Translations under genes and position numbers: made by a program
Assembly (NCBI RefSeq): GCF_004210215.2
Contig: NZ_CP067394.1
Span: 310,001-374,000, forward strand
Source of the DNA: Cryobacterium sp. SO1
GTDB taxonomy: Bacteria > Actinomycetota > Actinomycetes > Actinomycetales > Microbacteriaceae
DNA length: 64,000 nt
Reading direction: 5' to 3'
Notes under the pieces: model-generated
The model's database searches: none
Told to the model about the DNA's origin: nothing
Seen by the model: only the letters and a program-made list of their open reading frames with translations
Shown here: piece by piece, positions 1 to 64,000 of the stretch
Numbering within the stretch: position 1 is the stretch's first letter
How the letters are laid out: the number at the start of each line of letters is the position of its first letter

Positions 1-1091
1 AGTTCGAGGCTCAGATCGCCGTTCTCGCCGAGGGCGGCTCCGCCCCGGACATCGGCATCATCCCGCAGCCGGGTCTGTTCAACAAGCTTGCCGACGCCGG
101 GTTCCTCAAGCCCGCCCCCGAAGCCGTTGAGGCCAACGTGGACAAGTGGTGGTCCGCGGACTGGAAGGGCTACGGCACCGCGACCGACGGTACCTTCTAC
201 GCCGCACCGCTGATGGCCAGCGTCAAGGGTTACGTCTGGTACTCGCCGTCGATGTTCGAGGACAAGGGCTACGAGATCCCCGCCTCGCTCGACGAGATGA
301 TGGACCTCACCGCCCAGATCGCCGCCGACGGCACCGTGCCGTGGTGCGCGGGCGTCGGATCCGGTGACGCCACCGGTTGGCCGGGAACCGACTGGGTCGA
401 GGACTACGTCCTCCGCCAGGCCGGCGCCGAGACCTACGACAAGTGGGTCAAGCACGAGATCCCGTTCAACGACCCCGCCATCGTCACCGCGTTCAACTCG
501 GTCGGCGACATCCTGAAGAACCCGGAGTACGTCAACGCAGGACTCGGCGACGTCTCGTCGATCATCTCAACGGAGTTCGGCGACGCCGGCCTCCCGGTCC
601 TCGATGACACCTGCGCGATGCACCACCAGGCCTCGTTCTACGAGGGCTTCTGGAAGAACGCCGATGGCTCTGAGGTCACCGTCGCCCCCGACGGCGACGT
701 CTACGCGTTCCTCCTGCCGCCGGCTGAGGCCGGCGGAGAGCAGGCCGTCACCGGTGGTGGCGAGCTGGTCAGCGCGTTCAACGAGGGCGACGAGATCACC
801 GCCGTGCTCAGCTACCTCTCCAGCGACACCTGGGCGAACAACCGCGTTGAGCTGGGCGGCGTCATCAGCGCCAACACCGGTCTGGATGCCTCGCTCGCAT
901 CCAGTGACATCCTGAAGCAGAGCGTCGAGATCCTGCAGGACGAGAACACCGTCTTCCGTTTCGACGGTTCTGACCTGATGCCGGGCGCCGTGGGCACCGA
1001 CTCCTTCTGGAAGGGCATCGTGAACTGGCTCAGTGGCGATGACACCCAGAAGGTCGTCGACACCATCGAGTCGAGCTGGCCGACGAGCTAG
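1..1091 (+). CDS. ABC sugar importer substrate-binding protein (5' end cut by window)
   Basis: Extracellular solute-binding protein of the maltose/alpha-glucoside type (SBP family 1) that would deliver an oligosaccharide to the two permeases downstream. The reading frame is open from base 3, before the first internal GTG at 138, so the gene begins outside the window and its signal peptide and lipobox are missing; about 362 residues are visible. The segment around GSAPDIGIIPQPG and the C-terminal stretch FWKGIVNWLSG are typical of alpha-glucoside binding proteins of the AglE type. It is the first visible gene of an SBP-permease-permease operon without its own ATPase, so it probably shares an MsmK/UgpC-type ATPase encoded elsewhere. 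Substrate is inferred only. Confidence 0.85.
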   Translation, partial: FEAQIAVLAEGGSAPDIGIIPQPGLFNKLADAGFLKPAPEAVEANVDKWWSADWKGYGTATDGTFYAAPLMASVKGYVWYSPSMFEDKGYEIPASLDEMMDLTAQIAADGTVPWCAGVGSGDATGWPGTDWVEDYVLRQAGAETYDKWVKHEIPFNDPAIVTAFNSVGDILKNPEYVNAGLGDVSSIISTEFGDAGLPVLDDTCAMHHQASFYEGFWKNADGSEVTVAPDGDVYAFLLPPAEAGGEQAVTGGGELVSAFNEGDEITAVLSYLSSDTWANNRVELGGVISANTGLDASLASSDILKQSVEILQDENTVFRFDGSDLMPGAVGTDSFWKGIVNWLSGDDTQKVVDTIESSWPTS

Positions 1092-1103
1092 CTTTCGCTC
1101 CAC

Positions 1104-1135
1104 GGGGTGGGCCCGCCGGACGGCGGGCCCACCCC
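1104..1135 (+). terminator. GC-rich hairpin between binding protein and permease genes
   Basis: Perfect 14-bp arms (GGGGTGGGCCCGCC at 1104-1117, complement at 1122-1135) with a 4-base loop, 12 bases after the binding-protein stop. There is no T-run. Such hairpins behind a binding-protein gene usually protect its mRNA or partly attenuate, giving more binding protein than permease; an equivalent hairpin follows the second binding protein of this window. Confidence 0.7.
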
Positions 1136-1196
1136 CGTATGTACCCCCCCAAGCTTTCGAACCACCCCCTCTCGACACCATAGAAGGGTCCGGCCA

Positions 1197-2168
1197 ATGA
1201 CGACCGCAGATCTGCTCGGCAAGATAATTCAGGTGGTAGCGGCCCTCGCCGCCTTCTCGCTCGTTATCGGGCTCGTGCTATTCCTTATCGACAAAGCGCC
1301 TAAACGCGGGCGCGACTACTGGCAACTCGCCTTCTTCCTGCTTCCCGCCCTGATCCTGCTCGCCGTCGGGCTCATCTATCCGGCCTTCCGCACCTCCCTG
1401 CTGGCCTTCAGCAACAGCTCCGGCGAATGGGTGGGTGCCGAGAACTTCATCTGGATGTTCACCCAGCCGGCCGCGCTGATCACCCTGGGCAACACCGTGA
1501 TCTGGGTCGTGGTGGTGCCGATCCTCTCCACCACCATCGGCCTGGCCTACGCGATGTTCATCGACAAATCTCGTGGGGAGAAGTACTTCAAGGCGCTGGT
1601 GTTCATGCCCATGGCGATCTCCTTCGTGGGCGCCGGCATCATCTGGCGCTTCGTCTACGACTACAAGTCCGGCGACAACGCGCAGATCGGTCTGCTCAAC
1701 CAGATCCTGGTCTGGTTCGGCGCGGAACCCGTGCAGTGGCTGCAGACCTCGCCGATCAACACCTTCCTACTGATCGTCGTGATGATCTGGATCCAGACCG
1801 GATTCGCCATGGTCATCTGCTCCGCCGCCATCAAGGGCGTCCCGACCGAGCAGATCGAGGCCGCGCAGCTCGATGGCACCAACCCGTGGCAGCGGTTCAC
1901 CAATGTGACCCTGCCGGGCATCCGCGGTTCGCTGGTCGTGGTCATCACCACCATCTCGATCGCCACCCTCAAGGTGTTCGACATCGTGCGCACCATGACC
2001 GCCGGTAACTTCAACACCAGCGTCATCGCCAACGAGATGTACACCCAGGCCTTCCGGGCCGGCGAGCAGGGCCGAGGTGCCGCGCTCGCGATCGTGCTGT
2101 TCCTGCTGGTGCTGCCGATCGTCATTTACAACGTACGAGTCCTGCGTCAGCAGAGGGAGATCCGATGA
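1197..2168 (+). CDS. ABC sugar importer permease (MalF/AglF type)
   Basis: Inner-membrane permease subunit of the sugar importer, 323 residues. Hydrophobic segments begin near residues 12 and 40 and continue through the protein, and the cytoplasmic EAA loop (EAAQLDGTNPWQRF, about residue 219) contacts the ATPase. The ATG at 1197 was chosen over the in-frame upstream ATG at 1107 because the latter lies in the intergenic hairpin. The stop overlaps the next gene by four bases (ATGA), showing translational coupling with the second permease. The longer hydrophobic N-terminus is what separates MalF-like from MalG-like subunits. Confidence 0.9.
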   Translation: MTTADLLGKIIQVVAALAAFSLVIGLVLFLIDKAPKRGRDYWQLAFFLLPALILLAVGLIYPAFRTSLLAFSNSSGEWVGAENFIWMFTQPAALITLGNTVIWVVVVPILSTTIGLAYAMFIDKSRGEKYFKALVFMPMAISFVGAGIIWRFVYDYKSGDNAQIGLLNQILVWFGAEPVQWLQTSPINTFLLIVVMIWIQTGFAMVICSAAIKGVPTEQIEAAQLDGTNPWQRFTNVTLPGIRGSLVVVITTISIATLKVFDIVRTMTAGNFNTSVIANEMYTQAFRAGEQGRGAALAIVLFLLVLPIVIYNVRVLRQQREIR

Positions 2169-3148
2169 GCGACAATGTTGTCGACCTGCCCATCCCGGGC
2201 GCGACCAAGGCCACGGCCGACACCCGAGCAGAGGTGGTCGGCAAATCCACCCGGGTGAAGCGGCGCCTCACGTCGCGCACGGCCACGGTTGTGGCACTCG
2301 TCATCGCGGTGCTGTGGACCCTGCCGACCTTCGGGCTGTTCATCTCCTCGTTCCGGCCCGCCGGCCTGATCAGCACCACCGGTTGGTGGACGATCTTCCA
2401 GAACCCGGGCTTCACCCTGGCCAACTACCAGGAAGTGCTGTTCAGCACCTCGCAGTCGTCGCCGCAACTTGGCGCCTACTTCGTGAACTCGTTGGCCATC
2501 GCCATCCCGGCCACGCTGTTCCCGCTGGTGATCGCCGCGATGGCCGCGTACGCCTTCGCCTGGATCAAGTTCAAGTGGAGCGGCGCCCTGTTCGTGTTGA
2601 TCTTCGCGCTGCAGATCGTTCCGTTGCAGCTGGCCTTGATCCCGCTGCTGCAGATGTTCACCCAGTTCCTGCGCCCCGGCCAGGCTTGGATCCATGACCT
2701 GATCCCGATGATCCCCGAGCAGGGTTACCTGCCGGTCTGGATCGCACACACGATCTTCGCGCTGCCGCTGGCGATCTTCCTGTTGCACAACTTCATCTCG
2801 GAGATCCCGGGTGAGGTCATCGAGGCAGCCCGGGTGGATGGCGCCAGCCACGGGCAGGTCTTCTTCCGGATCGTGCTGCCGCTGGCGGTTCCCGCCCTAG
2901 CGTCGTTCGCGATCTTCCAGTTCCTCTGGGTCTGGAACGACCTGCTGGTGGCGTTGATCTTCTCGGGCGGCACCCAGGATGTGGCGCCGCTCACCCAGCG
3001 GTTGGCGGAGCTCACCGGTACCAGAGGGCAGGATTGGCAACGTCTGACGGCTGCCGCGTTCGTGTCGCTGATCGTTCCGTTGATCGTGTTCTTCAGCCTG
3101 CAGCGCTACTTCGTGCGCGGTCTGCTGGCCGGTTCCACCAAGGGATAG
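2165..3148 (+). CDS. ABC sugar importer permease (MalG/AglG type)
   Basis: Second permease of the importer, 327 residues, starting in the ATGA overlap with the first permease. A charged cytoplasmic N-terminus is followed by about six membrane segments and an EAA motif (EAARVDGASHGQVF) near residue 220. A short C-terminal tail ends in GLLAGSTKG, which is common in AglG/MalG-type subunits. Together with the preceding genes it forms a complete SBP-permease-permease set; no ATPase, glycosidase or regulator gene follows, since the next gene has its own promoter. Confidence 0.9.
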   Translation: MSDNVVDLPIPGATKATADTRAEVVGKSTRVKRRLTSRTATVVALVIAVLWTLPTFGLFISSFRPAGLISTTGWWTIFQNPGFTLANYQEVLFSTSQSSPQLGAYFVNSLAIAIPATLFPLVIAAMAAYAFAWIKFKWSGALFVLIFALQIVPLQLALIPLLQMFTQFLRPGQAWIHDLIPMIPEQGYLPVWIAHTIFALPLAIFLLHNFISEIPGEVIEAARVDGASHGQVFFRIVLPLAVPALASFAIFQFLWVWNDLLVALIFSGGTQDVAPLTQRLAELTGTRGQDWQRLTAAAFVSLIVPLIVFFSLQRYFVRGLLAGSTKG

Positions 3149-3188
3149 TCCTCCAGCGTGGCCGGGCCGGCACTGGCACCGGCTGCGA

Positions 3189-3221
3189 CGGACCGGCCCC
3201 GGGATCTCCGGGGTCGGTCCG
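3189..3221 (+). terminator. Hairpin after the sugar importer operon
   Basis: GGACCGGCCCCGG at about 3190-3202 pairs with CCGGGGTCGGTCC at 3208-3220 around a 5-base loop, 40 bases after the second permease stop and before a new promoter. No U-tract is visible, as is common in high-GC actinobacteria. Confidence 0.6.
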
Positions 3222-3240
3222 CTGTCTTCAGTCACTGACT

Positions 3241-3246
3241 TAGAGT
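3241..3246 (+). promoter_or_regulatory. -10 box TAGAGT of a leaderless ABC exporter gene
   Basis: TAGAGT fits the actinobacterial TANNNT -10 consensus and begins exactly 12 bases before the ATG, placing transcription start on the A of the start codon. The same geometry recurs at many other genes of the window. Confidence 0.6.
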
Positions 3247-3252
3247 GAAGGG

Positions 3253-5145
3253 ATGAGCGGAACGCACGGCGCGGGAGGACGTCCTCCAGAGGGGTTCCGC
3301 GGCCGCCGCAACCGGGTCAGCGGTGACGATCCGGCCGCCCAGAAGGCCGAAAACGCCGAGGCGCCCGAGATCCCCAACCTGCTCGGCCGCATCCGGGCCC
3401 TGTTCGCCCCGCACACACGCAAGCTCGTCGTCACGGTCATCCTGGTGCTGATCTCCGCCGGCCTGTCGGTGCTGCCGCCGTTGCTGATCCAGCGGGCGTT
3501 CGACGACGGGTTGTTCCCTCCGTCCGGCGGGCCCAACCTGCAATTGCTGACCGTACTCGTGGCGCTGATGATCGCCGCCTACCTCACCACCGCGCTGCTG
3601 GGCGTCTGGCAGACCTGGCTCACCGCCACGGTGGGCAACTCGGTGATGGGCGACCTGCGGGTGCGCCTGTTCAGCCACCTGCAGGCCATGGAGCTGAGCT
3701 TCTTCACCCGCACCAAGACCGGGGTGATCCAGTCCCGGCTGCAGAACGACGTGGGCGGTGTCGCCGGTGTGCTCACCAACACGGTCTCCAGCGTGCTCGG
3801 CAACGCCGTCACCGTGATCGCGGCATTCGTGGCGATGCTCCTGCTCAACTGGCAGCTGGCCATCGTCGCCGTGATCCTGATGCCGATCCTGGTCTTCGCC
3901 CAACGCCGAGTAGGCCAGGTGCGGGCCCGGATCGCGGGCAAGACCCAGGAATCCCTCTCCGACATGACCGCGATCACGCAGGAGACCCTGAGCGTGTCGG
4001 GCATCCTGCTCTCCAAGAGCTTCACCCGGCAGAAGGCCGAGATCGCCCGGTACTCACTCGAGAACGACAACCAGGTGCGCCTGCAGGTCAGCCAGCAGAT
4101 GAGCGGACAGTGGTTCTTCGCCATGGTCAGCATTTTCCTTTCCAGCATCCCGGCCATCGTCTACCTGGTGGCCGGGCTGCTGCTCACCAACGGCGCCACC
4201 GACATCACCGCGGGCACCGTGGTGGCCTTCACCACCGTGCAGGCCCGGCTGCTCTTCCCGCTGCTCGGCCTGATGCGGGTGGCTCTGGATCTGCAGACCT
4301 CCAGCGCCCTGTTCGCCCGGATCTTCCAGTATCTCGACCTGACCCCGGCGATCAGCGACGCTCCCGATGCCCGCCCGGTGCCCCACGTGAGCGGCCGGGT
4401 GCAGTTCGACGCCGTCACGTTCGCCTATCCGGATGCCCCGGCCGACGCCCGGCCCACCCTCGACGCGGTCTCGTTCACGATCGAGCCGGGCGCGTTCGCC
4501 GCCTTCGTCGGGCCCAGCGGAGCGGGCAAGACCACGGTGTCGTATCTCATTCCGCGCTTCTACGAGGCGACCGGGGGTCGGGTGCTGTTCTCCGGGGTCG
4601 ACGTGCGCGACCTCGAGCAGGAGTCGTTGGTCTCCCACATCGGCATCGTCAGCCAGGAGACCTACCTCTTCCACGCGACCATCGCCGAGAACCTCCGGTA
4701 CGCCAAGCCCGACGCCACGGATGCCGAGCTCGAGAGCGCGGCGCGGGCCGCGAACATCCACACCACCATCGCGTCGTTCCCGGACGGTTACAACACCGTG
4801 GTCGGCGAGCGGGGTTACCGGCTCTCCGGTGGTGAGAAACAACGGGTGGCGATCGCCCGGGTGCTGCTGAAAGACCCGGAGGTGCTCATCCTCGACGAGG
4901 CCACCAGCGCGCTCGACGCGATCTCCGAGCGGGTGGTGCAGTCCGCCCTGGACACCGCGTCCCGCGGCCGCACCACCATCGCCATCGCGCACCGCTTGTC
5001 AACGATCGTGACCGCCGACGTGATCTTCGTCGTCGACGCGGGCCGGGTGGTCGAGGCCGGCACCCACCAGGAGTTGCTCGCCGCCGGCGGCACCTACGCC
5101 TCCCTCTACGCCGAGCAAGCCCCCGAGCAGGCTCGCGAACTGTGA
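3253..5145 (+). CDS. ABC exporter, fused membrane and ATPase domains
   Basis: Half-transporter of the multidrug/lipid export type (MsbA/BmrA-like), 630 residues. The N-terminal half carries a six-helix transmembrane domain starting near residue 55. The C-terminal half is the nucleotide-binding domain, with Walker A GPSGAGKTT at about residue 420, Q-loop VSQET, signature LSGGEKQR at about 523, Walker B VLILDEATSALD at about 544 and an H-loop histidine in AIAHRLST. It probably works as a homodimer. The N-terminal 40 residues are proline/arginine-rich and unlike the domain. The gene stands alone, leaderless, and ends inside a palindromic element shared with the convergent DUF305 gene. The substrate cannot be told from sequence. 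Confidence 0.9.
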   Translation: MSGTHGAGGRPPEGFRGRRNRVSGDDPAAQKAENAEAPEIPNLLGRIRALFAPHTRKLVVTVILVLISAGLSVLPPLLIQRAFDDGLFPPSGGPNLQLLTVLVALMIAAYLTTALLGVWQTWLTATVGNSVMGDLRVRLFSHLQAMELSFFTRTKTGVIQSRLQNDVGGVAGVLTNTVSSVLGNAVTVIAAFVAMLLLNWQLAIVAVILMPILVFAQRRVGQVRARIAGKTQESLSDMTAITQETLSVSGILLSKSFTRQKAEIARYSLENDNQVRLQVSQQMSGQWFFAMVSIFLSSIPAIVYLVAGLLLTNGATDITAGTVVAFTTVQARLLFPLLGLMRVALDLQTSSALFARIFQYLDLTPAISDAPDARPVPHVSGRVQFDAVTFAYPDAPADARPTLDAVSFTIEPGAFAAFVGPSGAGKTTVSYLIPRFYEATGGRVLFSGVDVRDLEQESLVSHIGIVSQETYLFHATIAENLRYAKPDATDAELESAARAANIHTTIASFPDGYNTVVGERGYRLSGGEKQRVAIARVLLKDPEVLILDEATSALDAISERVVQSALDTASRGRTTIAIAHRLSTIVTADVIFVVDAGRVVEAGTHQELLAAGGTYASLYAEQAPEQAREL

Positions 5146-5194
5146 GCTAAGCCCCAAAAACCACGGGTTTTCGTTGCTTCTCTCACGGTTCGCG
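5134..5194. repeat. Dispersed palindrome family C, copy 1 (bidirectional terminator)
   Basis: CGCGAACTGTGAG pairs with CTCACGGTTCGCG, one G.T mismatch, around an inner AAGCCCCAAAAACC...GGGTTTTCG...GCTT. The left arm contains the stop codon of the ABC exporter and the right arm supplies the last codons of the convergent DUF305 gene. A close copy lies at 48407-48465, also between convergent reading frames. Likely a two-way terminator that has spread as a repeat. Confidence 0.7.
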
Positions 5195-5887
5195 GTCGGC
5201 CAGCATCGACTCCATCAGGGTGATCTCGGCCTCCTGGGAGACGATCACCGAGTTCGCGAACCCCAGGACCGCGCTGTTGTTGGCGCGATCCTGAACGGCC
5301 TCAGCCATCTCGACGGCGCCCTGGTGGTGACTGATCATCAGGGTGAGGAACTGGCGCTCGGCGTCGACACCGCTCGCCGTGGTGAGGGCGGCGATCTGTT
5401 CGGCGGTGGCGAGTCCGGGCATCGGGTCGCCCGGGGTGTGGGCGCCGGCCGCACCGCTGCCGGTGGCACCGCTGCCGGTGGCGGCGCCGTCGGAGTGGGT
5501 GTGCCCCGCATCAGAGCGGCCGGGCCGGGTCATCCAGGTCATCGACGGCTCCGGGCCGGCCTGGGTGAGGTTCCACTCGGTGAGCCAGCCATAGAGCTGA
5601 CCCGCCTGCTGCTGTTGGGTGAGGGCGATGTCGTAGCCGAGCCGGCGCACATCCTCGGCGCCGGTGCGGTCGCGGATGATCATGGCCAGCTCGGCACCCT
5701 GCAGGTGATGCACCTGCATGTCCCTGGCGAAACCGGCCTCCGCGCTGGTGGACAGCGGAGGGGGATTGTCGATGGTGCTCAGTCTCCCCACCGAGAAGCC
5801 CACCAGGCCGACGGCGACAGCGGCGACGCCGGCCGCCACGATCACAATGGCCCGGCGGGCGCCCGGACTACGCTTTTCCGGGGGCAT
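5183..5887 (-). CDS. DUF305 family membrane-anchored protein
   Basis: Predicted membrane-anchored extracytoplasmic protein of 234 residues: one hydrophobic helix at about residues 13-33, then a DUF305 domain (four-helix, ferritin-like fold) with its typical histidine motifs MQVHHLQGAELA and MISHHQGAVEMA, which are candidate metal ligands. The linker between the two DUF305 halves is rich in Gly, Ala and Ser. ATG at 5887 is preferred to the longer in-frame start at 5971; it overlaps the end of the upstream DUF3105 gene by 20 bases, so the two are co-transcribed. DUF305 proteins are often tied to copper handling, but the function here is unproven. Confidence 0.85.
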   Translation of the reverse strand: MPPEKRSPGARRAIVIVAAGVAAVAVGLVGFSVGRLSTIDNPPPLSTSAEAGFARDMQVHHLQGAELAMIIRDRTGAEDVRRLGYDIALTQQQQAGQLYGWLTEWNLTQAGPEPSMTWMTRPGRSDAGHTHSDGAATGSGATGSGAAGAHTPGDPMPGLATAEQIAALTTASGVDAERQFLTLMISHHQGAVEMAEAVQDRANNSAVLGFANSVIVSQEAEITLMESMLADREP

Positions 5888-6557
5888 CGATACCGCCGGT
5901 GCACGGGGCACCGGGCTCCGGCACCGAGTTGCTCTGCCAGTACTCCTGGATGAACTCGGGGATACGCTCATCGTCGACGGAGTCGACCGCCAGCTGGGTG
6001 TTCCAGCCGCTCAGCACAACCGGAGTGGGCAGGTCGTCGAACGGCGACAGGATGACGTAGGTCGACGGCAGCAACCCGCGCAGCGCGGTGAGGTCCTCAT
6101 CGCTGATGGCCGGGTCGTAGGTGATCCACAGCGCGCCGTGTTCCTGGGCGTGCACCGCGTACTCGTTGAGGACGGGCTCGGTGTAGACGCCGCAGTTCAG
6201 CCAGGTGGGGTTGTGCTCGCCGCCGGCAGGCGGGGTCTGCGGGTAACTGACCGGCGTCTGCACGTGCGCTGCAGCGTTCTCGAAGGTCTGAACGCCCTCG
6301 ATCTCGGCGCCGCTGCCGCCTCCGGCGGTGTAGCTGGGGCTCTGCGGGGTGAGCACGATCGAGGTGATCAGCAGGCCGATGACCGCGACGGCCACGGTGA
6401 TTCCGCTGATCAGGGCAATGCGCCGATTGCGCGTGCTCCGTTTCTGCTCCCGGCGGTACTGCTCGAGCTTCTGGGCGCGTTGCGCTGTCCGTTGCTGCTT
6501 GACGCCGGGCTTGGGCGACGACGATCCGGATGAGCCGGTGGGCGGGGCAGGGGTCAC
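5868..6557 (-). CDS. DUF3105 family membrane protein
   Basis: A basic, lysine/arginine-rich cytoplasmic head is followed by one transmembrane helix (ALISGITVAVAVIGLLITSI) and an extracytoplasmic DUF3105 domain with the family hallmarks PPAGGEHNPTWLNCGVY, HAQEHGALWITY and a conserved C-terminal tryptophan/glycine region. The GTG at 6557 follows AAAGAGG at good distance and is chosen over a GTG 27 bases upstream. It is the first gene of a two-gene operon with DUF305; this pairing is frequent in actinobacteria. Biochemical role unknown. Confidence 0.8.
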   Translation of the reverse strand: MTPAPPTGSSGSSSPKPGVKQQRTAQRAQKLEQYRREQKRSTRNRRIALISGITVAVAVIGLLITSIVLTPQSPSYTAGGGSGAEIEGVQTFENAAAHVQTPVSYPQTPPAGGEHNPTWLNCGVYTEPVLNEYAVHAQEHGALWITYDPAISDEDLTALRGLLPSTYVILSPFDDLPTPVVLSGWNTQLAVDSVDDERIPEFIQEYWQSNSVPEPGAPCTGGIDAPGKA

Positions 6558-6674
6558 GAGGGGCCTCTTTCGTTTGCTGTGCACTTATTCGAACGCAGGG
6601 AGCGGTGCCCGGGCTTCCTCGGTTGCCGATCTCACAGTTGCTTCACAGGCTCGTCGCGGCCTTCGTGCGCGGAC

Positions 6675-6680
6675 TAGAGT
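6675..6680 (+). promoter_or_regulatory. -10 box TAGAGT of the cysteine leader and CBS operon
   Basis: TANNNT hexamer starting 12 bases before the GTG of the cysteine-rich leader ORF, so the transcript is predicted to start with the leader peptide start codon. Confidence 0.6.
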
Positions 6681-6686
6681 GAGGGA

Positions 6687-6728
6687 GTGATCATCCTGAC
6701 GTCGTGTCCCTGTCGCTGCTGTCTCTAG
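6687..6728 (+). CDS. Cysteine-rich leader peptide (13 codons)
   Basis: A 13-residue ORF, (V/M)IILTSCPCRCCL followed by TAG, with four cysteine codons in seven positions (TGT, TGT, TGC, TGT). It is placed exactly at the predicted transcription start, about 100 bases before the cystathionine beta-synthase ATG. Similar leaderless polycysteine uORFs are known from mycobacterial cysteine genes, where ribosome stalling at low Cys-tRNA raises downstream expression. The match of peptide composition to the pathway makes chance unlikely; the control mechanism between leader and gene is inferred. Confidence 0.75.
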   Translation: MIILTSCPCRCCL

Positions 6729-6828
6729 CCGACCCACACACCTCACTTTCGGTGTCCAGGACCGCCCACCCGCGGCAGCGGCCACGCACGCACGCGCTGC
6801 ACCACGTCTCCCAGACGAAGGATCATTC

Positions 6829-8193
<1,365 letters not shown>

Positions 8194-8255
8194 TTCCCGC
8201 CCGCGCCGCTGCGCCCGGCCCGCCACATCTCGAATTTTGTGAAAGAGACCCCACC

Positions 8256-9416
8256 ATGAGCCAGTCAGACACGCAGAAGTTCAGCACCATCGCCATCCAC
8301 GCCGGGCAGGAATTCGACCCCAGCACGGGCGCGGTCATCCCGCCGATCTACCAGACCTCCACCTACGTGCAGGAGAGCATCGGTGTTCTCCGTGGCGGCT
8401 ACGAGTACAGCCGCGGCGGCAACCCCACCCGCACGTCGTTGGAGACCATGCTCGCCGCGCTCGAGGGCGGCAAGCACGGACTCTCCTTCGCCAGCGGCCT
8501 CGCCGCCGAAGACAGCCTGCTGCGCGCCGTGCTCGTGCCGGGTGACCACGTCGTGCTCGGCAACGACGTCTACGGCGGAACGCACCGCCTGATCAACCGG
8601 GTGCACGGCGCCTGGGGCGTGCGTAACACCACCGTGGAGATGAGCGACCTGGCCGCCGTCGAAGCCGCCATCATCCCCGGCGAGACCAAGATTCTCTGGG
8701 TGGAGACGCCGAGCAACCCGCTGATGAAGATCAGCGACATCGCCGGCCTCGTCGAGGTCGGCCACCGACACGGCGTTCTCGTGGTCGTGGACAACACCTT
8801 CGCCTCACCCGCCCTGCAGCAGCCCCTCGCGTTCGGCGCCGACGTGGTTGTGCACTCCACCACCAAGTACCTGGGCGGTCACTCCGATGTGCTCGGCGGC
8901 GGCCTCGTCATCAACGACGACGAACTCGCCGAGAAGACCGCCTTCATCCAGTTCGCGGCCGGCCCCGTCTCGGCCCCGCTGGACGCCTGGCTGACCGTGC
9001 GCGGCATCAAGACCCTCGCGGTGCGGATGGAGCGGCACAGCAGCAACGCCCTCACCATCGCCCGGTACCTCGAAACGCACCCGGCCATCGAGAAGGTCTA
9101 CTACCCGGGACTGGAAAGCCACCCCGGCCACGAACTCGCCAAGGCGCAGATGAGCGCCTTCGGCGGCATGCTATCCCTGGCGTTCACGGGCGGCGAAAGC
9201 GCGGCCCGGCTCTTCGCCGAATCGACGGAGTTGTTCCAGCTGGCCGAATCACTCGGCGGCGTCGAGTCGTTGGTGAACTACCCGTCCGAAATGACCCACG
9301 CCTCCGTGCGCGGCACGGAGCTGGAGGTTGCCACCAACATCGTGCGCCTCTCGGTGGGCATCGAGGACATCGACGACCTGCTCGCCGACCTCACCCAGGC
9401 GTTGCCCGCCAGCTAG
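8256..9416 (+). CDS. metB: Cystathionine gamma-synthase or gamma-lyase
   Basis: Fold-type I PLP enzyme of the Cys/Met metabolism family, 386 residues, with the full set of motifs: YEYSRGGNPTR near residue 48, SGLAAEDS, VDNTFASP and PLP lysine K204 in STTKYLGGHSD. The family splits into gamma-synthase (methionine direction) and gamma-lyase (cysteine direction), which cannot be separated reliably by motif. Position directly behind cystathionine beta-synthase in an operon led by a cysteine-rich leader peptide favours gamma-lyase activity, completing homocysteine-to-cysteine transfer, although annotation as MetB is customary. Confidence 0.88.
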   Translation: MSQSDTQKFSTIAIHAGQEFDPSTGAVIPPIYQTSTYVQESIGVLRGGYEYSRGGNPTRTSLETMLAALEGGKHGLSFASGLAAEDSLLRAVLVPGDHVVLGNDVYGGTHRLINRVHGAWGVRNTTVEMSDLAAVEAAIIPGETKILWVETPSNPLMKISDIAGLVEVGHRHGVLVVVDNTFASPALQQPLAFGADVVVHSTTKYLGGHSDVLGGGLVINDDELAEKTAFIQFAAGPVSAPLDAWLTVRGIKTLAVRMERHSSNALTIARYLETHPAIEKVYYPGLESHPGHELAKAQMSAFGGMLSLAFTGGESAARLFAESTELFQLAESLGGVESLVNYPSEMTHASVRGTELEVATNIVRLSVGIEDIDDLLADLTQALPAS

Positions 9417-9419
9417 GGA

Positions 9420-9664
9420 CTAGCCCAGCCAGGTCAGCACGGTGACCGACAGGGTGGAATTCGAACCGTTGATGCAGGTCTGGTAAAGCAGGTAGTAGCC
9501 GCGCGGTACGTCCTGGGTGCCCTCTGTGCCCTGGGTGCCCTGGGTGCCCTGGGTGTCCGCGTTGAGCACGGCCGCGATGCCGCCCACCGGGTAGGTGCCC
9601 GACCGCACTCCGCTGGTGGTGATCGACGTCTCGTCGAGCACCCGACCGACCCGCAGCTGACTGG
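9420..9664 (-). pseudogene. Remnant of a secreted protein with Gly-Thr-Gln repeats
   Basis: A minus-strand frame ends at TAG 9420 with about 80 credible residues: RVGRVLDETSITTSGVRSG, a Gly-Thr-Gln/Glu repeat encoded by a 9-bp tandem repeat (about 9517-9558), then GYYLLYQTCINGSNSTL. Upstream the frame runs straight into the palindromic element at 9661-9722 and loses protein-like composition, so the 5' part seems lost. I do not recognise the family; the tail looks like an extracytoplasmic beta-rich domain with one Cys. It could also be a fortuitous ORF. Confidence 0.35.
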
Positions 9665-9722
9665 TCCCCGTGCGGACAAGTGCGCCCAGTGTGCCGGGAC
9701 CATTTGTCCAGACGGGGACCAG
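9661..9722. repeat. Dispersed palindrome family A, copy 1
   Basis: CTGGTCCCCGT (9661-9671) pairs perfectly with ACGGGGACCAG (9712-9722); the inside reads GCGGACAAGTGCGCCCAGTG then TGCCGGGACCATTTGTCC. It shares sequence with copies at 38896-38959, 63219-63286 and 63378-63444. Confidence 0.7.
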
Positions 9723-9994
9723 TCGGGCGCGGCGAGTTCCGCAACTCGGTGCCAGGGAAATGGTGCGGTACCTGCGGGAACCCGGCCGTGACCGTGTCGC
9801 GACGATCGCCGGCCCCGAAGATACCTCGGGAGGCATGCGTCGGTTCGAGGCCTATGCTCACGAACTCGGTGCGGCATTCGATCCGAGCTATATGGCCAGG
9901 CATCAACGGCGAACGACCCGCCGCCATCGTGCGGCCCACCGACCCGTGGTGCGCGCCAGCGCCTGAACCCGGCACTGTCCGCCGCGATCCGCCC

Positions 9995-10040
9995 ATGTGA
10001 CCGTCACATAATCCCCGACCGGGGCATGTGACCGTCACAT
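9995..10040 (+). promoter_or_regulatory. Two palindromic operators ATGTGACCGTCACAT
   Basis: Identical 15-bp sites at 9995-10009 and 10026-10040, starting 31 bases apart (three helical turns), upstream of the LacI-type regulator gene. Half-site ATGTGAC. Related 16-bp sites lie at 10090-10105 and 11251-11266, so they are the likely binding sites of that regulator. The rest of the 9723-9994 interval shows no gene I can support. Confidence 0.65.
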
Positions 10041-10068
10041 TCTGCAATCCCACCCGGTCAGTCCCGTG

Positions 10069-10105
10069 CATAATTGGAGGCGTCCACAATTGTGACCGTG
10101 CACAT
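10069..10105 (+). promoter_or_regulatory. araR promoter -10 and overlapping operator
   Basis: CATAAT at 10069-10074 is a good -10 box. The 16-bp site TTGTGACCGTGCACAT (10090-10105) lies just downstream of the expected transcription start, where a bound LacI-type repressor would block its own gene. The operator overlaps the upstream in-frame start candidates, which favours the GTG at 10125 as start. Confidence 0.55.
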
Positions 10106-10124
10106 TCGAACGAGGCCTCCTCCC

Positions 10125-11144
10125 GTGCCAGCTGATCTGCCCAAGAGTCGCGCACCCAGCATCCGGGATGTCGCGCGCCTTGCCGGTGTTTCACATCAGA
10201 CGGTCTCCCGCGTGCTCAACAACCATCCGAGCATCCGCGATTCCACCAAGGCGCGCGTGCAGCAGGTGATGGACGATCTGCAGTATCGGCCCAACCGTGC
10301 GGCCCGTGCGTTGTCCCGCGGGACCTCCCGTACGATCGGCGTGCTCTCCGCGTCGAGCTCGCAGTACGGGCCGGCCAGCAGTATCGCGGCCATCCAGGAC
10401 GCGGCCCGCGAGGCCGGTTACTACGTCAACACGGCCAACCTGACCTCGGCGGACCCCGCGACCATCGAGGCCGCGCTGGACCACCTCATGCTGCAATCGG
10501 TGGAGGGCATCGTCGTGATCGCCCCGCAGATGCGGGTCTTCGACGTGCTCGAGCAGTTCTCGATCGCTGTGCCCTATGTGACCCTGCAGTCCACCGGGCA
10601 CCTGAACGAACACGGCCTCTCCTTCGACCAGATCGCCGGCGCCCGCGCCGCGACCCGGCACCTCATCGATCTCGGGCACCGCAACATCTATCACCTCGCC
10701 GGCCCGCAGGACTGGATCGAGGCCGAGGCGCGCATGCGCGGGTTCCTGGACGAGATGGGTGCGATGGACGTGCCGACGACTGCCCCGATCCTCGGGGACT
10801 GGACGGCCGACTTCGGCTATTACGCCGGTCGCGAGCTGCTGCGAGTGCGGGATTTCACCGCGGTCTTCTCCTCGAACGACCAGATGGCCCTGGGTCTCAT
10901 GCACGCCATCCGCGACGCTGGACTCGACATCCCCGGCGACGTCAGCGTGGTCGGATTTGATGATATTCCCGAAGCGGCACACTTCTGGCCGCCGCTGACC
11001 ACTGTGCGGCAAGATTTCCCCGAACTCGGTCGGCGCTGCATGGCCCTGCTGCTGGATGACATCACCGCCGGCCCCGACCAACAGCGCAGCGCCATCATCC
11101 CCGAGCTCATCGTGCGCGGGTCCACGGGCCCCCCGGCGTTCTGA
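10125..11144 (+). CDS. araR: LacI-family repressor, probable arabinose regulator
   Basis: Transcription factor of 339 residues: LacI-type helix-turn-helix at about residues 10-55 (IRDVARLAGVSHQTVSRVLN, hinge YRPNRAARALSRG) followed by a periplasmic-binding-protein-like effector domain (GVLSASS..., VVGFDDIPEAAHFWPPLTTV). The adjacent araDA operon and the shared ATGTGAC palindromes in front of both units indicate that it represses arabinose catabolism and itself, with arabinose or a derivative as inducer. GTG 10125 is used as start because upstream GTG/TTG codons sit inside the operator and promoter. AraR of corynebacteria is also LacI-type. Confidence 0.8.
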   Translation: MPADLPKSRAPSIRDVARLAGVSHQTVSRVLNNHPSIRDSTKARVQQVMDDLQYRPNRAARALSRGTSRTIGVLSASSSQYGPASSIAAIQDAAREAGYYVNTANLTSADPATIEAALDHLMLQSVEGIVVIAPQMRVFDVLEQFSIAVPYVTLQSTGHLNEHGLSFDQIAGARAATRHLIDLGHRNIYHLAGPQDWIEAEARMRGFLDEMGAMDVPTTAPILGDWTADFGYYAGRELLRVRDFTAVFSSNDQMALGLMHAIRDAGLDIPGDVSVVGFDDIPEAAHFWPPLTTVRQDFPELGRRCMALLLDDITAGPDQQRSAIIPELIVRGSTGPPAF

Positions 11145-11209
11145 CCGACGTCTGTACAGAGCCCCTCGGGCAGCCGGTCCGGGCGTTACCCAAAAGTGAC
11201 AAACCGGAC

Positions 11210-11266
11210 TTGACAGATGTTTCCCAGATGCGGCTAACATGAGGTCAGCAATGTGACCGTTCACAT
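11210..11266 (+). promoter_or_regulatory. araDA promoter with repressor operator
   Basis: TTGACA (11210-11215) and TAACAT (11235-11240), spacer 19, precede the palindrome ATGTGACCGTTCACAT at 11251-11266, which starts about four bases after the expected transcription start. A perfect 16-bp LacI-type operator with central CG. The leader downstream (11286-11312) carries three 9-bp GCACCACNT-type tandem repeats. Confidence 0.7.
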
Positions 11267-11333
11267 TCAGGGCATTCAGCGCATCTGCACCACCTGCACC
11301 ACTTGCACCATTTCAGACAAGGGAGTCGATTCT

Positions 11334-11456
11334 GTGAGCACGTCCACCGCTCAGTCCGCTGCTCCGGCAGCAGCTGCAGACGAGGCACACGTCACCGGAA
11401 CCGACCACGGAACCCTCGCCGACTTCGCCACCATCAGCGAGTCGGTGTTCGCGTGA
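11334..11456 (+). pseudogene. 40-codon ORF at the araB position (probable remnant)
   Basis: GTG start after GGGAG; 40 residues. The stretch DEAHVTGTDHGTL resembles the N-terminal phosphate-binding segment of actinobacterial L-ribulokinase (usually close to VGVDYGTLSGR), after a low-complexity Ala/Ser head as seen in AraB, but the remaining 500 residues of AraB are absent. The stop overlaps the araD start (GTGA), so the short ORF still couples translation into araD. I read it as an araB internal deletion kept as a leader; an independent leader peptide is the alternative. Confidence 0.5.
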
Positions 11457-12163
11457 GCACCTTCGGCCCGCAGATCGAGGTGGCGATCGCGCGAGTGCGC
11501 GCGGACATCGCCCGGTTACACGGTGAACTGACCGCGAACGGCCTGGTGGTGTGGACCGGCGGGAATGTCTCAGGTCGGGTGCCGGGTGCTGACCTGTTCG
11601 TGATCAAGCCGTCCGGGGTGGATTACGCCGATCTGGCGCCGGAGAACATGATCCTGTGCGACCTGGACGGCAACGTCGTTCCGGAGACGCCGGGTTCGGA
11701 CCGGTCGCCGTCCAGCGATACGGCCGCTCACGCGTACGTGTATCGGCACATGAGCGAGGTCGGTGGCGTGGTGCACACGCATTCCACCTACGCCACGGCG
11801 TGGGCGGCTCGTGGTGAGGAGATCCCGTGTGTGATCACGGCGATGGCGGATGAGTTCGGCGGTCCCATCCCGGTGGGCCGCTTCGCGATCATCGGCGATG
11901 ACACCATCGGCCAGGGCATCGTGGAGGCGTTGACCGGGCACCGCTCCCGCGCCGTGTTGATGCAGAATCATGGCCCGTTCACCATCGGTAAGGATGCCCG
12001 CGACGCGGTCAAGGCCGCCGTGATGGTCGAAGACGTCGCCCGCACGGTGCACCTGGCCCGTCAGGGTGGTCCGCTCATTCCGATTCCGCAGGACGCGATC
12101 GATTCCCTTTTCACCCGGTACCAGAACGTCTACGGACAAGCACCGCAAGGAGCACTGAAGTAA
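11453..12163 (+). CDS. araD: L-ribulose-5-phosphate 4-epimerase
   Basis: Class II aldolase/epimerase that converts L-ribulose 5-phosphate to D-xylulose 5-phosphate, the last step of arabinose entry into the pentose phosphate pathway. 236 residues, family length about 230. Visible are [10 protein letters not shown] near the N-terminus, the phosphate-binding IKPSGVDY, and the zinc histidines in [16 protein letters not shown] plus a later MQNHGPF. It starts with GTG in a GTGA overlap with the preceding short ORF, and its TAA overlaps the araA ATG (TAATG). Confidence 0.9.
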
Positions 12164-13686
12164 TGCCACCCACCGCACTGAACACGAGCCTCGACAGCTA
12201 CGAGGTCTGGTTCCTCACCGGCAGCCAGAACCTCTACGGCGAGGAGACCCTCCGTCAGGTCGCCGAGCAGTCCCAGACGATTGCCGAGGCCTTGAACGCG
12301 TCCAGTGACATGCCGGTGCGGGTGGTCTGGAAGCCGGTGCTCAAGGATGCCGAGTCCATCCGCCGGGCCGCGCTGGATGCGAACAGTGACGACTCCGTGA
12401 TCGGTCTGATCGCGTGGATGCACACGTTCTCGCCGGCGAAGATGTGGATCGGTGGCCTGAACGCGCTGACTAAGCCGTTGCTGCACCTGCACACCCAGGC
12501 CAACGTCGAGCTGCCCTGGGCCGAGATCGACTTCGACTTCATGAACCTGAACCAGGCCGCCCACGGCGACCGGGAGTTCGGCTACATCCAGACCCGCCTC
12601 GGTGTGTCCCGGAAGACCGTCGTGGGCCACGTGTCCAACCCGGTCGTGTCCGCCTCGATCGGCACCTGGACCCGCGCCGCGGCCGGCTGGGCCGCATCCA
12701 ACAGCATGAAACTGGCCCGGTTCGGCGACAACATGCGCTACGTCGCCGTGACCGAGGGCGACAAGACCGAAGCCGAACTGCGTTTCGGCGTGCAGGTGAA
12801 CACCTGGTCGGTCAACGAACTCGCCGACGCCGTACACGCCCAGGCGGATGCCGACATCGACGCGCTTGTCGCCGAGTACGACGACCTGTACGACGTGGTC
12901 CCCGAACTCAAGGTCGGCGGCGACCGGCACGAGTCGCTGCGCTACGGCGCCGCGATCGAACTCGGGTTGAAGTCGTTCCTCGAAGCCGGCGGTTTTTCCG
13001 CCTTCACCACCAACTTCGAAGACCTCGGCGCGCTCAAGCAGCTGCCAGGCCTGGCGGTACAACGCCTGATGGCCCAGGGCTACGGCTTCGGCGCCGAGGG
13101 CGACTGGAAGACCTCGATCCTGGTGCGCGTCGCGAACGTGATGGGATCGGGCCTGCCCGGCGGGGCGAGCCTGATGGAGGACTACACCTACGACCTCACC
13201 CCCGGCTCCGAACTCATCCTCGGCGCCCACATGCTCGAGGTCAGCCCGTCACTGTCCACCCAGAAGCCCACCCTGGAGATCCACCCGCTGGGCATCGGCG
13301 GCAAGGAGGACCCGGTGCGCCTGGTCTTCAACGCCGCCCCCGGCCCCGCCGTGGTCGTCGCCCTGAGTGACATGCGCGACAGGTTCCGCCTGGTCGCCAA
13401 CGTCGTCGAGGTCGTCGAACCCACCGAGGCGCTGCCCAAGCTGCCGGTCGGCCGGGCCGTCTGGAAGCCCGCACCGGACTTCGCCACCTCCGCCGCCGCC
13501 TGGCTCACCGCCGGCGCCGCCCACCACACCGTCATGTCGACAGCAGTCGGCATCGAGGTGTTCCACGATTTCGCCGAGATCGCTCGCACCGAGCTTCTCG
13601 TGATCGATAAGACCACCACCCTGCGGGACTTCACCCGCGAGGTGCGTTGGAACCAGGCGTACTATCGCCTGGCGCAAGGCCTGTAA
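12163..13686 (+). CDS. araA: L-arabinose isomerase
   Basis: Interconverts L-arabinose and L-ribulose in the cytoplasm with Mn2+; 507 residues against a family norm near 500. Opens with [18 protein letters not shown], the family signature, and carries the metal-ligand glutamate regions (GAEGDWKTS and the histidine stretches HMLEVSP and [10 protein letters not shown]). Last gene of the araDA unit controlled by the LacI-type operator upstream. With no intact araB in the window, L-ribulose must be phosphorylated by another kinase, encoded elsewhere or promiscuous. Confidence 0.93.
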
Positions 13687-13754
13687 ATCACACGCGCACC
13701 ACCTACTCAACCCATTTGACATCAAAGTCGATTGAAAATATGAAAGGAACCACA

Positions 13755-14876
13755 GTGAAGAAGAAAGCTTTCCTCGCGACCCTGGCTGCCGGAGCCATGG
13801 TTATTTCCCTGGCAGCCTGCTCGAGTGGCGGCGACGGCGGCGGCGAGGGTGCCGGCGACGGCGGACTCGTTGGCGTTGCAATGCCCACGAAGTCCTCCGA
13901 GCGCTGGATCAACGACGGTAACGCCGTCAAGGAGCAGCTCGAAGCCGAGGGCTTCACCGTCGACCTGCAGTACGCAGAAGACGACATCCCCATGCAGGTT
14001 TCGCAGATCGAGAACATGATCACCAAGGGCGCCAAGGCCCTGATCGTCGCCTCGATCGACGGCACCACCCTCACCAGCGTGCTCCAGGACGCCGCAGACG
14101 CCGACATCCCCGTCATCGCCTACGACCGCCTGATCCGCGACACCGAGAACGTGAGCTACTACGCCTCGTTCGACAACTTCAAGGTCGGCCAGCAGCAGGC
14201 TTGGTCGCTCCTGAACGGCCTCGGCCTGGTCGAGCTGGACGGAACGCCCACCGAGGGTGCCCCGGCCGGCCCGTTCAACGTTGAGCTGTTCGCCGGTTCG
14301 CTGGACGACAACAACGCGTTCTTCTTCTACGACGGCGCGATGGATGTCCTCCAGCCGCTGATCGACGCGAAGACCATTGTGGTCAAGAGCGGCCAGACCG
14401 ACATCGAGCAGGTTGCAACCCTGCGTTGGGATGGCGAAGAGGCACAGAGCCGCATGGAGAACATCCTGACGTCGACGTACTCTGACGGCAGCGTTGTCAA
14501 CGGCGTTCTCTCCCCGTACGACGGCATCTCCCGAGGCATCATTTCTGCCCTCGAGGGTTCCGGCTACTCGCTGGGCGACACTTGGCCCGCGATCTCCGGC
14601 CAGGACGCCGAGCTCGACTCGGTCAAGGCCATCGTTGCAGGCGAGCAGTTCGCCACGATCTTCAAGGACACCCGTAAGCTCGCCGAGGTCGCCGTGTCGA
14701 TGACCCTCGCGCTGCTGAACGGTGACACCCCGGAGATCAACAACACCACCGACTACGACAACGGTGTGAAGGTCGTGGAGTCCTACCTCCTCGACTCCGC
14801 GATCGTGGTCAACGACAACATCACGGAGCAGCTGGTTGACAGCGGCTACTGGACCCAGGCCGAGATCGACGGCTAA
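13755..14876 (+). CDS. chvE: Multiple-monosaccharide ABC importer binding lipoprotein (ChvE type)
   Basis: Secreted lipoprotein of 373 residues: N-terminal KKK, hydrophobic core and lipobox LAACSS with the lipidated Cys near residue 20, then a short Gly-rich spacer and a type I periplasmic-binding fold ([36 protein letters not shown]). ChvE-type proteins bind arabinose, xylose, glucose and galactose. GTG 13755 follows AAAGGAACC and gives a proper signal peptide; upstream in-frame starts do not. It lies 68 bases after araA and before its ATPase and permease, so it likely supplies arabinose and perhaps xylose. Confidence 0.9.
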
Positions 14877-14889
14877 GAGTCACGTGTTC

Positions 14890-14928
14890 TGACCGGCCGG
14901 CGGGGCACCACGCCCCGCCGGCCGGTCA
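14890..14928 (+). terminator. Perfect GC hairpin after the ChvE-type gene
   Basis: Arms of 17 bp (TGACCGGCCGGCGGGGC at 14890-14906 and its complement at 14912-14928) around a 5-base loop, placed between binding-protein and ATPase genes. As at 1104-1135, it likely stabilises the upstream message and reduces read-through into the membrane components. Confidence 0.75.
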
Positions 14929-14961
14929 CCACAACGGAATAGACCTCAGAAAGGAACGCAC

Positions 14962-16491
<1,530 letters not shown>

Positions 16492-16524
16492 CGTCGGCGC
16501 TATCGGAATAGGAGAAACGTCAAA

Positions 16525-17766
16525 ATGAGTGATCTCGAAACCAAGCCGGCGAGCAACACGGCCGCAGGTGCGCAAGTCAACCCCAGCAACTCTAAGGCGG
16601 GCCAGTGGGTCAGCCACGTCATCGCCGACCTCGGCAAGAACGGCATCTTCGTCGCTCTGATCGTGGTGGTCGTGCTGTTCAGCATCCTGACCGACGGCAT
16701 CCTGCTGCGGCCGCAGAACATCTCGAACCTGATCGTGCAGAACGGGTACATCCTCGTGCTCGCGGTCGGCATGGTGATGGTCATCATCGCCGGCCACATC
16801 GACCTGTCGGTCGGCTCGGTCGCCGCCTTCGTCGGAGCCATGTCCGGTGTCTTCGCGGTGACCTGGGGCCTGCCCTGGTGGCTGTCGATCATCCTGTCGC
16901 TCCTGGTCGGCGCCCTCGTGGGTGTCTGGCAGGGCTTCTGGATCGCCTATGTGGGCATCCCGGCGTTCATCGTGACGCTGGCCGGGATGCTGATCTTCCG
17001 TGGGCTTGCGCTCGCGGTGCTCGGCAACGCCAACATCGGCTCCTTCCCGGGCGAGTACCGCGCCCTGGGCAACGGCTTCCTCACGGATGTCTTCGGCGAG
17101 TTCGAGCTGGACCCGCTGACCCTGGGTGTTGCCGCGCTGGCCATCATCGCCCTGATCGTGCAGCAGGTGCGCACCCGTCGCGGCCGTGCCTCGTACGGCC
17201 AGGAGGTGGAGCCGCTGGTGTGGTTCATCGGCAAGCTGGTGCTGATCACGGTCGGTATCGGCCTGTTCGCCTACGCCCTCGCCTCCTACAAGGGCATCCC
17301 GGTCACCCTGATCGTGCTGGCCGTGCTGGTGCTGGTGTACGGCGTCATCATGAACCGCAGCGTCTTCGGCCGCCACATCTACGCCATCGGCGGCAACCTG
17401 CACGCCGCTGAGCTCTCCGGCGTGAAGACCCGAAACGTGACGTTCTGGCTGTTCGTGAACATGGGCGTGCTCGCTGCCCTCGCCGGCCTGATCTTCACCG
17501 CCCGGCTCAACCTGGCTGGCCCGAAGGCCGGTGACGGCTTCGAGCTCGAGGCCATCTCCGCCGCCTTCATCGGTGGCGCGGCCGTGCAGGGTGGTGTCGG
17601 CACCATCGGTGGCGCCATCATCGGTGGTCTGATCATCGGTGTGCTGAACAACGGCATGTCGATCATGGGCATCGGCATCGAGTGGCAGCAGGCCGTGAAG
17701 GGCCTCGTGCTGCTCCTCGCCGTGGCCTTCGACGTCTACAACAAGCGCCGCGCCGGCGGCCGCTAA
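16525..17766 (+). CDS. mmsB: Multiple-monosaccharide ABC importer permease (MmsB/GguB)
   Basis: Membrane permease of 413 residues, longer than RbsC, as is typical of the GguB branch. The N-terminal 30 residues are polar, then about ten hydrophobic segments follow. Conserved stretches include VMVIIAGHIDLSVGSVAAF, VGIPAFIVTLAGMLIFRG and the C-terminal AISAAFIGGAAVQGGVGTIGG. RBS AGGAG lies before ATG 16525. Last gene of the importer operon, closed by a strong hairpin. Confidence 0.92.
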   Translation: MSDLETKPASNTAAGAQVNPSNSKAGQWVSHVIADLGKNGIFVALIVVVVLFSILTDGILLRPQNISNLIVQNGYILVLAVGMVMVIIAGHIDLSVGSVAAFVGAMSGVFAVTWGLPWWLSIILSLLVGALVGVWQGFWIAYVGIPAFIVTLAGMLIFRGLALAVLGNANIGSFPGEYRALGNGFLTDVFGEFELDPLTLGVAALAIIALIVQQVRTRRGRASYGQEVEPLVWFIGKLVLITVGIGLFAYALASYKGIPVTLIVLAVLVLVYGVIMNRSVFGRHIYAIGGNLHAAELSGVKTRNVTFWLFVNMGVLAALAGLIFTARLNLAGPKAGDGFELEAISAAFIGGAAVQGGVGTIGGAIIGGLIIGVLNNGMSIMGIGIEWQQAVKGLVLLLAVAFDVYNKRRAGGR

Positions 17767-17781
17767 CCCGGTGCGGCCGCT

Positions 17782-17826
17782 GGCCGCCGGCCCCGCATCC
17801 TCTCTACGGATGCGGGGCCGGCGGCC
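17782..17826 (+). terminator. Terminator hairpin of the sugar importer operon
   Basis: Perfect 19-bp arms (left 17782-17800, right GGATGCGGGGCCGGCGGCC at 17808-17826) with a 7-base loop, 16 bases after mmsB. No T-run. Confidence 0.8.
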
Positions 17827-18168
17827 TGTCTGCCCCCGCTCCCCCCCCGCTCCCGCCCGCTCCCACCCCGCCCGCTCCCGCTCCCGCCGTCGCGGCACTA
17901 GTTAGGCCCGGGGGCAGGGGTACGTACGCGTGCCGCGGGCACGAACTAGTGCCGCGGGCGGACGAACTGGTGCCGCCGGGACGAACGAGTGCCACCGTGC
18001 GGCTGAGCGCCGCGGGGGGAGAGCTCGACTCGGCGGGGCGGGGGTGTGTCGCCCGGGAAAGGGGGAGGCGGGAGGTAGCGGGTCCTCCACAGGGCAGGGC
18101 GTGGGCGAGTGCGGCACCGGGCTGCGGCTGTGCCGTCCCATTGCGGCGGCAGCGAGGGACGCTGGCGT
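17827..18168. repeat. Intergenic low-complexity GC repeat region
   Basis: No gene is supported here. 17827-17895 is a CCCGCTCCC-type tract. From 17930 to 18000 the motif GTGCCGC(G/C)GG recurs four times at roughly 20-base spacing with ACGAACT-type linkers; similar GTGCCGC-rich strings lie at 19277-19360, 42640-42780 and about 57211-57222. They look like decayed dispersed repeats. Confidence 0.45.
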
Positions 18169-19266
18169 ATGGCCAACCTTCAGCAGTCGTCACACGCCCA
18201 GCCGCCCTTCGACGGCGGGGGGAGAGCAAACAACAGACCCGCCCGTGTGGCCCTGGCTGAGATCGTGAGTGCTCGGTATAGCGGACTGCTTCCGGCCGGC
18301 GCGCTGCTGGAGGCCGGTATCTCGCGGCGGGGTATTCAGCAGCTGTGTAGGGAAGGCGCGCTGACCAACATCCGACGCGGCGTGTACGTCGCGGCTGAGC
18401 GCTGGCGGAGCGCAAATGCGAGCGAGCGATACCGCTTGCTGGTGCGAGCGACAGTGCTGGCGGCCGAACGCTCGCCCGTGCTGTCGCACCAGTCCGCTGC
18501 GGTGCTGCACGGCCTGCCGATCATCGGGTCCTGGCCCGCCACCGTGCACACCAGCACCCCCGACGCCGGCGGAGGCAGCTCCACCCGGGCGACCACCGGG
18601 CACCGGGGCTCGCGGCCCGACGCTGTGGAGACCATCGACGGGTGCCAGGTCACCTCGCTGGCGCGCACGCTGGTGGACGTGGCGGCGTCATCCTCGCTGC
18701 TGGTGGGCGTGACGATGCTGGACCATGCTCTGCGAGTGGAGCAGGAGCGAGCCGAGCGTGAAAGCGAGCGTGAACAAGGGCAAGGCCGGCACTGGGGAGG
18801 GGCTCTCAGGACAGGCGCCCCGGCACTGACGAAGAACGACCTCTACCAAGAACTCGCCACGGTGAACCCACGCACGGGACGGCGGCAGGCAGAGAAGGCG
18901 ATCGCCTTTGCGAACCCCTTGTCGGCGAACCCGGGGGAGACGCTCAGCCGGGTTCGGATCTTCCAACTCGGTTTCGAGGTGCCGGAGTTGCAGGTGTGGT
19001 TTCCGAACATCCTCGGTGGCAACGCGTACGCGGATTTCTGGTGGCGTCGGGTACGCAAGATCGGTGAATTCGACGGCTTCCTCAAGTATGGAGCCGGACC
19101 GGTCCGAGGTGGCCGCGATCCGGGTTCGGTGGTGTGGCACGAGAAGCAGCGGGAGGATGCGTTGCGGGCCCGGGTCTCCAGCTTCGACCGGTGGGGTTGG
19201 GACCTGGCGCTCTCGCCCAGCCGGTTTCGCACGTTCCTCACTGAGCGGGGCGTGCCGTGCGCCTGA
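18169..19266 (+). CDS. AbiEi-antitoxin-like protein with DUF559-type C-terminal domain
   Basis: 365 residues. The N-terminal 90 residues resemble the winged-helix region of type IV antitoxin AbiEi-like proteins (SGLLPAGALLEAGISRRG, NIRRGVYVAAERW). The C-terminal part (DFWWRRVRKIGEFDGFLKY...KQREDALR) resembles the Vsr/DUF559 PD-(D/E)xK nuclease fold. Acidic residues and a lysine (EFDGFLKY) are present, but the spacing is not the classic catalytic set, so activity is uncertain. No AbiEii-like toxin gene is adjacent, and such solitary proteins are common in Microbacteriaceae. ATG 18169 is used; an upstream in-frame start at 18109 would fall in repeat DNA. Role unknown. Confidence 0.65.
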   Translation: MANLQQSSHAQPPFDGGGRANNRPARVALAEIVSARYSGLLPAGALLEAGISRRGIQQLCREGALTNIRRGVYVAAERWRSANASERYRLLVRATVLAAERSPVLSHQSAAVLHGLPIIGSWPATVHTSTPDAGGGSSTRATTGHRGSRPDAVETIDGCQVTSLARTLVDVAASSSLLVGVTMLDHALRVEQERAERESEREQGQGRHWGGALRTGAPALTKNDLYQELATVNPRTGRRQAEKAIAFANPLSANPGETLSRVRIFQLGFEVPELQVWFPNILGGNAYADFWWRRVRKIGEFDGFLKYGAGPVRGGRDPGSVVWHEKQREDALRARVSSFDRWGWDLALSPSRFRTFLTERGVPCA

Positions 19267-19429
19267 CGGGGCGATGCAGCCACTCACGGCACGTGTTCTG
19301 CGCGGCGGCCCGTGTTGCAACGCGTGCCGCGGGGACGTATCCGTGCCGCGAGCCTGACCCGCTCCGCCCGACGCGCCCGGCGCGAATTCCACAGGCCGGA
19401 AAAGCCGGATCCATCTACCTGTGGATAAC

Positions 19430-19505
19430 TTCTGCTCGACCCGCAGGATTCTGCGGCTTTTGCGCGAGCCGCCCTGTTGACAACCGGTGGAATGTCGGTG
19501 GATAA
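19430..19505 (+). promoter_or_regulatory. Two DnaA-box-like sites upstream of nrdHIEF
   Basis: TGTGGATAA at 19430-19438 is a perfect TTATCCACA box on the minus strand; GGTGGATAA at 19497-19505 differs by one base. Both have the same orientation, 67 bases apart. DnaA boxes control nrdAB in E. coli; whether DnaA acts on class Ib nrd genes here is a guess. The remainder of 19267-19429 holds only GTGCCGC-type repeats. Confidence 0.4.
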
Positions 19506-19520
19506 GTACATAATTGTAAT

Positions 19521-19568
19521 TCCCGCATGTAGTGGCCGTTCCCATTGGGGATCACTAGATGTAGTATT
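19521..19568 (+). promoter_or_regulatory. Pair of NrdR-like boxes
   Basis: Site 1 at 19521-19536 (core CATGTAGTG) and site 2 at 19553-19568 (CACTAGATGTAGTATT) align at exactly 32 bases apart, the three-turn spacing typical of NrdR box pairs upstream of ribonucleotide reductase operons. Site 2 is nearly palindromic (ACTA-GATG-TAGT). nrdR itself is not in the window. Confidence 0.6.
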
Positions 19569-19715
19569 GAAGTCCAAGCAATCGCACAACGCCTGAATCT
19601 GAACTTCGCACCTCAAAGGTGCATTTCCACCACATTTCCATCACGTCTTCACCACGGTTTTCGCACAGCAATGCCCACGGTCCTGAACGACGAGAACGAC
19701 ACGAGAGGCCTATCG

Positions 19716-19949
19716 ATGGCAATCACCGTTTACACCAAGCCGTCCTGCGTGCAGTGCACCGCCACCTACCGCGCCCTGGACAACAAGGGCATCGAGTACA
19801 ACATCCTCGACCTGTCGGCCGACGAGAACGCGCTCGAAGCCGTCAAGGCGCTCGGTTACCTGCAGGCGCCCGTCGTCATCACCGACGAGGACCACTGGTC
19901 GGGCTTCCGTCCCGACAAGATCAACGAGCTCGCCGCCCGCCTGGCGTAG
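19716..19949 (+). CDS. nrdH: Glutaredoxin-like NrdH redoxin
   Basis: 77-residue thioredoxin-fold protein that reduces the class Ib ribonucleotide reductase. Redox motif CVQC at about residues 11-14 (KPSCVQCTAT), cis-proline in APVVITD, and the NrdH-specific WSGFRPDKI segment near the C-terminus. ATG 19716 after GAGAGG gives the standard NrdH N-terminus; the upstream in-frame start at 19545 lies next to the NrdR boxes. First gene of nrdHIEF. Confidence 0.95.
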   Translation: MAITVYTKPSCVQCTATYRALDNKGIEYNILDLSADENALEAVKALGYLQAPVVITDEDHWSGFRPDKINELAARLA

Positions 19950-20027
19950 CGATCATCGCGCCTGGGGGGCGCCGCCCGCCGAGCGCCCGATGGGGGCGTT
20001 CGCACAACTCGCACGAAAAGGGGACCC

Positions 20028-20489
20028 ATGCTGCTTCAGGCTGATTCCACTCGCGAGTCCGCCACGGGGAGCTCCGGCTCCGCCGCGGTCGACATCATCT
20101 ATTTCTCGAGCCTCTCCGGCAACACCAAGCGTTTCGTCGAGAAGCTCGGCCGTCCCGCCGCCCGCATCCCGCTCTACCCCAAGGATGCCCCGCTTGTCGC
20201 CGAGTGGCCCTATGTGCTCGTCGTGCCCACCTACGGCGGCGGCATCGAGGGGTCTGCGGTACCCAAGCAGGTCATCCGCTTTCTGAATGACGAGCGCAAC
20301 CGTTCACTCATCCGCGGCGTCATCGGCGCCGGCAACACGAATTTCGGTGAGGCCTTCTGCCTCGCCGGGGACATCATCGCCCAGAAGTGCGGTGTGCCCC
20401 ACCTGTATCGCTTTGAAGTATTCGGCACCCCGGACGACGTCGCCACCGTTCACGAAGGATTGGAAGAATTTTGGAAGCAACAGCCGTGA
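20028..20489 (+). CDS. nrdI: Flavodoxin-like NrdI
   Basis: FMN protein of 153 residues that generates the oxidant used to build the manganese-tyrosyl radical cofactor of NrdF. The flavin-binding loop [14 protein letters not shown] and the YGGG segment in [10 protein letters not shown] are clear, as is [15 protein letters not shown]. An N-terminal extension of about 20 residues precedes the usual start; ATG 20028 lies after AAAAGGGG. Its stop overlaps the nrdE GTG start (GTGA). Confidence 0.94.
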
Positions 20490-22630
20490 AGGTCACCCCG
20501 ATCAGCCCGCCGTCGGGCCTGGACATGGACTATCACTCCCTCAACGCCATGCTCAACCTGTATGGTCCGAGCGGGGAGATCCAGTTCGACAAGGACCGCG
20601 AGGCTGCCCGGGAGTTCTTCCTGCAGCACGTGAACCAGAACACGGTGTTCTTCCACTCGCTGCGTGAACGCCTCGACTACCTGGTGGAGAAGGAGTACTA
20701 CGAGCAGGCCGTGCTCGACATGTACAGCTTCGAGTTCATCACCAAGCTCAACGACCTCGCCTACTCGAAGAAGTTCCGCTTCCAGACCTTCCTCGGCGCG
20801 TTCAAGTACTACACCTCGTACACGCTGAAGACCTTCGACGGCAAGCGTTACCTCGAACGCTTCGAGGACCGCGTCGTGATGAGCGCCCTCGGCCTGGCCC
20901 AGGGTGACGAGAACCTTGCCGTGGCCCTCGTCGAGGAGATCATCGCCGGCCGTTTCCAGCCCGCGACCCCCACGTTCCTGAACTCCGGCAAGGCCCAGCG
21001 CGGCGAGCTCGTCTCCTGCTTCCTGCTCCGCATCGAAGACAACATGGAGTCCATCTCCCGCGGCATCAACTCGTCGCTGCAGCTGTCCAAGCGCGGCGGT
21101 GGCGTGGCCCTGCTGCTGACCAACATCCGTGAGTCCGGCGCGCCGATCAAGCAGATCGAGAACCAGTCCAGCGGCATCATCCCCGTGATGAAGCTTCTGG
21201 AAGACTCCTTCAGCTACGCCAACCAGCTCGGTGCACGTCAGGGTGCCGGCGCGGTGTACCTGCAGGCGCACCACCCCGACATCATGCGCTTCCTCGACAC
21301 CAAGCGGGAGAACGCCGACGAGAAGATCCGCATCAAGACCCTCTCCCTCGGCGTGGTCATCCCCGACATCACCTTCGAGCTGGCCAAGAACAACGAGGAC
21401 ATGTACCTGTTCTCGCCGTACGACGTGGAGCGCGTCTACGGTGTGCCGTTCGCCGACATCTCGGTGACCGAGAAGTACCACGAGATGGTCGACGACCCGC
21501 GCATCAAGAAGTCCAAGATGAAGGCCCGCGACTTCTTCCAGACGCTCGCCGAGATCCAGTTCGAGTCCGGCTACCCGTACATCATGTTCGAAGACACCGT
21601 GAACGAGGCGAACCCGATCAAGGGCCGCGTCAACATGTCGAACCTGTGCTCGGAGATCCTCCAGGTCAACACCCCGACCACGTACAACGAGGACCTCTCC
21701 TACGACACCATCGGCAAGGACATCTCCTGCAACCTGGGCTCGATGAACATCGCACTGGCCATGGATGCGCCCGACTTCGGCCGGGTCGTCGACACCGCCA
21801 TCCGCGGCCTGAGCGCCGTCTCCGACCAGAGCCACATCGCGTCGGTGCGTTCGATCGAGAGCGGCAACGACAAGTCGCACGCCATCGGTCTGGGCCAGAT
21901 GAACCTGCACGGCTACCTCGCCCGTGAGCGGGTGTACTACGGCAGCGAAGAAGGCATCGACTTCACCAACATCTACTTCTACACGGTGCTGTTCCACGCC
22001 CTGCGTGCCTCGAACAAGATCGCCATCGAGCGTGGCACCAGCTTCGAGGGCTTCGCCGACTCCACCTACGCCTCCGGCGCCTTCTTCGACAAGTACACCG
22101 ACCAGATCTGGGAGCCGGCCACCGCCCGCGGCGCCGAGCTGTTCGCCAACTCCACCGTCGAGATCCCCACGCAGGCCGACTGGGCCGAGCTCAAGGCATC
22201 CGTCATGGAACACGGTATCTACAACCAGAACCTGCAGGCCGTTCCGCCGACAGGGTCGATCTCGTACATCAACAACTCGACCGCGTCGATCCACCCGATC
22301 GCCTCGAAGATCGAGATCCGCAAGGAAGGCAAGCTCGGCCGCGTCTACTACCCGGCGCCGTTCATGACGAACGACAACACCGAGTTCTACCAGGATGCCT
22401 ACGAAATCGGCTACGAGAAGGTCATCGACACCTACGCCGCGGCGACGCAGCACGTGGACCAGGGCCTCTCGCTGACCCTGTTCTTCAAGGACACCGCCAC
22501 GACCCGCGACATCAACCGCGCGCAGATCTACGCGTGGAAGAAGGGCATCAAGACGATTTACTACATCCGTCTGCGCCAGATGGCCCTCGAGGGGACCGAG
22601 GTTGAGGGCTGTGTTTCCTGTGCGTTATGA
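20486..22630 (+). CDS. nrdE: Class Ib ribonucleoside-diphosphate reductase alpha subunit
   Basis: Catalytic subunit reducing ribonucleoside diphosphates to deoxy forms; 714 residues, the length of characterised NrdE. Visible: [18 protein letters not shown] with active-site Cys, the radical-site region NLCSEILQV, and the C-terminal redox pair EGCVSCAL reduced by NrdH. It lacks the N-terminal ATP cone of class Ia enzymes. GTG 20486 sits in a GTGA overlap with nrdI; an in-frame TTG 15 bases upstream is less likely. Confidence 0.96.
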
Positions 22631-22681
22631 GTGAGTTTGCTGCAAGCGCCACAAGTACCCTCCCTTCTGTGACTGGCCTAA

Positions 22682-23668
<987 letters not shown>

Positions 23669-23763
23669 TCATCGTGGACCACAACTGAATGGGCGGGTGC
23701 TTCGGCATCCGCCTGGTCTGTGTGATCGGCTGGATCCCCGTCGCGGTCGGGGCGACCGCGGGC

Positions 23764-23769
23764 TATCGT
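23764..23769 (+). promoter_or_regulatory. -10 box TATCGT of the leaderless tmsA-like gene
   Basis: TANNNT hexamer beginning 12 bases before GTG 23776. It fixes the start of the following gene, whose frame is otherwise open further upstream. Confidence 0.6.
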
Positions 23770-23775
23770 GTGGGC

Positions 23776-25152
23776 GTGCCCGCTCTTGTCGATGCGAAGC
23801 GCGCTCACGCCGCCGGCGTGCAGCGCCTACTCGAGAGCTATCGGGCCGTCCCCGCCGAAGCCCCGATCCGGCTGGCCAAGCCCACGTCGAATCTGTTCCG
23901 GGCACGCGCCGCTACCCACGTGAAGGGCCTGGACACCTCCGGTCTGACCGGGGTCATCGGGATAGACACCCAGGCGCGGACGGCTGACGTGGCCGGCATG
24001 TGCACCTACCAAGACCTCGTCGCCCAGGCGCTGCCCCAGGGGTTGGCACCGCTGGTGGTGCCGCAGTTGAAGACCATCACGCTCGGCGGCGCGGTCACCG
24101 GTCTCGGCATCGAGTCGACGTCGTTCCGCAACGGGCTGCCGCACGAGTCGGTGCTCGAGATGGACATCCTCACCGGCACAGGAGAGGTGCTCACCGTGTC
24201 GCCCACCGAGCACGCGGATCTGTACCGAGCCTTCCCCAACTCGTATGGGACCCTGGGCTATGCGGTGCGCCTGCGCATCGACCTCGAACCCGTGCAGCCG
24301 TTCGTCGCGCTCAGGCATCTGCGGTTCCACTCGCTCGTCGACCTGGTCCGGGCGATGCACGACATCATCAACACCGGGAGCTTCGACGGGGACCGGGTCG
24401 ACTATCTCGACGGTGTGCTGTTCAGCAAGGCGGAGGGCTATCTCTGCCTCGGCAGGAAGGCCGGTGCACCGGGCCCCGTCAGCGACTACACCGGTCAGCA
24501 GATCTACTACCGCTCCATCCGGCACGAGCACGGGGCGACGGATGACCGTCTCACCATCCACGACTACCTCTGGCGGTGGGACACCGACTGGTTCTGGTGT
24601 TCGGAGGCGTTCGGTGCGCAGAATCCGCTGATCCGCAGGGTCTGGCCGCGACGCTACCGACGCAGCAGCGTTTACGGGACGCTGATGAAATACGAACAAC
24701 GATTCCACATCGGCGATCGCATCGAGAGACTCCGCGGCCGCCCATCACGTGAACGCGTCGTGCAGGACATCGAGGTGCCGCTGGGGCGCTGTGCGGAGTT
24801 TCTGGACTGGTTCCTGGACACCGTGCCGATCACGCCGATCTGGCTGTGCCCGCTGCGGTTGCGGGGCGAGACCGGCTGGCCGCTCTACCCGATCCGGCCC
24901 CAGCAGAACTACGTGAACGTGGGCTTCTGGTCGACGGTGCCGGTGGGCGCCACCGAGGGGGCGACGAACCGGCTCATCGAAGACACGGTGCGTGAGCTTG
25001 ACGGGCACAAGTCGCTGTACTCCGACTCCTATTACCCCCGCCAGGAGTTCGACGAACTCTACGGTGGGGACGACTACCGGGCGGTGAAGACAAAATACGA
25101 CCCTGATTCACGTCTCCTCGACCTCTACGCCAAGGCGGTGCAACGACGATGA
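23776..25152 (+). CDS. tmsA: FAD-dependent oxidoreductase, TmsA/BfaA-like (10-methylene reductase)
   Basis: 458-residue flavoprotein of the vanillyl-alcohol-oxidase fold (FAD_binding_4): the FAD segment ITLGGAVTGLGIESTS near residue 105 and a C-terminal DHCR24-like region (NYVNVGFWSTVP). Together with the overlapping methyltransferase gene it matches the gene pair that makes 10-methyl branched (tuberculostearic-type) fatty acids, in which the methyltransferase makes the 10-methylene intermediate and this enzyme reduces it. The start is set by the TATCGT box. ATGA overlap with the next gene. Without the pairing it would be called only an FAD-binding oxidoreductase. Confidence 0.7.
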   Translation: MPALVDAKRAHAAGVQRLLESYRAVPAEAPIRLAKPTSNLFRARAATHVKGLDTSGLTGVIGIDTQARTADVAGMCTYQDLVAQALPQGLAPLVVPQLKTITLGGAVTGLGIESTSFRNGLPHESVLEMDILTGTGEVLTVSPTEHADLYRAFPNSYGTLGYAVRLRIDLEPVQPFVALRHLRFHSLVDLVRAMHDIINTGSFDGDRVDYLDGVLFSKAEGYLCLGRKAGAPGPVSDYTGQQIYYRSIRHEHGATDDRLTIHDYLWRWDTDWFWCSEAFGAQNPLIRRVWPRRYRRSSVYGTLMKYEQRFHIGDRIERLRGRPSRERVVQDIEVPLGRCAEFLDWFLDTVPITPIWLCPLRLRGETGWPLYPIRPQQNYVNVGFWSTVPVGATEGATNRLIEDTVRELDGHKSLYSDSYYPRQEFDELYGGDDYRAVKTKYDPDSRLLDLYAKAVQRR

Positions 25153-26495
25153 CCACATTCAAGGAACGCCCGACCCAGCCGACGTCGCTGACGGAGGCGA
25201 CCGGCAAGACTGCAACCGCGGGGAAGTACACCCTTGCCGAGGTGCTGGAGATCCTGGCCGGCGGCCGGCTTCCGCTGCGGTTCACCGCCTACGACGGGAG
25301 TTCCACCGGACCGCCGGACGCCCCGTTCGGCCTGGATCTGCGCACCCCGCGCGGCACACGCTACCTCGCCACCGGCCGCGGCGACCTCGGTTTTGCCCGT
25401 GCCTACATCGCCGGCGACCTCGATATCCGCGGCGTGCACCCTGGCGATCCCTACGACCTGCTCAAGGCGCTCGCCGACAGCCTCATCTTCACCCGCCCAC
25501 CGGCACGGATGCTGGTGGACATCATCCGTTCCATCGGCGCCGAGCACCTGCTCCCGACAGCGCCGCCGCCCCAGGAAGCCCAGCCCCGGTGGCGCAGGAT
25601 CGCCGGGGGGCTCCGGCACAGCAAGCCCAGGGACGCCGACGCGGTCCACCACCACTATGACGTCTCGAACACCTTCTATGAGTGGGTGCTCGGGCCGTCG
25701 TTGACCTACACCTGCGCGTGTTACCCGAGCGCTGGCGCATCCCTCGAGCAGGCGCAGGAGAACAAGTACCGGCTGGTCTTCGAAAAGCTGCGGCTGACGC
25801 CGGGCGACCGGTTGCTCGACGTGGGCTGCGGCTGGGGCGGCATGGTGCGATACGCCGCACGCCGCGGTGTGCGAGCCACCGGGGTGACACTGTCGACCCA
25901 GCAGGCCCGGTGGGCGCAGCGGGCCATCGCAGCGGAGGGCCTGGGCGATCTGGCCCAGGTCCGGTACGGCGACTATCGCGATATCACGCACACCGGCTAC
26001 GACGCGGTGTCGTCGATCGGGCTGCTCGAGCACATCGGCGTGCGCAACTATCCGTCGTACTTCGACTTTCTGCAGTCCAGGATGCGCCCCGGCGGGCTGC
26101 TGCTCAACCACTGCATCACCCGGCCCGACAACCAGAAACTGCCGGTTGTGCGCGGATTCATCGATCGTTACGTCTTCCCCGACGGGGAGCTCACCGGATC
26201 GGGCCGGATCATCAGTGACGCTCAGGACGTGGGTCTGGAGGTGGTGCACGACGAGAACTTGCGGCAGCACTACGCGATGACGCTGCGCGACTGGTGTGCC
26301 AACCTCGTCGAGCACTGGGACGAGGCCGTCGCCGAGGTCGGGCTGCCCACCGCGAAAGTGTGGGGTCTGTACATGGCCGGATCGCGGCTCGGGTTCGAGA
26401 ACAACGGCATCCAACTGCACCAGATACTGATGACCAGGCCCGGCACGCACGGCGGTGCCGGTGAGTTGCCGTTGCGACCGTGGTGGACTCCCTAG
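25149..26495 (+). CDS. tmsB: Fatty acid methyltransferase, TmsB/BfaB-like (CFA synthase family)
   Basis: SAM-dependent methyltransferase of 448 residues in the cyclopropane fatty acid synthase family. An N-terminal lipid-binding domain (FGLDLRTPRGTRYLATGRGDLGFARAYIAGDLDI, shown here in part by DLGFARAYIAGDLDI) precedes the catalytic domain with VHHHYDVSNTFYEWVLG, SAM motif LLDVGCGWGGM and SSIGLLEHIG. Expected to add a methylene to C10 of oleoyl phospholipid chains, with the neighbouring flavoprotein reducing it. Translationally coupled to tmsA. A plain cyclopropane synthase is the alternative; the pairing with an FAD reductase argues against it. Confidence 0.75.
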   Translation: MTTFKERPTQPTSLTEATGKTATAGKYTLAEVLEILAGGRLPLRFTAYDGSSTGPPDAPFGLDLRTPRGTRYLATGRGDLGFARAYIAGDLDIRGVHPGDPYDLLKALADSLIFTRPPARMLVDIIRSIGAEHLLPTAPPPQEAQPRWRRIAGGLRHSKPRDADAVHHHYDVSNTFYEWVLGPSLTYTCACYPSAGASLEQAQENKYRLVFEKLRLTPGDRLLDVGCGWGGMVRYAARRGVRATGVTLSTQQARWAQRAIAAEGLGDLAQVRYGDYRDITHTGYDAVSSIGLLEHIGVRNYPSYFDFLQSRMRPGGLLLNHCITRPDNQKLPVVRGFIDRYVFPDGELTGSGRIISDAQDVGLEVVHDENLRQHYAMTLRDWCANLVEHWDEAVAEVGLPTAKVWGLYMAGSRLGFENNGIQLHQILMTRPGTHGGAGELPLRPWWTP

Positions 26496-26547
26496 CCGAC
26501 GGGACCGTTGGTGCAGCATGTCGTTGTCGCCCGGGCGGGCGGCGGCT

Positions 26548-26553
26548 TACGCT
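26548..26553 (+). promoter_or_regulatory. -10 box TACGCT of a leaderless HTH gene
   Basis: TANNNT hexamer starting 12 bases before ATG 26560. Confidence 0.5.
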
Positions 26554-26559
26554 GGGGGG

Positions 26560-26841
26560 ATGTCCCGCACCATGCGCCTGAAGCCCAATGAGTTGGTCGC
26601 GGCGTGGCCGGACGGGCGCGCCAGCGACGCGATCGGGGAGGTCGCCCGGGTGTTCGCGGGCAATCTGCGGCAGGCCATCGGGTCGCGGAGCATTCGGAGT
26701 GCTGCGGAGGCCTGCGGGATGAACCACGCGACTCTGATCGGCATCCTGGAGGGGCGGGCCTGGCCGGACATGGAGACGATCGCCAAGCTCGAACGCGGGC
26801 TGGATGCGGCGCTCTGGCCGGGCCACGGCACCCTGTCCTGA
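26560..26841 (+). CDS. Small XRE-like helix-turn-helix protein
   Basis: 93 residues with a single helix-turn-helix core (NLRQAIGSRSIRSAAEACGMNHATLIGILEG) and a tail naming a second helix (DMETIAKLERGLDAALWPG). Likely a DNA-binding regulator of the XRE type. It is leaderless, alone, and ends 17 bases before the stop of the convergent acetolactate decarboxylase gene. No toxin-like partner adjoins it. Target unknown. Confidence 0.65.
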   Translation: MSRTMRLKPNELVAAWPDGRASDAIGEVARVFAGNLRQAIGSRSIRSAAEACGMNHATLIGILEGRAWPDMETIAKLERGLDAALWPGHGTLS

Positions 26842-26858
26842 ATGAGATCCGTCGAGGG

Positions 26859-27587
26859 TCAGCGGTGGTTCTCGGTCTGCTCGATCTGGTCAGCCAGATC
26901 GTCTGGGCTGAGGTCGGCGTTCTTGAACTCCGGCGTGAGCGGCAGCTCGAGGTGCAGGTCGGTGCCGATGCAGATCTCGATGGTGCCCGCGAGCAGCCTG
27001 AAGTCGAGCACGTGGCCACCCTGCCGACGCTCGGCGTCGATGTAGTGCACGTGTCCGCCCGGCACCCCGATGCCCTGCCCGTAGAGCGGGGTGCGGAAGC
27101 CCGCGACGACACCGGTCGAGCGGCCGAATTCGAGGGTCTTCTCGCCGCGGATGGCCTCCGACATGGGCTGGTACGGCTTCTCCTGCCGTTCGACGGCCCG
27201 TACCCGAACCCACTCGAACTCGCCGGTCAGCCGCACGGCGTAGAGGTAGTTGGAGCTCTGCAGGGTCTCGGTGATCAGGCGCACAGCCTCGTCGCGGGTG
27301 ACAGGCTCGTCAACACGAATGCTCACGCTGGGCACGAACTCGGTCACGACCGCGAACGGGGTGAGGTCGTCGGCAGCGGCCGGCGTGACCGTGCCGTCGG
27401 CGCGCATCCGGTAACAGACGCCGTCGAGGATCAGCATCTCGCCGTCCAGCGCGTTGAAGGTGCCCAGGCCGAAGTCGCCGTGCTCGAGCAGGGTGGCCAC
27501 GGTGGTGTCACCGTCGTAGATGCCGTCGAGCAGCGCGCTCATCAGACTGGTCTGGTAGACGAGATGGCGGCCGGCGGTTGCGTCCAC
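26859..27587 (-). CDS. budA: Alpha-acetolactate decarboxylase
   Basis: Converts 2-acetolactate to acetoin, diverting pyruvate from valine synthesis or acid production. 242 residues, family length about 240. Metal-binding histidines are visible in GGHVHYIDAERRQGGHVLDF and a substrate-site glutamate in GEMLILDGVCYR; LGTFNALDGEM is the family signature. GTG 27587 follows a very good GGAGGAACC; a TTG 24 bases further upstream is rejected. No acetolactate synthase or butanediol dehydrogenase is nearby. Confidence 0.92.
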   Translation of the reverse strand: MDATAGRHLVYQTSLMSALLDGIYDGDTTVATLLEHGDFGLGTFNALDGEMLILDGVCYRMRADGTVTPAAADDLTPFAVVTEFVPSVSIRVDEPVTRDEAVRLITETLQSSNYLYAVRLTGEFEWVRVRAVERQEKPYQPMSEAIRGEKTLEFGRSTGVVAGFRTPLYGQGIGVPGGHVHYIDAERRQGGHVLDFRLLAGTIEICIGTDLHLELPLTPEFKNADLSPDDLADQIEQTENHR

Positions 27588-27628
27588 GATGGTTCCTCCA
27601 GTGCGGGTCAAATGCCCAGGTCAGATGT

Positions 27629-28549
27629 CTAGAGCGACGGGATGAGTTCGGGCACCCGGCAGGGCTGGCCGTAGGCAAGGTTCAGGCAGGCGTCGAAGAT
27701 GTCGGGGTACGGGTCGGTTCCGCCGGTGCCGAACCAGGCCGTGTAGAACAGCCAGAAGTTGAGGTTGCCGTGTGTGGAGCATCCGTCGCCGTCACTGTCG
27801 GGGTCGGCCAGGGCTGCCTCGTTGGGCTGGTACGGCGTGTAGTTGTAGAGGTTGGCCGTGGCCTGGTTCTGGATGTCGACGGTGCTGGCGCCGCACTCGG
27901 CGTCGGGGTTGTAGCCCACGTCGACGGCGCCGATCTTGTAGGTGCGTTCGGGCTCCTGGCTGTACTGCCGGAACTGCCAAGCGGCGTTGTAGACCTGGTT
28001 GAAGAAACCGAAGTACTCGGTCTCGCAGTCGGCGGTGTCTGGGCAGCCGTAGCCGGTGGCGCGCAGGTAGCCGGACTCGGTGGGCCGGCTGAGCAGGGAC
28101 TGCTCCTTCTGCAGAAGCACCAACAGCACGCGTGGGCTGATGCCGCAGGCCTCGGCGACCTTGCTGAGGATGGTGCTCGCGTGCTCGTTGTCGGCGCCCC
28201 TATATGCGGCGCAGTGGCCGGGTCCCGCGGCGGGCTGGTCGACGGTGCTCTCCCGGTACTCCCAGAGGCAGGGCGAACTGTCGGTGCGGATGCAGCTGCG
28301 CGACAGCAGGAAGGACTGGATCTGCTGCTCGGTCATGGCGCCGGCGTTGAAGAAGGTGTAGTCGCTGACGATCCGGCCCGCCTCGAAGTCGGCCAGGTCG
28401 ATATCGTTCGTGGCGATCGGCGCGGTGGGAGCCGCGATGGCCGGTTCGGCACGGACCGCGGCGCCGACGAGGGCGGCTCCACCCAGCACGACGACAAGAA
28501 CCGCGGCAGTCGCGAGCGCGGACAGTCGGTGGCGCTCGAAGAAGCTCAT
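27629..28549 (-). CDS. Secreted hemagglutinin-like / lysozyme-like conserved protein
   Basis: 306 residues with an N-terminal membrane anchor or signal peptide (ALATAAVLVVVLGGAALVGAA). The secreted body carries ten or more cysteines and the actinobacterial pattern VSDYTFFNAGAMTEQQIQSF, ACGISPRVLLVLLQKEQSLL, YFGFFNQVYNAAWQF and NQATANLYNYTPYQPN. Similar proteins are often labelled hemagglutinin but lack experimental data; the IxxRVLLVLLQKEQ segment recalls the catalytic-glutamate helix of lytic transglycosylases, which is only a suggestion. Leaderless: a TAGTCT box (28561-28556) ends seven bases before the ATG. Confidence 0.6.
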   Translation of the reverse strand: MSFFERHRLSALATAAVLVVVLGGAALVGAAVRAEPAIAAPTAPIATNDIDLADFEAGRIVSDYTFFNAGAMTEQQIQSFLLSRSCIRTDSSPCLWEYRESTVDQPAAGPGHCAAYRGADNEHASTILSKVAEACGISPRVLLVLLQKEQSLLSRPTESGYLRATGYGCPDTADCETEYFGFFNQVYNAAWQFRQYSQEPERTYKIGAVDVGYNPDAECGASTVDIQNQATANLYNYTPYQPNEAALADPDSDGDGCSTHGNLNFWLFYTAWFGTGGTDPYPDIFDACLNLAYGQPCRVPELIPSL

Positions 28550-28723
28550 TCGGCCAGACTATCGAAGCCGTGCCGACGTCGGGTGAGAAGGGGCTGCGAG
28601 GCGGCGGTTGGCGACCGCTGGCCGGTGTATTACGGGCTTCTAACGATGCCTGCCCCGGGGATTTCTGCTCGCGGCCAGAGGCATCCGGGCAGATAGGATT
28701 ATAGGTCAGGAAAGGCGGGAAAC

Positions 28724-30163
28724 GTGCCGAACGGTGCATCGACAGGTCTCCTGCGCGGGCGGTACCGGCTGCTGGAACTGATCGGCCAGGGCGGCATGGG
28801 GGCCGTCTACAAGGCCACCGACGAGTTCCTCGGCCGCAACGTGGCCATCAAGATCTTCCTCGCCAACGCCACGGAGGCAGCCGACGTGCGCCGGCAGGAG
28901 GACGAGGTCAACATCCTCGCCTCCCTCAGCCACCACAGCCTGGTCACTCTGCTCGACGCCGCCGTCGACCGCAGCATCCCCGCGATGCCACGGATCTACC
29001 TGGTGATGGAACTCGTCGAAGGCGCGGACCTGCAACGCAAGCTCGTTCGCGGTCCGCTGCCCGTGCGGCAGATCGCCCAGCTGGCCTACGACCTCGCGGA
29101 GGGCCTGGAATACATCCACTCGCGCGGCGTGGTGCACCGCGACGTCAAACCCGCCAACGTGCTGCTCGTCGACTACAACGGCGACGACTCCCGCACCCGC
29201 GCCAAGCTCACCGACTTCGGCATCGCCCTGCTGGCCGAGTCCGAGCGGTTCACCGCGGATGGCGCCGCCACCGGCAGCGCCCACTACATGAGTCCCGAGC
29301 AGGCGTCGGGGGAGCCGGTGGGGCCGGCCAGCGACGTGTACGCTCTCGGCCTGGTGCTGCTGGAGTGCTTCACCGGCGAGGTCGCCTTCCCGGGCTCCGC
29401 CGTGCCGTCGGCCCTGGCCCGGCTGCTGAACGACCCGATGATCCCCGCCACGGTGCCGACAGCCTGGGCCGGACTGATCGGCGCGATGACCGCCCGCGAC
29501 CCCCGTGACCGGCCGCTCGTGCACGACCTGGTGCTGGCCCTCCGCCAGCTGATCATCGGCGCCTCCGGCCGGCACCGCGCCGGCGCCCCGGTGCTGCTGC
29601 CGGCGACCCAGCCCACCACGCGCCCTGCCACCCGGCCCGGCGCCCCCGAGGCCGCGGACGAGGAAGGCAGGATGACCGCCGTGCGGCGCTACGACCTGCT
29701 GGACACCCCACCGGACGGCACCTTCGACCGGATCACCGCGATGGCCGCTCGTATCTTCGGCGTGCCCATCGCCCTGGTGAGCGTGGTGGACTACGACCGG
29801 ATCTGGTTCAAGTCCCGGCACGGGTTGACGCTCGAGCAGATCGACCGGGACGCGGGCCTCTGCGCCTCCGCCATCCTGCACGACGAACCCTGGGTGGTGA
29901 CGGATGCCAGGATCGACCCGCGGGCGCTCGCGAACCCGCTGGTTGCCGGTGAGATGGGCCTGCAGTTCTATGCCGGTGTGCCGCTGACCAGCCGGGACGG
30001 CCACAACCTCGGCACCCTCTGCCTGATCGACTACGAACCGCGGGAGTTCACGGCCGCCGAGCTGGCCACCCTCGAGGACCTCGCCGCCGTGGTGATGAGC
30101 GAGCTTGAACTGCGCCTGGACAGCCGCCAGGCTCTGCTCGACCGCCGCGCCCTGCACGGCTAA
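28724..30163 (+). CDS. Serine/threonine protein kinase fused to a GAF domain
   Basis: 479 residues. Kinase domain at about 13-275: glycine loop GQGGMGAVYKA at 21, ATP lysine K43 in VAIKIF, catalytic loop HRDVKPANVLL at about 138, DFG at about 165, and APE-like SPEQASGEPVGPASDVYALG. After a Pro/Thr-rich linker comes a GAF domain (about 320-470; FDRITAMAARIFGVPIALVS, YAGVPLTSRDGHNLGTLC). There is no transmembrane helix and no PASTA repeats, so it is a cytoplasmic sensor kinase; GAF ligands are often cyclic nucleotides, haem or flavins, none assignable here. GTG start after AAAGGCGGG. Confidence 0.88.
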   Translation: MPNGASTGLLRGRYRLLELIGQGGMGAVYKATDEFLGRNVAIKIFLANATEAADVRRQEDEVNILASLSHHSLVTLLDAAVDRSIPAMPRIYLVMELVEGADLQRKLVRGPLPVRQIAQLAYDLAEGLEYIHSRGVVHRDVKPANVLLVDYNGDDSRTRAKLTDFGIALLAESERFTADGAATGSAHYMSPEQASGEPVGPASDVYALGLVLLECFTGEVAFPGSAVPSALARLLNDPMIPATVPTAWAGLIGAMTARDPRDRPLVHDLVLALRQLIIGASGRHRAGAPVLLPATQPTTRPATRPGAPEAADEEGRMTAVRRYDLLDTPPDGTFDRITAMAARIFGVPIALVSVVDYDRIWFKSRHGLTLEQIDRDAGLCASAILHDEPWVVTDARIDPRALANPLVAGEMGLQFYAGVPLTSRDGHNLGTLCLIDYEPREFTAAELATLEDLAAVVMSELELRLDSRQALLDRRALHG

Positions 30164-30301
30164 AACAGGCTGCGGGGCTGGTCGGATCGGAAATCCGTTC
30201 CCCGACATGCCGTTGGGCTCTTCCGGCAAACGTCCGGCGACGGTTGAATGGGAGGGAACCGTTGAAGTCGGATGCACCGCCTTCCGCGGCAGGAGGTCAT
30301 C

Positions 30302-30847
30302 ATGGACGCTGACACAGGCAGAGACACCGACCCGCGCGCCGGCGCCGGCGATGCCCGGGCGGTGCACGCCGAGGGGGCAGCGCAACCGGCGCAGGAGCCC
30401 GGACCCACCACGGGCATCGTGGTCGGCCACGACGGATCCGCCGACGCGAATCACGCCCTGACCGTGGCGCTGGAGTTGGCCGCCGGCCTCTCGGTGCCGG
30501 TGACCATTGTGCGGGCCTGGTCGATCGACACGGCCCCGCGGCCGGCGAACTGGGAGTTCGGTTACGTCTCCTCGTACTCCGACTACGCCGAAGCCGTGCG
30601 GGACCGGCTCCGGAACGATACCCGGATCGTCGTCGCGAAGCATCCGGATCTCACGGTGGAATACCGGGTGGCGCTGGGCGGGCCGGCCAAGACCCTCATC
30701 GAGGTCTCCAAGGGGTCCCGGATGCTTGTTGTCGGCTCCCGGGGACGCGGGGGACTGGCCGGCATGCTGCTCGGCTCGGTCAGTGAGCAGTGCGTGCGGC
30801 ACGCGGACTGCCCGGTGCTCGTGGTGCCACCCCCGCCCCGGTCCTGA
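30302..30847 (+). CDS. Universal stress protein (UspA family)
   Basis: 181 residues, a single Usp domain after a 38-residue Ala/Gly-rich head. Family features: GIVVGHDGSADANHAL at the N-terminus and the ATP-binding motif VVGSRGRGGLAGMLLGSVSEQC near the C-terminus, so probably an ATP-binding Usp; DCPVLVVP closes the fold. AGGAGGT precedes the ATG. It follows the kinase gene by 138 bases on the same strand and may be co-transcribed. Confidence 0.85.
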   Translation: MDADTGRDTDPRAGAGDARAVHAEGAAQPAQEPGPTTGIVVGHDGSADANHALTVALELAAGLSVPVTIVRAWSIDTAPRPANWEFGYVSSYSDYAEAVRDRLRNDTRIVVAKHPDLTVEYRVALGGPAKTLIEVSKGSRMLVVGSRGRGGLAGMLLGSVSEQCVRHADCPVLVVPPPPRS

Positions 30848-30917
30848 CCTGGGCGGAAGCCGGTCGACACACCTCGGCCGGCTCCGGATGCGCGGGTGCG
30901 GTCGTGCGCGTGTGCGT

Positions 30918-31211
30918 TCAGCCGACCTGCAGCCGGTTGCCCACCGCGAACCAGGCCAGCGCCCCGAACACCGGGGCGAAGACCACGGTCAGCACCCAAC
31001 GGGTGCGAGACTGTTCGCTCAGGTGCACGGCTTGGGCCACCTGCACGAGCGCGGCCACGATGAGCACGATGGCGCCCAGGGCGGCCAGGACTATGAGCGC
31101 CAGGCCGATCAGCGCGCCGAGCGCGGCGCCGTCGATCGCGCCGCCGTCCAGGACATCCGTGCGCCCGGTTGCCCCTGGCAAGGCGATGCTGAGTGCAGCT
31201 GTGCTGTTCAT
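30918..31211 (-). CDS. PLDc_N-type small membrane protein
   Basis: 97 residues with two transmembrane segments (LIGLALIVLAALGAIVLIVA and WVLTVVFAPVFGALAWFAVG) separated by a short charged loop SEQSRTRW. This is the arrangement of the phospholipase D nuclease N-terminal (PLDc_N) family of small membrane proteins, of unknown function. Start at ATG 31211 after GAGGGG. Divergent from the TetR gene, with a palindromic operator between them, so it is a candidate target of that regulator. Confidence 0.6.
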   Translation of the reverse strand: MNSTAALSIALPGATGRTDVLDGGAIDGAALGALIGLALIVLAALGAIVLIVAALVQVAQAVHLSEQSRTRWVLTVVFAPVFGALAWFAVGNRLQVG

Positions 31212-31339
31212 TCGTCGGTTTCCCCTCGATCCCGGCAGATGGTGCCCAGCGGCGACGCGGGGCGGGTGGAGCGGTGGTGCGGTAGTCGTCGGCCGGGAGA
31301 ACAGGTTCCCCCCGGAATATTCGCCCGGCCTATTCAAAG

Positions 31340-31355
31340 CATACCAAACGGTATG
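31340..31355. promoter_or_regulatory. Palindromic operator CATACCAAACGGTATG
   Basis: Perfect 6-bp arms CATACC/GGTATG around AAAC, between the divergent small membrane protein and TetR genes. Its position and form suit binding by the TetR-family protein 75 bases downstream. Confidence 0.55.
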
Positions 31356-31429
31356 ATTTAATTCGTGAAGATGTCGGGATTGGTCTCGGCGCCGCGTCTT
31401 CCGGTCCCGGTTCCGACTCGAGGAGCATC

Positions 31430-32071
31430 ATGACCCAGCAGGCCCGCGCCATGGAAACCCGGGCGGCAATCATCCGGGCTGCCGCCGATGTCTTCGGCGA
31501 CCTGGGCTACGGCGGAGCCTCGATGGCGGACATCTGTCTCGCGGCCGGGCTGACCAAGGGCGCGCTGTACTTCCACTTCGCGTCGAAGGATGCCCTGGCC
31601 CTGGCGGTCATCGACGCCCAGCACCAACGCGCGCTTGCACTCGGCGACGAGCTGCTGCACAGCGATCAGCCCGGCCTGCAGGTGCTGCTGCGGATGGCGT
31701 TCGAGCTGGGCAAGCAGGTGCGGGACGATCCGGTCTCCCGGGCCGGCATTCGACTGACGATGGAGTCCAGCAACTTGTCGACGCCGGTTGTCACGCCGTA
31801 TGAGGACTGGATGGCGGCCTGCGAGGTGCTGCTGCAGCGCGCCATCCGCGACGGCGACGTGCGCGCGGATGTGGACGTCGCGGCCGCCGCCCACTTCATC
31901 AGTCCGGCGTTCACCGGCGTGCAGGTCGTCTCCGGCGTGCTCACCGGCCGGGCCGACCTGGTGCGACGCCTCATCGAGATGTGGTCTTTCGTGCTGCCCA
32001 GCCTGGTGGTGCCCGACCAGTGGGAACGGCTGTCGGCCCTGCCGGAGGAGATGGCCGCCGCCTGGGGCTGA
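31430..32071 (+). CDS. TetR-family regulator of the ScbR/gamma-butyrolactone receptor type
   Basis: 213 residues. N-terminal helix-turn-helix at about residues 10-60 (RAAIIRAAADVFGDLGYGGASMADI, in part; LTKGALYFHFASKDALALAV), of the kind shared by ScbR/ArpA-like gamma-butyrolactone receptors. The C-terminal ligand domain is less conserved. ATG after GAGGAG. It probably represses itself and possibly the divergent membrane-protein gene through CATACC-N4-GGTATG. No gamma-butyrolactone synthase is nearby, so the ligand is unknown. Confidence 0.8.
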   Translation: MTQQARAMETRAAIIRAAADVFGDLGYGGASMADICLAAGLTKGALYFHFASKDALALAVIDAQHQRALALGDELLHSDQPGLQVLLRMAFELGKQVRDDPVSRAGIRLTMESSNLSTPVVTPYEDWMAACEVLLQRAIRDGDVRADVDVAAAAHFISPAFTGVQVVSGVLTGRADLVRRLIEMWSFVLPSLVVPDQWERLSALPEEMAAAWG

Positions 32072-32134
32072 GGCGGCTCCGGGCGGCCGCCGGCTGTGAC
32101 GCCGCATCCGCCGCCCCCCCCGTTACCTTGTAAG

Positions 32135-32310
32135 TAGCCCTTGAAGCTTGCTTCTGAAGGGTGTTGGCCTGTTAGGCCCGGCATGGTTGTTGCCCCCAGT
32201 CGTTAATGATCCGGGGGGTGTTGTCACCGGGCCTGACTGGCATTGGGTGATCGCTAATAGGGGCTCGACTGGAACTCGTTTCTGGGTCGAACGTAACGTG
32301 GATGCCGAGA
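32135..32310 (+). ncRNA. Predicted IS110 bridge RNA
   Basis: Three stem-loops fill the left end. Stem 1 is CCCTT...AAGGG (32138-32161). Stem 2 is AGGCCCGG (32174-32181) with CCGGGCCT (32227-32234), holding an internal loop and an inner CCCCC/GGGGG stem (32193-32197/32213-32217). Stem 3 is GGCAT (32239-32243) with ATGCC (32302-32306) and an inner TCGAC/GTCGA. A 5' hairpin plus two looped stems in this position is the layout of bridge RNAs described for IS621-type elements, where the two loops pair with target and donor DNA. Ends are approximate. Confidence 0.65.
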
Positions 32311-32341
32311 CTTGATGCCGTGGACAGGCCAACTAATCCGC

Positions 32342-33559
32342 ATGGCTGACGGGAAACTCATGATTGAGAATTACGACAGCGTCGACGTGTTCATCGGTGT
32401 TGACGTTGGAAAAAGCGAACATCACGCGGTCGCTCTGGACCGCTCTGGGAAACGCCTCTATGACAAAGCGCTCCCCAATGACGAGGCAAGACTGCGCGCC
32501 GTGATCCAGAAACTCAAGGTCCGCGGGCAGGTCCTCCTAGTCGTCGACCAGCCCGAAACAGTCGGCGCTCTGCCCGTCGCCGTCGCTTATGCCGAAGGCA
32601 TCCTCGTGGCCTATTTGCCCGGGCTGGCTATGCGTCGAATCGCCGACTTGCACCCCGGTGAGGCAAAGACGGATGCCCGCGACGCGGCCATCATCGCCGA
32701 AGCTGCCCGCACCCTCCCGCACGCTCTGCGCCCGCTGCGCCTTGAAGACGAGCAGATCGCTGAACTATCGATGCTGTGCGGATTCGACGATGACATCGTC
32801 GGCCAGATGACCGCCACCAGCAACCGGATCCGGGGGCTGCTGATGCAGATCCACCCAGCGTTGGAGCGGGTACTGGGCCCGCACCTCGACCACCCGGCCG
32901 TCCTGGATCTCCTCCAGAAATACCCGACACCGACAGCACTGACGGCCGCCGGGAGGGTCCGGGTCGGCAACCGCCTCATCAAGCTCGCGCCACGGATGGG
33001 CCGCCGCTTAGCAGAGGAAATCTTCCAGGCGCTCTCCGAGCAGACCGTCATCGTTGGTGGCACCCACGCCACACGCGCCGTGCTGCCGCGCCTCGCCGAG
33101 CAGCTCAGCACGCTCCACCGCCAACGCACCGAAATTGCCGTCGAGGTCGCCGAGCTCGTCGACGCCAACCCACTGGAACCGATCATCACGAGCATGCCCG
33201 GGGTCGGTGTGAGGACCGCCGCCCGTGTCATCACCGAGATCTCCGGCAAGGAGTTCGCCACCGCCGGCCACCTCGCTTCCTACGCCGGCCTGGCGCCGGT
33301 CACCAGACGCTCCGGATCATCCATCCGAGGCGAGCACCCCTCACGGCGTGGCAACAAAGTCCTCAAACGCACGCTGTTCCTCTCCGCCTTCGCGGCCCTC
33401 AGCGACCCCGTCTCACGCACCTACTACGACCGCAAGATCGCCCAAGGTAAACGCCATAACCAAGCCCTCATAGCCCTCGCCCGCCGACGCTGTGACGTGC
33501 TCTACGCCATGCTCCGCGATGGCACGCTCTACGAAAACAAAACCCCCATCAAGACTTGA
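32342..33559 (+). CDS. IS110-family transposase
   Basis: 405 residues. N-terminal RuvC-like DEDD domain: first Asp in FIGVDVGKSEHHAV, acidic residue in VVDQPETVGA, and the final pair in KTDARDAAIIAEAA. C-terminal Tnp domain: TSMPGVGVRTAARVITEI, LASYAGLAPVTRRSGSSIRG with the candidate nucleophilic serine, and RRGNKVLKRTLFLSAFAAL. Full length with no frameshift, so the element may be active. ATG 32342 is used; a second in-frame ATG lies six codons on. Confidence 0.92.
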   Translation: MADGKLMIENYDSVDVFIGVDVGKSEHHAVALDRSGKRLYDKALPNDEARLRAVIQKLKVRGQVLLVVDQPETVGALPVAVAYAEGILVAYLPGLAMRRIADLHPGEAKTDARDAAIIAEAARTLPHALRPLRLEDEQIAELSMLCGFDDDIVGQMTATSNRIRGLLMQIHPALERVLGPHLDHPAVLDLLQKYPTPTALTAAGRVRVGNRLIKLAPRMGRRLAEEIFQALSEQTVIVGGTHATRAVLPRLAEQLSTLHRQRTEIAVEVAELVDANPLEPIITSMPGVGVRTAARVITEISGKEFATAGHLASYAGLAPVTRRSGSSIRGEHPSRRGNKVLKRTLFLSAFAALSDPVSRTYYDRKIAQGKRHNQALIALARRRCDVLYAMLRDGTLYENKTPIKT

Positions 33560-33717
33560 CGAAACACATAGGGGCACCCCCCCGGGGGGGTCTCGGAGGT
33601 GTGCGGGTGCGGCGCCGCTGTGCGGGTGGCGCGCCAGGCGCAGAACGGCGCCTGCCCCGCCTGTGGCGCTGCGCGGGTGCCGCGCCGTTCAGCATCCCAA
33701 GTTGGGGGAGGGTGAGG
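33560..33717. repeat. GC-rich repeat tract beside the insertion sequence
   Basis: Strings of GCGGGTGCGGCGCCGC and TGGCGCGCCAGGCGC with local dyads; the same vocabulary recurs at 45036-45300. No gene is supported. Confidence 0.4.
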
Positions 33718-34149
33718 TTAGTCCTCGTCGGTGACGACGAGGAGCTTCACGGCGATGTTGCCCCGGGTGGCCCGCGAGTACGGGCAGACCGCGTGCGCGG
33801 CCTCCATCGCGGCCTGGGCGGTGGCCGGGTCTGCACCCGGGATCTGCGCCTCGATGGTGACCTCGAAGTCGAGGCCGGCGGCCATGCTGCCGACCAGGTT
33901 GACGGTGAGGGTGACGGCGGACTCGGAGACGTCGATCTTGTTCTGGCGGGCGGTGGCCTTGAGGGCGTTGTGGAAGCAGGCCGCCCAGCCGCTGGCGAAG
34001 AGTTGCTCGGGATTGGTTCCTGGGCCGTCGTCACCGCCCATGTCCTTGGGGATGGACAGGTCGAGGTCGAGCTTGTTGTCGCTGGTGACGACCTTGCCGG
34101 TGCGACCGCCCCAGGACGTGGCGGAGGCTGTGTAAATGGCGTTGGTCAT
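33718..34149 (-). CDS. ohr: Organic hydroperoxide resistance protein (Ohr/OsmC family)
   Basis: Thiol peroxidase that reduces organic hydroperoxides using lipoyl groups. 143 residues, standard for Ohr. The reactive Cys is C58 in GWAACFHNAL and the resolving Cys is C122 in AVCPYSRAT, with R/E partners of the Ohr subclass (NPEQLFASG). ATG 34149 follows AAGAGAA. Divergently transcribed from a MarR regulator, the standard ohr-ohrR arrangement. Confidence 0.93.
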   Translation of the reverse strand: MTNAIYTASATSWGGRTGKVVTSDNKLDLDLSIPKDMGGDDGPGTNPEQLFASGWAACFHNALKATARQNKIDVSESAVTLTVNLVGSMAAGLDFEVTIEAQIPGADPATAQAAMEAAHAVCPYSRATRGNIAVKLLVVTDED

Positions 34150-34209
34150 GATTCTCTTCTTTCGGGTAGAGCGGAGCACACTGGACTCAGTCGTCAACAC
34201 GCAGAGCGT

Positions 34210-34260
34210 TCGACACCGAGCCGCCAAGTGCTTCGTATTTGAAACAACTTCTTTCTCACT
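34210..34260. promoter_or_regulatory. Intergenic operator candidate between ohr and marR
   Basis: AAGTGCTTC and GAAACAACTT form an imperfect inverted repeat (about 34228-34253) centred on GTATTT, in the divergent promoter region. This is a plausible site for the MarR-family product; proof is lacking. Confidence 0.35.
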
Positions 34261-34277
34261 CTAACGGAGGCCCGCCA

Positions 34278-34850
34278 ATGGGAATTCCCGAACCATCCAT
34301 CTCGGCCGATGAGATGCGTGCCTGGGCAGCCCTGTTCGAGACGTCGAACATCGTGCAGTACGCGGCCGACCGGAATCTGCGGGACTCGGTGGGGCTCACC
34401 CTCGCGCAGTTCGAAATCCTGCTCCGCATCGGCGAGGCCGGCACCGACGGCCGCCGCATGACCGACATCGCCGACTCGCTCACCGTCTCTCGCAGCGGAC
34501 TCACCTACCAGGTGGGTCAGCTCGAGCGGAAGGAGCTGGTGCTGCGGCAGCCGGCGCCCGACGACGACAGGTCGGTGATCGCCCACATCACCCCGGCGGG
34601 CCTCGAGCTGTTGCGGACGGGCATCCCCGGCTACGTCGATCTGGTGCGGGAGATGCTCTTCGACAGACTCAGCCACGCCGACCTGATGACCGTGACCGAG
34701 ATCCTCGACGACGTGCGCCGCCAGCTCAAGGAGCAGCCTAAGCGCTCGACGTACCGGCGGGCGGGGCGCGCGGCCGCCCCGGTCGCTACCGGTGCCGGTG
34801 CCGGGGCGGATGCCGGGCCGGTGGCCGGCGCGGTGCCGATCACCGAGTAG
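34278..34850 (+). CDS. MarR-family regulator, possibly OhrR-like
   Basis: 190 residues. The winged-helix core spans about 35-125 (LTLAQFEILLRIGEAG, MTDIADSLTVSRSGLTYQVGQLERKELV in part, DDDRSVIAHITPAGLELL). No cysteine is visible in the N-terminal position that senses peroxides in classical OhrR, so thiol sensing is doubtful and another ligand is possible. The last 35 residues are an Ala/Gly low-complexity tail. GGAGG precedes ATG 34278. Likely controls the divergent ohr gene. Confidence 0.82.
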   Translation: MGIPEPSISADEMRAWAALFETSNIVQYAADRNLRDSVGLTLAQFEILLRIGEAGTDGRRMTDIADSLTVSRSGLTYQVGQLERKELVLRQPAPDDDRSVIAHITPAGLELLRTGIPGYVDLVREMLFDRLSHADLMTVTEILDDVRRQLKEQPKRSTYRRAGRAAAPVATGAGAGADAGPVAGAVPITE

Positions 34851-34893
34851 CCCGAGGGGTTGCTTCCGTCGCTGCGGTGGGCAGACTGGGGGA

Positions 34894-35262
34894 ATGAGCA
34901 TCCCCACGCACGATGACAACCAGGACAGTGAGGGCGAGCAGCGCACGGTCCAACTCGTCGGGACCGAGCGCCGCTACGTGCTGCTGCTCGACGGGCAGCA
35001 AGTGGGCTTCACCGTCTACGCCGACCACGGCGACCAGCGGGTGTTCGTGCACACCGAGATCAGCATGGACCAGTCGGGCAAGGGGCTCGCGTCGACCCTG
35101 GTGGCCGCAGCCCTGGTCGACGTGCGGGCGCGCGGCCTGCGGGTCGTGGCCCTCTGCCCGTTCACGGCGGCCTATCTGCGCGGGCACCGCGAGTACGACG
35201 ACCTCGTCGATCCGGTGACCCCGCGGCTGAAGGCCGACCTGCGTGCGGCGCAGTTGATCTAG
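34894..35262 (+). CDS. Small GNAT-like N-acetyltransferase (COG2388)
   Basis: 122 residues in the YjdJ/COG2388 class of minimal acetyltransferases. The acetyl-CoA loop is reduced to DQSGKGLASTLV, followed by RGLRVVALCPFTAAYLRGH with the Cys typical of this class. CAGACT (34882-34887) is a weak -10 box at the leaderless spacing. Substrate unknown. Confidence 0.75.
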   Translation: MSIPTHDDNQDSEGEQRTVQLVGTERRYVLLLDGQQVGFTVYADHGDQRVFVHTEISMDQSGKGLASTLVAAALVDVRARGLRVVALCPFTAAYLRGHREYDDLVDPVTPRLKADLRAAQLI

Positions 35263-35346
35263 CGCCCGCCACCGGCGGTACCGGCCTGCGGGTGCCGCGG
35301 CGCGGGGGTACTGTGTGCAGCGAAAACCGATCCGAACCCCAAGGAG

Positions 35347-35547
35347 ATGCATCATGGCTGGTGGGGTAGCACGGGCGGTTACCGCACCGAGTTCCGTTAT
35401 GGCTCCTTCGCCCGCGACATCCCGCTGCCCAGCGGGAGTAAGGACTCCGACGTGTCGGCGAGCTACCGCGACGGCGTGCTCGAGGTGCGCGTGCCCGTTG
35501 CCGAGCGCCCCGAGACCACGTCGAAGATTCAGGTGACGCGGGGTTGA
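35347..35547 (+). pseudogene. Hsp20 C-terminal fragment
   Basis: 66-residue frame whose part from YRTEFRYGSFARDIPLP to the C-terminus (SASYRDGVLEVRVPV...KIQVTRG) equals the second half of the alpha-crystallin domain of small heat-shock proteins; the first half and N-terminal arm are missing. A good AAGGAG lies just upstream, but the ATG with best spacing (35354) is out of frame with the domain. This looks like an internal deletion that joined the original start region to the domain end. Confidence 0.65.
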
Positions 35548-35602
35548 GCGGCGGGCCTGCCGCCGAGATGCTCCCCTCCGGACGAGCGAGGCAACTCGCG
35601 GG

Positions 35603-36685
35603 TCAGCGCGCGGTGGGCGCCGGCTCGTGGCCGAAGAGCTTCGGGCGCAGCCACAGCGACAGGTAGACCAGGGCGATGAGGGCGGGCACCTCGATGAGCG
35701 GGCCGACGATGCCGGCCAGGGCCTGCCCGCTGGTGGCGCCGAAGGTGCCGATGGCCACGGCGATGGCCAGTTCGAAGTTGTTGCCCGCCGCCGTGAATGC
35801 CAGCGTGGCCGTGCGCGCGTACGACAGGCCGACCAGCCGGCCGGCCACGAACCCCGCGCCGAACATCACCGCGAAGTAGACCAGCAGAGGGAGCGCGATG
35901 CGCACCACGTCCAGTGGCCGGTCGATGACCTGCTGACCCTGCAGGGCGAAGAGCAAGACGATCGTGAAGAGCAGCCCGTAGAGCGCGAACGGGCCCACCC
36001 GGGGCAGGAACCGGCCCTCGTACCAAGCGCGACCGCGGGTGGCCTCACCGATGCGCCGGGAGAGATAGCCGGCCAGCAGCGGGATGCCGAGAAAGACCAG
36101 CACGCTCACGGTGATCGCCCCGATCGAGAAGTCGGCACTCGTGGTGGCCAGGCCCAGCCAGGCCGGCAGCACCTGCAGGTAGAACCAGCCCAGGGCCGCG
36201 AACGCGATCACCTGGAACACCGAGTTGACCGCCACGAGGAACGCGGCGGCCTCCCGGTCGCCGCAGGCCAGGTCGTTCCAGATGAGCACCATGGCGATGC
36301 AGCGGGCCAGGCCCACGATGACCAGGCCGGTGCGGTACTCGGGCAGGTCGGGCAGGAGGGCCCAGGCCAGAGCGAACATCAGGGCCGGGCCCACGAGCCA
36401 GTTCAGCACCAGCGAGGAGACCAGCAGGCGCCGGTCACCGGCAACGGCGCGGGCATCCGAATATCGCACCTTGGCCAGCACCGGATACATCATCACCAGC
36501 AGGCCTACAGCGATCGGCACGCTGACCGAGCCGATCGAGAAGGCGTGCAGCACATCGCCCACCCCGGGCGCCAGGACGGCGAGCAGTAGCCCGAGGCCCA
36601 TGGCGAGCAGGATCCAGACAGGCAACAGCCTGTCGGTGGTGCCGAGTTGGGCGGCGGTGGGGGCTGTCTGGACGGTGGATGTCAT
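35603..36685 (-). CDS. acr3: Arsenite efflux pump, Acr3 family
   Basis: 360 residues, about ten membrane helices, the size of Acr3 transporters that export As(III). The family signature around GLARCIAMVLIWNDLACGD holds the conserved functional Cys, and AAGNNFELAIAVAIGTFG is the second hallmark. GGAGCACC before ATG 36685. Divergent from an ArsR repressor. No arsenate reductase is adjacent. Confidence 0.92.
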   Translation of the reverse strand: MTSTVQTAPTAAQLGTTDRLLPVWILLAMGLGLLLAVLAPGVGDVLHAFSIGSVSVPIAVGLLVMMYPVLAKVRYSDARAVAGDRRLLVSSLVLNWLVGPALMFALAWALLPDLPEYRTGLVIVGLARCIAMVLIWNDLACGDREAAAFLVAVNSVFQVIAFAALGWFYLQVLPAWLGLATTSADFSIGAITVSVLVFLGIPLLAGYLSRRIGEATRGRAWYEGRFLPRVGPFALYGLLFTIVLLFALQGQQVIDRPLDVVRIALPLLVYFAVMFGAGFVAGRLVGLSYARTATLAFTAAGNNFELAIAVAIGTFGATSGQALAGIVGPLIEVPALIALVYLSLWLRPKLFGHEPAPTAR

Positions 36686-36712
36686 GGTGCTCCATCGGTC
36701 ACGGCTGAGAAA

Positions 36713-36762
36713 TAGATGAACGTCGATATTGAGTGTGGCGATAGCATCGATGGATGTCAATT
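36713..36762. promoter_or_regulatory. arsR-acr3 intergenic direct repeat
   Basis: GATGAACGTCGAT (about 36716-36728) and GATGGATGTCAAT (about 36750-36762) match at 10 of 13 positions and lie in the divergent promoter; candidate ArsR sites. Also, CAGAAT at 36770-36775 starts 12 bases before the arsR ATG (leaderless). Confidence 0.4.
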
Positions 36763-36781
36763 CGCGTGCCAGAATGGGGGA

Positions 36782-37141
36782 ATGGTGAACGCTGAACTGC
36801 TGCAGGGCCCCGCGGAGACCGCCGCCGCCGACTGCTGCGCGCCGCCCGTGCGGGAGGCGCTCGCCGCGGAGGGCGCGGAGAAGCTCGCCAGGACCCTCAA
36901 GGCCATCGCCGATCCGGCCCGCCTGCGACTGATCTCGATGGTGGCCGCGCACGACGACGCCGAGGCCTGCGTCTGCGACCTCACCGAACCCCTCGGACTC
37001 AGCCAACCCACGGTGTCCCATCACCTCAAGGTTCTGGTGGATGCCGGCATCCTGTCCAGAGACAAGCGTGGCACCTGGGCGTACTACCGGCTCGTGCCCG
37101 GCGCTCTCGACGCGCTGGCCCGGTCGGTCGTTGCTGTCTGA
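36782..37141 (+). CDS. arsR: ArsR-family metalloregulator
   Basis: 119 residues, winged helix (LGLSQPTVSHHLKVLVDAG). Cys pairs C18-C19 near the N-terminus and C63/C65 in ACVCDLTEP could form the As(III)/Sb(III) site, as in the corynebacterial type that uses an N-terminal pair plus a helix Cys. De-repression would release the divergent acr3. Leaderless start. Confidence 0.9.
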   Translation: MVNAELLQGPAETAAADCCAPPVREALAAEGAEKLARTLKAIADPARLRLISMVAAHDDAEACVCDLTEPLGLSQPTVSHHLKVLVDAGILSRDKRGTWAYYRLVPGALDALARSVVAV

Positions 37142-37385
37142 TTTCCTGTTTTCCTGGCTGGGGAGCGTGCTGGTTCTCGGCGTCGGGCTCTGGGCGAGCC
37201 TGGCCGCCGGGGAATGGATCGCTGTGCTCTGTGTGGCGGGCCCGGTGATCCTGCCAATCGGCGGACTCGCCCTGCGCGCTCAGCGCCCCTACCTCCGCAG
37301 CCAGCTCTGGCACCGTGGCGCCCGCGCGATAAGCCGCGCCCGATGCGCGCCCGACGTTCGCGCCGCCCGAATCGCTGCCGCCTGA
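37131..37385 (+). CDS. Small two-helix membrane protein downstream of arsR
   Basis: 84 residues from a TTG that overlaps the end of arsR. Two hydrophobic segments (FLFSWLGSVLVLGVGLWASL and WIAVLCVAGPVILPIGGLAL) are followed by an Arg-rich tail. I do not recognise the family. The overlap suggests coupling to arsR, but with a TTG start and no separate RBS it could be non-functional. From 37386 to 37680 I see no gene. Confidence 0.4.
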   Translation: MLSDFLFSWLGSVLVLGVGLWASLAAGEWIAVLCVAGPVILPIGGLALRAQRPYLRSQLWHRGARAISRARCAPDVRAARIAAA

Positions 37386-37680
37386 ATCCGTGCATATGCA
37401 TGAATGCACACGGTTTACCCAGAAACCTGACGTAACGTCACTTTCTAACGCCCGGAGCCGACGACGTCGCCGCGGTGCTGGATTCCATTTGGCGGCATGC
37501 TCCCGCCCGCTCCATGCCTTACCCGGCTGAGCACCATTCTCGTAACACGACGGTGCTGTCGGCGAGTGAACCCTTCCGAGGTCTAGTGGATCCACCTCCT
37601 GATCCCGCTCCGACCAGAAAGCTTCGCCATGTCCACTCTTGCAGCCCGCACCCTTGCCCACCATTCGGACGGGGAGGCCC

Positions 37681-38472
37681 ATGCGTAGGCGCACCGGATA
37701 CATCGCGTCGCCCTCCCGCCGCCGGCAGGCCTCCGCGGTCACCGCGATGACCTTCGTCGCGCTGCTCACGGCCATGGGTGCGCTGCCCGCGCAGGCCGCC
37801 TACCTGGACGCCGACGGCATCCCGGCCAGCTCGATGAACGGCGCCGGTATTGCCGGGGGCAGTGCCGGCCGAAACCAGCCCACCGCCGAGCCGGAGCAGA
37901 ACATCACCGTGACCGCCGGCGCGCCCGTCGCCGTGCAGGTGGACACCTTCGCCGCCGAGGAGGTCGCGCCGCCACCCCCTGTCGTCGTCGCGCCGGTCGC
38001 CGAGGCCGCACCTGCCGCCGTGGCAGCCGCGCCCGCTGGGGCGAGCGTGCGCTGGCCGTTCCCCGGCGGGGTGCGCATCTCCGACGGTTACGGCCCGCGC
38101 GCCGCACCCTGCGCCGGCTGCTCCACCTTTCACGACGGCCTCGACATGAACCCCGGTGAGGGCACCCCGATCGGCGCGATCGCCGACGGCGTCGTGAGCT
38201 CGGTCACGTCGTTCGACGACGGCGGCCTGGGCGTGCACGTCATGATCGACCACGTCGTGGACGGTCAGAACATCACCAGTACCTACGCACACATGCGAGC
38301 CGGGTCCGCCGCCGTGAGCGTGGGCCAGTCGGTCGTGGCCGGCCAGGTCATCGGCAGCGTGGGCAGCACCGGCCAGAGCACCGGGCCGCACCTGCACCTC
38401 GAGCTGCACCTCGACGGCGTCACAGCCATCGACCCCTATGGCTGGCTCACCGAGCACGCGGGGCCCATGTAG
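37681..38472 (+). CDS. Secreted M23-family peptidase (LytM domain)
   Basis: 263 residues: twin-charged signal peptide ending PAQA near residue 39, an Ala/Pro/Val-rich linker, and a C-terminal LytM/M23 domain from about 140. Zinc ligands are present: H and D in CSTFHDGLDMNPG and the HxH in GPHLHLELHL, with GYGPR at the domain start, so the enzyme should be an active cell-wall endopeptidase. GGGAGG before ATG. Confidence 0.87.
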   Translation: MRRRTGYIASPSRRRQASAVTAMTFVALLTAMGALPAQAAYLDADGIPASSMNGAGIAGGSAGRNQPTAEPEQNITVTAGAPVAVQVDTFAAEEVAPPPPVVVAPVAEAAPAAVAAAPAGASVRWPFPGGVRISDGYGPRAAPCAGCSTFHDGLDMNPGEGTPIGAIADGVVSSVTSFDDGGLGVHVMIDHVVDGQNITSTYAHMRAGSAAVSVGQSVVAGQVIGSVGSTGQSTGPHLHLELHLDGVTAIDPYGWLTEHAGPM

Positions 38473-38493
38473 CCCAACCCCGCCGTCGGCGGG

Positions 38494-38847
38494 TCAGCGG
38501 ACGGGCGGCGGCACTTGGAAGTACAGGTGGGCGTGCAAGCGGCATCCGTCGTTGAACGGTGACTCGCAGGCGGGGCAGGCCGACACGGTCCGGTACGCCT
38601 CGATCGTGAGGGTCTGTCCGCAGGCGCCGCAGAGGATGGCCCGCTCGGTCCACTCCGCCGGTGCCCACTGCGCGACCGGATGCGATTCGGCGTCCGCGTG
38701 GCACCGGAAGCACGGGTAGAACCTGTCGCAGCAGCGGAACTTGATCGCGACGATGTCGGTGGGCCCCGCGTAGTGCGCGCAACGGGTGTTGTCGTCGACG
38801 GTGGCACCGTAAACGCGCGGCCGGTCGGCCGGGTCCTTGTGCAGCAT
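38494..38847 (-). CDS. CHY zinc finger protein
   Basis: 117 residues with the CHY-type zinc-finger pattern: CAHYAGPTDIVAIKFRCC, FYPCFRCHADAESH, CGACGQTLT and CPACESPFN, i.e. at least eight Cys plus His ligands for two or three zinc ions. Bacterial CHY proteins are uncharacterised. ATG 38847 is preferred to a start ten codons upstream. Convergent with the M23 gene 21 bases away. Confidence 0.8.
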   Translation of the reverse strand: MLHKDPADRPRVYGATVDDNTRCAHYAGPTDIVAIKFRCCDRFYPCFRCHADAESHPVAQWAPAEWTERAILCGACGQTLTIEAYRTVSACPACESPFNDGCRLHAHLYFQVPPPVR

Positions 38848-38895
38848 GCCGCCTCCTGAAGGGTTTCGCCGCCGCATCCGTGGTCAGCGCAGACA

Positions 38896-38959
38896 ACTGT
38901 GGCCGATGCGGACTACTGCGCCCGGTACGCCGGGCACAATTGTCCGCACCGGCCACAGT
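38896..38959. repeat. Dispersed palindrome family A, copy 2
   Basis: ACTGTGGCCG and CGGCCACAGT close the element; inside are GCGGACTACTGCGCCCGG and CCGGGCACAATTGTCCGC around TACG. It lies between the DsbA-like gene stop and the CHY gene start. Confidence 0.7.
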
Positions 38960-38976
38960 AGCCGAGCGGGGTGGTT

Positions 38977-39882
38977 CTACTCGCCCGTGTCGGTGCCGCC
39001 GGTGTCGGTCGTCGCGGTGGCCTGCTCCATGACGAACGCCTCGAAGGCCGCGGCGTCACCGAGGTCGCCGGTGTACTGGACGCCCTGGACGAGGACGGTC
39101 GGGGTGCCGGTGAGCGCGCCGATGTCAGTGTTGGGCAGCGGGTTGTCCAGGGCTCGGTCGGTGGCGTCGCCCACCCAGCCGCTGAACTCCTGGTCGGTGA
39201 TGCAGGTGGCCACGGCTTTGTCGGTCACGCCGGCCTCGTCGACCAGGCTGACCAGCTCGGCGTTGCTGAGGCCGGTCGTGCCCTCGGTGGGCTGGTTGGC
39301 GAACAGGGCACTGTTCACGTCGAGGAAGCTGTCCGGCTGGTAGTTGGCCACGCAGGCGGCGGTGTTGGCGGACCGAGTGGAGTACTTGCTGCCGCTCGAG
39401 GACTGATCGAGGATCGAGATCGGGTGGGTCTCAAGGGTGATGTTGCCCGCTGTGAGCCAACTGGCGAGCTGGGCGCCGTTCGTGGTCTCGAACTGGCCGC
39501 AGTACGGGCACAGGTAGTCGAGGTAGACGGCGATGTTCACGGTGTCGGTCAGCGCGCTCACGTCGGTGGGCACCGGTTCGGCGTCGGCGGCGATGGCGGC
39601 GGTCGGTACGGCGCTGGCGGTGGTGCCGTCGCTTTGCATCAGGATGCCGTCGCTGGCCATGTTCAGCGGACCGGGCGACGGTGGCTTGATGCTGCCGACG
39701 ATCAGGACCGCGACGATGGCGGCCACGGCCACCAGGGCCAGGCCGATGCCTCCGCGCAGGAACCAGCGGTTGCGCGCATCGCGCTTCTTCTGGTCTTCCC
39801 GCTGGATGCGGGCCGTTTCGCGGGCCACCTCGCGGCGGTCCTTCTTCGGGGGGAGTGACTGGCCGGGGGTTTTAGCGTTCAT
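38977..39882 (-). CDS. Membrane-anchored DsbA-family thiol oxidoreductase
   Basis: 301 residues: a basic cytoplasmic head, one membrane helix (about 44-65) and an extracytoplasmic thioredoxin-like domain with active site C125-P-Y-C128 (LDYLCPYCGQFE). A DsbA-type helical insert and the segment GTPTVLVQGVQY with the cis-proline follow. The likely role is disulfide formation in secreted proteins, in keeping with MtDsbA-like proteins of actinobacteria; several Cys-rich secreted proteins are encoded in the window. Confidence 0.88.
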   Translation of the reverse strand: MNAKTPGQSLPPKKDRREVARETARIQREDQKKRDARNRWFLRGGIGLALVAVAAIVAVLIVGSIKPPSPGPLNMASDGILMQSDGTTASAVPTAAIAADAEPVPTDVSALTDTVNIAVYLDYLCPYCGQFETTNGAQLASWLTAGNITLETHPISILDQSSSGSKYSTRSANTAACVANYQPDSFLDVNSALFANQPTEGTTGLSNAELVSLVDEAGVTDKAVATCITDQEFSGWVGDATDRALDNPLPNTDIGALTGTPTVLVQGVQYTGDLGDAAAFEAFVMEQATATTDTGGTDTGE

Positions 39883-40042
39883 GGACTATCTGTGCCGTTT
39901 CGTCGGGACTGCTTCTGCCTTGACGCTATCGACCGAGCCTATGAGGTCGATAGCCGGATGCTGTGAGCAAGCTGGGAAGGCCACCGTGGCCGCGCGCCCA
40001 CGTCGAGCCTAGGACCAGATCGGGACGGTCGGGAACGAGCAC

Positions 40043-41365
40043 CTAGAACCAGGTGCTCAGGTGTGGGGCGTAGGCAGAGTGCAGCGCCGTGTCCAGCCGG
40101 ATGGCGGCATCCGGGGACTTCTCGGTGAGACGTCCCGCACGGGCGAGGTCGACGGCGCTCGTGCCGCCGAGATACAGCGACGCGAGGTCTGCCGCGGAGA
40201 GGGCCACCTCGACGGCGTCGGCGGGGGCGGCGCCGGTGAGCGGATGCGCCCGCCCAGACCCGTCGGCGGCCACGGTGAGCAGGAACCGTCCCTCCGCGAA
40301 GTCGAGGTCGTCCGTGACGTCGAGCAGGTAATCGCCCGCTGCCGCGTAGCTGCGGGCGCCGAGTGCCGCCGGTACGTCGAGGATGCGCAGCCAGAGGTGG
40401 TCGCGTTCGCTGGTTTTGCGCACGGCGCGGTGGTCGGAGACCTGCCAGGCCACCGGCTCGGAGACGCTGCGAAGCGGAGCCTCGATCTCGCTGACCATGT
40501 CCATTTCGATCACGAACCGCCACAGCGCGGCGTAGGCGTCATCGGTGGCGGCGACCAGGTCGACGAGCTTGAGCCGGCCGGGCTGGCTCACGTTCTGCAT
40601 CGCGATCTCGTAGAGGGCGAAGCCGGCGATGGCGCCATCGGCATCGTCGTAGCGCACCGTGCGAATACCGCGCTTGTGGGCGTCGGGTTCGTTCGGCAGC
40701 AGGCCGAGCGTGCGCTTCCACCAGATCTCGCGGCGGTCGACCTCGCCGGGGGAGCGGTCGCGGGTGCGTTCGAAGACGGCGGGACCGTCGGCGAGCAGCG
40801 ATTCAGGGCTGACGAACTGCACCCGGCCGGCCGGGGTGGGCCCGGTCCAGTGGGCGCGCTGGGTGTCGACGAGGTAGCAGGACTGCCGAGCCGACGGGCC
40901 GAAGCCGTAGCGGCCGTAGATGGTGGCCTCGGAGACCGTGAGCATCGCGATCGGCAGGCCCAGCTGCACCGCGGTGCGGAGCTCGCCGGTGAGCATGGCC
41001 CTGGCGATGCCCTTGCGGCGGTGGGTGGGCGAGACGGTGACCGAGCTGATCGCCCAGCTGGCCAGAGCGGCGCCACCGGGAACGGTCAGGCCCATCTCCC
41101 AGGAACGCACCGTGGCGACCGGGGTGTCCGGGTCGGCCTGCGAGGCATCCCAGACGCCGGTGACCCTGTCGGTGGCAATGTCCTCGACCTGCACCTCGAG
41201 GGTGCCCTCTGTGGGAGTGACCTCGTGGAAGCCGCGGGCATCCGCCAGCAGCCAGCGCTTGAGGCCAGCATCGTCGGCGGCGTCGAGCACGGCCAGTCGC
41301 AGGCCGCGTTCGGCGAGGGTCGCGGCGGATTCGGGGTCGACGGGCGCGGAGGCATAGGCATTCAC
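40043..41365 (-). CDS. eis: Eis-family GNAT acetyltransferase
   Basis: 440 residues with the tripartite Eis architecture: N-terminal GNAT with acetyl-CoA loop VTVSPTHRRKGIARAML, central GNAT-like domain, and C-terminal SCP2-like domain ending in an aromatic residue (STWF), whose carboxylate is the general base in Eis. YGRYGFGPSA is the conserved Tyr region. Members acetylate aminoglycosides and other amines; the natural substrate is unknown. Leaderless GTG with TAGGCT (41377-41372) at the standard spacing. Confidence 0.88.
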   Translation of the reverse strand: MNAYASAPVDPESAATLAERGLRLAVLDAADDAGLKRWLLADARGFHEVTPTEGTLEVQVEDIATDRVTGVWDASQADPDTPVATVRSWEMGLTVPGGAALASWAISSVTVSPTHRRKGIARAMLTGELRTAVQLGLPIAMLTVSEATIYGRYGFGPSARQSCYLVDTQRAHWTGPTPAGRVQFVSPESLLADGPAVFERTRDRSPGEVDRREIWWKRTLGLLPNEPDAHKRGIRTVRYDDADGAIAGFALYEIAMQNVSQPGRLKLVDLVAATDDAYAALWRFVIEMDMVSEIEAPLRSVSEPVAWQVSDHRAVRKTSERDHLWLRILDVPAALGARSYAAAGDYLLDVTDDLDFAEGRFLLTVAADGSGRAHPLTGAAPADAVEVALSAADLASLYLGGTSAVDLARAGRLTEKSPDAAIRLDTALHSAYAPHLSTWF

Positions 41366-41511
41366 CCGTTCAGCCTAGTCACGCGGGCACTGGCGGCCAC
41401 CCCGGGTGGAATGTGCCGTGCCTGCCGCTTGACAAGGGGCGCCCGGGCCGATCAAGCTGGATAGACCTTTTCCTCGGTGGCGTGCGGACTGGACGGGACG
41501 AGGGTGGCCGG

Positions 41512-42618
41512 ATGACGAGCGTCGAACGTGTGCTGATCGCCCCGGATTCCTTCAAGGGCACGGCCGACGCCACCCAGGTGGCCCGGGCGCTGGCCGCGGG
41601 CTGGGCCGCGGTGCGTCCCGGCGATGACCTGGTGCTGATGCCGATGGCGGACGGCGGCGAGGGCACCATCGACGCCTTCGAGCTGGCCGTTGCCGGCGCC
41701 AGGCGGATGCCCGTGTCGGTGTCCGGTCCCGACGACCGGCCGGTGGCGTCCCAGTGGCTGCTGCTGCCCGACGGCACCGGGGTGGTGGAACTGGCGAGCA
41801 CCAGCGGCATCACGCTGATCGATCCGCTCCGCCCGATGGAGGCGCACACCTCCGGCTTCGGCGAGGCGATTGCGGCCGCCCTGGCGCACGGGGTGTCACG
41901 GCTGTACCTGGCGCTCGGCGGAAGCTCGTCCACCGACGGCGGGGTGGGCGCTCTGGCCGCGCTGGGTGCGGTGTTCCTCGACGCGGCGGGCCGGCCGGTT
42001 GCCGTTGGCGGTGCCGGCCTGGCCGCGTTGGCGACTGTCGACCTCGGTGCTCTGCCGGCGCTGCCGCTGGGGGGTGCGCTGATCCTGAGCGACGTCACCA
42101 ATCCGCTGCTCGGGGCGCGTGGCGCGGCGGCGGTGTTCGGCCCGCAGAAGGGTGCCGAGCCGGCGCAGGTCGCCGAGTTGGAGGCCGGCCTCGCCCGGCT
42201 GGCCGGTCTGCTCGCCGTCGACCCGGCGACCCCGGGCGCGGGGGCGGCCGGGGGCGCCGCGTTCGGGTTGCTGGCCTGGGGTGCCAGGCTCGCGGCGGGA
42301 TCGGCCGCCGTGGGCCAGGCTCTGGGCGTGCCGGCTGCCGTGCGGGGCGCATCCGTGGTCATCACCGGTGAGGGCCGTTTCGACCTGCAGTCCGCCGCGG
42401 GCAAGGTGCCGTGGTACCTGGCTGGCCTGGCCACGGATGCCGGCGCGCTAGCCCTGCTCGTGGCCGGCGCGATCGAGGCCGGCGCGCTCGCGGCCTCGCC
42501 GGGGCGGTTCGCCGATGCGGTGTCCCTCACCGACCTGGCCGGCGGCTCTGCTGCCGCCATGGCCGACACTCTCGAGTGGCTGGAGGCCGCGGGGTCCCGT
42601 CTGGCGGCCGCGCTCTGA
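41512..42618 (+). CDS. Glycerate 2-kinase (GarK/GlxK family)
   Basis: 368 residues; phosphorylates D-glycerate to 2-phosphoglycerate. Signatures: LIAPDSFKGTADATQVARAL at the start, MPMADGGEGTIDA, and LALGGSSSTDGGVGALAALG near residue 130. ITGEGRFDLQSAAGK near 285 is the C-terminal hallmark. ATG 41512 follows GAGGGTGG. Monocistronic; no glyoxylate or galactarate genes adjoin. Confidence 0.93.
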   Translation: MTSVERVLIAPDSFKGTADATQVARALAAGWAAVRPGDDLVLMPMADGGEGTIDAFELAVAGARRMPVSVSGPDDRPVASQWLLLPDGTGVVELASTSGITLIDPLRPMEAHTSGFGEAIAAALAHGVSRLYLALGGSSSTDGGVGALAALGAVFLDAAGRPVAVGGAGLAALATVDLGALPALPLGGALILSDVTNPLLGARGAAAVFGPQKGAEPAQVAELEAGLARLAGLLAVDPATPGAGAAGGAAFGLLAWGARLAAGSAAVGQALGVPAAVRGASVVITGEGRFDLQSAAGKVPWYLAGLATDAGALALLVAGAIEAGALAASPGRFADAVSLTDLAGGSAAAMADTLEWLEAAGSRLAAAL

Positions 42619-42982
42619 GTCGTGCGGCGCTGCGGGTGGCGCTCGCGGCACGGTTTTGTGCTCGCGGCCAGGGTTCGTCCCGCGGGCACGTGTTCGAACG
42701 CGTGCCGCCGGGTCTGACGCGTGCCGCCGGGCCAGTCGCGTCGCGCCGACCCGAGCGCGCGGCACCGGCCGACTAACCGTGTCGCGTAGGCGAGGCGGTT
42801 GCAACGTTGTAATGCAGGCGGTAGCGGGCGTTCACCCCGCGCTCCACCCCGCGAAAGCGGTGAAACGGTTGCCAGGGCACCCTCGACGCAACCACACTCC
42901 CGATTTTGCAGGGTGGTGGCCGGGGCGCGTGCGACCCGCGGGCGGTGGTGGGCCGCCGCACCGGGCCGACGGGCCGGCGGGA
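42619..42982. repeat. Intergenic repeat region between glycerate kinase and xylB
   Basis: No gene is supported. 42640-42780 holds GTGCCGCCGGG/CGCGGGCACGTGTTC-type repeats related to those at 17930 and 19277. 42793-42900 has AACGTTGTAATGC and a GCGGTAGCGGGC...CCGCGAAAGCGG dyad. xylB and glycerate kinase converge here, so terminator function is likely. Confidence 0.4.
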
Positions 42983-44398
42983 TTAGGCCCAGTGCGCGGC
43001 GTACTGGGCGCGGATGGCGGGCCGGTGATCCGGGGTGGGCGTCGCCGCGATCGCCAGGGACCAGGCCGGCCGGGTGCCCGTGAGCGACCACGCCGCCTGC
43101 GCGGCACCACCGTCGGCGACGTACTCGCCGGGAGTGGGCACGGCAACCGGGGCGTCGAACACCTGCGCGGCGATGAACTGCACGGCCGGGTTCTGCGCCG
43201 CACCGCCGATCAGCAGGATGCGCTCCACCGTGACACCCTGTGCCCGCACGGCATCCAACCCGTCGGCGAGCCCGCAGAGCAGCCCTTCGATCGCGGCCCT
43301 GGCCAGGTTCGGCCGGGTGGTCGAGGCCAGGGTCATGCCGAACAGGCTGGCCGTGGCGTCGGGCAGGTTGGGTGTGCGCTCGCCCTCGAAGTAGGGCTGC
43401 AGAACCAGGCCGTCCGCGCCCGGGTCGGCCTCCAGCGCGAGAGAACCGAGCTCGGTGTGGTCTACGCCGAGGAGGCCCGCGATGGAGTCGAGGATCCGGG
43501 CGGCGTTGAGGGTGGCGATCAGCGGCAGGTGCAGGCCGCTGGCGTCGGCGAACCCGGCGACGGTGCCTGAGGCATCCTCGCTGGGCACCGCGGTGACGGC
43601 GAAGACCGTGCCGCTGGTGCCGATCGACACGATCACGTCGCCGGCCGCGGCCCCCAGGCCCAGGGCGGCGCCCGCGTTGTCGCCGGCGCCCACTCCCACG
43701 ACGAGGCCCGCGGGCACGCCGGGCAGGGCCACCGTGCTGCCGGCGGTGTCGCCGGGGCCGAGCACCAGGGGCAGCACGGCGTCGTGGCCGAGGCCCCGTA
43801 CGAGCAGTTCACGGTCGTAGGCGTCGGCGGCGGCCGAGTAGTAGCCGGTGCCGCTGGCATCCGATCGGTCGGTGGTCAGCTCGGTGAGCACCGGGCCGAG
43901 CTCGCTCTCGCCGGCCGGGCCGTAGCCGCGCAGGCGCCAGCTGAGCCAGTCGTGCGGGAGCGCGACGGCGGCGACCTTGGCGGCATTGGCCGGTTCGGCA
44001 TCCCGCAGCCAGCGCAGCTTGGTGACGGTGAACGAGGCCACCGGCACGACACCGGTGCGACGGGCGTACTCGGCGGCGCCGACCTCGTCGATCAGGTCCG
44101 CGGCGGCCTGCGCGCTGCGGGTGTCGTTCCAGAGCAGGGCCGGGCGGATGACCCGGCCGTCCTCATCGAGCACGACCATGCCGTGCTGCTGAGCGGCCAC
44201 CGACACGGCGGCGACGTCGCCGAGTCCGCCGGCCGCCTGGATCGCGGCGAGCAGGGCATCCCACCAGGCGGCGGGGTCGACCTCGGTGCCCACCGGATGC
44301 GCGGCCTTGCCGGAGCGAACCAGCGCTCCGGTCGCGGCATCCCGCACAACTACCTTGCAACTCTGGGTCGACGAGTCGACTCCGGCAACCAATGTCAT
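42983..44398 (-). CDS. xylB: Xylulokinase
   Basis: FGGY-family kinase of 471 residues phosphorylating D-xylulose. N-terminal phosphate loop [19 protein letters not shown], xylulokinase-type substrate region [26 protein letters not shown]-domain loop [11 protein letters not shown] and C-terminal [17 protein letters not shown] 44398 follows GGAGCAGG. xylA lies upstream on the same strand, 1.1 kb away, behind repeats and a decayed regulator, so the two genes are no longer one tight operon. Confidence 0.92.
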
Positions 44399-44423
44399 GA
44401 CCTGCTCCAAGCTCGAAACCGCG

Positions 44424-44533
44424 GTGGGTGGGCACAACTCCTGCAATTCTGGTCAGAGCCGGATGCCGACCCCGGAATTCCGGGGCTGTTGCCAGCCATC
44501 GCTGCGAATTGCAGGAGTTGTGCCACCACCCAC
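44424..44533. repeat. Dispersed palindrome family B, copy 1
   Basis: GTGGGTGGGCACAACTCCTG...AATTC (44424-44449) pairs with 44506-44533, one indel; the centre is CCCGGAATTCCGGG (44471-44484). It sits in the predicted 5' leader of xylB, 26 bases before the start codon. A related copy is at 57647-57739. Confidence 0.7.
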
Positions 44534-44598
44534 GGGCGGGGCGACGTCCTCGCCTTCGTGTGTCCGGGGTGGTTCACACATGAAATGTCCTGGGTCCA

Positions 44599-44627
44599 AA
44601 CATATTCGGTTGGGAGCGCTTGTTCAA
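44599..44627 (-). promoter_or_regulatory. xylB promoter with LacI-type operator in the spacer
   Basis: On the minus strand: TTGAAC (-35), 17-base spacer, TATGTT (-10). The spacer contains AAGCGCTCCCA, close to the AGCGCT-centred operators of actinobacterial LacI regulators such as CebR. A LacI-type repressor could block polymerase here. Confidence 0.5.
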
Positions 44628-44859
44628 ACGGTGGGATGCCGCCTGGCCGGCCGAAGCGCCAGCCGGGACCCTCCCGCGACAGGCCAGATGAGGGCAGTGC
44701 GAGTGCCACGTGCTGCCCTGAACTGTATTCTCGGCGGGAGGTGGTAGCGCGAGAGGGCAGTTGCGGCCAGTGCGGACGCCCTCTCATCAGCCTCAGCTGC
44801 CTTCTCGGCGGGTGATGTTTGCGCGACCGCGACCGCGACCGCGCCCGCCCCGCGGCTAG

Positions 44860-44985
44860 AGCTGGGGGCTTGCTCGCGCGCAGCACGACGCGGGTCTCGA
44901 CCTGGATGACCTCGTCGGAGGAGAGCACGGCGTCCGAGAGGGCCAGCTCGACGGCCTGCTGGCCGAAAAAGGTCAAGGGCGGCCC
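44860..44985 (-). pseudogene. C-terminal remnant of a LacI-family regulator
   Basis: About 40 residues (FFGQQAVELALSDAVLSSD, VIQVETRVVLRASKPPAL) match the usual end of LacI-type effector domains (xxAVELxLxxI...ExRLVVRxST). The frame has no start or DNA-binding domain and runs into an Arg/Ser-repeat tail. Its loss leaves the LacI-like operator upstream of xylB without a local regulator. Confidence 0.5.
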
Positions 44986-45035
44986 AGAAGCCAAAACCGA
45001 AAACAAACCGGCGTACCCGCACGACGGCGTGTAGC

Positions 45036-45300
45036 CCTCATGGCCCGGCGGGCGGGCCAGGCGCCGCTGTGCCTGTGGCGCGCCACCCGCGTGGCGGCGC
45101 GCCACCCGCGTACCTACACGTACGTCCGCGCGCGCTCGTGTGGGCTCTGGTCCGGATGGCGCCTGCCCCTCGCTTGTCGGCGCGTGTCCCGCCGAGCTTC
45201 GTATGGCCCGCATGGCCCGGCGGGCGGGCCAGGCGCCGCTATGCCGGTGGCGCGCCACCCGCCTGGCGGCGCCGCACCCGCATACCTCCGCGCGCGCTCT
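45036..45300. repeat. Long direct repeat, two copies of about 80 bp
   Basis: The block ATGGCCCGGCGGGCGGGCCAGGCGCCGCT...GTGGCGCGCCACCCGC (given here in parts) begins near 45039 and again near 45207, about 168 bases apart, with few differences, each followed by CCGCGCGCGCTC. Contains nested GC dyads. With 44640-44859 and 45301-45518 (GCTTACGCGCTTACGCGCTCACGC strings at 45480-45510), the whole xylB-xylA gap holds no intact gene. Confidence 0.6.
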
Positions 45301-45518
45301 GCCGGCACGCAAAAGGCCCGGCCACGAGGATCTGGCCGGGGCTCGTTGCGCGGGGAGAGCTTCCTCGGCATCACCCACCGCGGTATAGCGCCCGTGGGGA
45401 CGCTCTGCGCTCCCACGGCGGCGCGGCTCTGCGCTCCCGCGGGGCCCGTTGCGCGGCGGCGCGCTCCCGCGGCTGCGCTTACGGGCTTACGCGCTTACGC
45501 GCTCACGCGCCTGCGCGA

Positions 45519-46709
45519 CTACCGGGCGCCGAGCAGGTGCTCGAGCGCCAGCTGCTGCAGACGAACGAAGCCGAAGCCCTTTCCGCCGAAGTACTCCTCG
45601 GGGGCGAAGTCCTCGTAGGCGCTGGTGTCGGCGAGGAAGTCGTCGTAGCTCTCGCCGGCGGCCAGGGTCGGCACCGACAGTTCGGGCACGCCGGACGCGG
45701 CCAGCTGCTCCTGCACCTCCGGGTCGGCGCGGAAGGCCGCGGCGCGCTCCTTGAGCAGCAGGTAGGTGCGCATGTTCGCGGCCGCGGAGTCCCAGACGCC
45801 GGTGATGTCCTCGGTGCGGCTGGGCTTGTAGTCGAAGTGACGCGGGCCGTCGTAGGAGGGGCCGCCGTTCGGGCCGCCGTTTTCGAGCAGGTCCACCAGC
45901 GAGAACGCGTTCTGCAGGTCGCCGTGGCCGAAGACCAGGTCCTGGTCGTATTTGATGCCGCGCTGACCGTTGAGGTCGATGTGGAATAGCTTGCCCTGGT
46001 AGAGCGCCTGAGCGATGCCGGCGGTGAAGTTCAGCCCGGCCATCTGCTCGTGGCCGACCTCGGGGTTCACGCCCACCAGTTCCGGGCGCTCGAGGGTGGT
46101 GATGAACGCCATGGCGTGGCCGACAGTGGGCAGCAGGATGTCACCGCGGGGTTCGTTGGGCTTGGGCTCGATGGCGAAGCGGATGTCGTAACCCCTGTCG
46201 GTGACGTAGTCGCCGAGCAGGTTCACGGCCTCGCGGTAGCGGTCGAGGGCCGAACGGATGTCCTTGGCAGCGTCGTACTCGGCGCCCTCGCGGCCGCCCC
46301 ACATCACGAAGGTCTTGGCGCCGAGCTCCGCGGCGAGGTCGAGGTTGCGCATGACCTTGCGCAGGGCGAACCGGCGCACGGCGCGGTCGTTCGAGGTGAA
46401 GCCGCCGTCTTTGAACACGGGCGCGCTGAAGAGGTTGGTGGTGATCATCGGCACGATGACGCCGGTGTCGGCGAGGACCTGCTTGAGACGGTCGATCTCC
46501 TTCTGGCGGGCGGCATCCGTGGAGCCGAAGGCAAAGAGGTCGTCGTCGTGGAAGGTGAGGCCGTAGGCACCGAGCTCGGCCAGGCGGGTGACGGCTTCAA
46601 CGGTGTCGAGCTGGGGGCGGGTCGGTCCGCCGAACGGGTCAGCCCCGTTGTAACCGATGGTCCACAGGCCGAACGAGAACTTGTCGGCGGGGGTGGGGGT
46701 GAGGGACAT
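45519..46709 (-). CDS. xylA: Xylose isomerase
   Basis: 396 residues, class I (actinobacterial) enzyme converting D-xylose to D-xylulose. Catalytic and metal residues are seen in [12 protein letters not shown] (His base), [46 protein letters not shown] and [11 protein letters not shown] plus the later [11 protein letters not shown] 46709 is preceded by GGAGCACCGAAC. Two inverted-repeat operators lie upstream. Confidence 0.95.
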
Positions 46710-46742
46710 GTTCGGTGCTCCGATTCAGCTTCATTGGCGATT

Positions 46743-46814
46743 TGTTGCAATTACCAACATATTACACGTGCCAAGCCGGTTCGTACAGTTCGTTACCTAC
46801 GTCGTTGCACAACG
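46743..46814. promoter_or_regulatory. xylA upstream inverted repeats (ROK/XylR-type)
   Basis: TGTTG-N7-CAACA at 46743-46759 and CGTTG-CA-CAACG at 46803-46814. XylR (ROK family) operators are of the TTGTT...AACAA type. The regulator that should act here survives only as a fragment nearby. Confidence 0.45.
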
Positions 46815-46996
46815 CCCGGCCACGATACATTCCGCCACGGGGGACTGATCCAGGCCCAAGGGGGTAAAAACCGCGTCGAACCATGCGATCTGTTCTCACA
46901 GATGCCACGTGAACGCGGGCTTCCCGCCGCGGGGAGCGCGGTAAGACCCTGGTGGTCAGTAAGGGCGTGCGCTGCTACGCCAAGTGCCTGGGTTCG

Positions 46997-47191
46997 CTGC
47001 TCTCGGTCGGCCGGGAGAGGCTCACCGCGGCGATGATCGTGCGCTCGCTGAGCAGCATCAGCCACGCCGTGGCCATCGAGAGTGCCGGCCTGGGGGCGCA
47101 CCCGATGATGGCGGGCGCTGCCGAGCTGGCCTTCGCCGGCCTGCTCGAGGACCCGGCCGGCGTCGTGCGCGGTCGCGCTGCCCGCCGCTGA
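46997..47191 (+). pseudogene. C-terminal remnant of a ROK-family (XylR-like) regulator
   Basis: About 64 residues ending PMMAGAAELAFAGLLEDPAG align with the C-terminus of the intact ROK regulator of this window (LLMIGAAELAFEGLLDDPAG). Orientation is divergent from xylA, the usual place for xylR. The N-terminal HTH and sugar-kinase domains are deleted. A perfect 11-bp dyad (47213-47223 / 47238-47248) follows as the likely old terminator. Confidence 0.65.
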
Positions 47192-47423
47192 TCCCACGAC
47201 CTGCCCCGTTCCGGACGAGTTGCCCCAGCACGGCGGAGCAACTCGTCCACAAATGGACAACTCGCTGATCTGGAATTTGTCGGCAATGACAACGAATAGC
47301 TGGCGTAACTGAGGAAGTGTGTCCTAGGCTCCCTAGCGAGTCAGTCGAAACGTTGAGCAAGCGGCTGCGGCCCGGCCGCGAAACCGCTCCCGGTGCGGTA
47401 GTTCCGACAGGCGATGGAGTTCT

Positions 47424-47722
47424 GATAGCCAACATCCACGACGCGGCACGCGCCGCCGGTGTCCATCAGCACGGTGTCCTACGCGCTCAGTGGCAAGCGC
47501 TCGATTGCGGCATCCACCAAGCAGCGCATCGACGAGGCCGTTCTCGAACTCGACTACCGAGCCAATGCCGGGGCGCGGATGCTCAACGGCAGCTACATCA
47601 CAATCACGGTCACGACCGACGGCGACAGCACTGTTGTCACCAGCGATTCGGCGGCGCCGTTCCGCGCCCGGCTCGCCGGTGGCACTACCGTTGTCGCTGC
47701 CGACCGAAAGGCACTTCTTTGA
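47424..47722 (+). pseudogene. Frameshifted LacI-family head joined to an unrelated tail
   Basis: The first frame reads IANIHDAARAAG and the next, shifted at about 47460, VSISTVSYALSGKRSI and LELDYRANAGARMLNG: together the N-terminal HTH and hinge of a LacI regulator. Restoring two bases at GGTGTCC would join the frames. After the hinge the sequence changes to YITITVTTDGDSTVV..., which looks like the end of a different protein, so the effector domain was deleted. Confidence 0.65.
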
Positions 47723-48399
47723 TGACCAGCACCACAACGCAGGTCGGCCGGCTGCTCACCGGCGCCTACCCGGCGGACGTCTTCGAAGACACCAGGGACG
47801 TCACCGACTGGGCGTTCATCCTGCCCGGCGACACCGAGATCATCCACCAGCCGCTGGACGTGCTCGGCGTCAACTACTACTCCACCTCGCTGGTGCGGTT
47901 GTGGGACGGCACGGCGCCCAGGCAGAACGCCGACGGCCACAAGGACGTCGGAGCCTCACCCTGGCCCGGCGCCGACCGGGTCGAGTTCCTCGCCCAGCCC
48001 GGCCCGTACACCGAGATGGGCTGGAACATCGAACCGGCCGGTCTCGAGGAACTCCTCGTGGCCCTGCACGAGGAATTCCCGGAGCAGCCGCTGATGGTCA
48101 CCGAGAACGGTGCGGCGTTCGCCGACACCGTGGTGCAGACGGATGCCGGCCCCCGCGTGCTCGACGTGGAGCGCACCGACTACCTGCGCCGGCACTTCAC
48201 CGCCGCGCACCGGGCCATGGCCCGCGGGGTCGACCTCCGCGGCTACCAGGTGTGGTCGCTGATGGACAACTTCGAGTGGGGCTACGGCTGTTCCAAACGG
48301 TTCGGCATCATCCACGTGGACTATGACACTTTCGTGCGCACCCCCAAGGACAGCGCGCACTGGTACGCGGCCCTGGTAGCCACCCGCATCCTCCCCTAA
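47722..48399 (+). pseudogene. GH1 beta-glucosidase, C-terminal half only
   Basis: 225 residues beginning at about the middle of a GH1 enzyme (LLTGAYPADVFEDT, LDVLGVNYYSTSLVRLW). The nucleophile motif VTENGAA and the C-terminal VWSLMDNFEWGYGCSKRFGI are intact, but the N-terminal half with the acid/base motif (NEP) is absent, so the protein cannot be catalytic. Together with the LacI head it marks a collapsed beta-glucoside locus. Confidence 0.8.
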
Positions 48400-48406
48400 C
48401 CCTCCC

Positions 48407-48465
48407 GCGAACTGTGACTTAAGCACCGAAAACCCCGGGTTTGTGGGGCTTAACTCACGGTTCGC
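48407..48465. repeat. Dispersed palindrome family C, copy 2
   Basis: GCGAACTGTGA pairs with TCACGGTTCGC; inner CTTAAGC...GGGGCTTAA stem and CGAAAACCCCGGGTTT core shared with the copy at 5134-5194. Lies between the convergent glucosidase remnant and the dehydrogenase gene. Confidence 0.7.
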
Positions 48466-48472
48466 AAGGGGG

Positions 48473-49333
48473 TCAGCGGGGGTCTTGCCAGGAGTGCTCG
48501 GGGGAGTATCCGAGGAGGCGGCGGGCCTTGTCGATGCCGAGCAACGTCTCGGTTCCGGTGACCTCGCGGGTGAGCTGCACGTCGGGGAAGACCTCGGCGG
48601 CGAGGTCGGCGCTGGGGCGGCGCATCACGGTGTCGGCGGCGGCGATGATGAAGCGCTCGAAGCCCGGCGGGGCGCTCTGCAATGCCTTGAGCACCGCCTG
48701 GGCGCCGTCGCGGCCATCGATGTAGCCCCAGAGGTTCCACTTGCGCAACGTCGCATCCGCCTGGAAGCTCTCGAACCTGTCGTAGTCCTCCGGGTCCATC
48801 ACGTTGGAGAATCGCAACGCCGTGATCGACAGCGTCGGGTCCCAGCGCACCAGCTCGATCGCCATCTGCTCCTCGAGGTGCTTCACCAGCGAGTAGGTGC
48901 TCTCGGGCCGCGCCGGGTACTCCTCATCGACCGGGATGTAGGGCGGGTCGGTGTCGAACGGCAAGCCGAGCACGGTCTCGCTGGATGCGTAAACGACGCG
49001 CTTGATCCCGTTGCGGCGGGCGGCCTGGAACACGTTGTAGCTGGAGAGCATGTTGTTGTGGAAGGTGGCGACGTCGGGCACCAGGCCCGGGGCGGGGATC
49101 GCGCCCAGGTGCACCACGGCGTCGAAGCCGTCAACCTGATCGTTGACCCCGGCGAAGGCATCCGCAACCTGGCCGTAATCGGTGAGGTCGATGCGCACAA
49201 AACCCGATTCCCGGCTACCGGCCAGGTCGAAGTTGATCACCTGATGGCCCTCGGCACGGAGCCGGCCGAGCACGGTCTTGCCGAGCTTGCCGCTGCCGCC
49301 GGTGAGGGCGATTCTCATGCTGGGGAATTCCAT
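48473..49333 (-). CDS. NAD-dependent epimerase/dehydratase family protein
   Basis: 286 residues, extended short-chain dehydrogenase fold: NAD loop RIALTGGSGKLGKTVLGRL, VVHLGAIPAPG, and the catalytic triad with SSE then YSLVKHL (YxxxK). Closest in type to uronate/sugar-acid dehydrogenases and hypothetical NAD(P)-dependent oxidoreductases acting on sugars; substrate not assignable. ATG 49333 follows GAGAAGGA; an internal ATG five codons on is possible. Divergent from a ROK regulator with a palindrome in between, so probably sugar-induced. Confidence 0.8.
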   Translation of the reverse strand: MEFPSMRIALTGGSGKLGKTVLGRLRAEGHQVINFDLAGSRESGFVRIDLTDYGQVADAFAGVNDQVDGFDAVVHLGAIPAPGLVPDVATFHNNMLSSYNVFQAARRNGIKRVVYASSETVLGLPFDTDPPYIPVDEEYPARPESTYSLVKHLEEQMAIELVRWDPTLSITALRFSNVMDPEDYDRFESFQADATLRKWNLWGYIDGRDGAQAVLKALQSAPPGFERFIIAAADTVMRRPSADLAAEVFPDVQLTREVTGTETLLGIDKARRLLGYSPEHSWQDPR

Positions 49334-49383
49334 GGATATCCTTCTCTGGGCGTGCCTGCGCCCGGCTTCGACTCGATTTGTAG

Positions 49384-49402
49384 CGTGATGCAACGTATCA
49401 CG
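49384..49402. promoter_or_regulatory. Operator CGTGAT-N7-ATCACG
   Basis: Perfect 6-bp inverted repeat in the divergent region between the dehydrogenase and the ROK gene, 51 bases before the dehydrogenase start. Likely bound by the ROK regulator. TATTCT at about 49424-49429 is a possible -10 box for the ROK gene. Confidence 0.5.
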
Positions 49403-49484
49403 GACGGGTGGGACGGTTGCCGGGTATTCTGGGGTCCAGAGTGACTCGCGCTCAGCGAACGGGCGTCAGCCAGACGGAGGAACC

Positions 49485-50672
49485 GTGCAGGGCAGCAGCC
49501 ATGACGATGTGCGCCGACACAACCTGTCGGTCGTGTTGCGACTCGTGCACCGCAGCGGTGCGGCGTCGCGTTCCCAACTCACCAGGGTCACCGGGCTGAA
49601 CCGGTCCACCATCGCCGCCCTCGTCGCCGAACTGGTCGACCGCGGGCTGGTCCTTGAGCGTGAACCGAGCTCCACCAACCAGGTCGGCCGGCCCAGCCCG
49701 ATCGTCAGCGTCAGCGAGCAGGTCGTGGCGCTCGCCGTGAACCCGGAGATCGACGCCGTCACGATCGGCATCGTCGGCCTCGACGGCCAGGTGCACCGCC
49801 GGGTGCGCTACCCCACCGACCAGTCCCCGAGCGTGCTCGAGGCCGTGAACATCGCCGCCGCCGTCATCGACGGCATGCGCGGCGAGCTCGAGGCCAAGTT
49901 CAAGGTGGTGGGTATCGGCGTTGCCGTGCCCGGGCTGGTGCGCGCCGACGACGGCCTCGTGCGGCACGCGCCGCACCTGGGCTGGATCGACGCACCCCTC
50001 GCCGAGATGCTTGAAGCCGCCACCGGCTACCCGGTGCTCGCCGCCAACGATGCCAGCCTCGGCGCCATGGCCGAGCGGTTCTTCGGCGCCGGCAAGGGCA
50101 TCACCGACCTCATCTACCTCAACGGCGGTGCGAGCGGCATCGGCGGCGGCATGATCGTGGGCGGAGCCGCGGCGGGTGGCATCGCCGGCTACGCGGGCGA
50201 ATTCGGCCACATCCGGGTCAGCGACAGCGAACGGGTCGACTCCGCCGGCATCCGTGGCACCCTCGAAGCCGAGGTCACCCGGCGCGAGCTCCTCGAGGTG
50301 CTCGGCCTGGCCGGGGCGGATGCCGACGAACTCGAGCAGGCGCTGCTGGCGTCGACCTCCCCGGCGGTGCGCGCCGAGGTCGACCGGCAGATCGACCACC
50401 TCGCGGTGGCGCTGGCCGGGGCGATCAACATCCTCAACCCGCAGCTGGTGGTGCTCGGCGGTTTTCTCGCCGCGCTGCTGGCGGTGGATGCCGACCGGCT
50501 GCGCTCCGCCGTCGCCTCACACTCGTTGGGCGCCGCGTTCGGCACCGTGCGGCTGAGCGCCGCCGAGCTCGGCTCTAACCTGCTGATGATCGGTGCGGCC
50601 GAGCTGGCCTTCGAGGGGCTGCTCGACGACCCGGCCGGGCTGCCGACCGGGGCGGGCACCGTCACCAGCTGA
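49485..50672 (+). CDS. ROK-family transcriptional regulator
   Basis: 395 residues: N-terminal winged helix (LVHRSGAASRSQLTRVTGLN) then a sugar-kinase-like domain (GVAVPGLVRADDGLV, GYPVLAANDASLGAMAE). The zinc motif of many ROK proteins (CGCxGCxE) is absent, and the region GHIRVSDSERVDSAGIRGTLEAE (in part) lies in its place, so this is a zinc-less variant. GGAGGA precedes the GTG. Probably senses a sugar and controls the divergent dehydrogenase and itself. Confidence 0.88.
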   Translation: MQGSSHDDVRRHNLSVVLRLVHRSGAASRSQLTRVTGLNRSTIAALVAELVDRGLVLEREPSSTNQVGRPSPIVSVSEQVVALAVNPEIDAVTIGIVGLDGQVHRRVRYPTDQSPSVLEAVNIAAAVIDGMRGELEAKFKVVGIGVAVPGLVRADDGLVRHAPHLGWIDAPLAEMLEAATGYPVLAANDASLGAMAERFFGAGKGITDLIYLNGGASGIGGGMIVGGAAAGGIAGYAGEFGHIRVSDSERVDSAGIRGTLEAEVTRRELLEVLGLAGADADELEQALLASTSPAVRAEVDRQIDHLAVALAGAINILNPQLVVLGGFLAALLAVDADRLRSAVASHSLGAAFGTVRLSAAELGSNLLMIGAAELAFEGLLDDPAGLPTGAGTVTS

Positions 50673-50904
50673 GCGGGCAGAGCATCCAGAATCGGTTCAG
50701 TTCGGCTCCGTAGCATCCCGGCGTCCAGCACCGCCAGGCAGGTCCCCGGGTGGTCGCTCAAATGAAACATGCAGAAAACGCCGGATCCGCGCAATCTTTG
50801 CCGGGATGCCCCGGCCGGGGAATAGAACCGACCAGCGCACGCTTTTTGCAACAGGGCGATCGCCCACATCCCCTGAGCACGACTTCGACCGAGGACACTT
50901 TTAC

Positions 50905-52182
50905 GTGACTACTGCCGTCATCCCCGTCATCACCGAGGCCCAACTGCACTCGACCGCCCGGCACCCCGGTGACGCACTGTCCCGTGGGCAGCGTGTGGTC
51001 TACATCATCATCCTCGGCGCGCTGACGGCTCTCGGCCCGTTCACCATCGACCTGTATCTGCCGGCGTTCCCCACCCTCGAGAGCGAACTCGGTGTCTCGG
51101 CCGCCGCCATCCAGCTCACCCTCACCGGCACCATGATCGGGTTCGGCTTCGGTCAGCTGATCGTGGGCCCGTGGAGTGACAAGGTCGGCCGCCGGCTGCC
51201 GCTGCTGCTCGCCACAGGCTTCCACGTGCTCGCCTGCGTCGGCGCCGCCCTGTCCTCCGACATCGTCACCCTCGGGATCTTCCGGGTGCTGCAGGGCTTC
51301 GGCGCAGCGGCCGGCGCCGTCGTGGCGATGGCCATGGTGCGGGACCTCTTCGGCGGCAAGCCGCTGGTGAAGATGCTCTCCCGCCTGGCCCTGGTCAGCG
51401 GCCTGGCGCCGGTGCTCGCCCCGGTCATCGGCTCCCAACTCCTGCTCGTAATGCCGTGGCGCGGCATCTTCTGGGTCCTCGCCGGCTACGGCGTCGTCGT
51501 GATGGTGGCCGTCGCGATCTGGATCGTCGAGACCCTGCCGCAGAGCCGCCGCACCGTGCCCGGCCACTCGAGCCTCGGCCAGCGCTACCGCGCCGTGCTC
51601 AGCGACCGCACCTACGTGGGTGTGCTCATCATCGGCGCGATGACCTTCACCGGTCTGTTCTCGTACCTCTCCTCCTCACCGTTCCTTTTCCAGCAGGTCT
51701 ACGACTTCAGCGCCCAGGGTTACGGCCTGCTCTTCGCCGTCAACTCCCTCGGCATCGTCGTGGGCGTCCAGACCAGCTCCCGCCTGATGCACCGGTACAA
51801 CGTGGGGCCGCAGAACATCCTGATCGGTGCCACCACGATGCTCGTGCTCACCTCCGCGGCGATCTTCTCCCTCGACCTGTTGGGTGCCGGCCTCTGGGGC
51901 ACCCTGATCCCGCTGTGGTTCTTCATCGCTTCCTGCGGGTTCACCTTCCCCACCGTGCAGGTCATCGCATTGAACGCTCACGGCAGCGAGGCCGGCACCG
52001 CCGCGTCCCTGCTCGGCGCGGCCAACTTCGGCATCGCCGGGCTGATCTCCCCGATCGTGGGCCTGCTCGGCGTCGGAACCGCGGTGCCGATGGCCTCGGT
52101 CATGGGCGTCGCCGCCATCATTTCGCTTCTCAGCCTCTGGTTCATCGTGCAGCCGCGATCTGTCGCGGCGCTCTCGCACTGA
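50905..52182 (+). CDS. Bcr/CflA-family drug efflux MFS transporter
   Basis: 425 residues, twelve membrane helices. The MFS loop 2-3 motif GPWSDKVGRRLPLL is clear, as is the Bcr/CflA start LGALTALGPFTIDLYLPAFP. GTG 50905 after GAGGAC gives an N-terminus of about 30 residues before the first helix; the frame upstream lacks coding character. Proton-driven export of drugs or small molecules; substrate unknown. The 232-base gap upstream shows no recognisable gene. Confidence 0.88.
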   Translation: MTTAVIPVITEAQLHSTARHPGDALSRGQRVVYIIILGALTALGPFTIDLYLPAFPTLESELGVSAAAIQLTLTGTMIGFGFGQLIVGPWSDKVGRRLPLLLATGFHVLACVGAALSSDIVTLGIFRVLQGFGAAAGAVVAMAMVRDLFGGKPLVKMLSRLALVSGLAPVLAPVIGSQLLLVMPWRGIFWVLAGYGVVVMVAVAIWIVETLPQSRRTVPGHSSLGQRYRAVLSDRTYVGVLIIGAMTFTGLFSYLSSSPFLFQQVYDFSAQGYGLLFAVNSLGIVVGVQTSSRLMHRYNVGPQNILIGATTMLVLTSAAIFSLDLLGAGLWGTLIPLWFFIASCGFTFPTVQVIALNAHGSEAGTAASLLGAANFGIAGLISPIVGLLGVGTAVPMASVMGVAAIISLLSLWFIVQPRSVAALSH

Positions 52183-52261
52183 TCGGTCGCGACACCCTCG
52201 TCACCGCCCGACTCCCTCGCCCCACCGGCCCGTCACGGGGCAAGTCCTGGGCCGGTCGATC

Positions 52262-52267
52262 TAGCAT
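52262..52267 (+). promoter_or_regulatory. -10 box TAGCAT of a leaderless PAP2 gene
   Basis: TANNNT hexamer exactly 12 bases before ATG 52274; this favours the ATG over the GTG immediately before it. Confidence 0.55.
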
Positions 52268-52273
52268 GGGGTG

Positions 52274-53029
52274 ATGGACCCCTCCCGCAACCCCGAGACT
52301 GAGCCCACTCCACTCGAGACCAGCCTCGCCGACGTGGCGGCGGATGCGCCGGCCCGGCGAATCGCCCGGCGCTGGCCGCTGATCAGCGGCGCTGTCGCCA
52401 TTCTCCTCGCGTTCCTGCTCGGCGCCCTGATCCTCACCCGCGGCAACGGCCGCCCGATCGAGGCGGACGCCGAGTGGATGGCGGAGATCCTCGAGCACCG
52501 CTCCCCGGTCTGGGAGGTCCCGGCGCTGGTGATGAACTTCCTCGGCGCCGGCATCGTCGGCGTGTTCGTGATCCCGGTTGCGATCGTCGTGCTCCTCCTG
52601 GTGTCGCGCCGGCCGTGGGCGGCGCTCTACTTTGTTATCGCCACCGTCGTCAGCGCCGGTCTGGTGCAGGTGTTGAAGACCCTGTTCGGCCGGGCCCGCC
52701 CTGAGGACATGCTGATCACCTCCGACTTCGGTTCGTTTCCTTCCGGTCACGTCGCCAATGCCGCCACGATGGCGGTGGCGCTCGGCATCATCTTCCCGTG
52801 GCTCTGGGTATGGATCGCCGGCGCCGCGTACACGGTGGCGATGATGGTGAGTCGCACCTACCTCGGCGCGCACTGGCTCACCGACACCATCGGGGGCCTG
52901 CTGCTGGGTGCGGGCGTGGTCGTCGTGCTGTGGGCACCGTTCGCGGCCAAACTCGACGGCGAGAACACCATAGCCAGACGACGGGCGGCGGCGCGTACGG
53001 CAGGGGTGGCCGGCCGGGGCGACCGGTGA
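52274..53029 (+). CDS. PAP2-family membrane phosphatase
   Basis: 251 residues with about six membrane helices and the three-part phosphatase signature: KTLFGRARPE (KxxxxxxRP), FPSGHVANAA (PSGH) and SRTYLGAHWLTD (SRxxxxxHxxxD). Candidate lipid or undecaprenyl pyrophosphate phosphatase facing the outside of the membrane. Monocistronic. Confidence 0.9.
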   Translation: MDPSRNPETEPTPLETSLADVAADAPARRIARRWPLISGAVAILLAFLLGALILTRGNGRPIEADAEWMAEILEHRSPVWEVPALVMNFLGAGIVGVFVIPVAIVVLLLVSRRPWAALYFVIATVVSAGLVQVLKTLFGRARPEDMLITSDFGSFPSGHVANAATMAVALGIIFPWLWVWIAGAAYTVAMMVSRTYLGAHWLTDTIGGLLLGAGVVVVLWAPFAAKLDGENTIARRRAAARTAGVAGRGDR

Positions 53030-53157
53030 CCGATGCCGCACGAACGCACCGGAGGACGACGCGGCCCTGACCGATCCGCCCGGTCCCTGGCCGAACGGGG
53101 CGCGGGGCCGAGCGAACGGATGTCGGCCGCAGACTGACATTTACGACGGGTGCGCGC

Positions 53158-53163
53158 TAGCGT
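53158..53163 (+). promoter_or_regulatory. -10 box TAGCGT of a leaderless dehydrogenase gene
   Basis: TANNNT hexamer 12 bases before ATG 53170. Confidence 0.55.
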
Positions 53164-53169
53164 CGGATC

Positions 53170-54444
53170 ATGAGAATTCTCCTCGTTGGTGCCGGTGGCG
53201 TCGGTGACGCCTTTGCGAAGATCATTGCCCGTCGGTCCTTCTACGAGCACGTGGTGGTGAGTGATTACGACCTGGGCCGGGCGGAGCGCACGATCGCATC
53301 GATCGAGGCCCGGCACGGCGCCGAGACCGCTGAGCGGTTCACGGCGGCGCAGATCGACGCATCCGACCCGGAGGTCGTGGCCCGGGTGGCGCGCGAGCAC
53401 GGGGTCAGCCACGTGATGAACGCCGTGGAGCCCAAGTTCGTGCAGAGCATCTTCGCGGGCGCGCTCGCCGCGGACGCCGACTACCTCGACATGGCGATGA
53501 GCCTGAGCGAGCCGCATCCGACCGACCCGCACACCGAGACCGGCATCAAGCTCGGCGACGACCAGTTCGAGCAGGCCGCCGACTGGGAGACCAGCGGTCG
53601 TCTGGCGCTGGTGGGCATGGGTGTGGAGCCGGGGCTCAGCGACGTGTTCGCCCGCTACGCCTCCGACCACCTGTTCAGCGAGATCGACGAGCTCGGTACC
53701 AGGGACGGCGCCAACCTGGTCGTGCGGGATGAGGCCGGCAACGAGATCTTCGCGCCGTCGTTCAGCATCTGGACCACGATCGAGGAGTGCCTGAACCCGC
53801 CGGTGATCTTCGAGAAGGACCGCGGCTGGTTCACCACGGCGCCGTTCAGCGAGCCCGAGGTGTTCGAGTTTCCCGAGGGCATCGGCCCGGTGGAGTGCGT
53901 GAACGTGGAGCACGAAGAGGTGCTGCTGATGCCGCGCTGGCTGGATGCGAAGCGGGTCACCTTCAAGTACGGGCTCGGCGAGGAGTTCATCGGTGTGCTG
54001 AAGACCCTGCACCTGCTCGGCCTGGACAGCGTGAACCCGGTGCGGGTGCGCACCGCGGACGGCCCCGCGATGGTCGCCCCGCGCGACGTGGTGGCCGCGA
54101 GCCTGCCCGACCCGGCCACCATCGGCCCGCGCATGACCGGTAAAACCTGCGCCGGCGTGTGGGTGACCGGCACGGGCACGGATGGTGCGCCGCGCGAGGT
54201 GTACCTCTATCACGTGAGCGATAACGAGTGGACGATGGCGGAGTACGACGCCCAGTGCGTGGTCTGGCAGACCGCCCTGAACCCCGCGATCGCCCTGGAG
54301 CTGCTGGCGACCGGGGTGTGGGCCGGTACCGGGGTGCTCGGCCCCGAGGCCTTCGACGCGAAGCCCTACCTCGACCTGATGAGCGCCCCCGAGCCGGCCG
54401 GTTACGGCCAGCCCTGGGGGCTGGACGAACGCACCCCCGCCTAG
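53170..54444 (+). CDS. Saccharopine dehydrogenase-like protein
   Basis: 424 residues. N-terminal Rossmann domain RILLVGAGGVGDAFAKI with acidic NAD-binding VVSDYDLGRAERT, then a C-terminal saccharopine-dehydrogenase-type domain (GMGVEPGLSDVFARYA, FSIWTTIEECLNPP). Members include lysine-forming and carboxynorspermidine-type enzymes, but no lysine or polyamine genes adjoin, so the substrate is open. A monocistronic leaderless gene. Confidence 0.85.
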   Translation: MRILLVGAGGVGDAFAKIIARRSFYEHVVVSDYDLGRAERTIASIEARHGAETAERFTAAQIDASDPEVVARVAREHGVSHVMNAVEPKFVQSIFAGALAADADYLDMAMSLSEPHPTDPHTETGIKLGDDQFEQAADWETSGRLALVGMGVEPGLSDVFARYASDHLFSEIDELGTRDGANLVVRDEAGNEIFAPSFSIWTTIEECLNPPVIFEKDRGWFTTAPFSEPEVFEFPEGIGPVECVNVEHEEVLLMPRWLDAKRVTFKYGLGEEFIGVLKTLHLLGLDSVNPVRVRTADGPAMVAPRDVVAASLPDPATIGPRMTGKTCAGVWVTGTGTDGAPREVYLYHVSDNEWTMAEYDAQCVVWQTALNPAIALELLATGVWAGTGVLGPEAFDAKPYLDLMSAPEPAGYGQPWGLDERTPA

Positions 54445-54479
54445 CCGCTCCGCTGGTCCAGTCTGTGAGACATCGCGCC

Positions 54480-54604
54480 GTGCGTGTGTGTCGCGACCCT
54501 CTCGCTGGTCGAGCTTGTCGACGCCGTGCTGAGCCTGTCGGAGTAGACCCCGCGACGTGCGTATGTGTCGCGACCCTCGTTGGTCGAGCTTGTCGACCCC
54601 GTGG
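54480..54604. repeat. Direct repeat pair (GTGTGTCGCGACCCTC / TGGTCGAGCTTGTCGA)
   Basis: Two copies about 77 bases apart (54480-54528 and 54557-54604) of a unit reading GTGCGTnTGTGTCGCGACCCTC followed by TGGTCGAGCTTGTCGAC. The second half is a TCGAGCTTGTCGA dyad. The units fill the gap before the HNH gene stop. Confidence 0.6.
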
Positions 54605-54611
54605 CGCGGGC

Positions 54612-56264
54612 TCAGTGCTGGTCGTGCTGTTCGAGGGCGGCGGCGCTCTTACTGCGCAGCCGGATCAATTTCTGCTCTGGGTCGACGGATGCCGGTGGTC
54701 TGAGCCAGTAGACGCCGTGGTTTTCGAAGATCTGCCAGCCCTGATTGTGCAGCAGCAGGTGGTGCGGAGGGCAGAGCAGGATGCCCAGATGGATGTCAGT
54801 GTTTCCCTGATCACGCGCCCAGTGATCGAGGTGATGCGCTTCGGTTCGGGAGGGTGGTTTGTCGCAGTCGCCCCACCTGCAGCCACCGTCGCGGGCGGCC
54901 AGGGCGGTGCGTTGGCCTTGGCTGAAGAGGCGTTCTTCGCGGCCGAGGTTCAGGGGTTGCCCGTCGGTGTCGAAGGCCAGCTCGATGGTGCCGCTGGTGC
55001 AGATGAGCCGGTCGATGGACTCTTGGGAGATCGGGGCCGGGTTGCCTTCGATGAAGCCGTGGCCGGCGCCGTCGGGGATGGCGACGAGGGCGCCGGTTGG
55101 GTCGGGTGGGTGTGTCGGTGGCGAACCCGGGGCCGGATTCGGCCTGTGATCGGGTGCCGGTGCCGGTGATTGCGCAACGGGCTGGTTCGCCGGTGCCTGC
55201 GTGGGTGCGGTGGTGAGGATTCGGACGGCGGGGGTGCGGCCGCCGAGCATCCGGTTCGGGTTGACGGTGCTGCCGGCCTTGAGCAGCTCGAGGAACCCGT
55301 CGGCGGTGAGCTGGTCGGTTGTGCGCGGGTCGTCCTGTACGGCTTTGGCCCAGGCGGCCCTGTCCGGGTCGACGAAGCGGACGCCGCCGCGGCGGGGGCC
55401 GGTGAGGCTGTCGTAGACGTCGAGGATGTATTGGCCTTGCTCCGGCGGGAAGAGGGCGTGGATGTGAACCTGGCCGGTGTCGATTTTCCACACCCGGAGG
55501 TAGCGGTCGTCCCAGGCCTTCTGTTCCCGCACCGCGATTCCGGCCTCGTCAAGGCTGTCGCGCATCCGCCGGGAGCGGGTGAGGAGTCGGTCCACGGTCA
55601 TCGTCTTCGCCTCCGCGAGGAGGGTCTGGACGGCGTCGGCGAGCTTGTCGGTGGTGACGACGGTGTCGATGTCGCCGAGGCCGGTGCGGATTGCGTGCGC
55701 GGCGGCGACGGAGAGGGTGCCGGTGGCGACGGCGCGGGAGATGGGCGCGTACCAGGGCAGCACGGAAGGCTCTGGAGTGTCAGGAGGGGAGTCCGGTTCC
55801 GAACCGGACGGATCGCTCTCTTCGTCGAACAGATCGAAAGGCGTGCCTACCCCTTCCCTGTCGACGGCGGTCTGGGCGGCCTCGGTGTCGGCGAGCATGG
55901 TGCCGACGTCGATGAGTTTGCGGGCGTCTTGCCGGGTGGACCCGGTCAGGTTCTGCAGCAGGTCCGTCGGGGACAAGAACCCTTGCTGGGCTGCCAGGCC
56001 CTGTTGGCCGAGCTCCGGACGGGACCGGTGCGCGAGGGACTTCGCCATCCATACCGACCTGGTCTCCACCAGCCCGCGGAGTGTCGCCAGGTCCTGTTGG
56101 CCGGCGAGCAACTCCTGGTCCGTCAGAGCGTCGTAGTCCGCACTGCACGAGCCCAGGTGTTCCACAGCTTGGACCGCAGCGACCAGCGAGCCAGCGGCCA
56201 CCAGCGACCCGGACGCCGGCTCGGGCCGGGTGCGGGGGGTGAAGATGTCTGCGATGGTGGACAT
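54612..56264 (-). CDS. DUF222/HNH endonuclease (13E12 repeat family)
   Basis: 550 residues: an N-terminal DUF222 region (LRGLVETRSVWMAKSLAHRS) and a C-terminal HNH nuclease domain with CRWGDCDKPPSRTEAHHLDH, NTDIHLGILLCPPHH. These proteins are frequent in multiple copies in actinobacteria and have no assigned role; nicking or mobile-element ancestry is suspected. A Pro-rich insert separates the domains. TATTCT (56276-56271) at leaderless spacing supports ATG 56264. Confidence 0.88.
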   Translation of the reverse strand: MSTIADIFTPRTRPEPASGSLVAAGSLVAAVQAVEHLGSCSADYDALTDQELLAGQQDLATLRGLVETRSVWMAKSLAHRSRPELGQQGLAAQQGFLSPTDLLQNLTGSTRQDARKLIDVGTMLADTEAAQTAVDREGVGTPFDLFDEESDPSGSEPDSPPDTPEPSVLPWYAPISRAVATGTLSVAAAHAIRTGLGDIDTVVTTDKLADAVQTLLAEAKTMTVDRLLTRSRRMRDSLDEAGIAVREQKAWDDRYLRVWKIDTGQVHIHALFPPEQGQYILDVYDSLTGPRRGGVRFVDPDRAAWAKAVQDDPRTTDQLTADGFLELLKAGSTVNPNRMLGGRTPAVRILTTAPTQAPANQPVAQSPAPAPDHRPNPAPGSPPTHPPDPTGALVAIPDGAGHGFIEGNPAPISQESIDRLICTSGTIELAFDTDGQPLNLGREERLFSQGQRTALAARDGGCRWGDCDKPPSRTEAHHLDHWARDQGNTDIHLGILLCPPHHLLLHNQGWQIFENHGVYWLRPPASVDPEQKLIRLRSKSAAALEQHDQH

Positions 56265-56336
56265 GTAGTGAGAATAGCTCACTATCAAACGTTTGTCTGC
56301 TCAAAAATGAGGCTGTGGAGAAGTTTTTCCCGCAGG

Positions 56337-56770
56337 TCAACGGCGGTGGTGGGCGGCCGAAGCCAGCACCCTCCGGCCGAGCAGGTCGCATGCGGTGACA
56401 GTGCGCTTGGCCAGGCGGTGAATGGGAATACGGCCGCCGCCGGCCAGTGACGCGTCGTAGGGGATGACCGAGGCGATGCCACGACCGTAGGTGAGGTGCA
56501 GCGCCTCCGTGAGCCGTTTGGTGCGGAACCGGCCGCGGGTTCCCATCGTCACGACGGTCACCCGGGCCAGGCGCGCCTGGCCGTAACGTTCCCGTACGGC
56601 ACTAAGCAGCTCGTGTGCGGCCACGAAGCCGAGCGGGGTGTTGGCAGTCGCGATCACCGCGATGATCGACGGCGACTCCAGCAGGTCCAGGCCTTCACCG
56701 AGGGCGTGGGGGCCGAGGTCGTGCAGCATCAGGCCGGCGTCGATGGTCGCGGCGTCATCGCCGCGGGAAG
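56337..56770 (-). pseudogene. C-terminal remnant of a MinD/ParA-like ATPase
   Basis: From GDDAATIDAGLMLHDLG onward to LLGRRVLASAAHHRR the frame matches the C-terminal half of MinD-like proteins of actinobacterial secretion or partition loci (IIAVIATANTPLGFVAAHEL, VIPYDASLAGGGRIPIHRL). The P-loop half is gone, and upstream the protein-like signal moves to another frame (SLADHSSGSVGARLP), indicating a frameshift. An in-frame ATG at 56729 exists but gives no complete domain. Confidence 0.6.
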
Positions 56771-56864
56771 CCGGGCGCCCACCGAGCCCGACGAGTGGTC
56801 GGCGAGGGAGGGCACGCTCGGCGACAGCCGCGACAGCTGGTTTAAGCCGGGCTGCACGTCACCG

Positions 56865-56994
56865 CGACTTGCGCCAAAGCACCCCTTCCGGGCCGCTCAA
56901 GGGGCTATTTGGCGTATGTCGGCGCAGTCGCTCACACCGACATCCGGCAATTTTCCCCTTCGCGGGCGATGAAGAGGCGTTTTGCGGCAAGTCG
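56865..56994. repeat. 130-bp nested imperfect palindrome
   Basis: Outer arms CGACTTGCGCCAAAGC and its counterpart near GCGTTTTGCGGCAAGTCG; inner arms GGGGCTATTTGGCGTATG...TCGG and CCGACATCCGGCAATT...CCCC. Two nested stems of about 22 bp each with several mismatches. Lies between the MinD remnant and a small leaderless ORF. No second copy in the window. Confidence 0.6.
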
Positions 56995-57038
56995 GATGTG
57001 GCTTCAACCGCGCACAGCCCGCTCCCGAACGGCCTGGG

Positions 57039-57044
57039 TAGGGT
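57039..57044 (+). promoter_or_regulatory. -10 box TAGGGT of a leaderless 46-residue ORF
   Basis: TANNNT hexamer 12 bases before ATG 57051; supports reality of the short ORF. Confidence 0.5.
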
Positions 57045-57050
57045 TGGCGC

Positions 57051-57191
57051 ATGGATGACGACGACGACGACAGCCGCCCGGTCGGTTTCCTGGGCAAGAT
57101 TCGCGGCCTCAAGGGGCTCACCTGGGTGCTGATCCTGTCGCTGGTCGCCATCACGGTCGGCGCCACGACGCTGCTCTTCCTCTTTCAATAG
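57051..57191 (+). CDS. 46-residue membrane peptide with acidic head
   Basis: Begins M-D6-SRPVGFLGKIRG and continues as one hydrophobic helix (LTWVLILSLVAITVGATTLL) ending FLFQ. A run of six Asp (GAT/GAC) before a single helix is distinctive. Its promoter has the leaderless geometry seen at longer genes. Small proteins of this sort may act on a membrane partner; no family is recognised and the partner is unknown. Confidence 0.6.
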   Translation: MDDDDDDSRPVGFLGKIRGLKGLTWVLILSLVAITVGATTLLFLFQ

Positions 57192-57304
57192 CGTCTCCGG
57201 TACGAATGCGCGTGCCGCCGGGAATACCTGAACGCGCGGGCGAATGGGCCGGACCAGCCCGAATCGGCCGAGATTTCGCCGAGACCTCGCCGGGAGGGCG
57301 CGGG

Positions 57305-57595
57305 TCAGCGTGCGGCGCGCGCCCGGCGGCGGCGCTTGACGCCACTGACGATGAGCAGGATTCCTACCGTGAGGAAGACGGCGCCGACCAGCGCGATCCC
57401 CAATGCCGCCGGCGCCGTCGTCGTCGCCCCCGGCCGCACCATGGCGAGCAACAGCAGGGACAGGCCGCGCGGCAGCGAGAACAGGCTCAGGAAGCTGAGG
57501 ATGATGCCGAAGATCACCCGGCCGGTGCCGAGGCCGGTAGGCCCCGTCGACGGGGCCGGGGAGAAGGATGGGCTGGTCAGGTGGGGATCAGTCAT
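57305..57595 (-). CDS. Small two-helix membrane protein
   Basis: 96 residues: Ser/Pro/Thr-rich head, hydrophobic segments VIFGIILSFLSLFSLPRGLS and ALGIALVGAVFLTVGILLIV, and a basic C-terminus KRRRRARAAR. Topology would place both ends inside. No family recognised. ATG 57595 is chosen because the frame upstream (to 57661) runs into a palindromic element. Confidence 0.55.
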   Translation of the reverse strand: MTDPHLTSPSFSPAPSTGPTGLGTGRVIFGIILSFLSLFSLPRGLSLLLLAMVRPGATTTAPAALGIALVGAVFLTVGILLIVSGVKRRRRARAAR

Positions 57596-57646
57596 CCGAC
57601 CAGCAGAGGGCTGCGCCGGCGGGGAGACGCCCGCCCGTCGACCCTT

Positions 57647-57739
57647 GCATAACTCCTGCAATTCTTGGGCGCCGATGACGACGGATGCCGCAATCCCGCG
57701 GCAGTCTGCCGAGCGCCCAGGAATCTGCAGGAGTTATGC
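57647..57739. repeat. Dispersed palindrome family B, copy 2
   Basis: GCATAACTCCTGCAATTC (57647-57664) with 57721-57739, one indel; second stem TTGGGCGC/GCGCCCAG. Shares AACTCCTGCAATTC with the copy at 44424-44533. It lies between divergent genes, 38 bases before the flavoprotein start. Confidence 0.7.
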
Positions 57740-57776
57740 TCGCCGTACCGAGGTGGGCGACGAGAGCGGTGCGGGC

Positions 57777-59150
57777 ATGATCAACGGAGACGTCTCCTTC
57801 TGGTGGAACCAGATCGGCTGGCCGGCCCCGCGCCCGCCGCTGCCCGGCCCCACCCGCGCGGACGTCTGCATCGTCGGCGCCGGCTTCACGGGCCTCTGGG
57901 CTGCGTACTACCTCAAGAAGGCCGCCCCAGAGTTGCGCATCGTGATTCTGGAGCAGCGTTTCGCCGGCTACGGCGCCTCGGGCCGGAACGGCGGCTGGCT
58001 CACCAATTCGGTCACCGGCGGCCGTGAGCAGTACCTCCGCAGCCACGGCCGGGACGCGGCCTCGGCCTTTCAGGCTGCCCTGAACGACACCGTCGACGAG
58101 GTGATCCGGGTGGCCGCGCTCGAGGGCATCGACGCCGACATCGTCAAGGGCGGCGAGTTCACCGTGGCGTACAACCGGCCGCAGCAGCACCGGCTCGAGG
58201 CCGCGGTGCGTGCCGAGCAGGCCTGGCCGCACACGGATGTCGAGCTGTTCAGTGCCGCCGACGCCACCGCGCAGATCAACGTGGCCGGCTCGACCGGCGC
58301 GATGTGGCACCCGCACTGTGCGCGCATCCAACCTGCCAAACTCGTGGCCGGACTCACTCGGGCCGTTCTGGCGCTCGGGGTGGAGATCTACGACGACACC
58401 AGGGTCACCGAGATCACCCCGCACGCCGCGCTCACCGCCCGCGGCACCGTGTCGGCCGAGTTCATCGTGCGCGCCACCGAGGGCTTCACCGCGGGCCTGG
58501 CCGGGCTGCACCGGGCCTGGCTGCCGATGAGCTCGTCGCTGATCGTGACCGAACCGCTGGACGCGGCCGTGTGGGCGGGCATCGGCTGGCAGAACCGGGC
58601 CACCCTGGGCGACATGGCGCACGCCTACATGTATGCGCAGCGCACCGCGGATGACCGCATCGCCATCGGCGGTCGCGGGGTGCCGTACCGGTTCGGGTCG
58701 AGAACCGACTCCGACGGGCATACGCCGGCGGGCACGGTCGAGGCGCTCCGCGGCATCCTGCACCGGTTCTTCCCCGGCGCGGTGGATGCCCAGATCGCGC
58801 ACGCGTGGAGCGGCGTGCTGGGCGTGCCCCGCGACTGGGCCGCCACCGTGGGCCTCGACCCGCGGAGCGGCCTGGCCTGGGCCGGCGGGTATGTGGGCAC
58901 CGGGGTGGCCACCACGAACCTGGCCGGCCGCACCCTCACCGACCTGATCCTGGGTCGGGAGAGTGCGCTCACCGTGCTGCCCTGGGTGAACCACCGGGTG
59001 CGCAACTGGGAGCCGGAACCACTGCGCTGGCTGGCCGTGACGGCGCTATACCAGGCCTATACCCGCGCCGACCGGGCCGAACTCGCCCGCCGCACCACCA
59101 GCTCGCCCCTGGCCACCCTCGCCGACAGGGTCTCCGGCCGCGGACACTGA
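57777..59150 (+). CDS. FAD-dependent amine oxidase/dehydrogenase (DadA/PuuB-like)
   Basis: 457 residues of the DAO family. FAD dinucleotide motif VCIVGAGFTGLWAAYYL near residue 30, GYGASGRNGGWLTNSVTGG (typical of gamma-glutamylputrescine oxidases and related amine oxidoreductases), and C-terminal FAD contact WAGGYVGTGVATTNLAGRTL. Probably oxidises an amino acid or polyamine derivative in the cytoplasm. No put/puu genes are nearby. The start at ATG 57777 fits the usual N-terminus (SFWWNQIG). Confidence 0.85.
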   Translation: MINGDVSFWWNQIGWPAPRPPLPGPTRADVCIVGAGFTGLWAAYYLKKAAPELRIVILEQRFAGYGASGRNGGWLTNSVTGGREQYLRSHGRDAASAFQAALNDTVDEVIRVAALEGIDADIVKGGEFTVAYNRPQQHRLEAAVRAEQAWPHTDVELFSAADATAQINVAGSTGAMWHPHCARIQPAKLVAGLTRAVLALGVEIYDDTRVTEITPHAALTARGTVSAEFIVRATEGFTAGLAGLHRAWLPMSSSLIVTEPLDAAVWAGIGWQNRATLGDMAHAYMYAQRTADDRIAIGGRGVPYRFGSRTDSDGHTPAGTVEALRGILHRFFPGAVDAQIAHAWSGVLGVPRDWAATVGLDPRSGLAWAGGYVGTGVATTNLAGRTLTDLILGRESALTVLPWVNHRVRNWEPEPLRWLAVTALYQAYTRADRAELARRTTSSPLATLADRVSGRGH

Positions 59151-59336
59151 ACGCGACGCACGTTTATCGGGAGATAGGCAGATTATTGGGACGCGGTGTG
59201 CAATTCCGTCCCTGTAAAGTCACTTTCTCCTGTTTATCCGGCGCGCCCGAGGCCGGCGGCGATGAGTGCGGGGTTCCGCCCACCACATCCACCGCCCGCT
59301 CTCGATCTCAGGCCCGCCGTGTGGTGTACTCGGGGC

Positions 59337-60119
59337 ATGGGCGTTGACGAGCAAACCGTGACCGAGGCGTACCGGCTGGCAACCGTGGCCGCGGCGTCGG
59401 CTGCGGTGACCGTGCGGGCGGCCGAGCCGCGGGACCTCGCCGGCGTGATCGGGCTCTTCGAACGCACCTGGGGCCTGGGGCGCAGCCCCGACCGCGCGAT
59501 GCTGCTCGCGCTCGACTACGCGGGCAACACCGTGCTGCTGGCCACTCAGAACGGCAAGCCGGTCGGCGCGACGCTCGGTTTCCTGGGCTGGACCGGCGGG
59601 GTGCACCTGCACTCGCACATGGCGGCCGTCGTGCCCTGGCACCGAGGCGGCGGCGTCGGCTACGCCCTCAAGCTCTTCCAGCGGGCACTCTGCCTCGAGC
59701 AGGGCATCACCGAGATGCGCTGGACCTTCGATCCGCTGATCCGCCGCAACGCCCACTTCAACCTGGCCAAGCTCGGTGCGGAGGTGACCGGGTTCCTGCC
59801 GGACTTCTACGGCCGGCTCGACGACGTGGTCTCGGGCAGTGACCGCAGCGACAGATTCGAGGTGCGCTGGAGCCTGACGTCCGCACGGGTGCTGCGGGCG
59901 CTCGCCGGGCAACCGCCCCCGGCCTGGACCGATGTGGCCCGTTGGCCGCTGGACGTGGACTTCGAGCAGCTGCGGGCAGACGATCCGGTGGCCGCCGCCC
60001 GCCGCCGGGAGGAATCCCGGCTGGTCTTTTCCGCGGCACTGGGCCGTGGGCTCCGGCCGGAGCTGACGGCCGGCAACGACTACGCCTTCACCGCCGACCC
60101 TACCGACCGGGTTACGTAG
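59337..60119 (+). CDS. GNAT-superfamily acetyltransferase (COG3375 type)
   Basis: 260 residues. N-terminal GNAT fold with VRAAEPRDLAGVIGLFERTWG and the acetyl-CoA region AVVPWHRGGGVGYALKLFQR; then TEMRWTFDPLIRRNAHFNLAKLG (in part), diagnostic of the large COG3375 class. Substrate unknown. ATG 59337 is supported by TGTACT at the leaderless spacing, while the earlier in-frame ATG at 59196 lies in poorly coding sequence. Confidence 0.8.
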   Translation: MGVDEQTVTEAYRLATVAAASAAVTVRAAEPRDLAGVIGLFERTWGLGRSPDRAMLLALDYAGNTVLLATQNGKPVGATLGFLGWTGGVHLHSHMAAVVPWHRGGGVGYALKLFQRALCLEQGITEMRWTFDPLIRRNAHFNLAKLGAEVTGFLPDFYGRLDDVVSGSDRSDRFEVRWSLTSARVLRALAGQPPPAWTDVARWPLDVDFEQLRADDPVAAARRREESRLVFSAALGRGLRPELTAGNDYAFTADPTDRVT

Positions 60120-60134
60120 CCGGGTGCAGTCGGG

Positions 60135-60725
60135 TTAGTGACCGAGGCCCGAGTTCGCCTCGGGGTCGTGCTGAACCCGGCCGGTGATCCGGCGTTCGAA
60201 CCAGTACAGCAGCTCGGGGCGCAGCCGGTTCAGCTCGGTGAGGGTCATCGGGTCGGGCACCCGCACGACCGGGGCGCCCAGCTCGTCCGCGACGGTCTCC
60301 ATCGCGCCGCGCGAGTAGAACTGGCCGCGCATCCGCACCAGCAGCTGACCGTCGGCGTCGGTCACGAAGAGCTGCGGATGCGTGTCGATCGCGCCGCTCT
60401 GGTACAGCTCGAGGACCACGACGCTGGCGACCTGTTCGGCCGGGAAGCTGTTCACCTGGCCGAAGAAGCCCCGCTCGGAGATGCCGGTTTCGTCCACCCA
60501 GACACAGGTGCGGAGGAACCCGACGATCCCCAGGGTGGCCGCGAGCATCACGATCAGCTGGACGACAAGCACCGGAACCCACTCCCCGAGGGGGATGGTG
60601 AGCCAGTAGAGAACAGCGAAAACGGGCGCGAAGAACGCCAGAATCGATAGCGTCGACTGACGCAGCAAATGGCCGTGCGGTCTCAGCGCCTGCGCACGCA
60701 GAGCAGTGCCCGTGATTCTTGCCAC
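60135..60725 (-). CDS. Conserved membrane protein with PH-like domain
   Basis: 196 residues: two hydrophobic helices (ILAFFAPVFAVLYWLTIPL and VPVLVVQLIVMLAATLGIVG) then a soluble part VDETGISERGFFGQVNSF...VVVLELYQSG, resembling a bacterial PH (bPH2-like) domain. Probably anchored at the membrane with the domain inside. No function known. Convergent with the GNAT gene 15 bases away; GTG start. Confidence 0.6.
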   Translation of the reverse strand: MARITGTALRAQALRPHGHLLRQSTLSILAFFAPVFAVLYWLTIPLGEWVPVLVVQLIVMLAATLGIVGFLRTCVWVDETGISERGFFGQVNSFPAEQVASVVVLELYQSGAIDTHPQLFVTDADGQLLVRMRGQFYSRGAMETVADELGAPVVRVPDPMTLTELNRLRPELLYWFERRITGRVQHDPEANSGLGH

Positions 60726-60853
60726 CCCTGTGTCCCCCTCACCCGGTGTACTACAGAGTATGCCCCATGCTCAGGCACCCCGGTAGACACCTTTCGGGGG
60801 CCATAACGCCCGAAGACATGCCGAGGAAACTCCCGCGTCCGGCCGCTCGGCCT

Positions 60854-60859
60854 TAGAGT
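60854..60859 (+). promoter_or_regulatory. -10 box TAGAGT of leaderless ktrB
   Basis: TANNNT hexamer 12 bases before GTG 60866. Confidence 0.55.
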
Positions 60860-60865
60860 ATCAAA

Positions 60866-62233
60866 GTGAACTCGCGCGCAACGACGAGGCCGGGGCTGGG
60901 CCGGCGGCGATTCCGCCTGCACCCCGCCCAGGCCGTGGCCGCAGGGTTCGCCGTCACCGTCCTGCTCGGTGCAGGACTGCTCTCGCTGCCGATCGCGAAG
61001 GTCGGCCCAGGCGGGGCCACCTTCGCCGAGGCGATCTTCACGGCCACGTCCGCCGTCTGCGTGACCGGGCTCACCGTGGTCGACACAGCCACCTTCTGGA
61101 CCCCGTTCGGACAGGTGGTCATCCTGCTCCTCATCCAGATCGGCGGGTTCGGTGTGATGACCTTCGCGTCGGTGATCGGCCTGGCCGTGGTGCGCCGGTT
61201 GTCGTTGCGCTCCCGTGTCACAGCGGCATCCGAAGTGCGCAGTGTGGGCCTGGAGGACGTCAAGGGCCTCGTGCTCGGTGTCGTCACCATCTCGCTCATC
61301 GTGGAGGGCGTCGTGGCGGTCCTGCTCAGCCTGCGGTTCCTGTTCGGCTACGGCGAGCCGGTCGGGCAGGCCATCTGGCTCGGTGTGTTCCATTCGGTGT
61401 CCTCATTCAACAACGCCGGGTTCGCGCTGTTCAGCGACAACCTGATCGGGTACGCCGTGGATCCGTTCATCTGCCTGCCGATCGCGGCCGCCGTGATCCT
61501 GGGCGGGCTCGGCTTCCCGGTGATCGTGCAGCTGCGCAAGCACCTGCGGTCGCCGCTGCTGTGGAGCATGAACACCCGTATCGTCCTGGCCGGCACCATG
61601 ACCCTGCTGGTGGCCGGCACGGTGTACATCACCGCCGTCGAGTGGTCCAACCCGGCCACGCTGGGGCCGATGGACTGGCCGGCGAAGATCCTCGTCGGCT
61701 TCTTCCAATCAGTGCAGACGCGCACCGCAGGCTTCAACAGCCTCGACATCGGGGCAATGGACTCCGCGAGCCTGCTCGGCATGGATGTGCTGATGTTCAT
61801 CGGCGGCGGGCCGGCCGGTACCGCCGGCGGCATCAAGATCACCACCTTCGCCGTGCTCTACTTCATCCTGGTCGCCGAGGTCCGTGGCGACGGCGTGGTG
61901 AACGTGTTCGGCAAGAGACTGTCCAGGGCCGTGCACCGGCAAGCCATGTCCGTGGTGCTCCTGGCCGTTTTTGTGATCATGGTCTCCACTGCCAGTCTGA
62001 TGGTGCTCACCGACCTCACCCTCGATGTGCTGCTGTTCGAGACGGTGTCCGCGTTCGGCACCGTCGGGCTGTCCACCGGCATCACGGCCGACCTACCGCA
62101 GGCCGGCCAGGTCATCCTGATCCTGCTGATGTTCATCGGCCGGCTCGGACCGATCACCTTCGCCTCCGCCCTCGCCCTGCGCGAGCACCCCGTCGCATAC
62201 GAACTCCCGAAGGAGAGGCCCATCATTGGCTAA
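60866..62233 (+). CDS. ktrB: KtrB/TrkH-type potassium transporter membrane subunit
   Basis: 455 residues, the size of KtrB, with four M1-P-M2 repeats. Each selectivity-filter segment keeps its glycine: TSAVCVTGLTVVD, VSSFNNAGFAL, VQTRTAGFNSLD and VSAFGTVGLSTG. The gating-loop region GGGPAGTAGGIKITTF is in the third repeat. Imports K+ (with Na+ in known KtrAB). Overlaps the regulatory subunit by eight bases. Confidence 0.92.
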   Translation: MNSRATTRPGLGRRRFRLHPAQAVAAGFAVTVLLGAGLLSLPIAKVGPGGATFAEAIFTATSAVCVTGLTVVDTATFWTPFGQVVILLLIQIGGFGVMTFASVIGLAVVRRLSLRSRVTAASEVRSVGLEDVKGLVLGVVTISLIVEGVVAVLLSLRFLFGYGEPVGQAIWLGVFHSVSSFNNAGFALFSDNLIGYAVDPFICLPIAAAVILGGLGFPVIVQLRKHLRSPLLWSMNTRIVLAGTMTLLVAGTVYITAVEWSNPATLGPMDWPAKILVGFFQSVQTRTAGFNSLDIGAMDSASLLGMDVLMFIGGGPAGTAGGIKITTFAVLYFILVAEVRGDGVVNVFGKRLSRAVHRQAMSVVLLAVFVIMVSTASLMVLTDLTLDVLLFETVSAFGTVGLSTGITADLPQAGQVILILLMFIGRLGPITFASALALREHPVAYELPKERPIIG

Positions 62234-62939
62234 ATTCCGGTCATCATCGTTCTCCCTGTTCGGCCAGCGGCAGCCCGCCCGCCTGGCCGAGGAGGACTCC
62301 GTCGTGGTCATCGGCCTGGGACGGTTCGGCAGCGCCCTCGCGCTGGAGCTGATGGAGAGCGGCACCGAGGTGCTCGGTATCGACGACGACGAGGAGATCG
62401 TGCAGGCGCACAACCGGTTGCTCACCCACGTGGTGCGGGCAGACTCCACCAAGGAGGAGACCCTGCGGCAGCTCTCGGTGCCGGAGTTCAGCAGCGTCGT
62501 AGTCGCCATCGGCAGCGACATCCAGGCCAACATCCTCACGGCGTCGCTGCTGATCAAACTGGGGATCCCTAATATCTGGGCCAAGGCGGTGAGCGAACCG
62601 CACGGCGAGATCCTGCGCCAGCTGGGCGTCAAGCACGTGATCTCCCCGGAGAAGGACATGGGCAAACGCGTCGCCCACTTGGTGCGCGGGGTGATGCAGG
62701 ACTACATCGACATCGGCGAGGACTTCGCCCTGGTGAAGACCGCCCCGCCCCAGGAGATCCTGGACAAGCCGCTGAACCTGACCAAGGTGCGCACGGTGCA
62801 CGGGGTCACCGTCACCGCCTATCACCGGGCCGGCCAGGGCTGGAGCTACGCCACCATGGAGACCGTGATCCTCGAGGGCGACATCATCCTGGTGGCCGGC
62901 CAGACCGAACGCGTCGAGTCGTTCAGCCGGCTGCCGTGA
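62226..62939 (+). CDS. ktrA: KtrA/TrkA-type potassium transporter regulatory subunit
   Basis: 237 residues: RCK_N domain with nucleotide loop VVVIGLGRFGSALALEL and acidic IDDDEE at the strand end, then an RCK_C domain (about 155-235). The octameric ring binds ATP/ADP and probably c-di-AMP in the C-domain, gating KtrB. Starts at TTG inside ktrB; a short head (MAKFRSSSFSLFGQRQPARL) precedes the domain. Confidence 0.92.
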   Translation: MAKFRSSSFSLFGQRQPARLAEEDSVVVIGLGRFGSALALELMESGTEVLGIDDDEEIVQAHNRLLTHVVRADSTKEETLRQLSVPEFSSVVVAIGSDIQANILTASLLIKLGIPNIWAKAVSEPHGEILRQLGVKHVISPEKDMGKRVAHLVRGVMQDYIDIGEDFALVKTAPPQEILDKPLNLTKVRTVHGVTVTAYHRAGQGWSYATMETVILEGDIILVAGQTERVESFSRLP

Positions 62940-63172
62940 CGGGTCCGGTCGAGTTCCTCACCGCCACCGCGCCGGGCACCCGGGTCGTGGTGCGCACCCG
63001 CATCGCCGGCGGCTACACGGATGCCCTCGGCTACCTGCGCTCCTGCGACACCACCCACTGCACGGTGGAAACCAAGCGCGGCACGGTGTCGCTCGCGCTC
63101 GCCGAGGTCGTCGCCGCCAAAGAGGTGCCGCCGCCCCCGCCGCCCCGCCCCCGCCGCCACGTCGGCGACTAG
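62936..63172 (+). CDS. Small SH3-like domain protein coupled to ktrA
   Basis: 78 residues; GTG in a GTGA overlap with the ktrA stop. FLTATAPGTRVVVRTRIAGG and YTDALGYLRSCDTTHCTVETKRG resemble the N-terminal SH3-like domain of Rv0428c-type GNAT proteins, here without the acetyltransferase, followed by a Pro/Arg tail. Coupling suggests co-expression with the K+ transporter. Whether the same domain accompanies ktrA elsewhere decides if the link is real. Confidence 0.6.
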   Translation: MTGPVEFLTATAPGTRVVVRTRIAGGYTDALGYLRSCDTTHCTVETKRGTVSLALAEVVAAKEVPPPPPPRPRRHVGD

Positions 63173-63218
63173 CCGCGCCGCGCCTGCCCGCGCCTGCCCG
63201 CGCCACGCCTGCCCGCCG

Positions 63219-63286
63219 CAACTGGTCCCCGTGCGGACTAATGCGCCCGGCGTACCGGGCGCATTAGTCCGCTTCGGCAACAGTTG
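63219..63286. repeat. Dispersed palindrome family A, copy 3
   Basis: Best copy: GCGGACTAATGCGCCCGG (63233-63250) and its perfect 18-bp complement (63255-63272) around CGTA, framed by CAACTG...CAGTTG. Follows the ktrBA operon and may terminate it. Confidence 0.75.
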
Positions 63287-63377
63287 GGAGTGCGGACTCC
63301 CCGTACGCACGATGGCGGGCACAACGGATGCGACCCCTGTCGCGGCCCTGTCGCGGCCCGGTTGCGGCCCGGGCGCG

Positions 63378-63444
63378 ACTACTGGTGCCCGTGCGGACAT
63401 TTGCACCCGGCGTACCGGGACCATTCGTCCGCACGGGTAACAGT
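63378..63444. repeat. Dispersed palindrome family A, copy 4
   Basis: CCCGTGCGGAC (63388-63398) with GTCCGCACGGG (63427-63437), inner CACCCGGCGTACCGGGACC. Same orientation as copy 3, 159 bases away. From 63445 to 63632 I see no gene. Confidence 0.72.
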
Positions 63445-63632
63445 TAGGCGGCGGTGACGCGAGCGCGGCGGGTGACGCGGCTCAGGCTGCCGCGTCTACT
63501 GCCGAACCCCCCGGCCCGCGCGAAAGGCGCAGTTTTTCGCAACAGCCGTGTCGGCAGCCCGCCCACTGGTCGTGTCGCCAAAAAGTCCGCCTTCACGCGG
63601 CGGATGCGGGGGCAGGCGAGTGAGCTGAAACG

Positions 63633-63660
63633 GAAACGCCCACTCGAGAGCGGGCGTTTC
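63633..63660 (-). terminator. Intrinsic terminator at the distal end of the tRNA-derived array
   Basis: GAAACGCCC (63633-63641) and GGGCGTTTC (63652-63660), perfect 9-bp arms, 10-base loop. It abuts the left end of the repeat array. It suggests that a minus-strand transcript starting beyond the window reads through the array and stops here. Confidence 0.65.
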
Positions 63661-63661
63661 A

Positions 63662-64000
63662 CTGGCGGAGAGTGGGGGATTCGGACCCCGCGCGTGGGTT
63701 TTGTGCTTTCACCCAACACGTTTACAACTGGCGGAGAGTGGGGGATTCGGACCCCGCGCGTGGGTTTTGTGCTTTCACCCAACACGTTTACAACTGGCGG
63801 AGAGTGGGGGATTCGGACCCCGCGCGTGGGTTTTGTGCTTTCACCCAACACGTTTACAACTGGCGGAGAGTGGGGGATTCGGACCCCGCGCGTGGGTTTT
63901 GTGCTTTCACCCAACACGTTTACAACTGGCGGAGAGTGGGGGATTCGGACCCCGCGCGTGGGTTTTGTGCTTTCACCCAACACGTTTACAACTGGCGGAG
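63662..64000 (-). repeat. 66-bp tandem repeats copying the 3' part of a tRNA-Ser
   Basis: Five full units begin at 63662, 63728, 63794, 63860 and 63926, and a sixth begins at 63992 and is cut by the window edge; the units look identical. On the minus strand each unit reads CGTGTTGGGTGAAAGCAC, ACCCACGCG (a long variable arm), GGGGTCCGAATCCCCC (T arm) and ACTCTCCGCCA (acceptor strand, discriminator G, encoded CCA). A long variable arm with G73 means tRNA-Ser. The 5' half of the tRNA is absent from every unit, so the full gene should lie just right of 64000. All units are also open in one minus frame (22-residue repeat), which is probably incidental. Confidence 0.8.

What the first reader, a model, noticed from the sequence alone, without database searches (positions are those of the whole stretch)
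63662..64000. Tandem array of tRNA-Ser 3' segments, probably co-transcribed with the tRNA
At least five 66-bp direct repeats each carry the variable arm, T arm, 3' acceptor strand and CCA of a class II tRNA with discriminator G (tRNA-Ser). A terminator hairpin sits exactly at the end distal to the expected tRNA, so the primary transcript would be tRNA-Ser plus five or more tRNA tails. The closest known parallel is the E. coli tyrT locus, where repeats starting with the last 19 bases of tRNA-Tyr follow the tRNA and yield rtT RNA. The tails could titrate tRNA-processing enzymes or act as an RNA sponge, or be scars of repeated integration at an att site. A C.C pair at the T-stem base recurs in all units, suggesting one founder copy.
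Basis: partly seen in the sequence, partly recalled or inferred. Interest (0 to 1): 0.87.

Follow-up and report, generated by a model that had tools for sequence, protein, structure and literature searches.

The report
Repeated tRNA-serine tails after the gene
A Cryobacterium chromosome carries a serine tRNA gene followed by twelve identical copies of its own back half, a fast-changing repeat array seen after the same gene in many related bacteria and resembling one long known in E. coli; whether it does anything is not known.

Summary
Window 63663-64000 is the far end of twelve identical 66-bp units (C1:373663-374454, minus strand). They run head to tail from the CCA of a tRNA-Ser(GGA) gene (C1:374455-374542, just right of the window) to a terminator-like hairpin (window 63633-63660). 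Each unit matches that tRNA from about the anticodon loop to CCA, with 7- and 3-nt insertions. Of 49 tRNA genes in this genome, only this one has such an array.

The genus is Cryobacterium. Tails or remnants follow the same gene in 26 of 55 congeneric loci read; 19 of 55 have two or more copies. Close relatives have 12, 1 and 0 copies. At least 26 genomes in 18 other genera of the family have adjacent tails.

The units are not coding and show no strong sequence or structure constraint. In ten of 49 tail-bearing genomes a terminator-like hairpin separates tRNA and tail. Best reading: an old, local half-tRNA minisatellite that grows, shrinks and homogenises by exchange between tails, probably co-transcribed here. 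The closest known case, the E. coli tyrV/rtT repeats, was checked here. A sponge, processing-decoy or integrase-landing role is not excluded and not shown.

The parts
63633..63660 (-). 12-pair hairpin, terminator-like, 2 nt after the last CCA of the array
   Evidence: the same hairpin follows tRNA CCA directly in array-free relatives G022, G023, G030, G038, G048
63663..63728 (-). unit 12 (the one farthest from the tRNA), 66 bp, ends in CCA
63729..63794 (-). unit 11
63795..63860 (-). unit 10
63861..63926 (-). unit 9
63927..63992 (-). unit 8
63993..64000 (-). CCA end of unit 7, cut by the window edge; units 7 to 1 and the tRNA-Ser(GGA) gene follow outside the window, up to C1:374542

Best explanation
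A local, fast-changing tandem array (minisatellite) made of the 3' half of tRNA-Ser(GGA). Shown: 12 identical units between the gene and a terminator-like hairpin; tails after the same gene in about half of the genus and in at least 18 other genera of the family; copy number that differs between close relatives; units nearly identical within a genome and different between species. Inferred: the founder was an old partial duplication of the tRNA 3' half (an integration scar is the main alternative). Because tRNA and units share a directly repeated tail of about 19-27 bp, slippage or unequal recombination between tails adds, removes and homogenises units and keeps the tail near the tRNA sequence while the insert drifts. 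In this genome the array should be transcribed as a trailer of about 0.8 kb on pre-tRNA-Ser and be removed in maturation; the tail fragments are most likely by-products without a selected function.
For: Array, gene and hairpin. Only 1 of 49 tRNA genes has it. Genus survey. Copies 12 (G000), 1 (G046), 0 (G002) in neighbours on rpoB trees. Array-free relatives with CCA joined directly to the hairpin, as loss by exchange between tails would leave. Identical inner units, differing edge units, mosaic units (G017, G013, G034) and partial last units. The tail core lies only at this locus in 55 of 57 genomes or is not matched at all (53 only there, 2 no match, 2 elsewhere too). Insert identity falls with rpoB fourfold identity.
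Against: The tail stays at 0.85-0.94 identity at all distances, which purifying selection would also give. Insert identity is not a clean decline (0.87, 0.72, 0.76, 0.65, 0.57) and tails were found by similarity, so weak constraint is not excluded. Some inserts fold well (G155 z -4.4, G065 -2.9, G467 -2.8, G000 -2.0). Tails recur after this one tRNA in many genera, which plain chance duplication does not explain. No recombination or RNA experiment was possible.
Confidence: 0.62

Rival explanations
1. Attachment-site origin: the tails are scars, or a landing array, of tyrosine integrases that target the 3' end of tRNA-Ser(GGA). An element once integrated and was lost, leaving a second tail that was later amplified.
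For: The tail is shared as a distant direct repeat, 2.7-65 kb away on the same contig, in 11 of 35 genomes searched again; in 16 of 18 such stretches read the match starts at about GTTCGAAT. Arthrobacter phage records (24) carry 27-33 nt of the tRNA tail; in the two read it lies 1.3-1.6 kb from an annotated Y-integrase. In the adjacent tails too, deviations concentrate in the first 11 columns.
Against: The insert was not found beside those distant cores or phage cores by eye, nor in viral contigs. Within the genus copies elsewhere are rare (2 of 57). The part upstream of the tail matches the host's own anticodon stem and variable arm in many genomes. I did not look for integrase genes beside the distant copies, so calling them islands is inference.
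Confidence: 0.2
2. Functional RNA: the co-transcribed tails act as a sponge for small RNAs, a decoy for tRNA 3'-processing enzymes, or an rtT-like regulatory RNA.
For: Position between tRNA and terminator here and in G046; conserved CCA in nearly all CCA-encoding Cryobacterium tails; the E. coli parallel gives a processed RNA (passages of PMC4986893).
Against: 26 of 55 loci only; copy number 0 to 12 in close relatives; drift-like insert; weak average structure; terminator-like hairpin before the tail in ten of 49 genomes; no RtT match.
Confidence: 0.13
3. A repeat protein is encoded by the array.
For: Open frames of 333, 363, 283 and 276 aa run through it, because 66 is a multiple of three.
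Against: Homologous arrays have periods of 66 to 74 bp, mostly not multiples of three; frames are open on both strands simply by repetition.
Confidence: 0.01

Closest known systems
E. coli tyrT/tyrV repeats and rtT RNA (Rfam RF00391 RtT)
   Same: Head-to-tail units directly after a tRNA gene, each ending in the tRNA's own 3' end with CCA; read here at K-12 tyrV: three 178-bp units, each with the last 19 nt of tRNA-Tyr exact.
   Different: Other phylum, other tRNA, 66-74-bp units (103 bp in one genome), up to 12 copies, more of the tRNA in the unit; no RtT match here.
Attachment-site direct repeats of phages and islands at tRNA 3' ends
   Same: The same tRNA tail serves as shared core in Arthrobacter phages and as distant repeats in the family.
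   Different: Tails here abut the tRNA, in many copies, with no element between.
Bacterial minisatellites / VNTR loci (general knowledge, not tested as a family)
   Same: Variable copy number, near-identical units, partial last units.
   Different: Anchored on, and partly matching, a tRNA gene, and found after the same gene across genera.

Membership tests
tyrT/rtT-type repeats after a tRNA | tandem units directly after a tRNA gene, each ending in that tRNA's 3' end and CCA | tested here: met
   E. coli comparison
tyrT/rtT-type repeats after a tRNA | sequence or structure match to RtT RNA (RF00391) | tested here: not met
   three RtT matches at the E. coli locus, none in L005; none up to E = 1 either
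tyrT/rtT-type repeats after a tRNA | an RNA released from the tRNA transcript | not testable with these tools
   no RNA data; only the position of the hairpin
Integration-site remnant | tail identity block shared with known or likely attachment cores | tested here: met
Integration-site remnant | element or integrase between or next to the tails | tested here: inconclusive
   units abut without intervening DNA; the surroundings were not searched for integrases
tRNA gene copies | complete cloverleaf in the unit | tested here: not met
   ARAGORN and Rfam find only the one gene in this stretch
Minisatellite | copy number varies between close relatives | tested here: met
   12, 1 and 0 copies in G000, G046, G002

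The most novel reading that the evidence does not exclude
The array is a selected buffer at an integration hot spot or in tRNA maturation: repeated half-tRNAs offer integrases that target tRNA-Ser(GGA), or the enzymes that trim its 3' end, up to twelve alternative substrates, and species tune the dose by changing copy number.
Probability: 0.12. Interest if true: 0.8.

Novelty: new variant of a known kind. Interest (0 to 1): 0.52.

Why it matters
The E. coli tyrT/tyrV repeats look like a curiosity of one locus. A separate case in another phylum, with dozens of species at different stages (0 to 12 copies, remnants, mosaics, units that carry a terminator-like hairpin), makes it testable how such arrays arise and vanish, whether a trailer of many half-tRNAs disturbs maturation of its tRNA, and whether attachment-core tails seed repeats. 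It also warns annotators: the array yields long spurious reading frames.

Tried and rejected
Mobile origin of the unit: no match of degenerate unit patterns in viral contigs. The 24 phage records and the one plasmid record matched only the tRNA-tail part of the query. The exact 22-mer of this genome's unit had 0 matches in genome contigs. Conserved RNA structure: RNAalifold gave 4 pairs, none with a change on both sides; hairpin z-scores were weak on average (-0.76 for 29 tails, -0.59 for 18; the host variable arm as control -1.4). Selection on the insert: I first suspected it because the insert recurs across genera; one search showed it falling with rpoB fourfold identity, so I dropped it as a claim. 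That test used 26 of 29 rows (G013b, G017d, G019 left out), counted gaps as differences, and used tails found by similarity. Homology of the first 8 nt of the unit to the anticodon loop is only suggestive (5.5% of shuffles reach the score). Coding: rejected on period lengths. Earlier description: nine answered paper searches, judged from listings only, showed nothing on such arrays in Actinobacteria; the library holds open-licence papers only.

Technical: one search used wrong frames and is not used; one search replaces it. Trees rest on rpoB alone, without G029 and G039, which gave no match (G025 and G027 were not sent); G050 has a truncated, long-branched sequence. G041 has an N and G034 is split between contigs inside the array. 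Draft assemblies may collapse arrays. The limit of 9 mismatches in 27 or 29 used to list tails admits chance hits (one listed for G317 looks like chance); adjacent tails were also read by eye. Terminator-like hairpins in relatives were judged by eye.

Full report
What is there. The window ends inside an array of direct repeats. The genome is one contig of 4,068,634 bases and the window is C1:310001-374000. The stretch to the right shows 12 identical 66-bp units at C1:373663-374454. On the minus strand they start directly after the CCA of a tRNA-Ser(GGA) gene (C1:374455-374542) and end 2 nt before a 12-pair hairpin at window 63633-63660. A small SRP RNA gene lies on the far side of the tRNA, on the plus strand. 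BLAST aligns each unit to tRNA positions 33-88 at 77%; a global alignment puts a 7-nt insertion in the variable arm and 3 nt before the T stem. Of 49 tRNA genes in the genome only this one is followed by an array; three others have an exact tail copy 450-500 nt on, which by position are neighbouring tRNA genes of the same cluster.

Relatives. After a search of 149 relatives I read the tRNA-Ser(GGA) locus of 55 of the 57 genomes of the genus (G025 and G027 gave no match). 23 have a full-length tail, G043's being degenerate, and G008, G019 and G053 have remnants: 26 of 55. 19 of 55 have two or more. Counts include 12 (G000), 10 (G009), 8 (G032), 6 (G005) and 5 (G037); in drafts these are lower bounds. 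A degenerate pattern found 13 stretches in genome contigs, nine in Cryobacterium (lactosi, glucosi, glaciale, gelidum, psychrotolerans and four unnamed species) and one each in Herbiconiux, Plantibacter, Curtobacterium and Agromyces. In the family, 398 genomes, 10 of them of this genus, were searched with a sequence model, and 35 of those with further matches were searched again. Adjacent tails were counted in 26 genomes of 18 other genera. This is a lower bound, since lists were cut and the model came mostly from Cryobacterium; in some of them (G155, G179, G467, G250, G432) the insert is unrelated. In the order, 297 genomes were searched; extra matches there were not followed. G134, of another family, has two units of 117 and 116 bp with a shorter tail.

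Dynamics. On rpoB trees G000 (12 copies) is sister to G046, C. lactosi (1), with G002 (0) close by. Array-free relatives G022, G023, G030, G038 and G048 have the hairpin directly after CCA. Units are near identical within a genome and differ between genomes; edge units often differ, some arrays hold mosaic units, and several end in a partial unit. A 23-nt tail core with up to 2 mismatches was found at this locus only in 53 of 57 genomes, elsewhere too in G010 and G011, and not at all in G025 and G027; tails with more mismatches are not counted.

Constraint. Over 325 pairs of units, binned by rpoB fourfold identity (0.92, 0.86, 0.72, 0.66, 0.58), identity of the inserted segment is 0.87, 0.72, 0.76, 0.65, 0.57; the tail is 0.85-0.94 and the spacer 0.15-0.51. 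So the insert diverges about like fourfold sites, with scatter, and the spacer faster. Mean deviation of tails from their own tRNA is 0.103 per column in GGGGTTCGAAT, 0.037 in the next 12 columns and 0.045 in the last four (23 Cryobacterium genomes); 0.093, 0.030 and 0.082 in 26 others. Changes in the 5' strand of the T stem are not matched in the 3' strand, except in one G239 unit. Hairpin energies of the insert are only slightly better than shuffles on average, though a few are strong. Neither the insert nor the T arm looks strongly constrained; rpoB fourfold sites may be biased and the tails were found by similarity, so weak constraint remains possible.

Transcription. Here and in G046 the hairpin follows the array, so the tails are probably part of the pre-tRNA. 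In ten of the 49 genomes (G004, G081, G216, G324, G288, G382, G200, G394, G250, G432) a terminator-like hairpin, seen by eye, lies between tRNA and tail. Co-transcription is therefore not a general property.

Integration. In 11 of the 35 genomes further copies lie 2.7-65 kb away on the same contig; of 18 stretches read from 13 genomes, 16 match from about GTTCGAAT on and two over all 27 nt. I did not look for integrases there. 24 Arthrobacter phage records carry 27-33 nt of the tail; in the two read it lies 1.3-1.6 kb from an annotated Y-integrase. The insert is not seen beside those cores. A scar as founder stays possible; repeated integration does not easily give 12 identical abutting copies.

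Known parallel. At E. coli K-12 tyrV I read three 178-bp units, each ending in the last 19 nt of tRNA-Tyr exactly, with three RtT matches. Passages of PMC4986893 say that RtT RNAs were first found as pieces released from the tyrT transcript during tRNA processing, with effects on the stringent response; a passage of PMC2965389 links rtT-like elements to BIMEs. The original paper of Bosl and Kersten is not held. The architecture here is the same; the sequence is not.

Verdict. The array is a new variant of a rare known kind, with unusually good comparative material. The most likely mechanism is a local half-tRNA minisatellite; a biological role is neither shown nor excluded.

Noticed in passing
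L211; G000 C1:3106503-3106575 (minus), outside the window: tRNA-Thr(TGT) has one tail copy (3 mismatches in 27) ending 967 nt downstream, like a scar of an old integration.
   Followed up: partly
window 38919-38947 and 63393-63421, with a similar core at 63248-63259: A palindromic repeat around CGGCGTACCGGG; the 29-nt form has 2 matches in the window against 0 expected, the 12-nt core 4 against 1.3. Similar copies lie after tRNA-Ser in G022, G023, G030, G048: looks like a dispersed REP-like family.
   Followed up: partly
L080 (G010 C13): G010 has a second, different tRNA-Ser(GGA) gene near a contig end, with another tail core 14 kb away: looks like an island that carries its own copy of the tRNA.
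   Followed up: no
L035 (G049), L054 (G055): Here the tRNA-Ser(GGA) gene ends in GCAA instead of GCCA, while the G049 tail keeps GCCA.
   Followed up: no
L079 (G021), L088 (G134), L134 (G204): Another kind of tail: a GAGGAGGAG-type repeat ahead of only the last 16-18 nt of the tRNA, closer in layout to the E. coli tyrV unit.
   Followed up: no
L005 444-1445 (-), 454-1545 (+): Spurious open frames of 333 and 363 aa with 22-aa repeats run through the array and could be annotated as proteins.
   Followed up: yes
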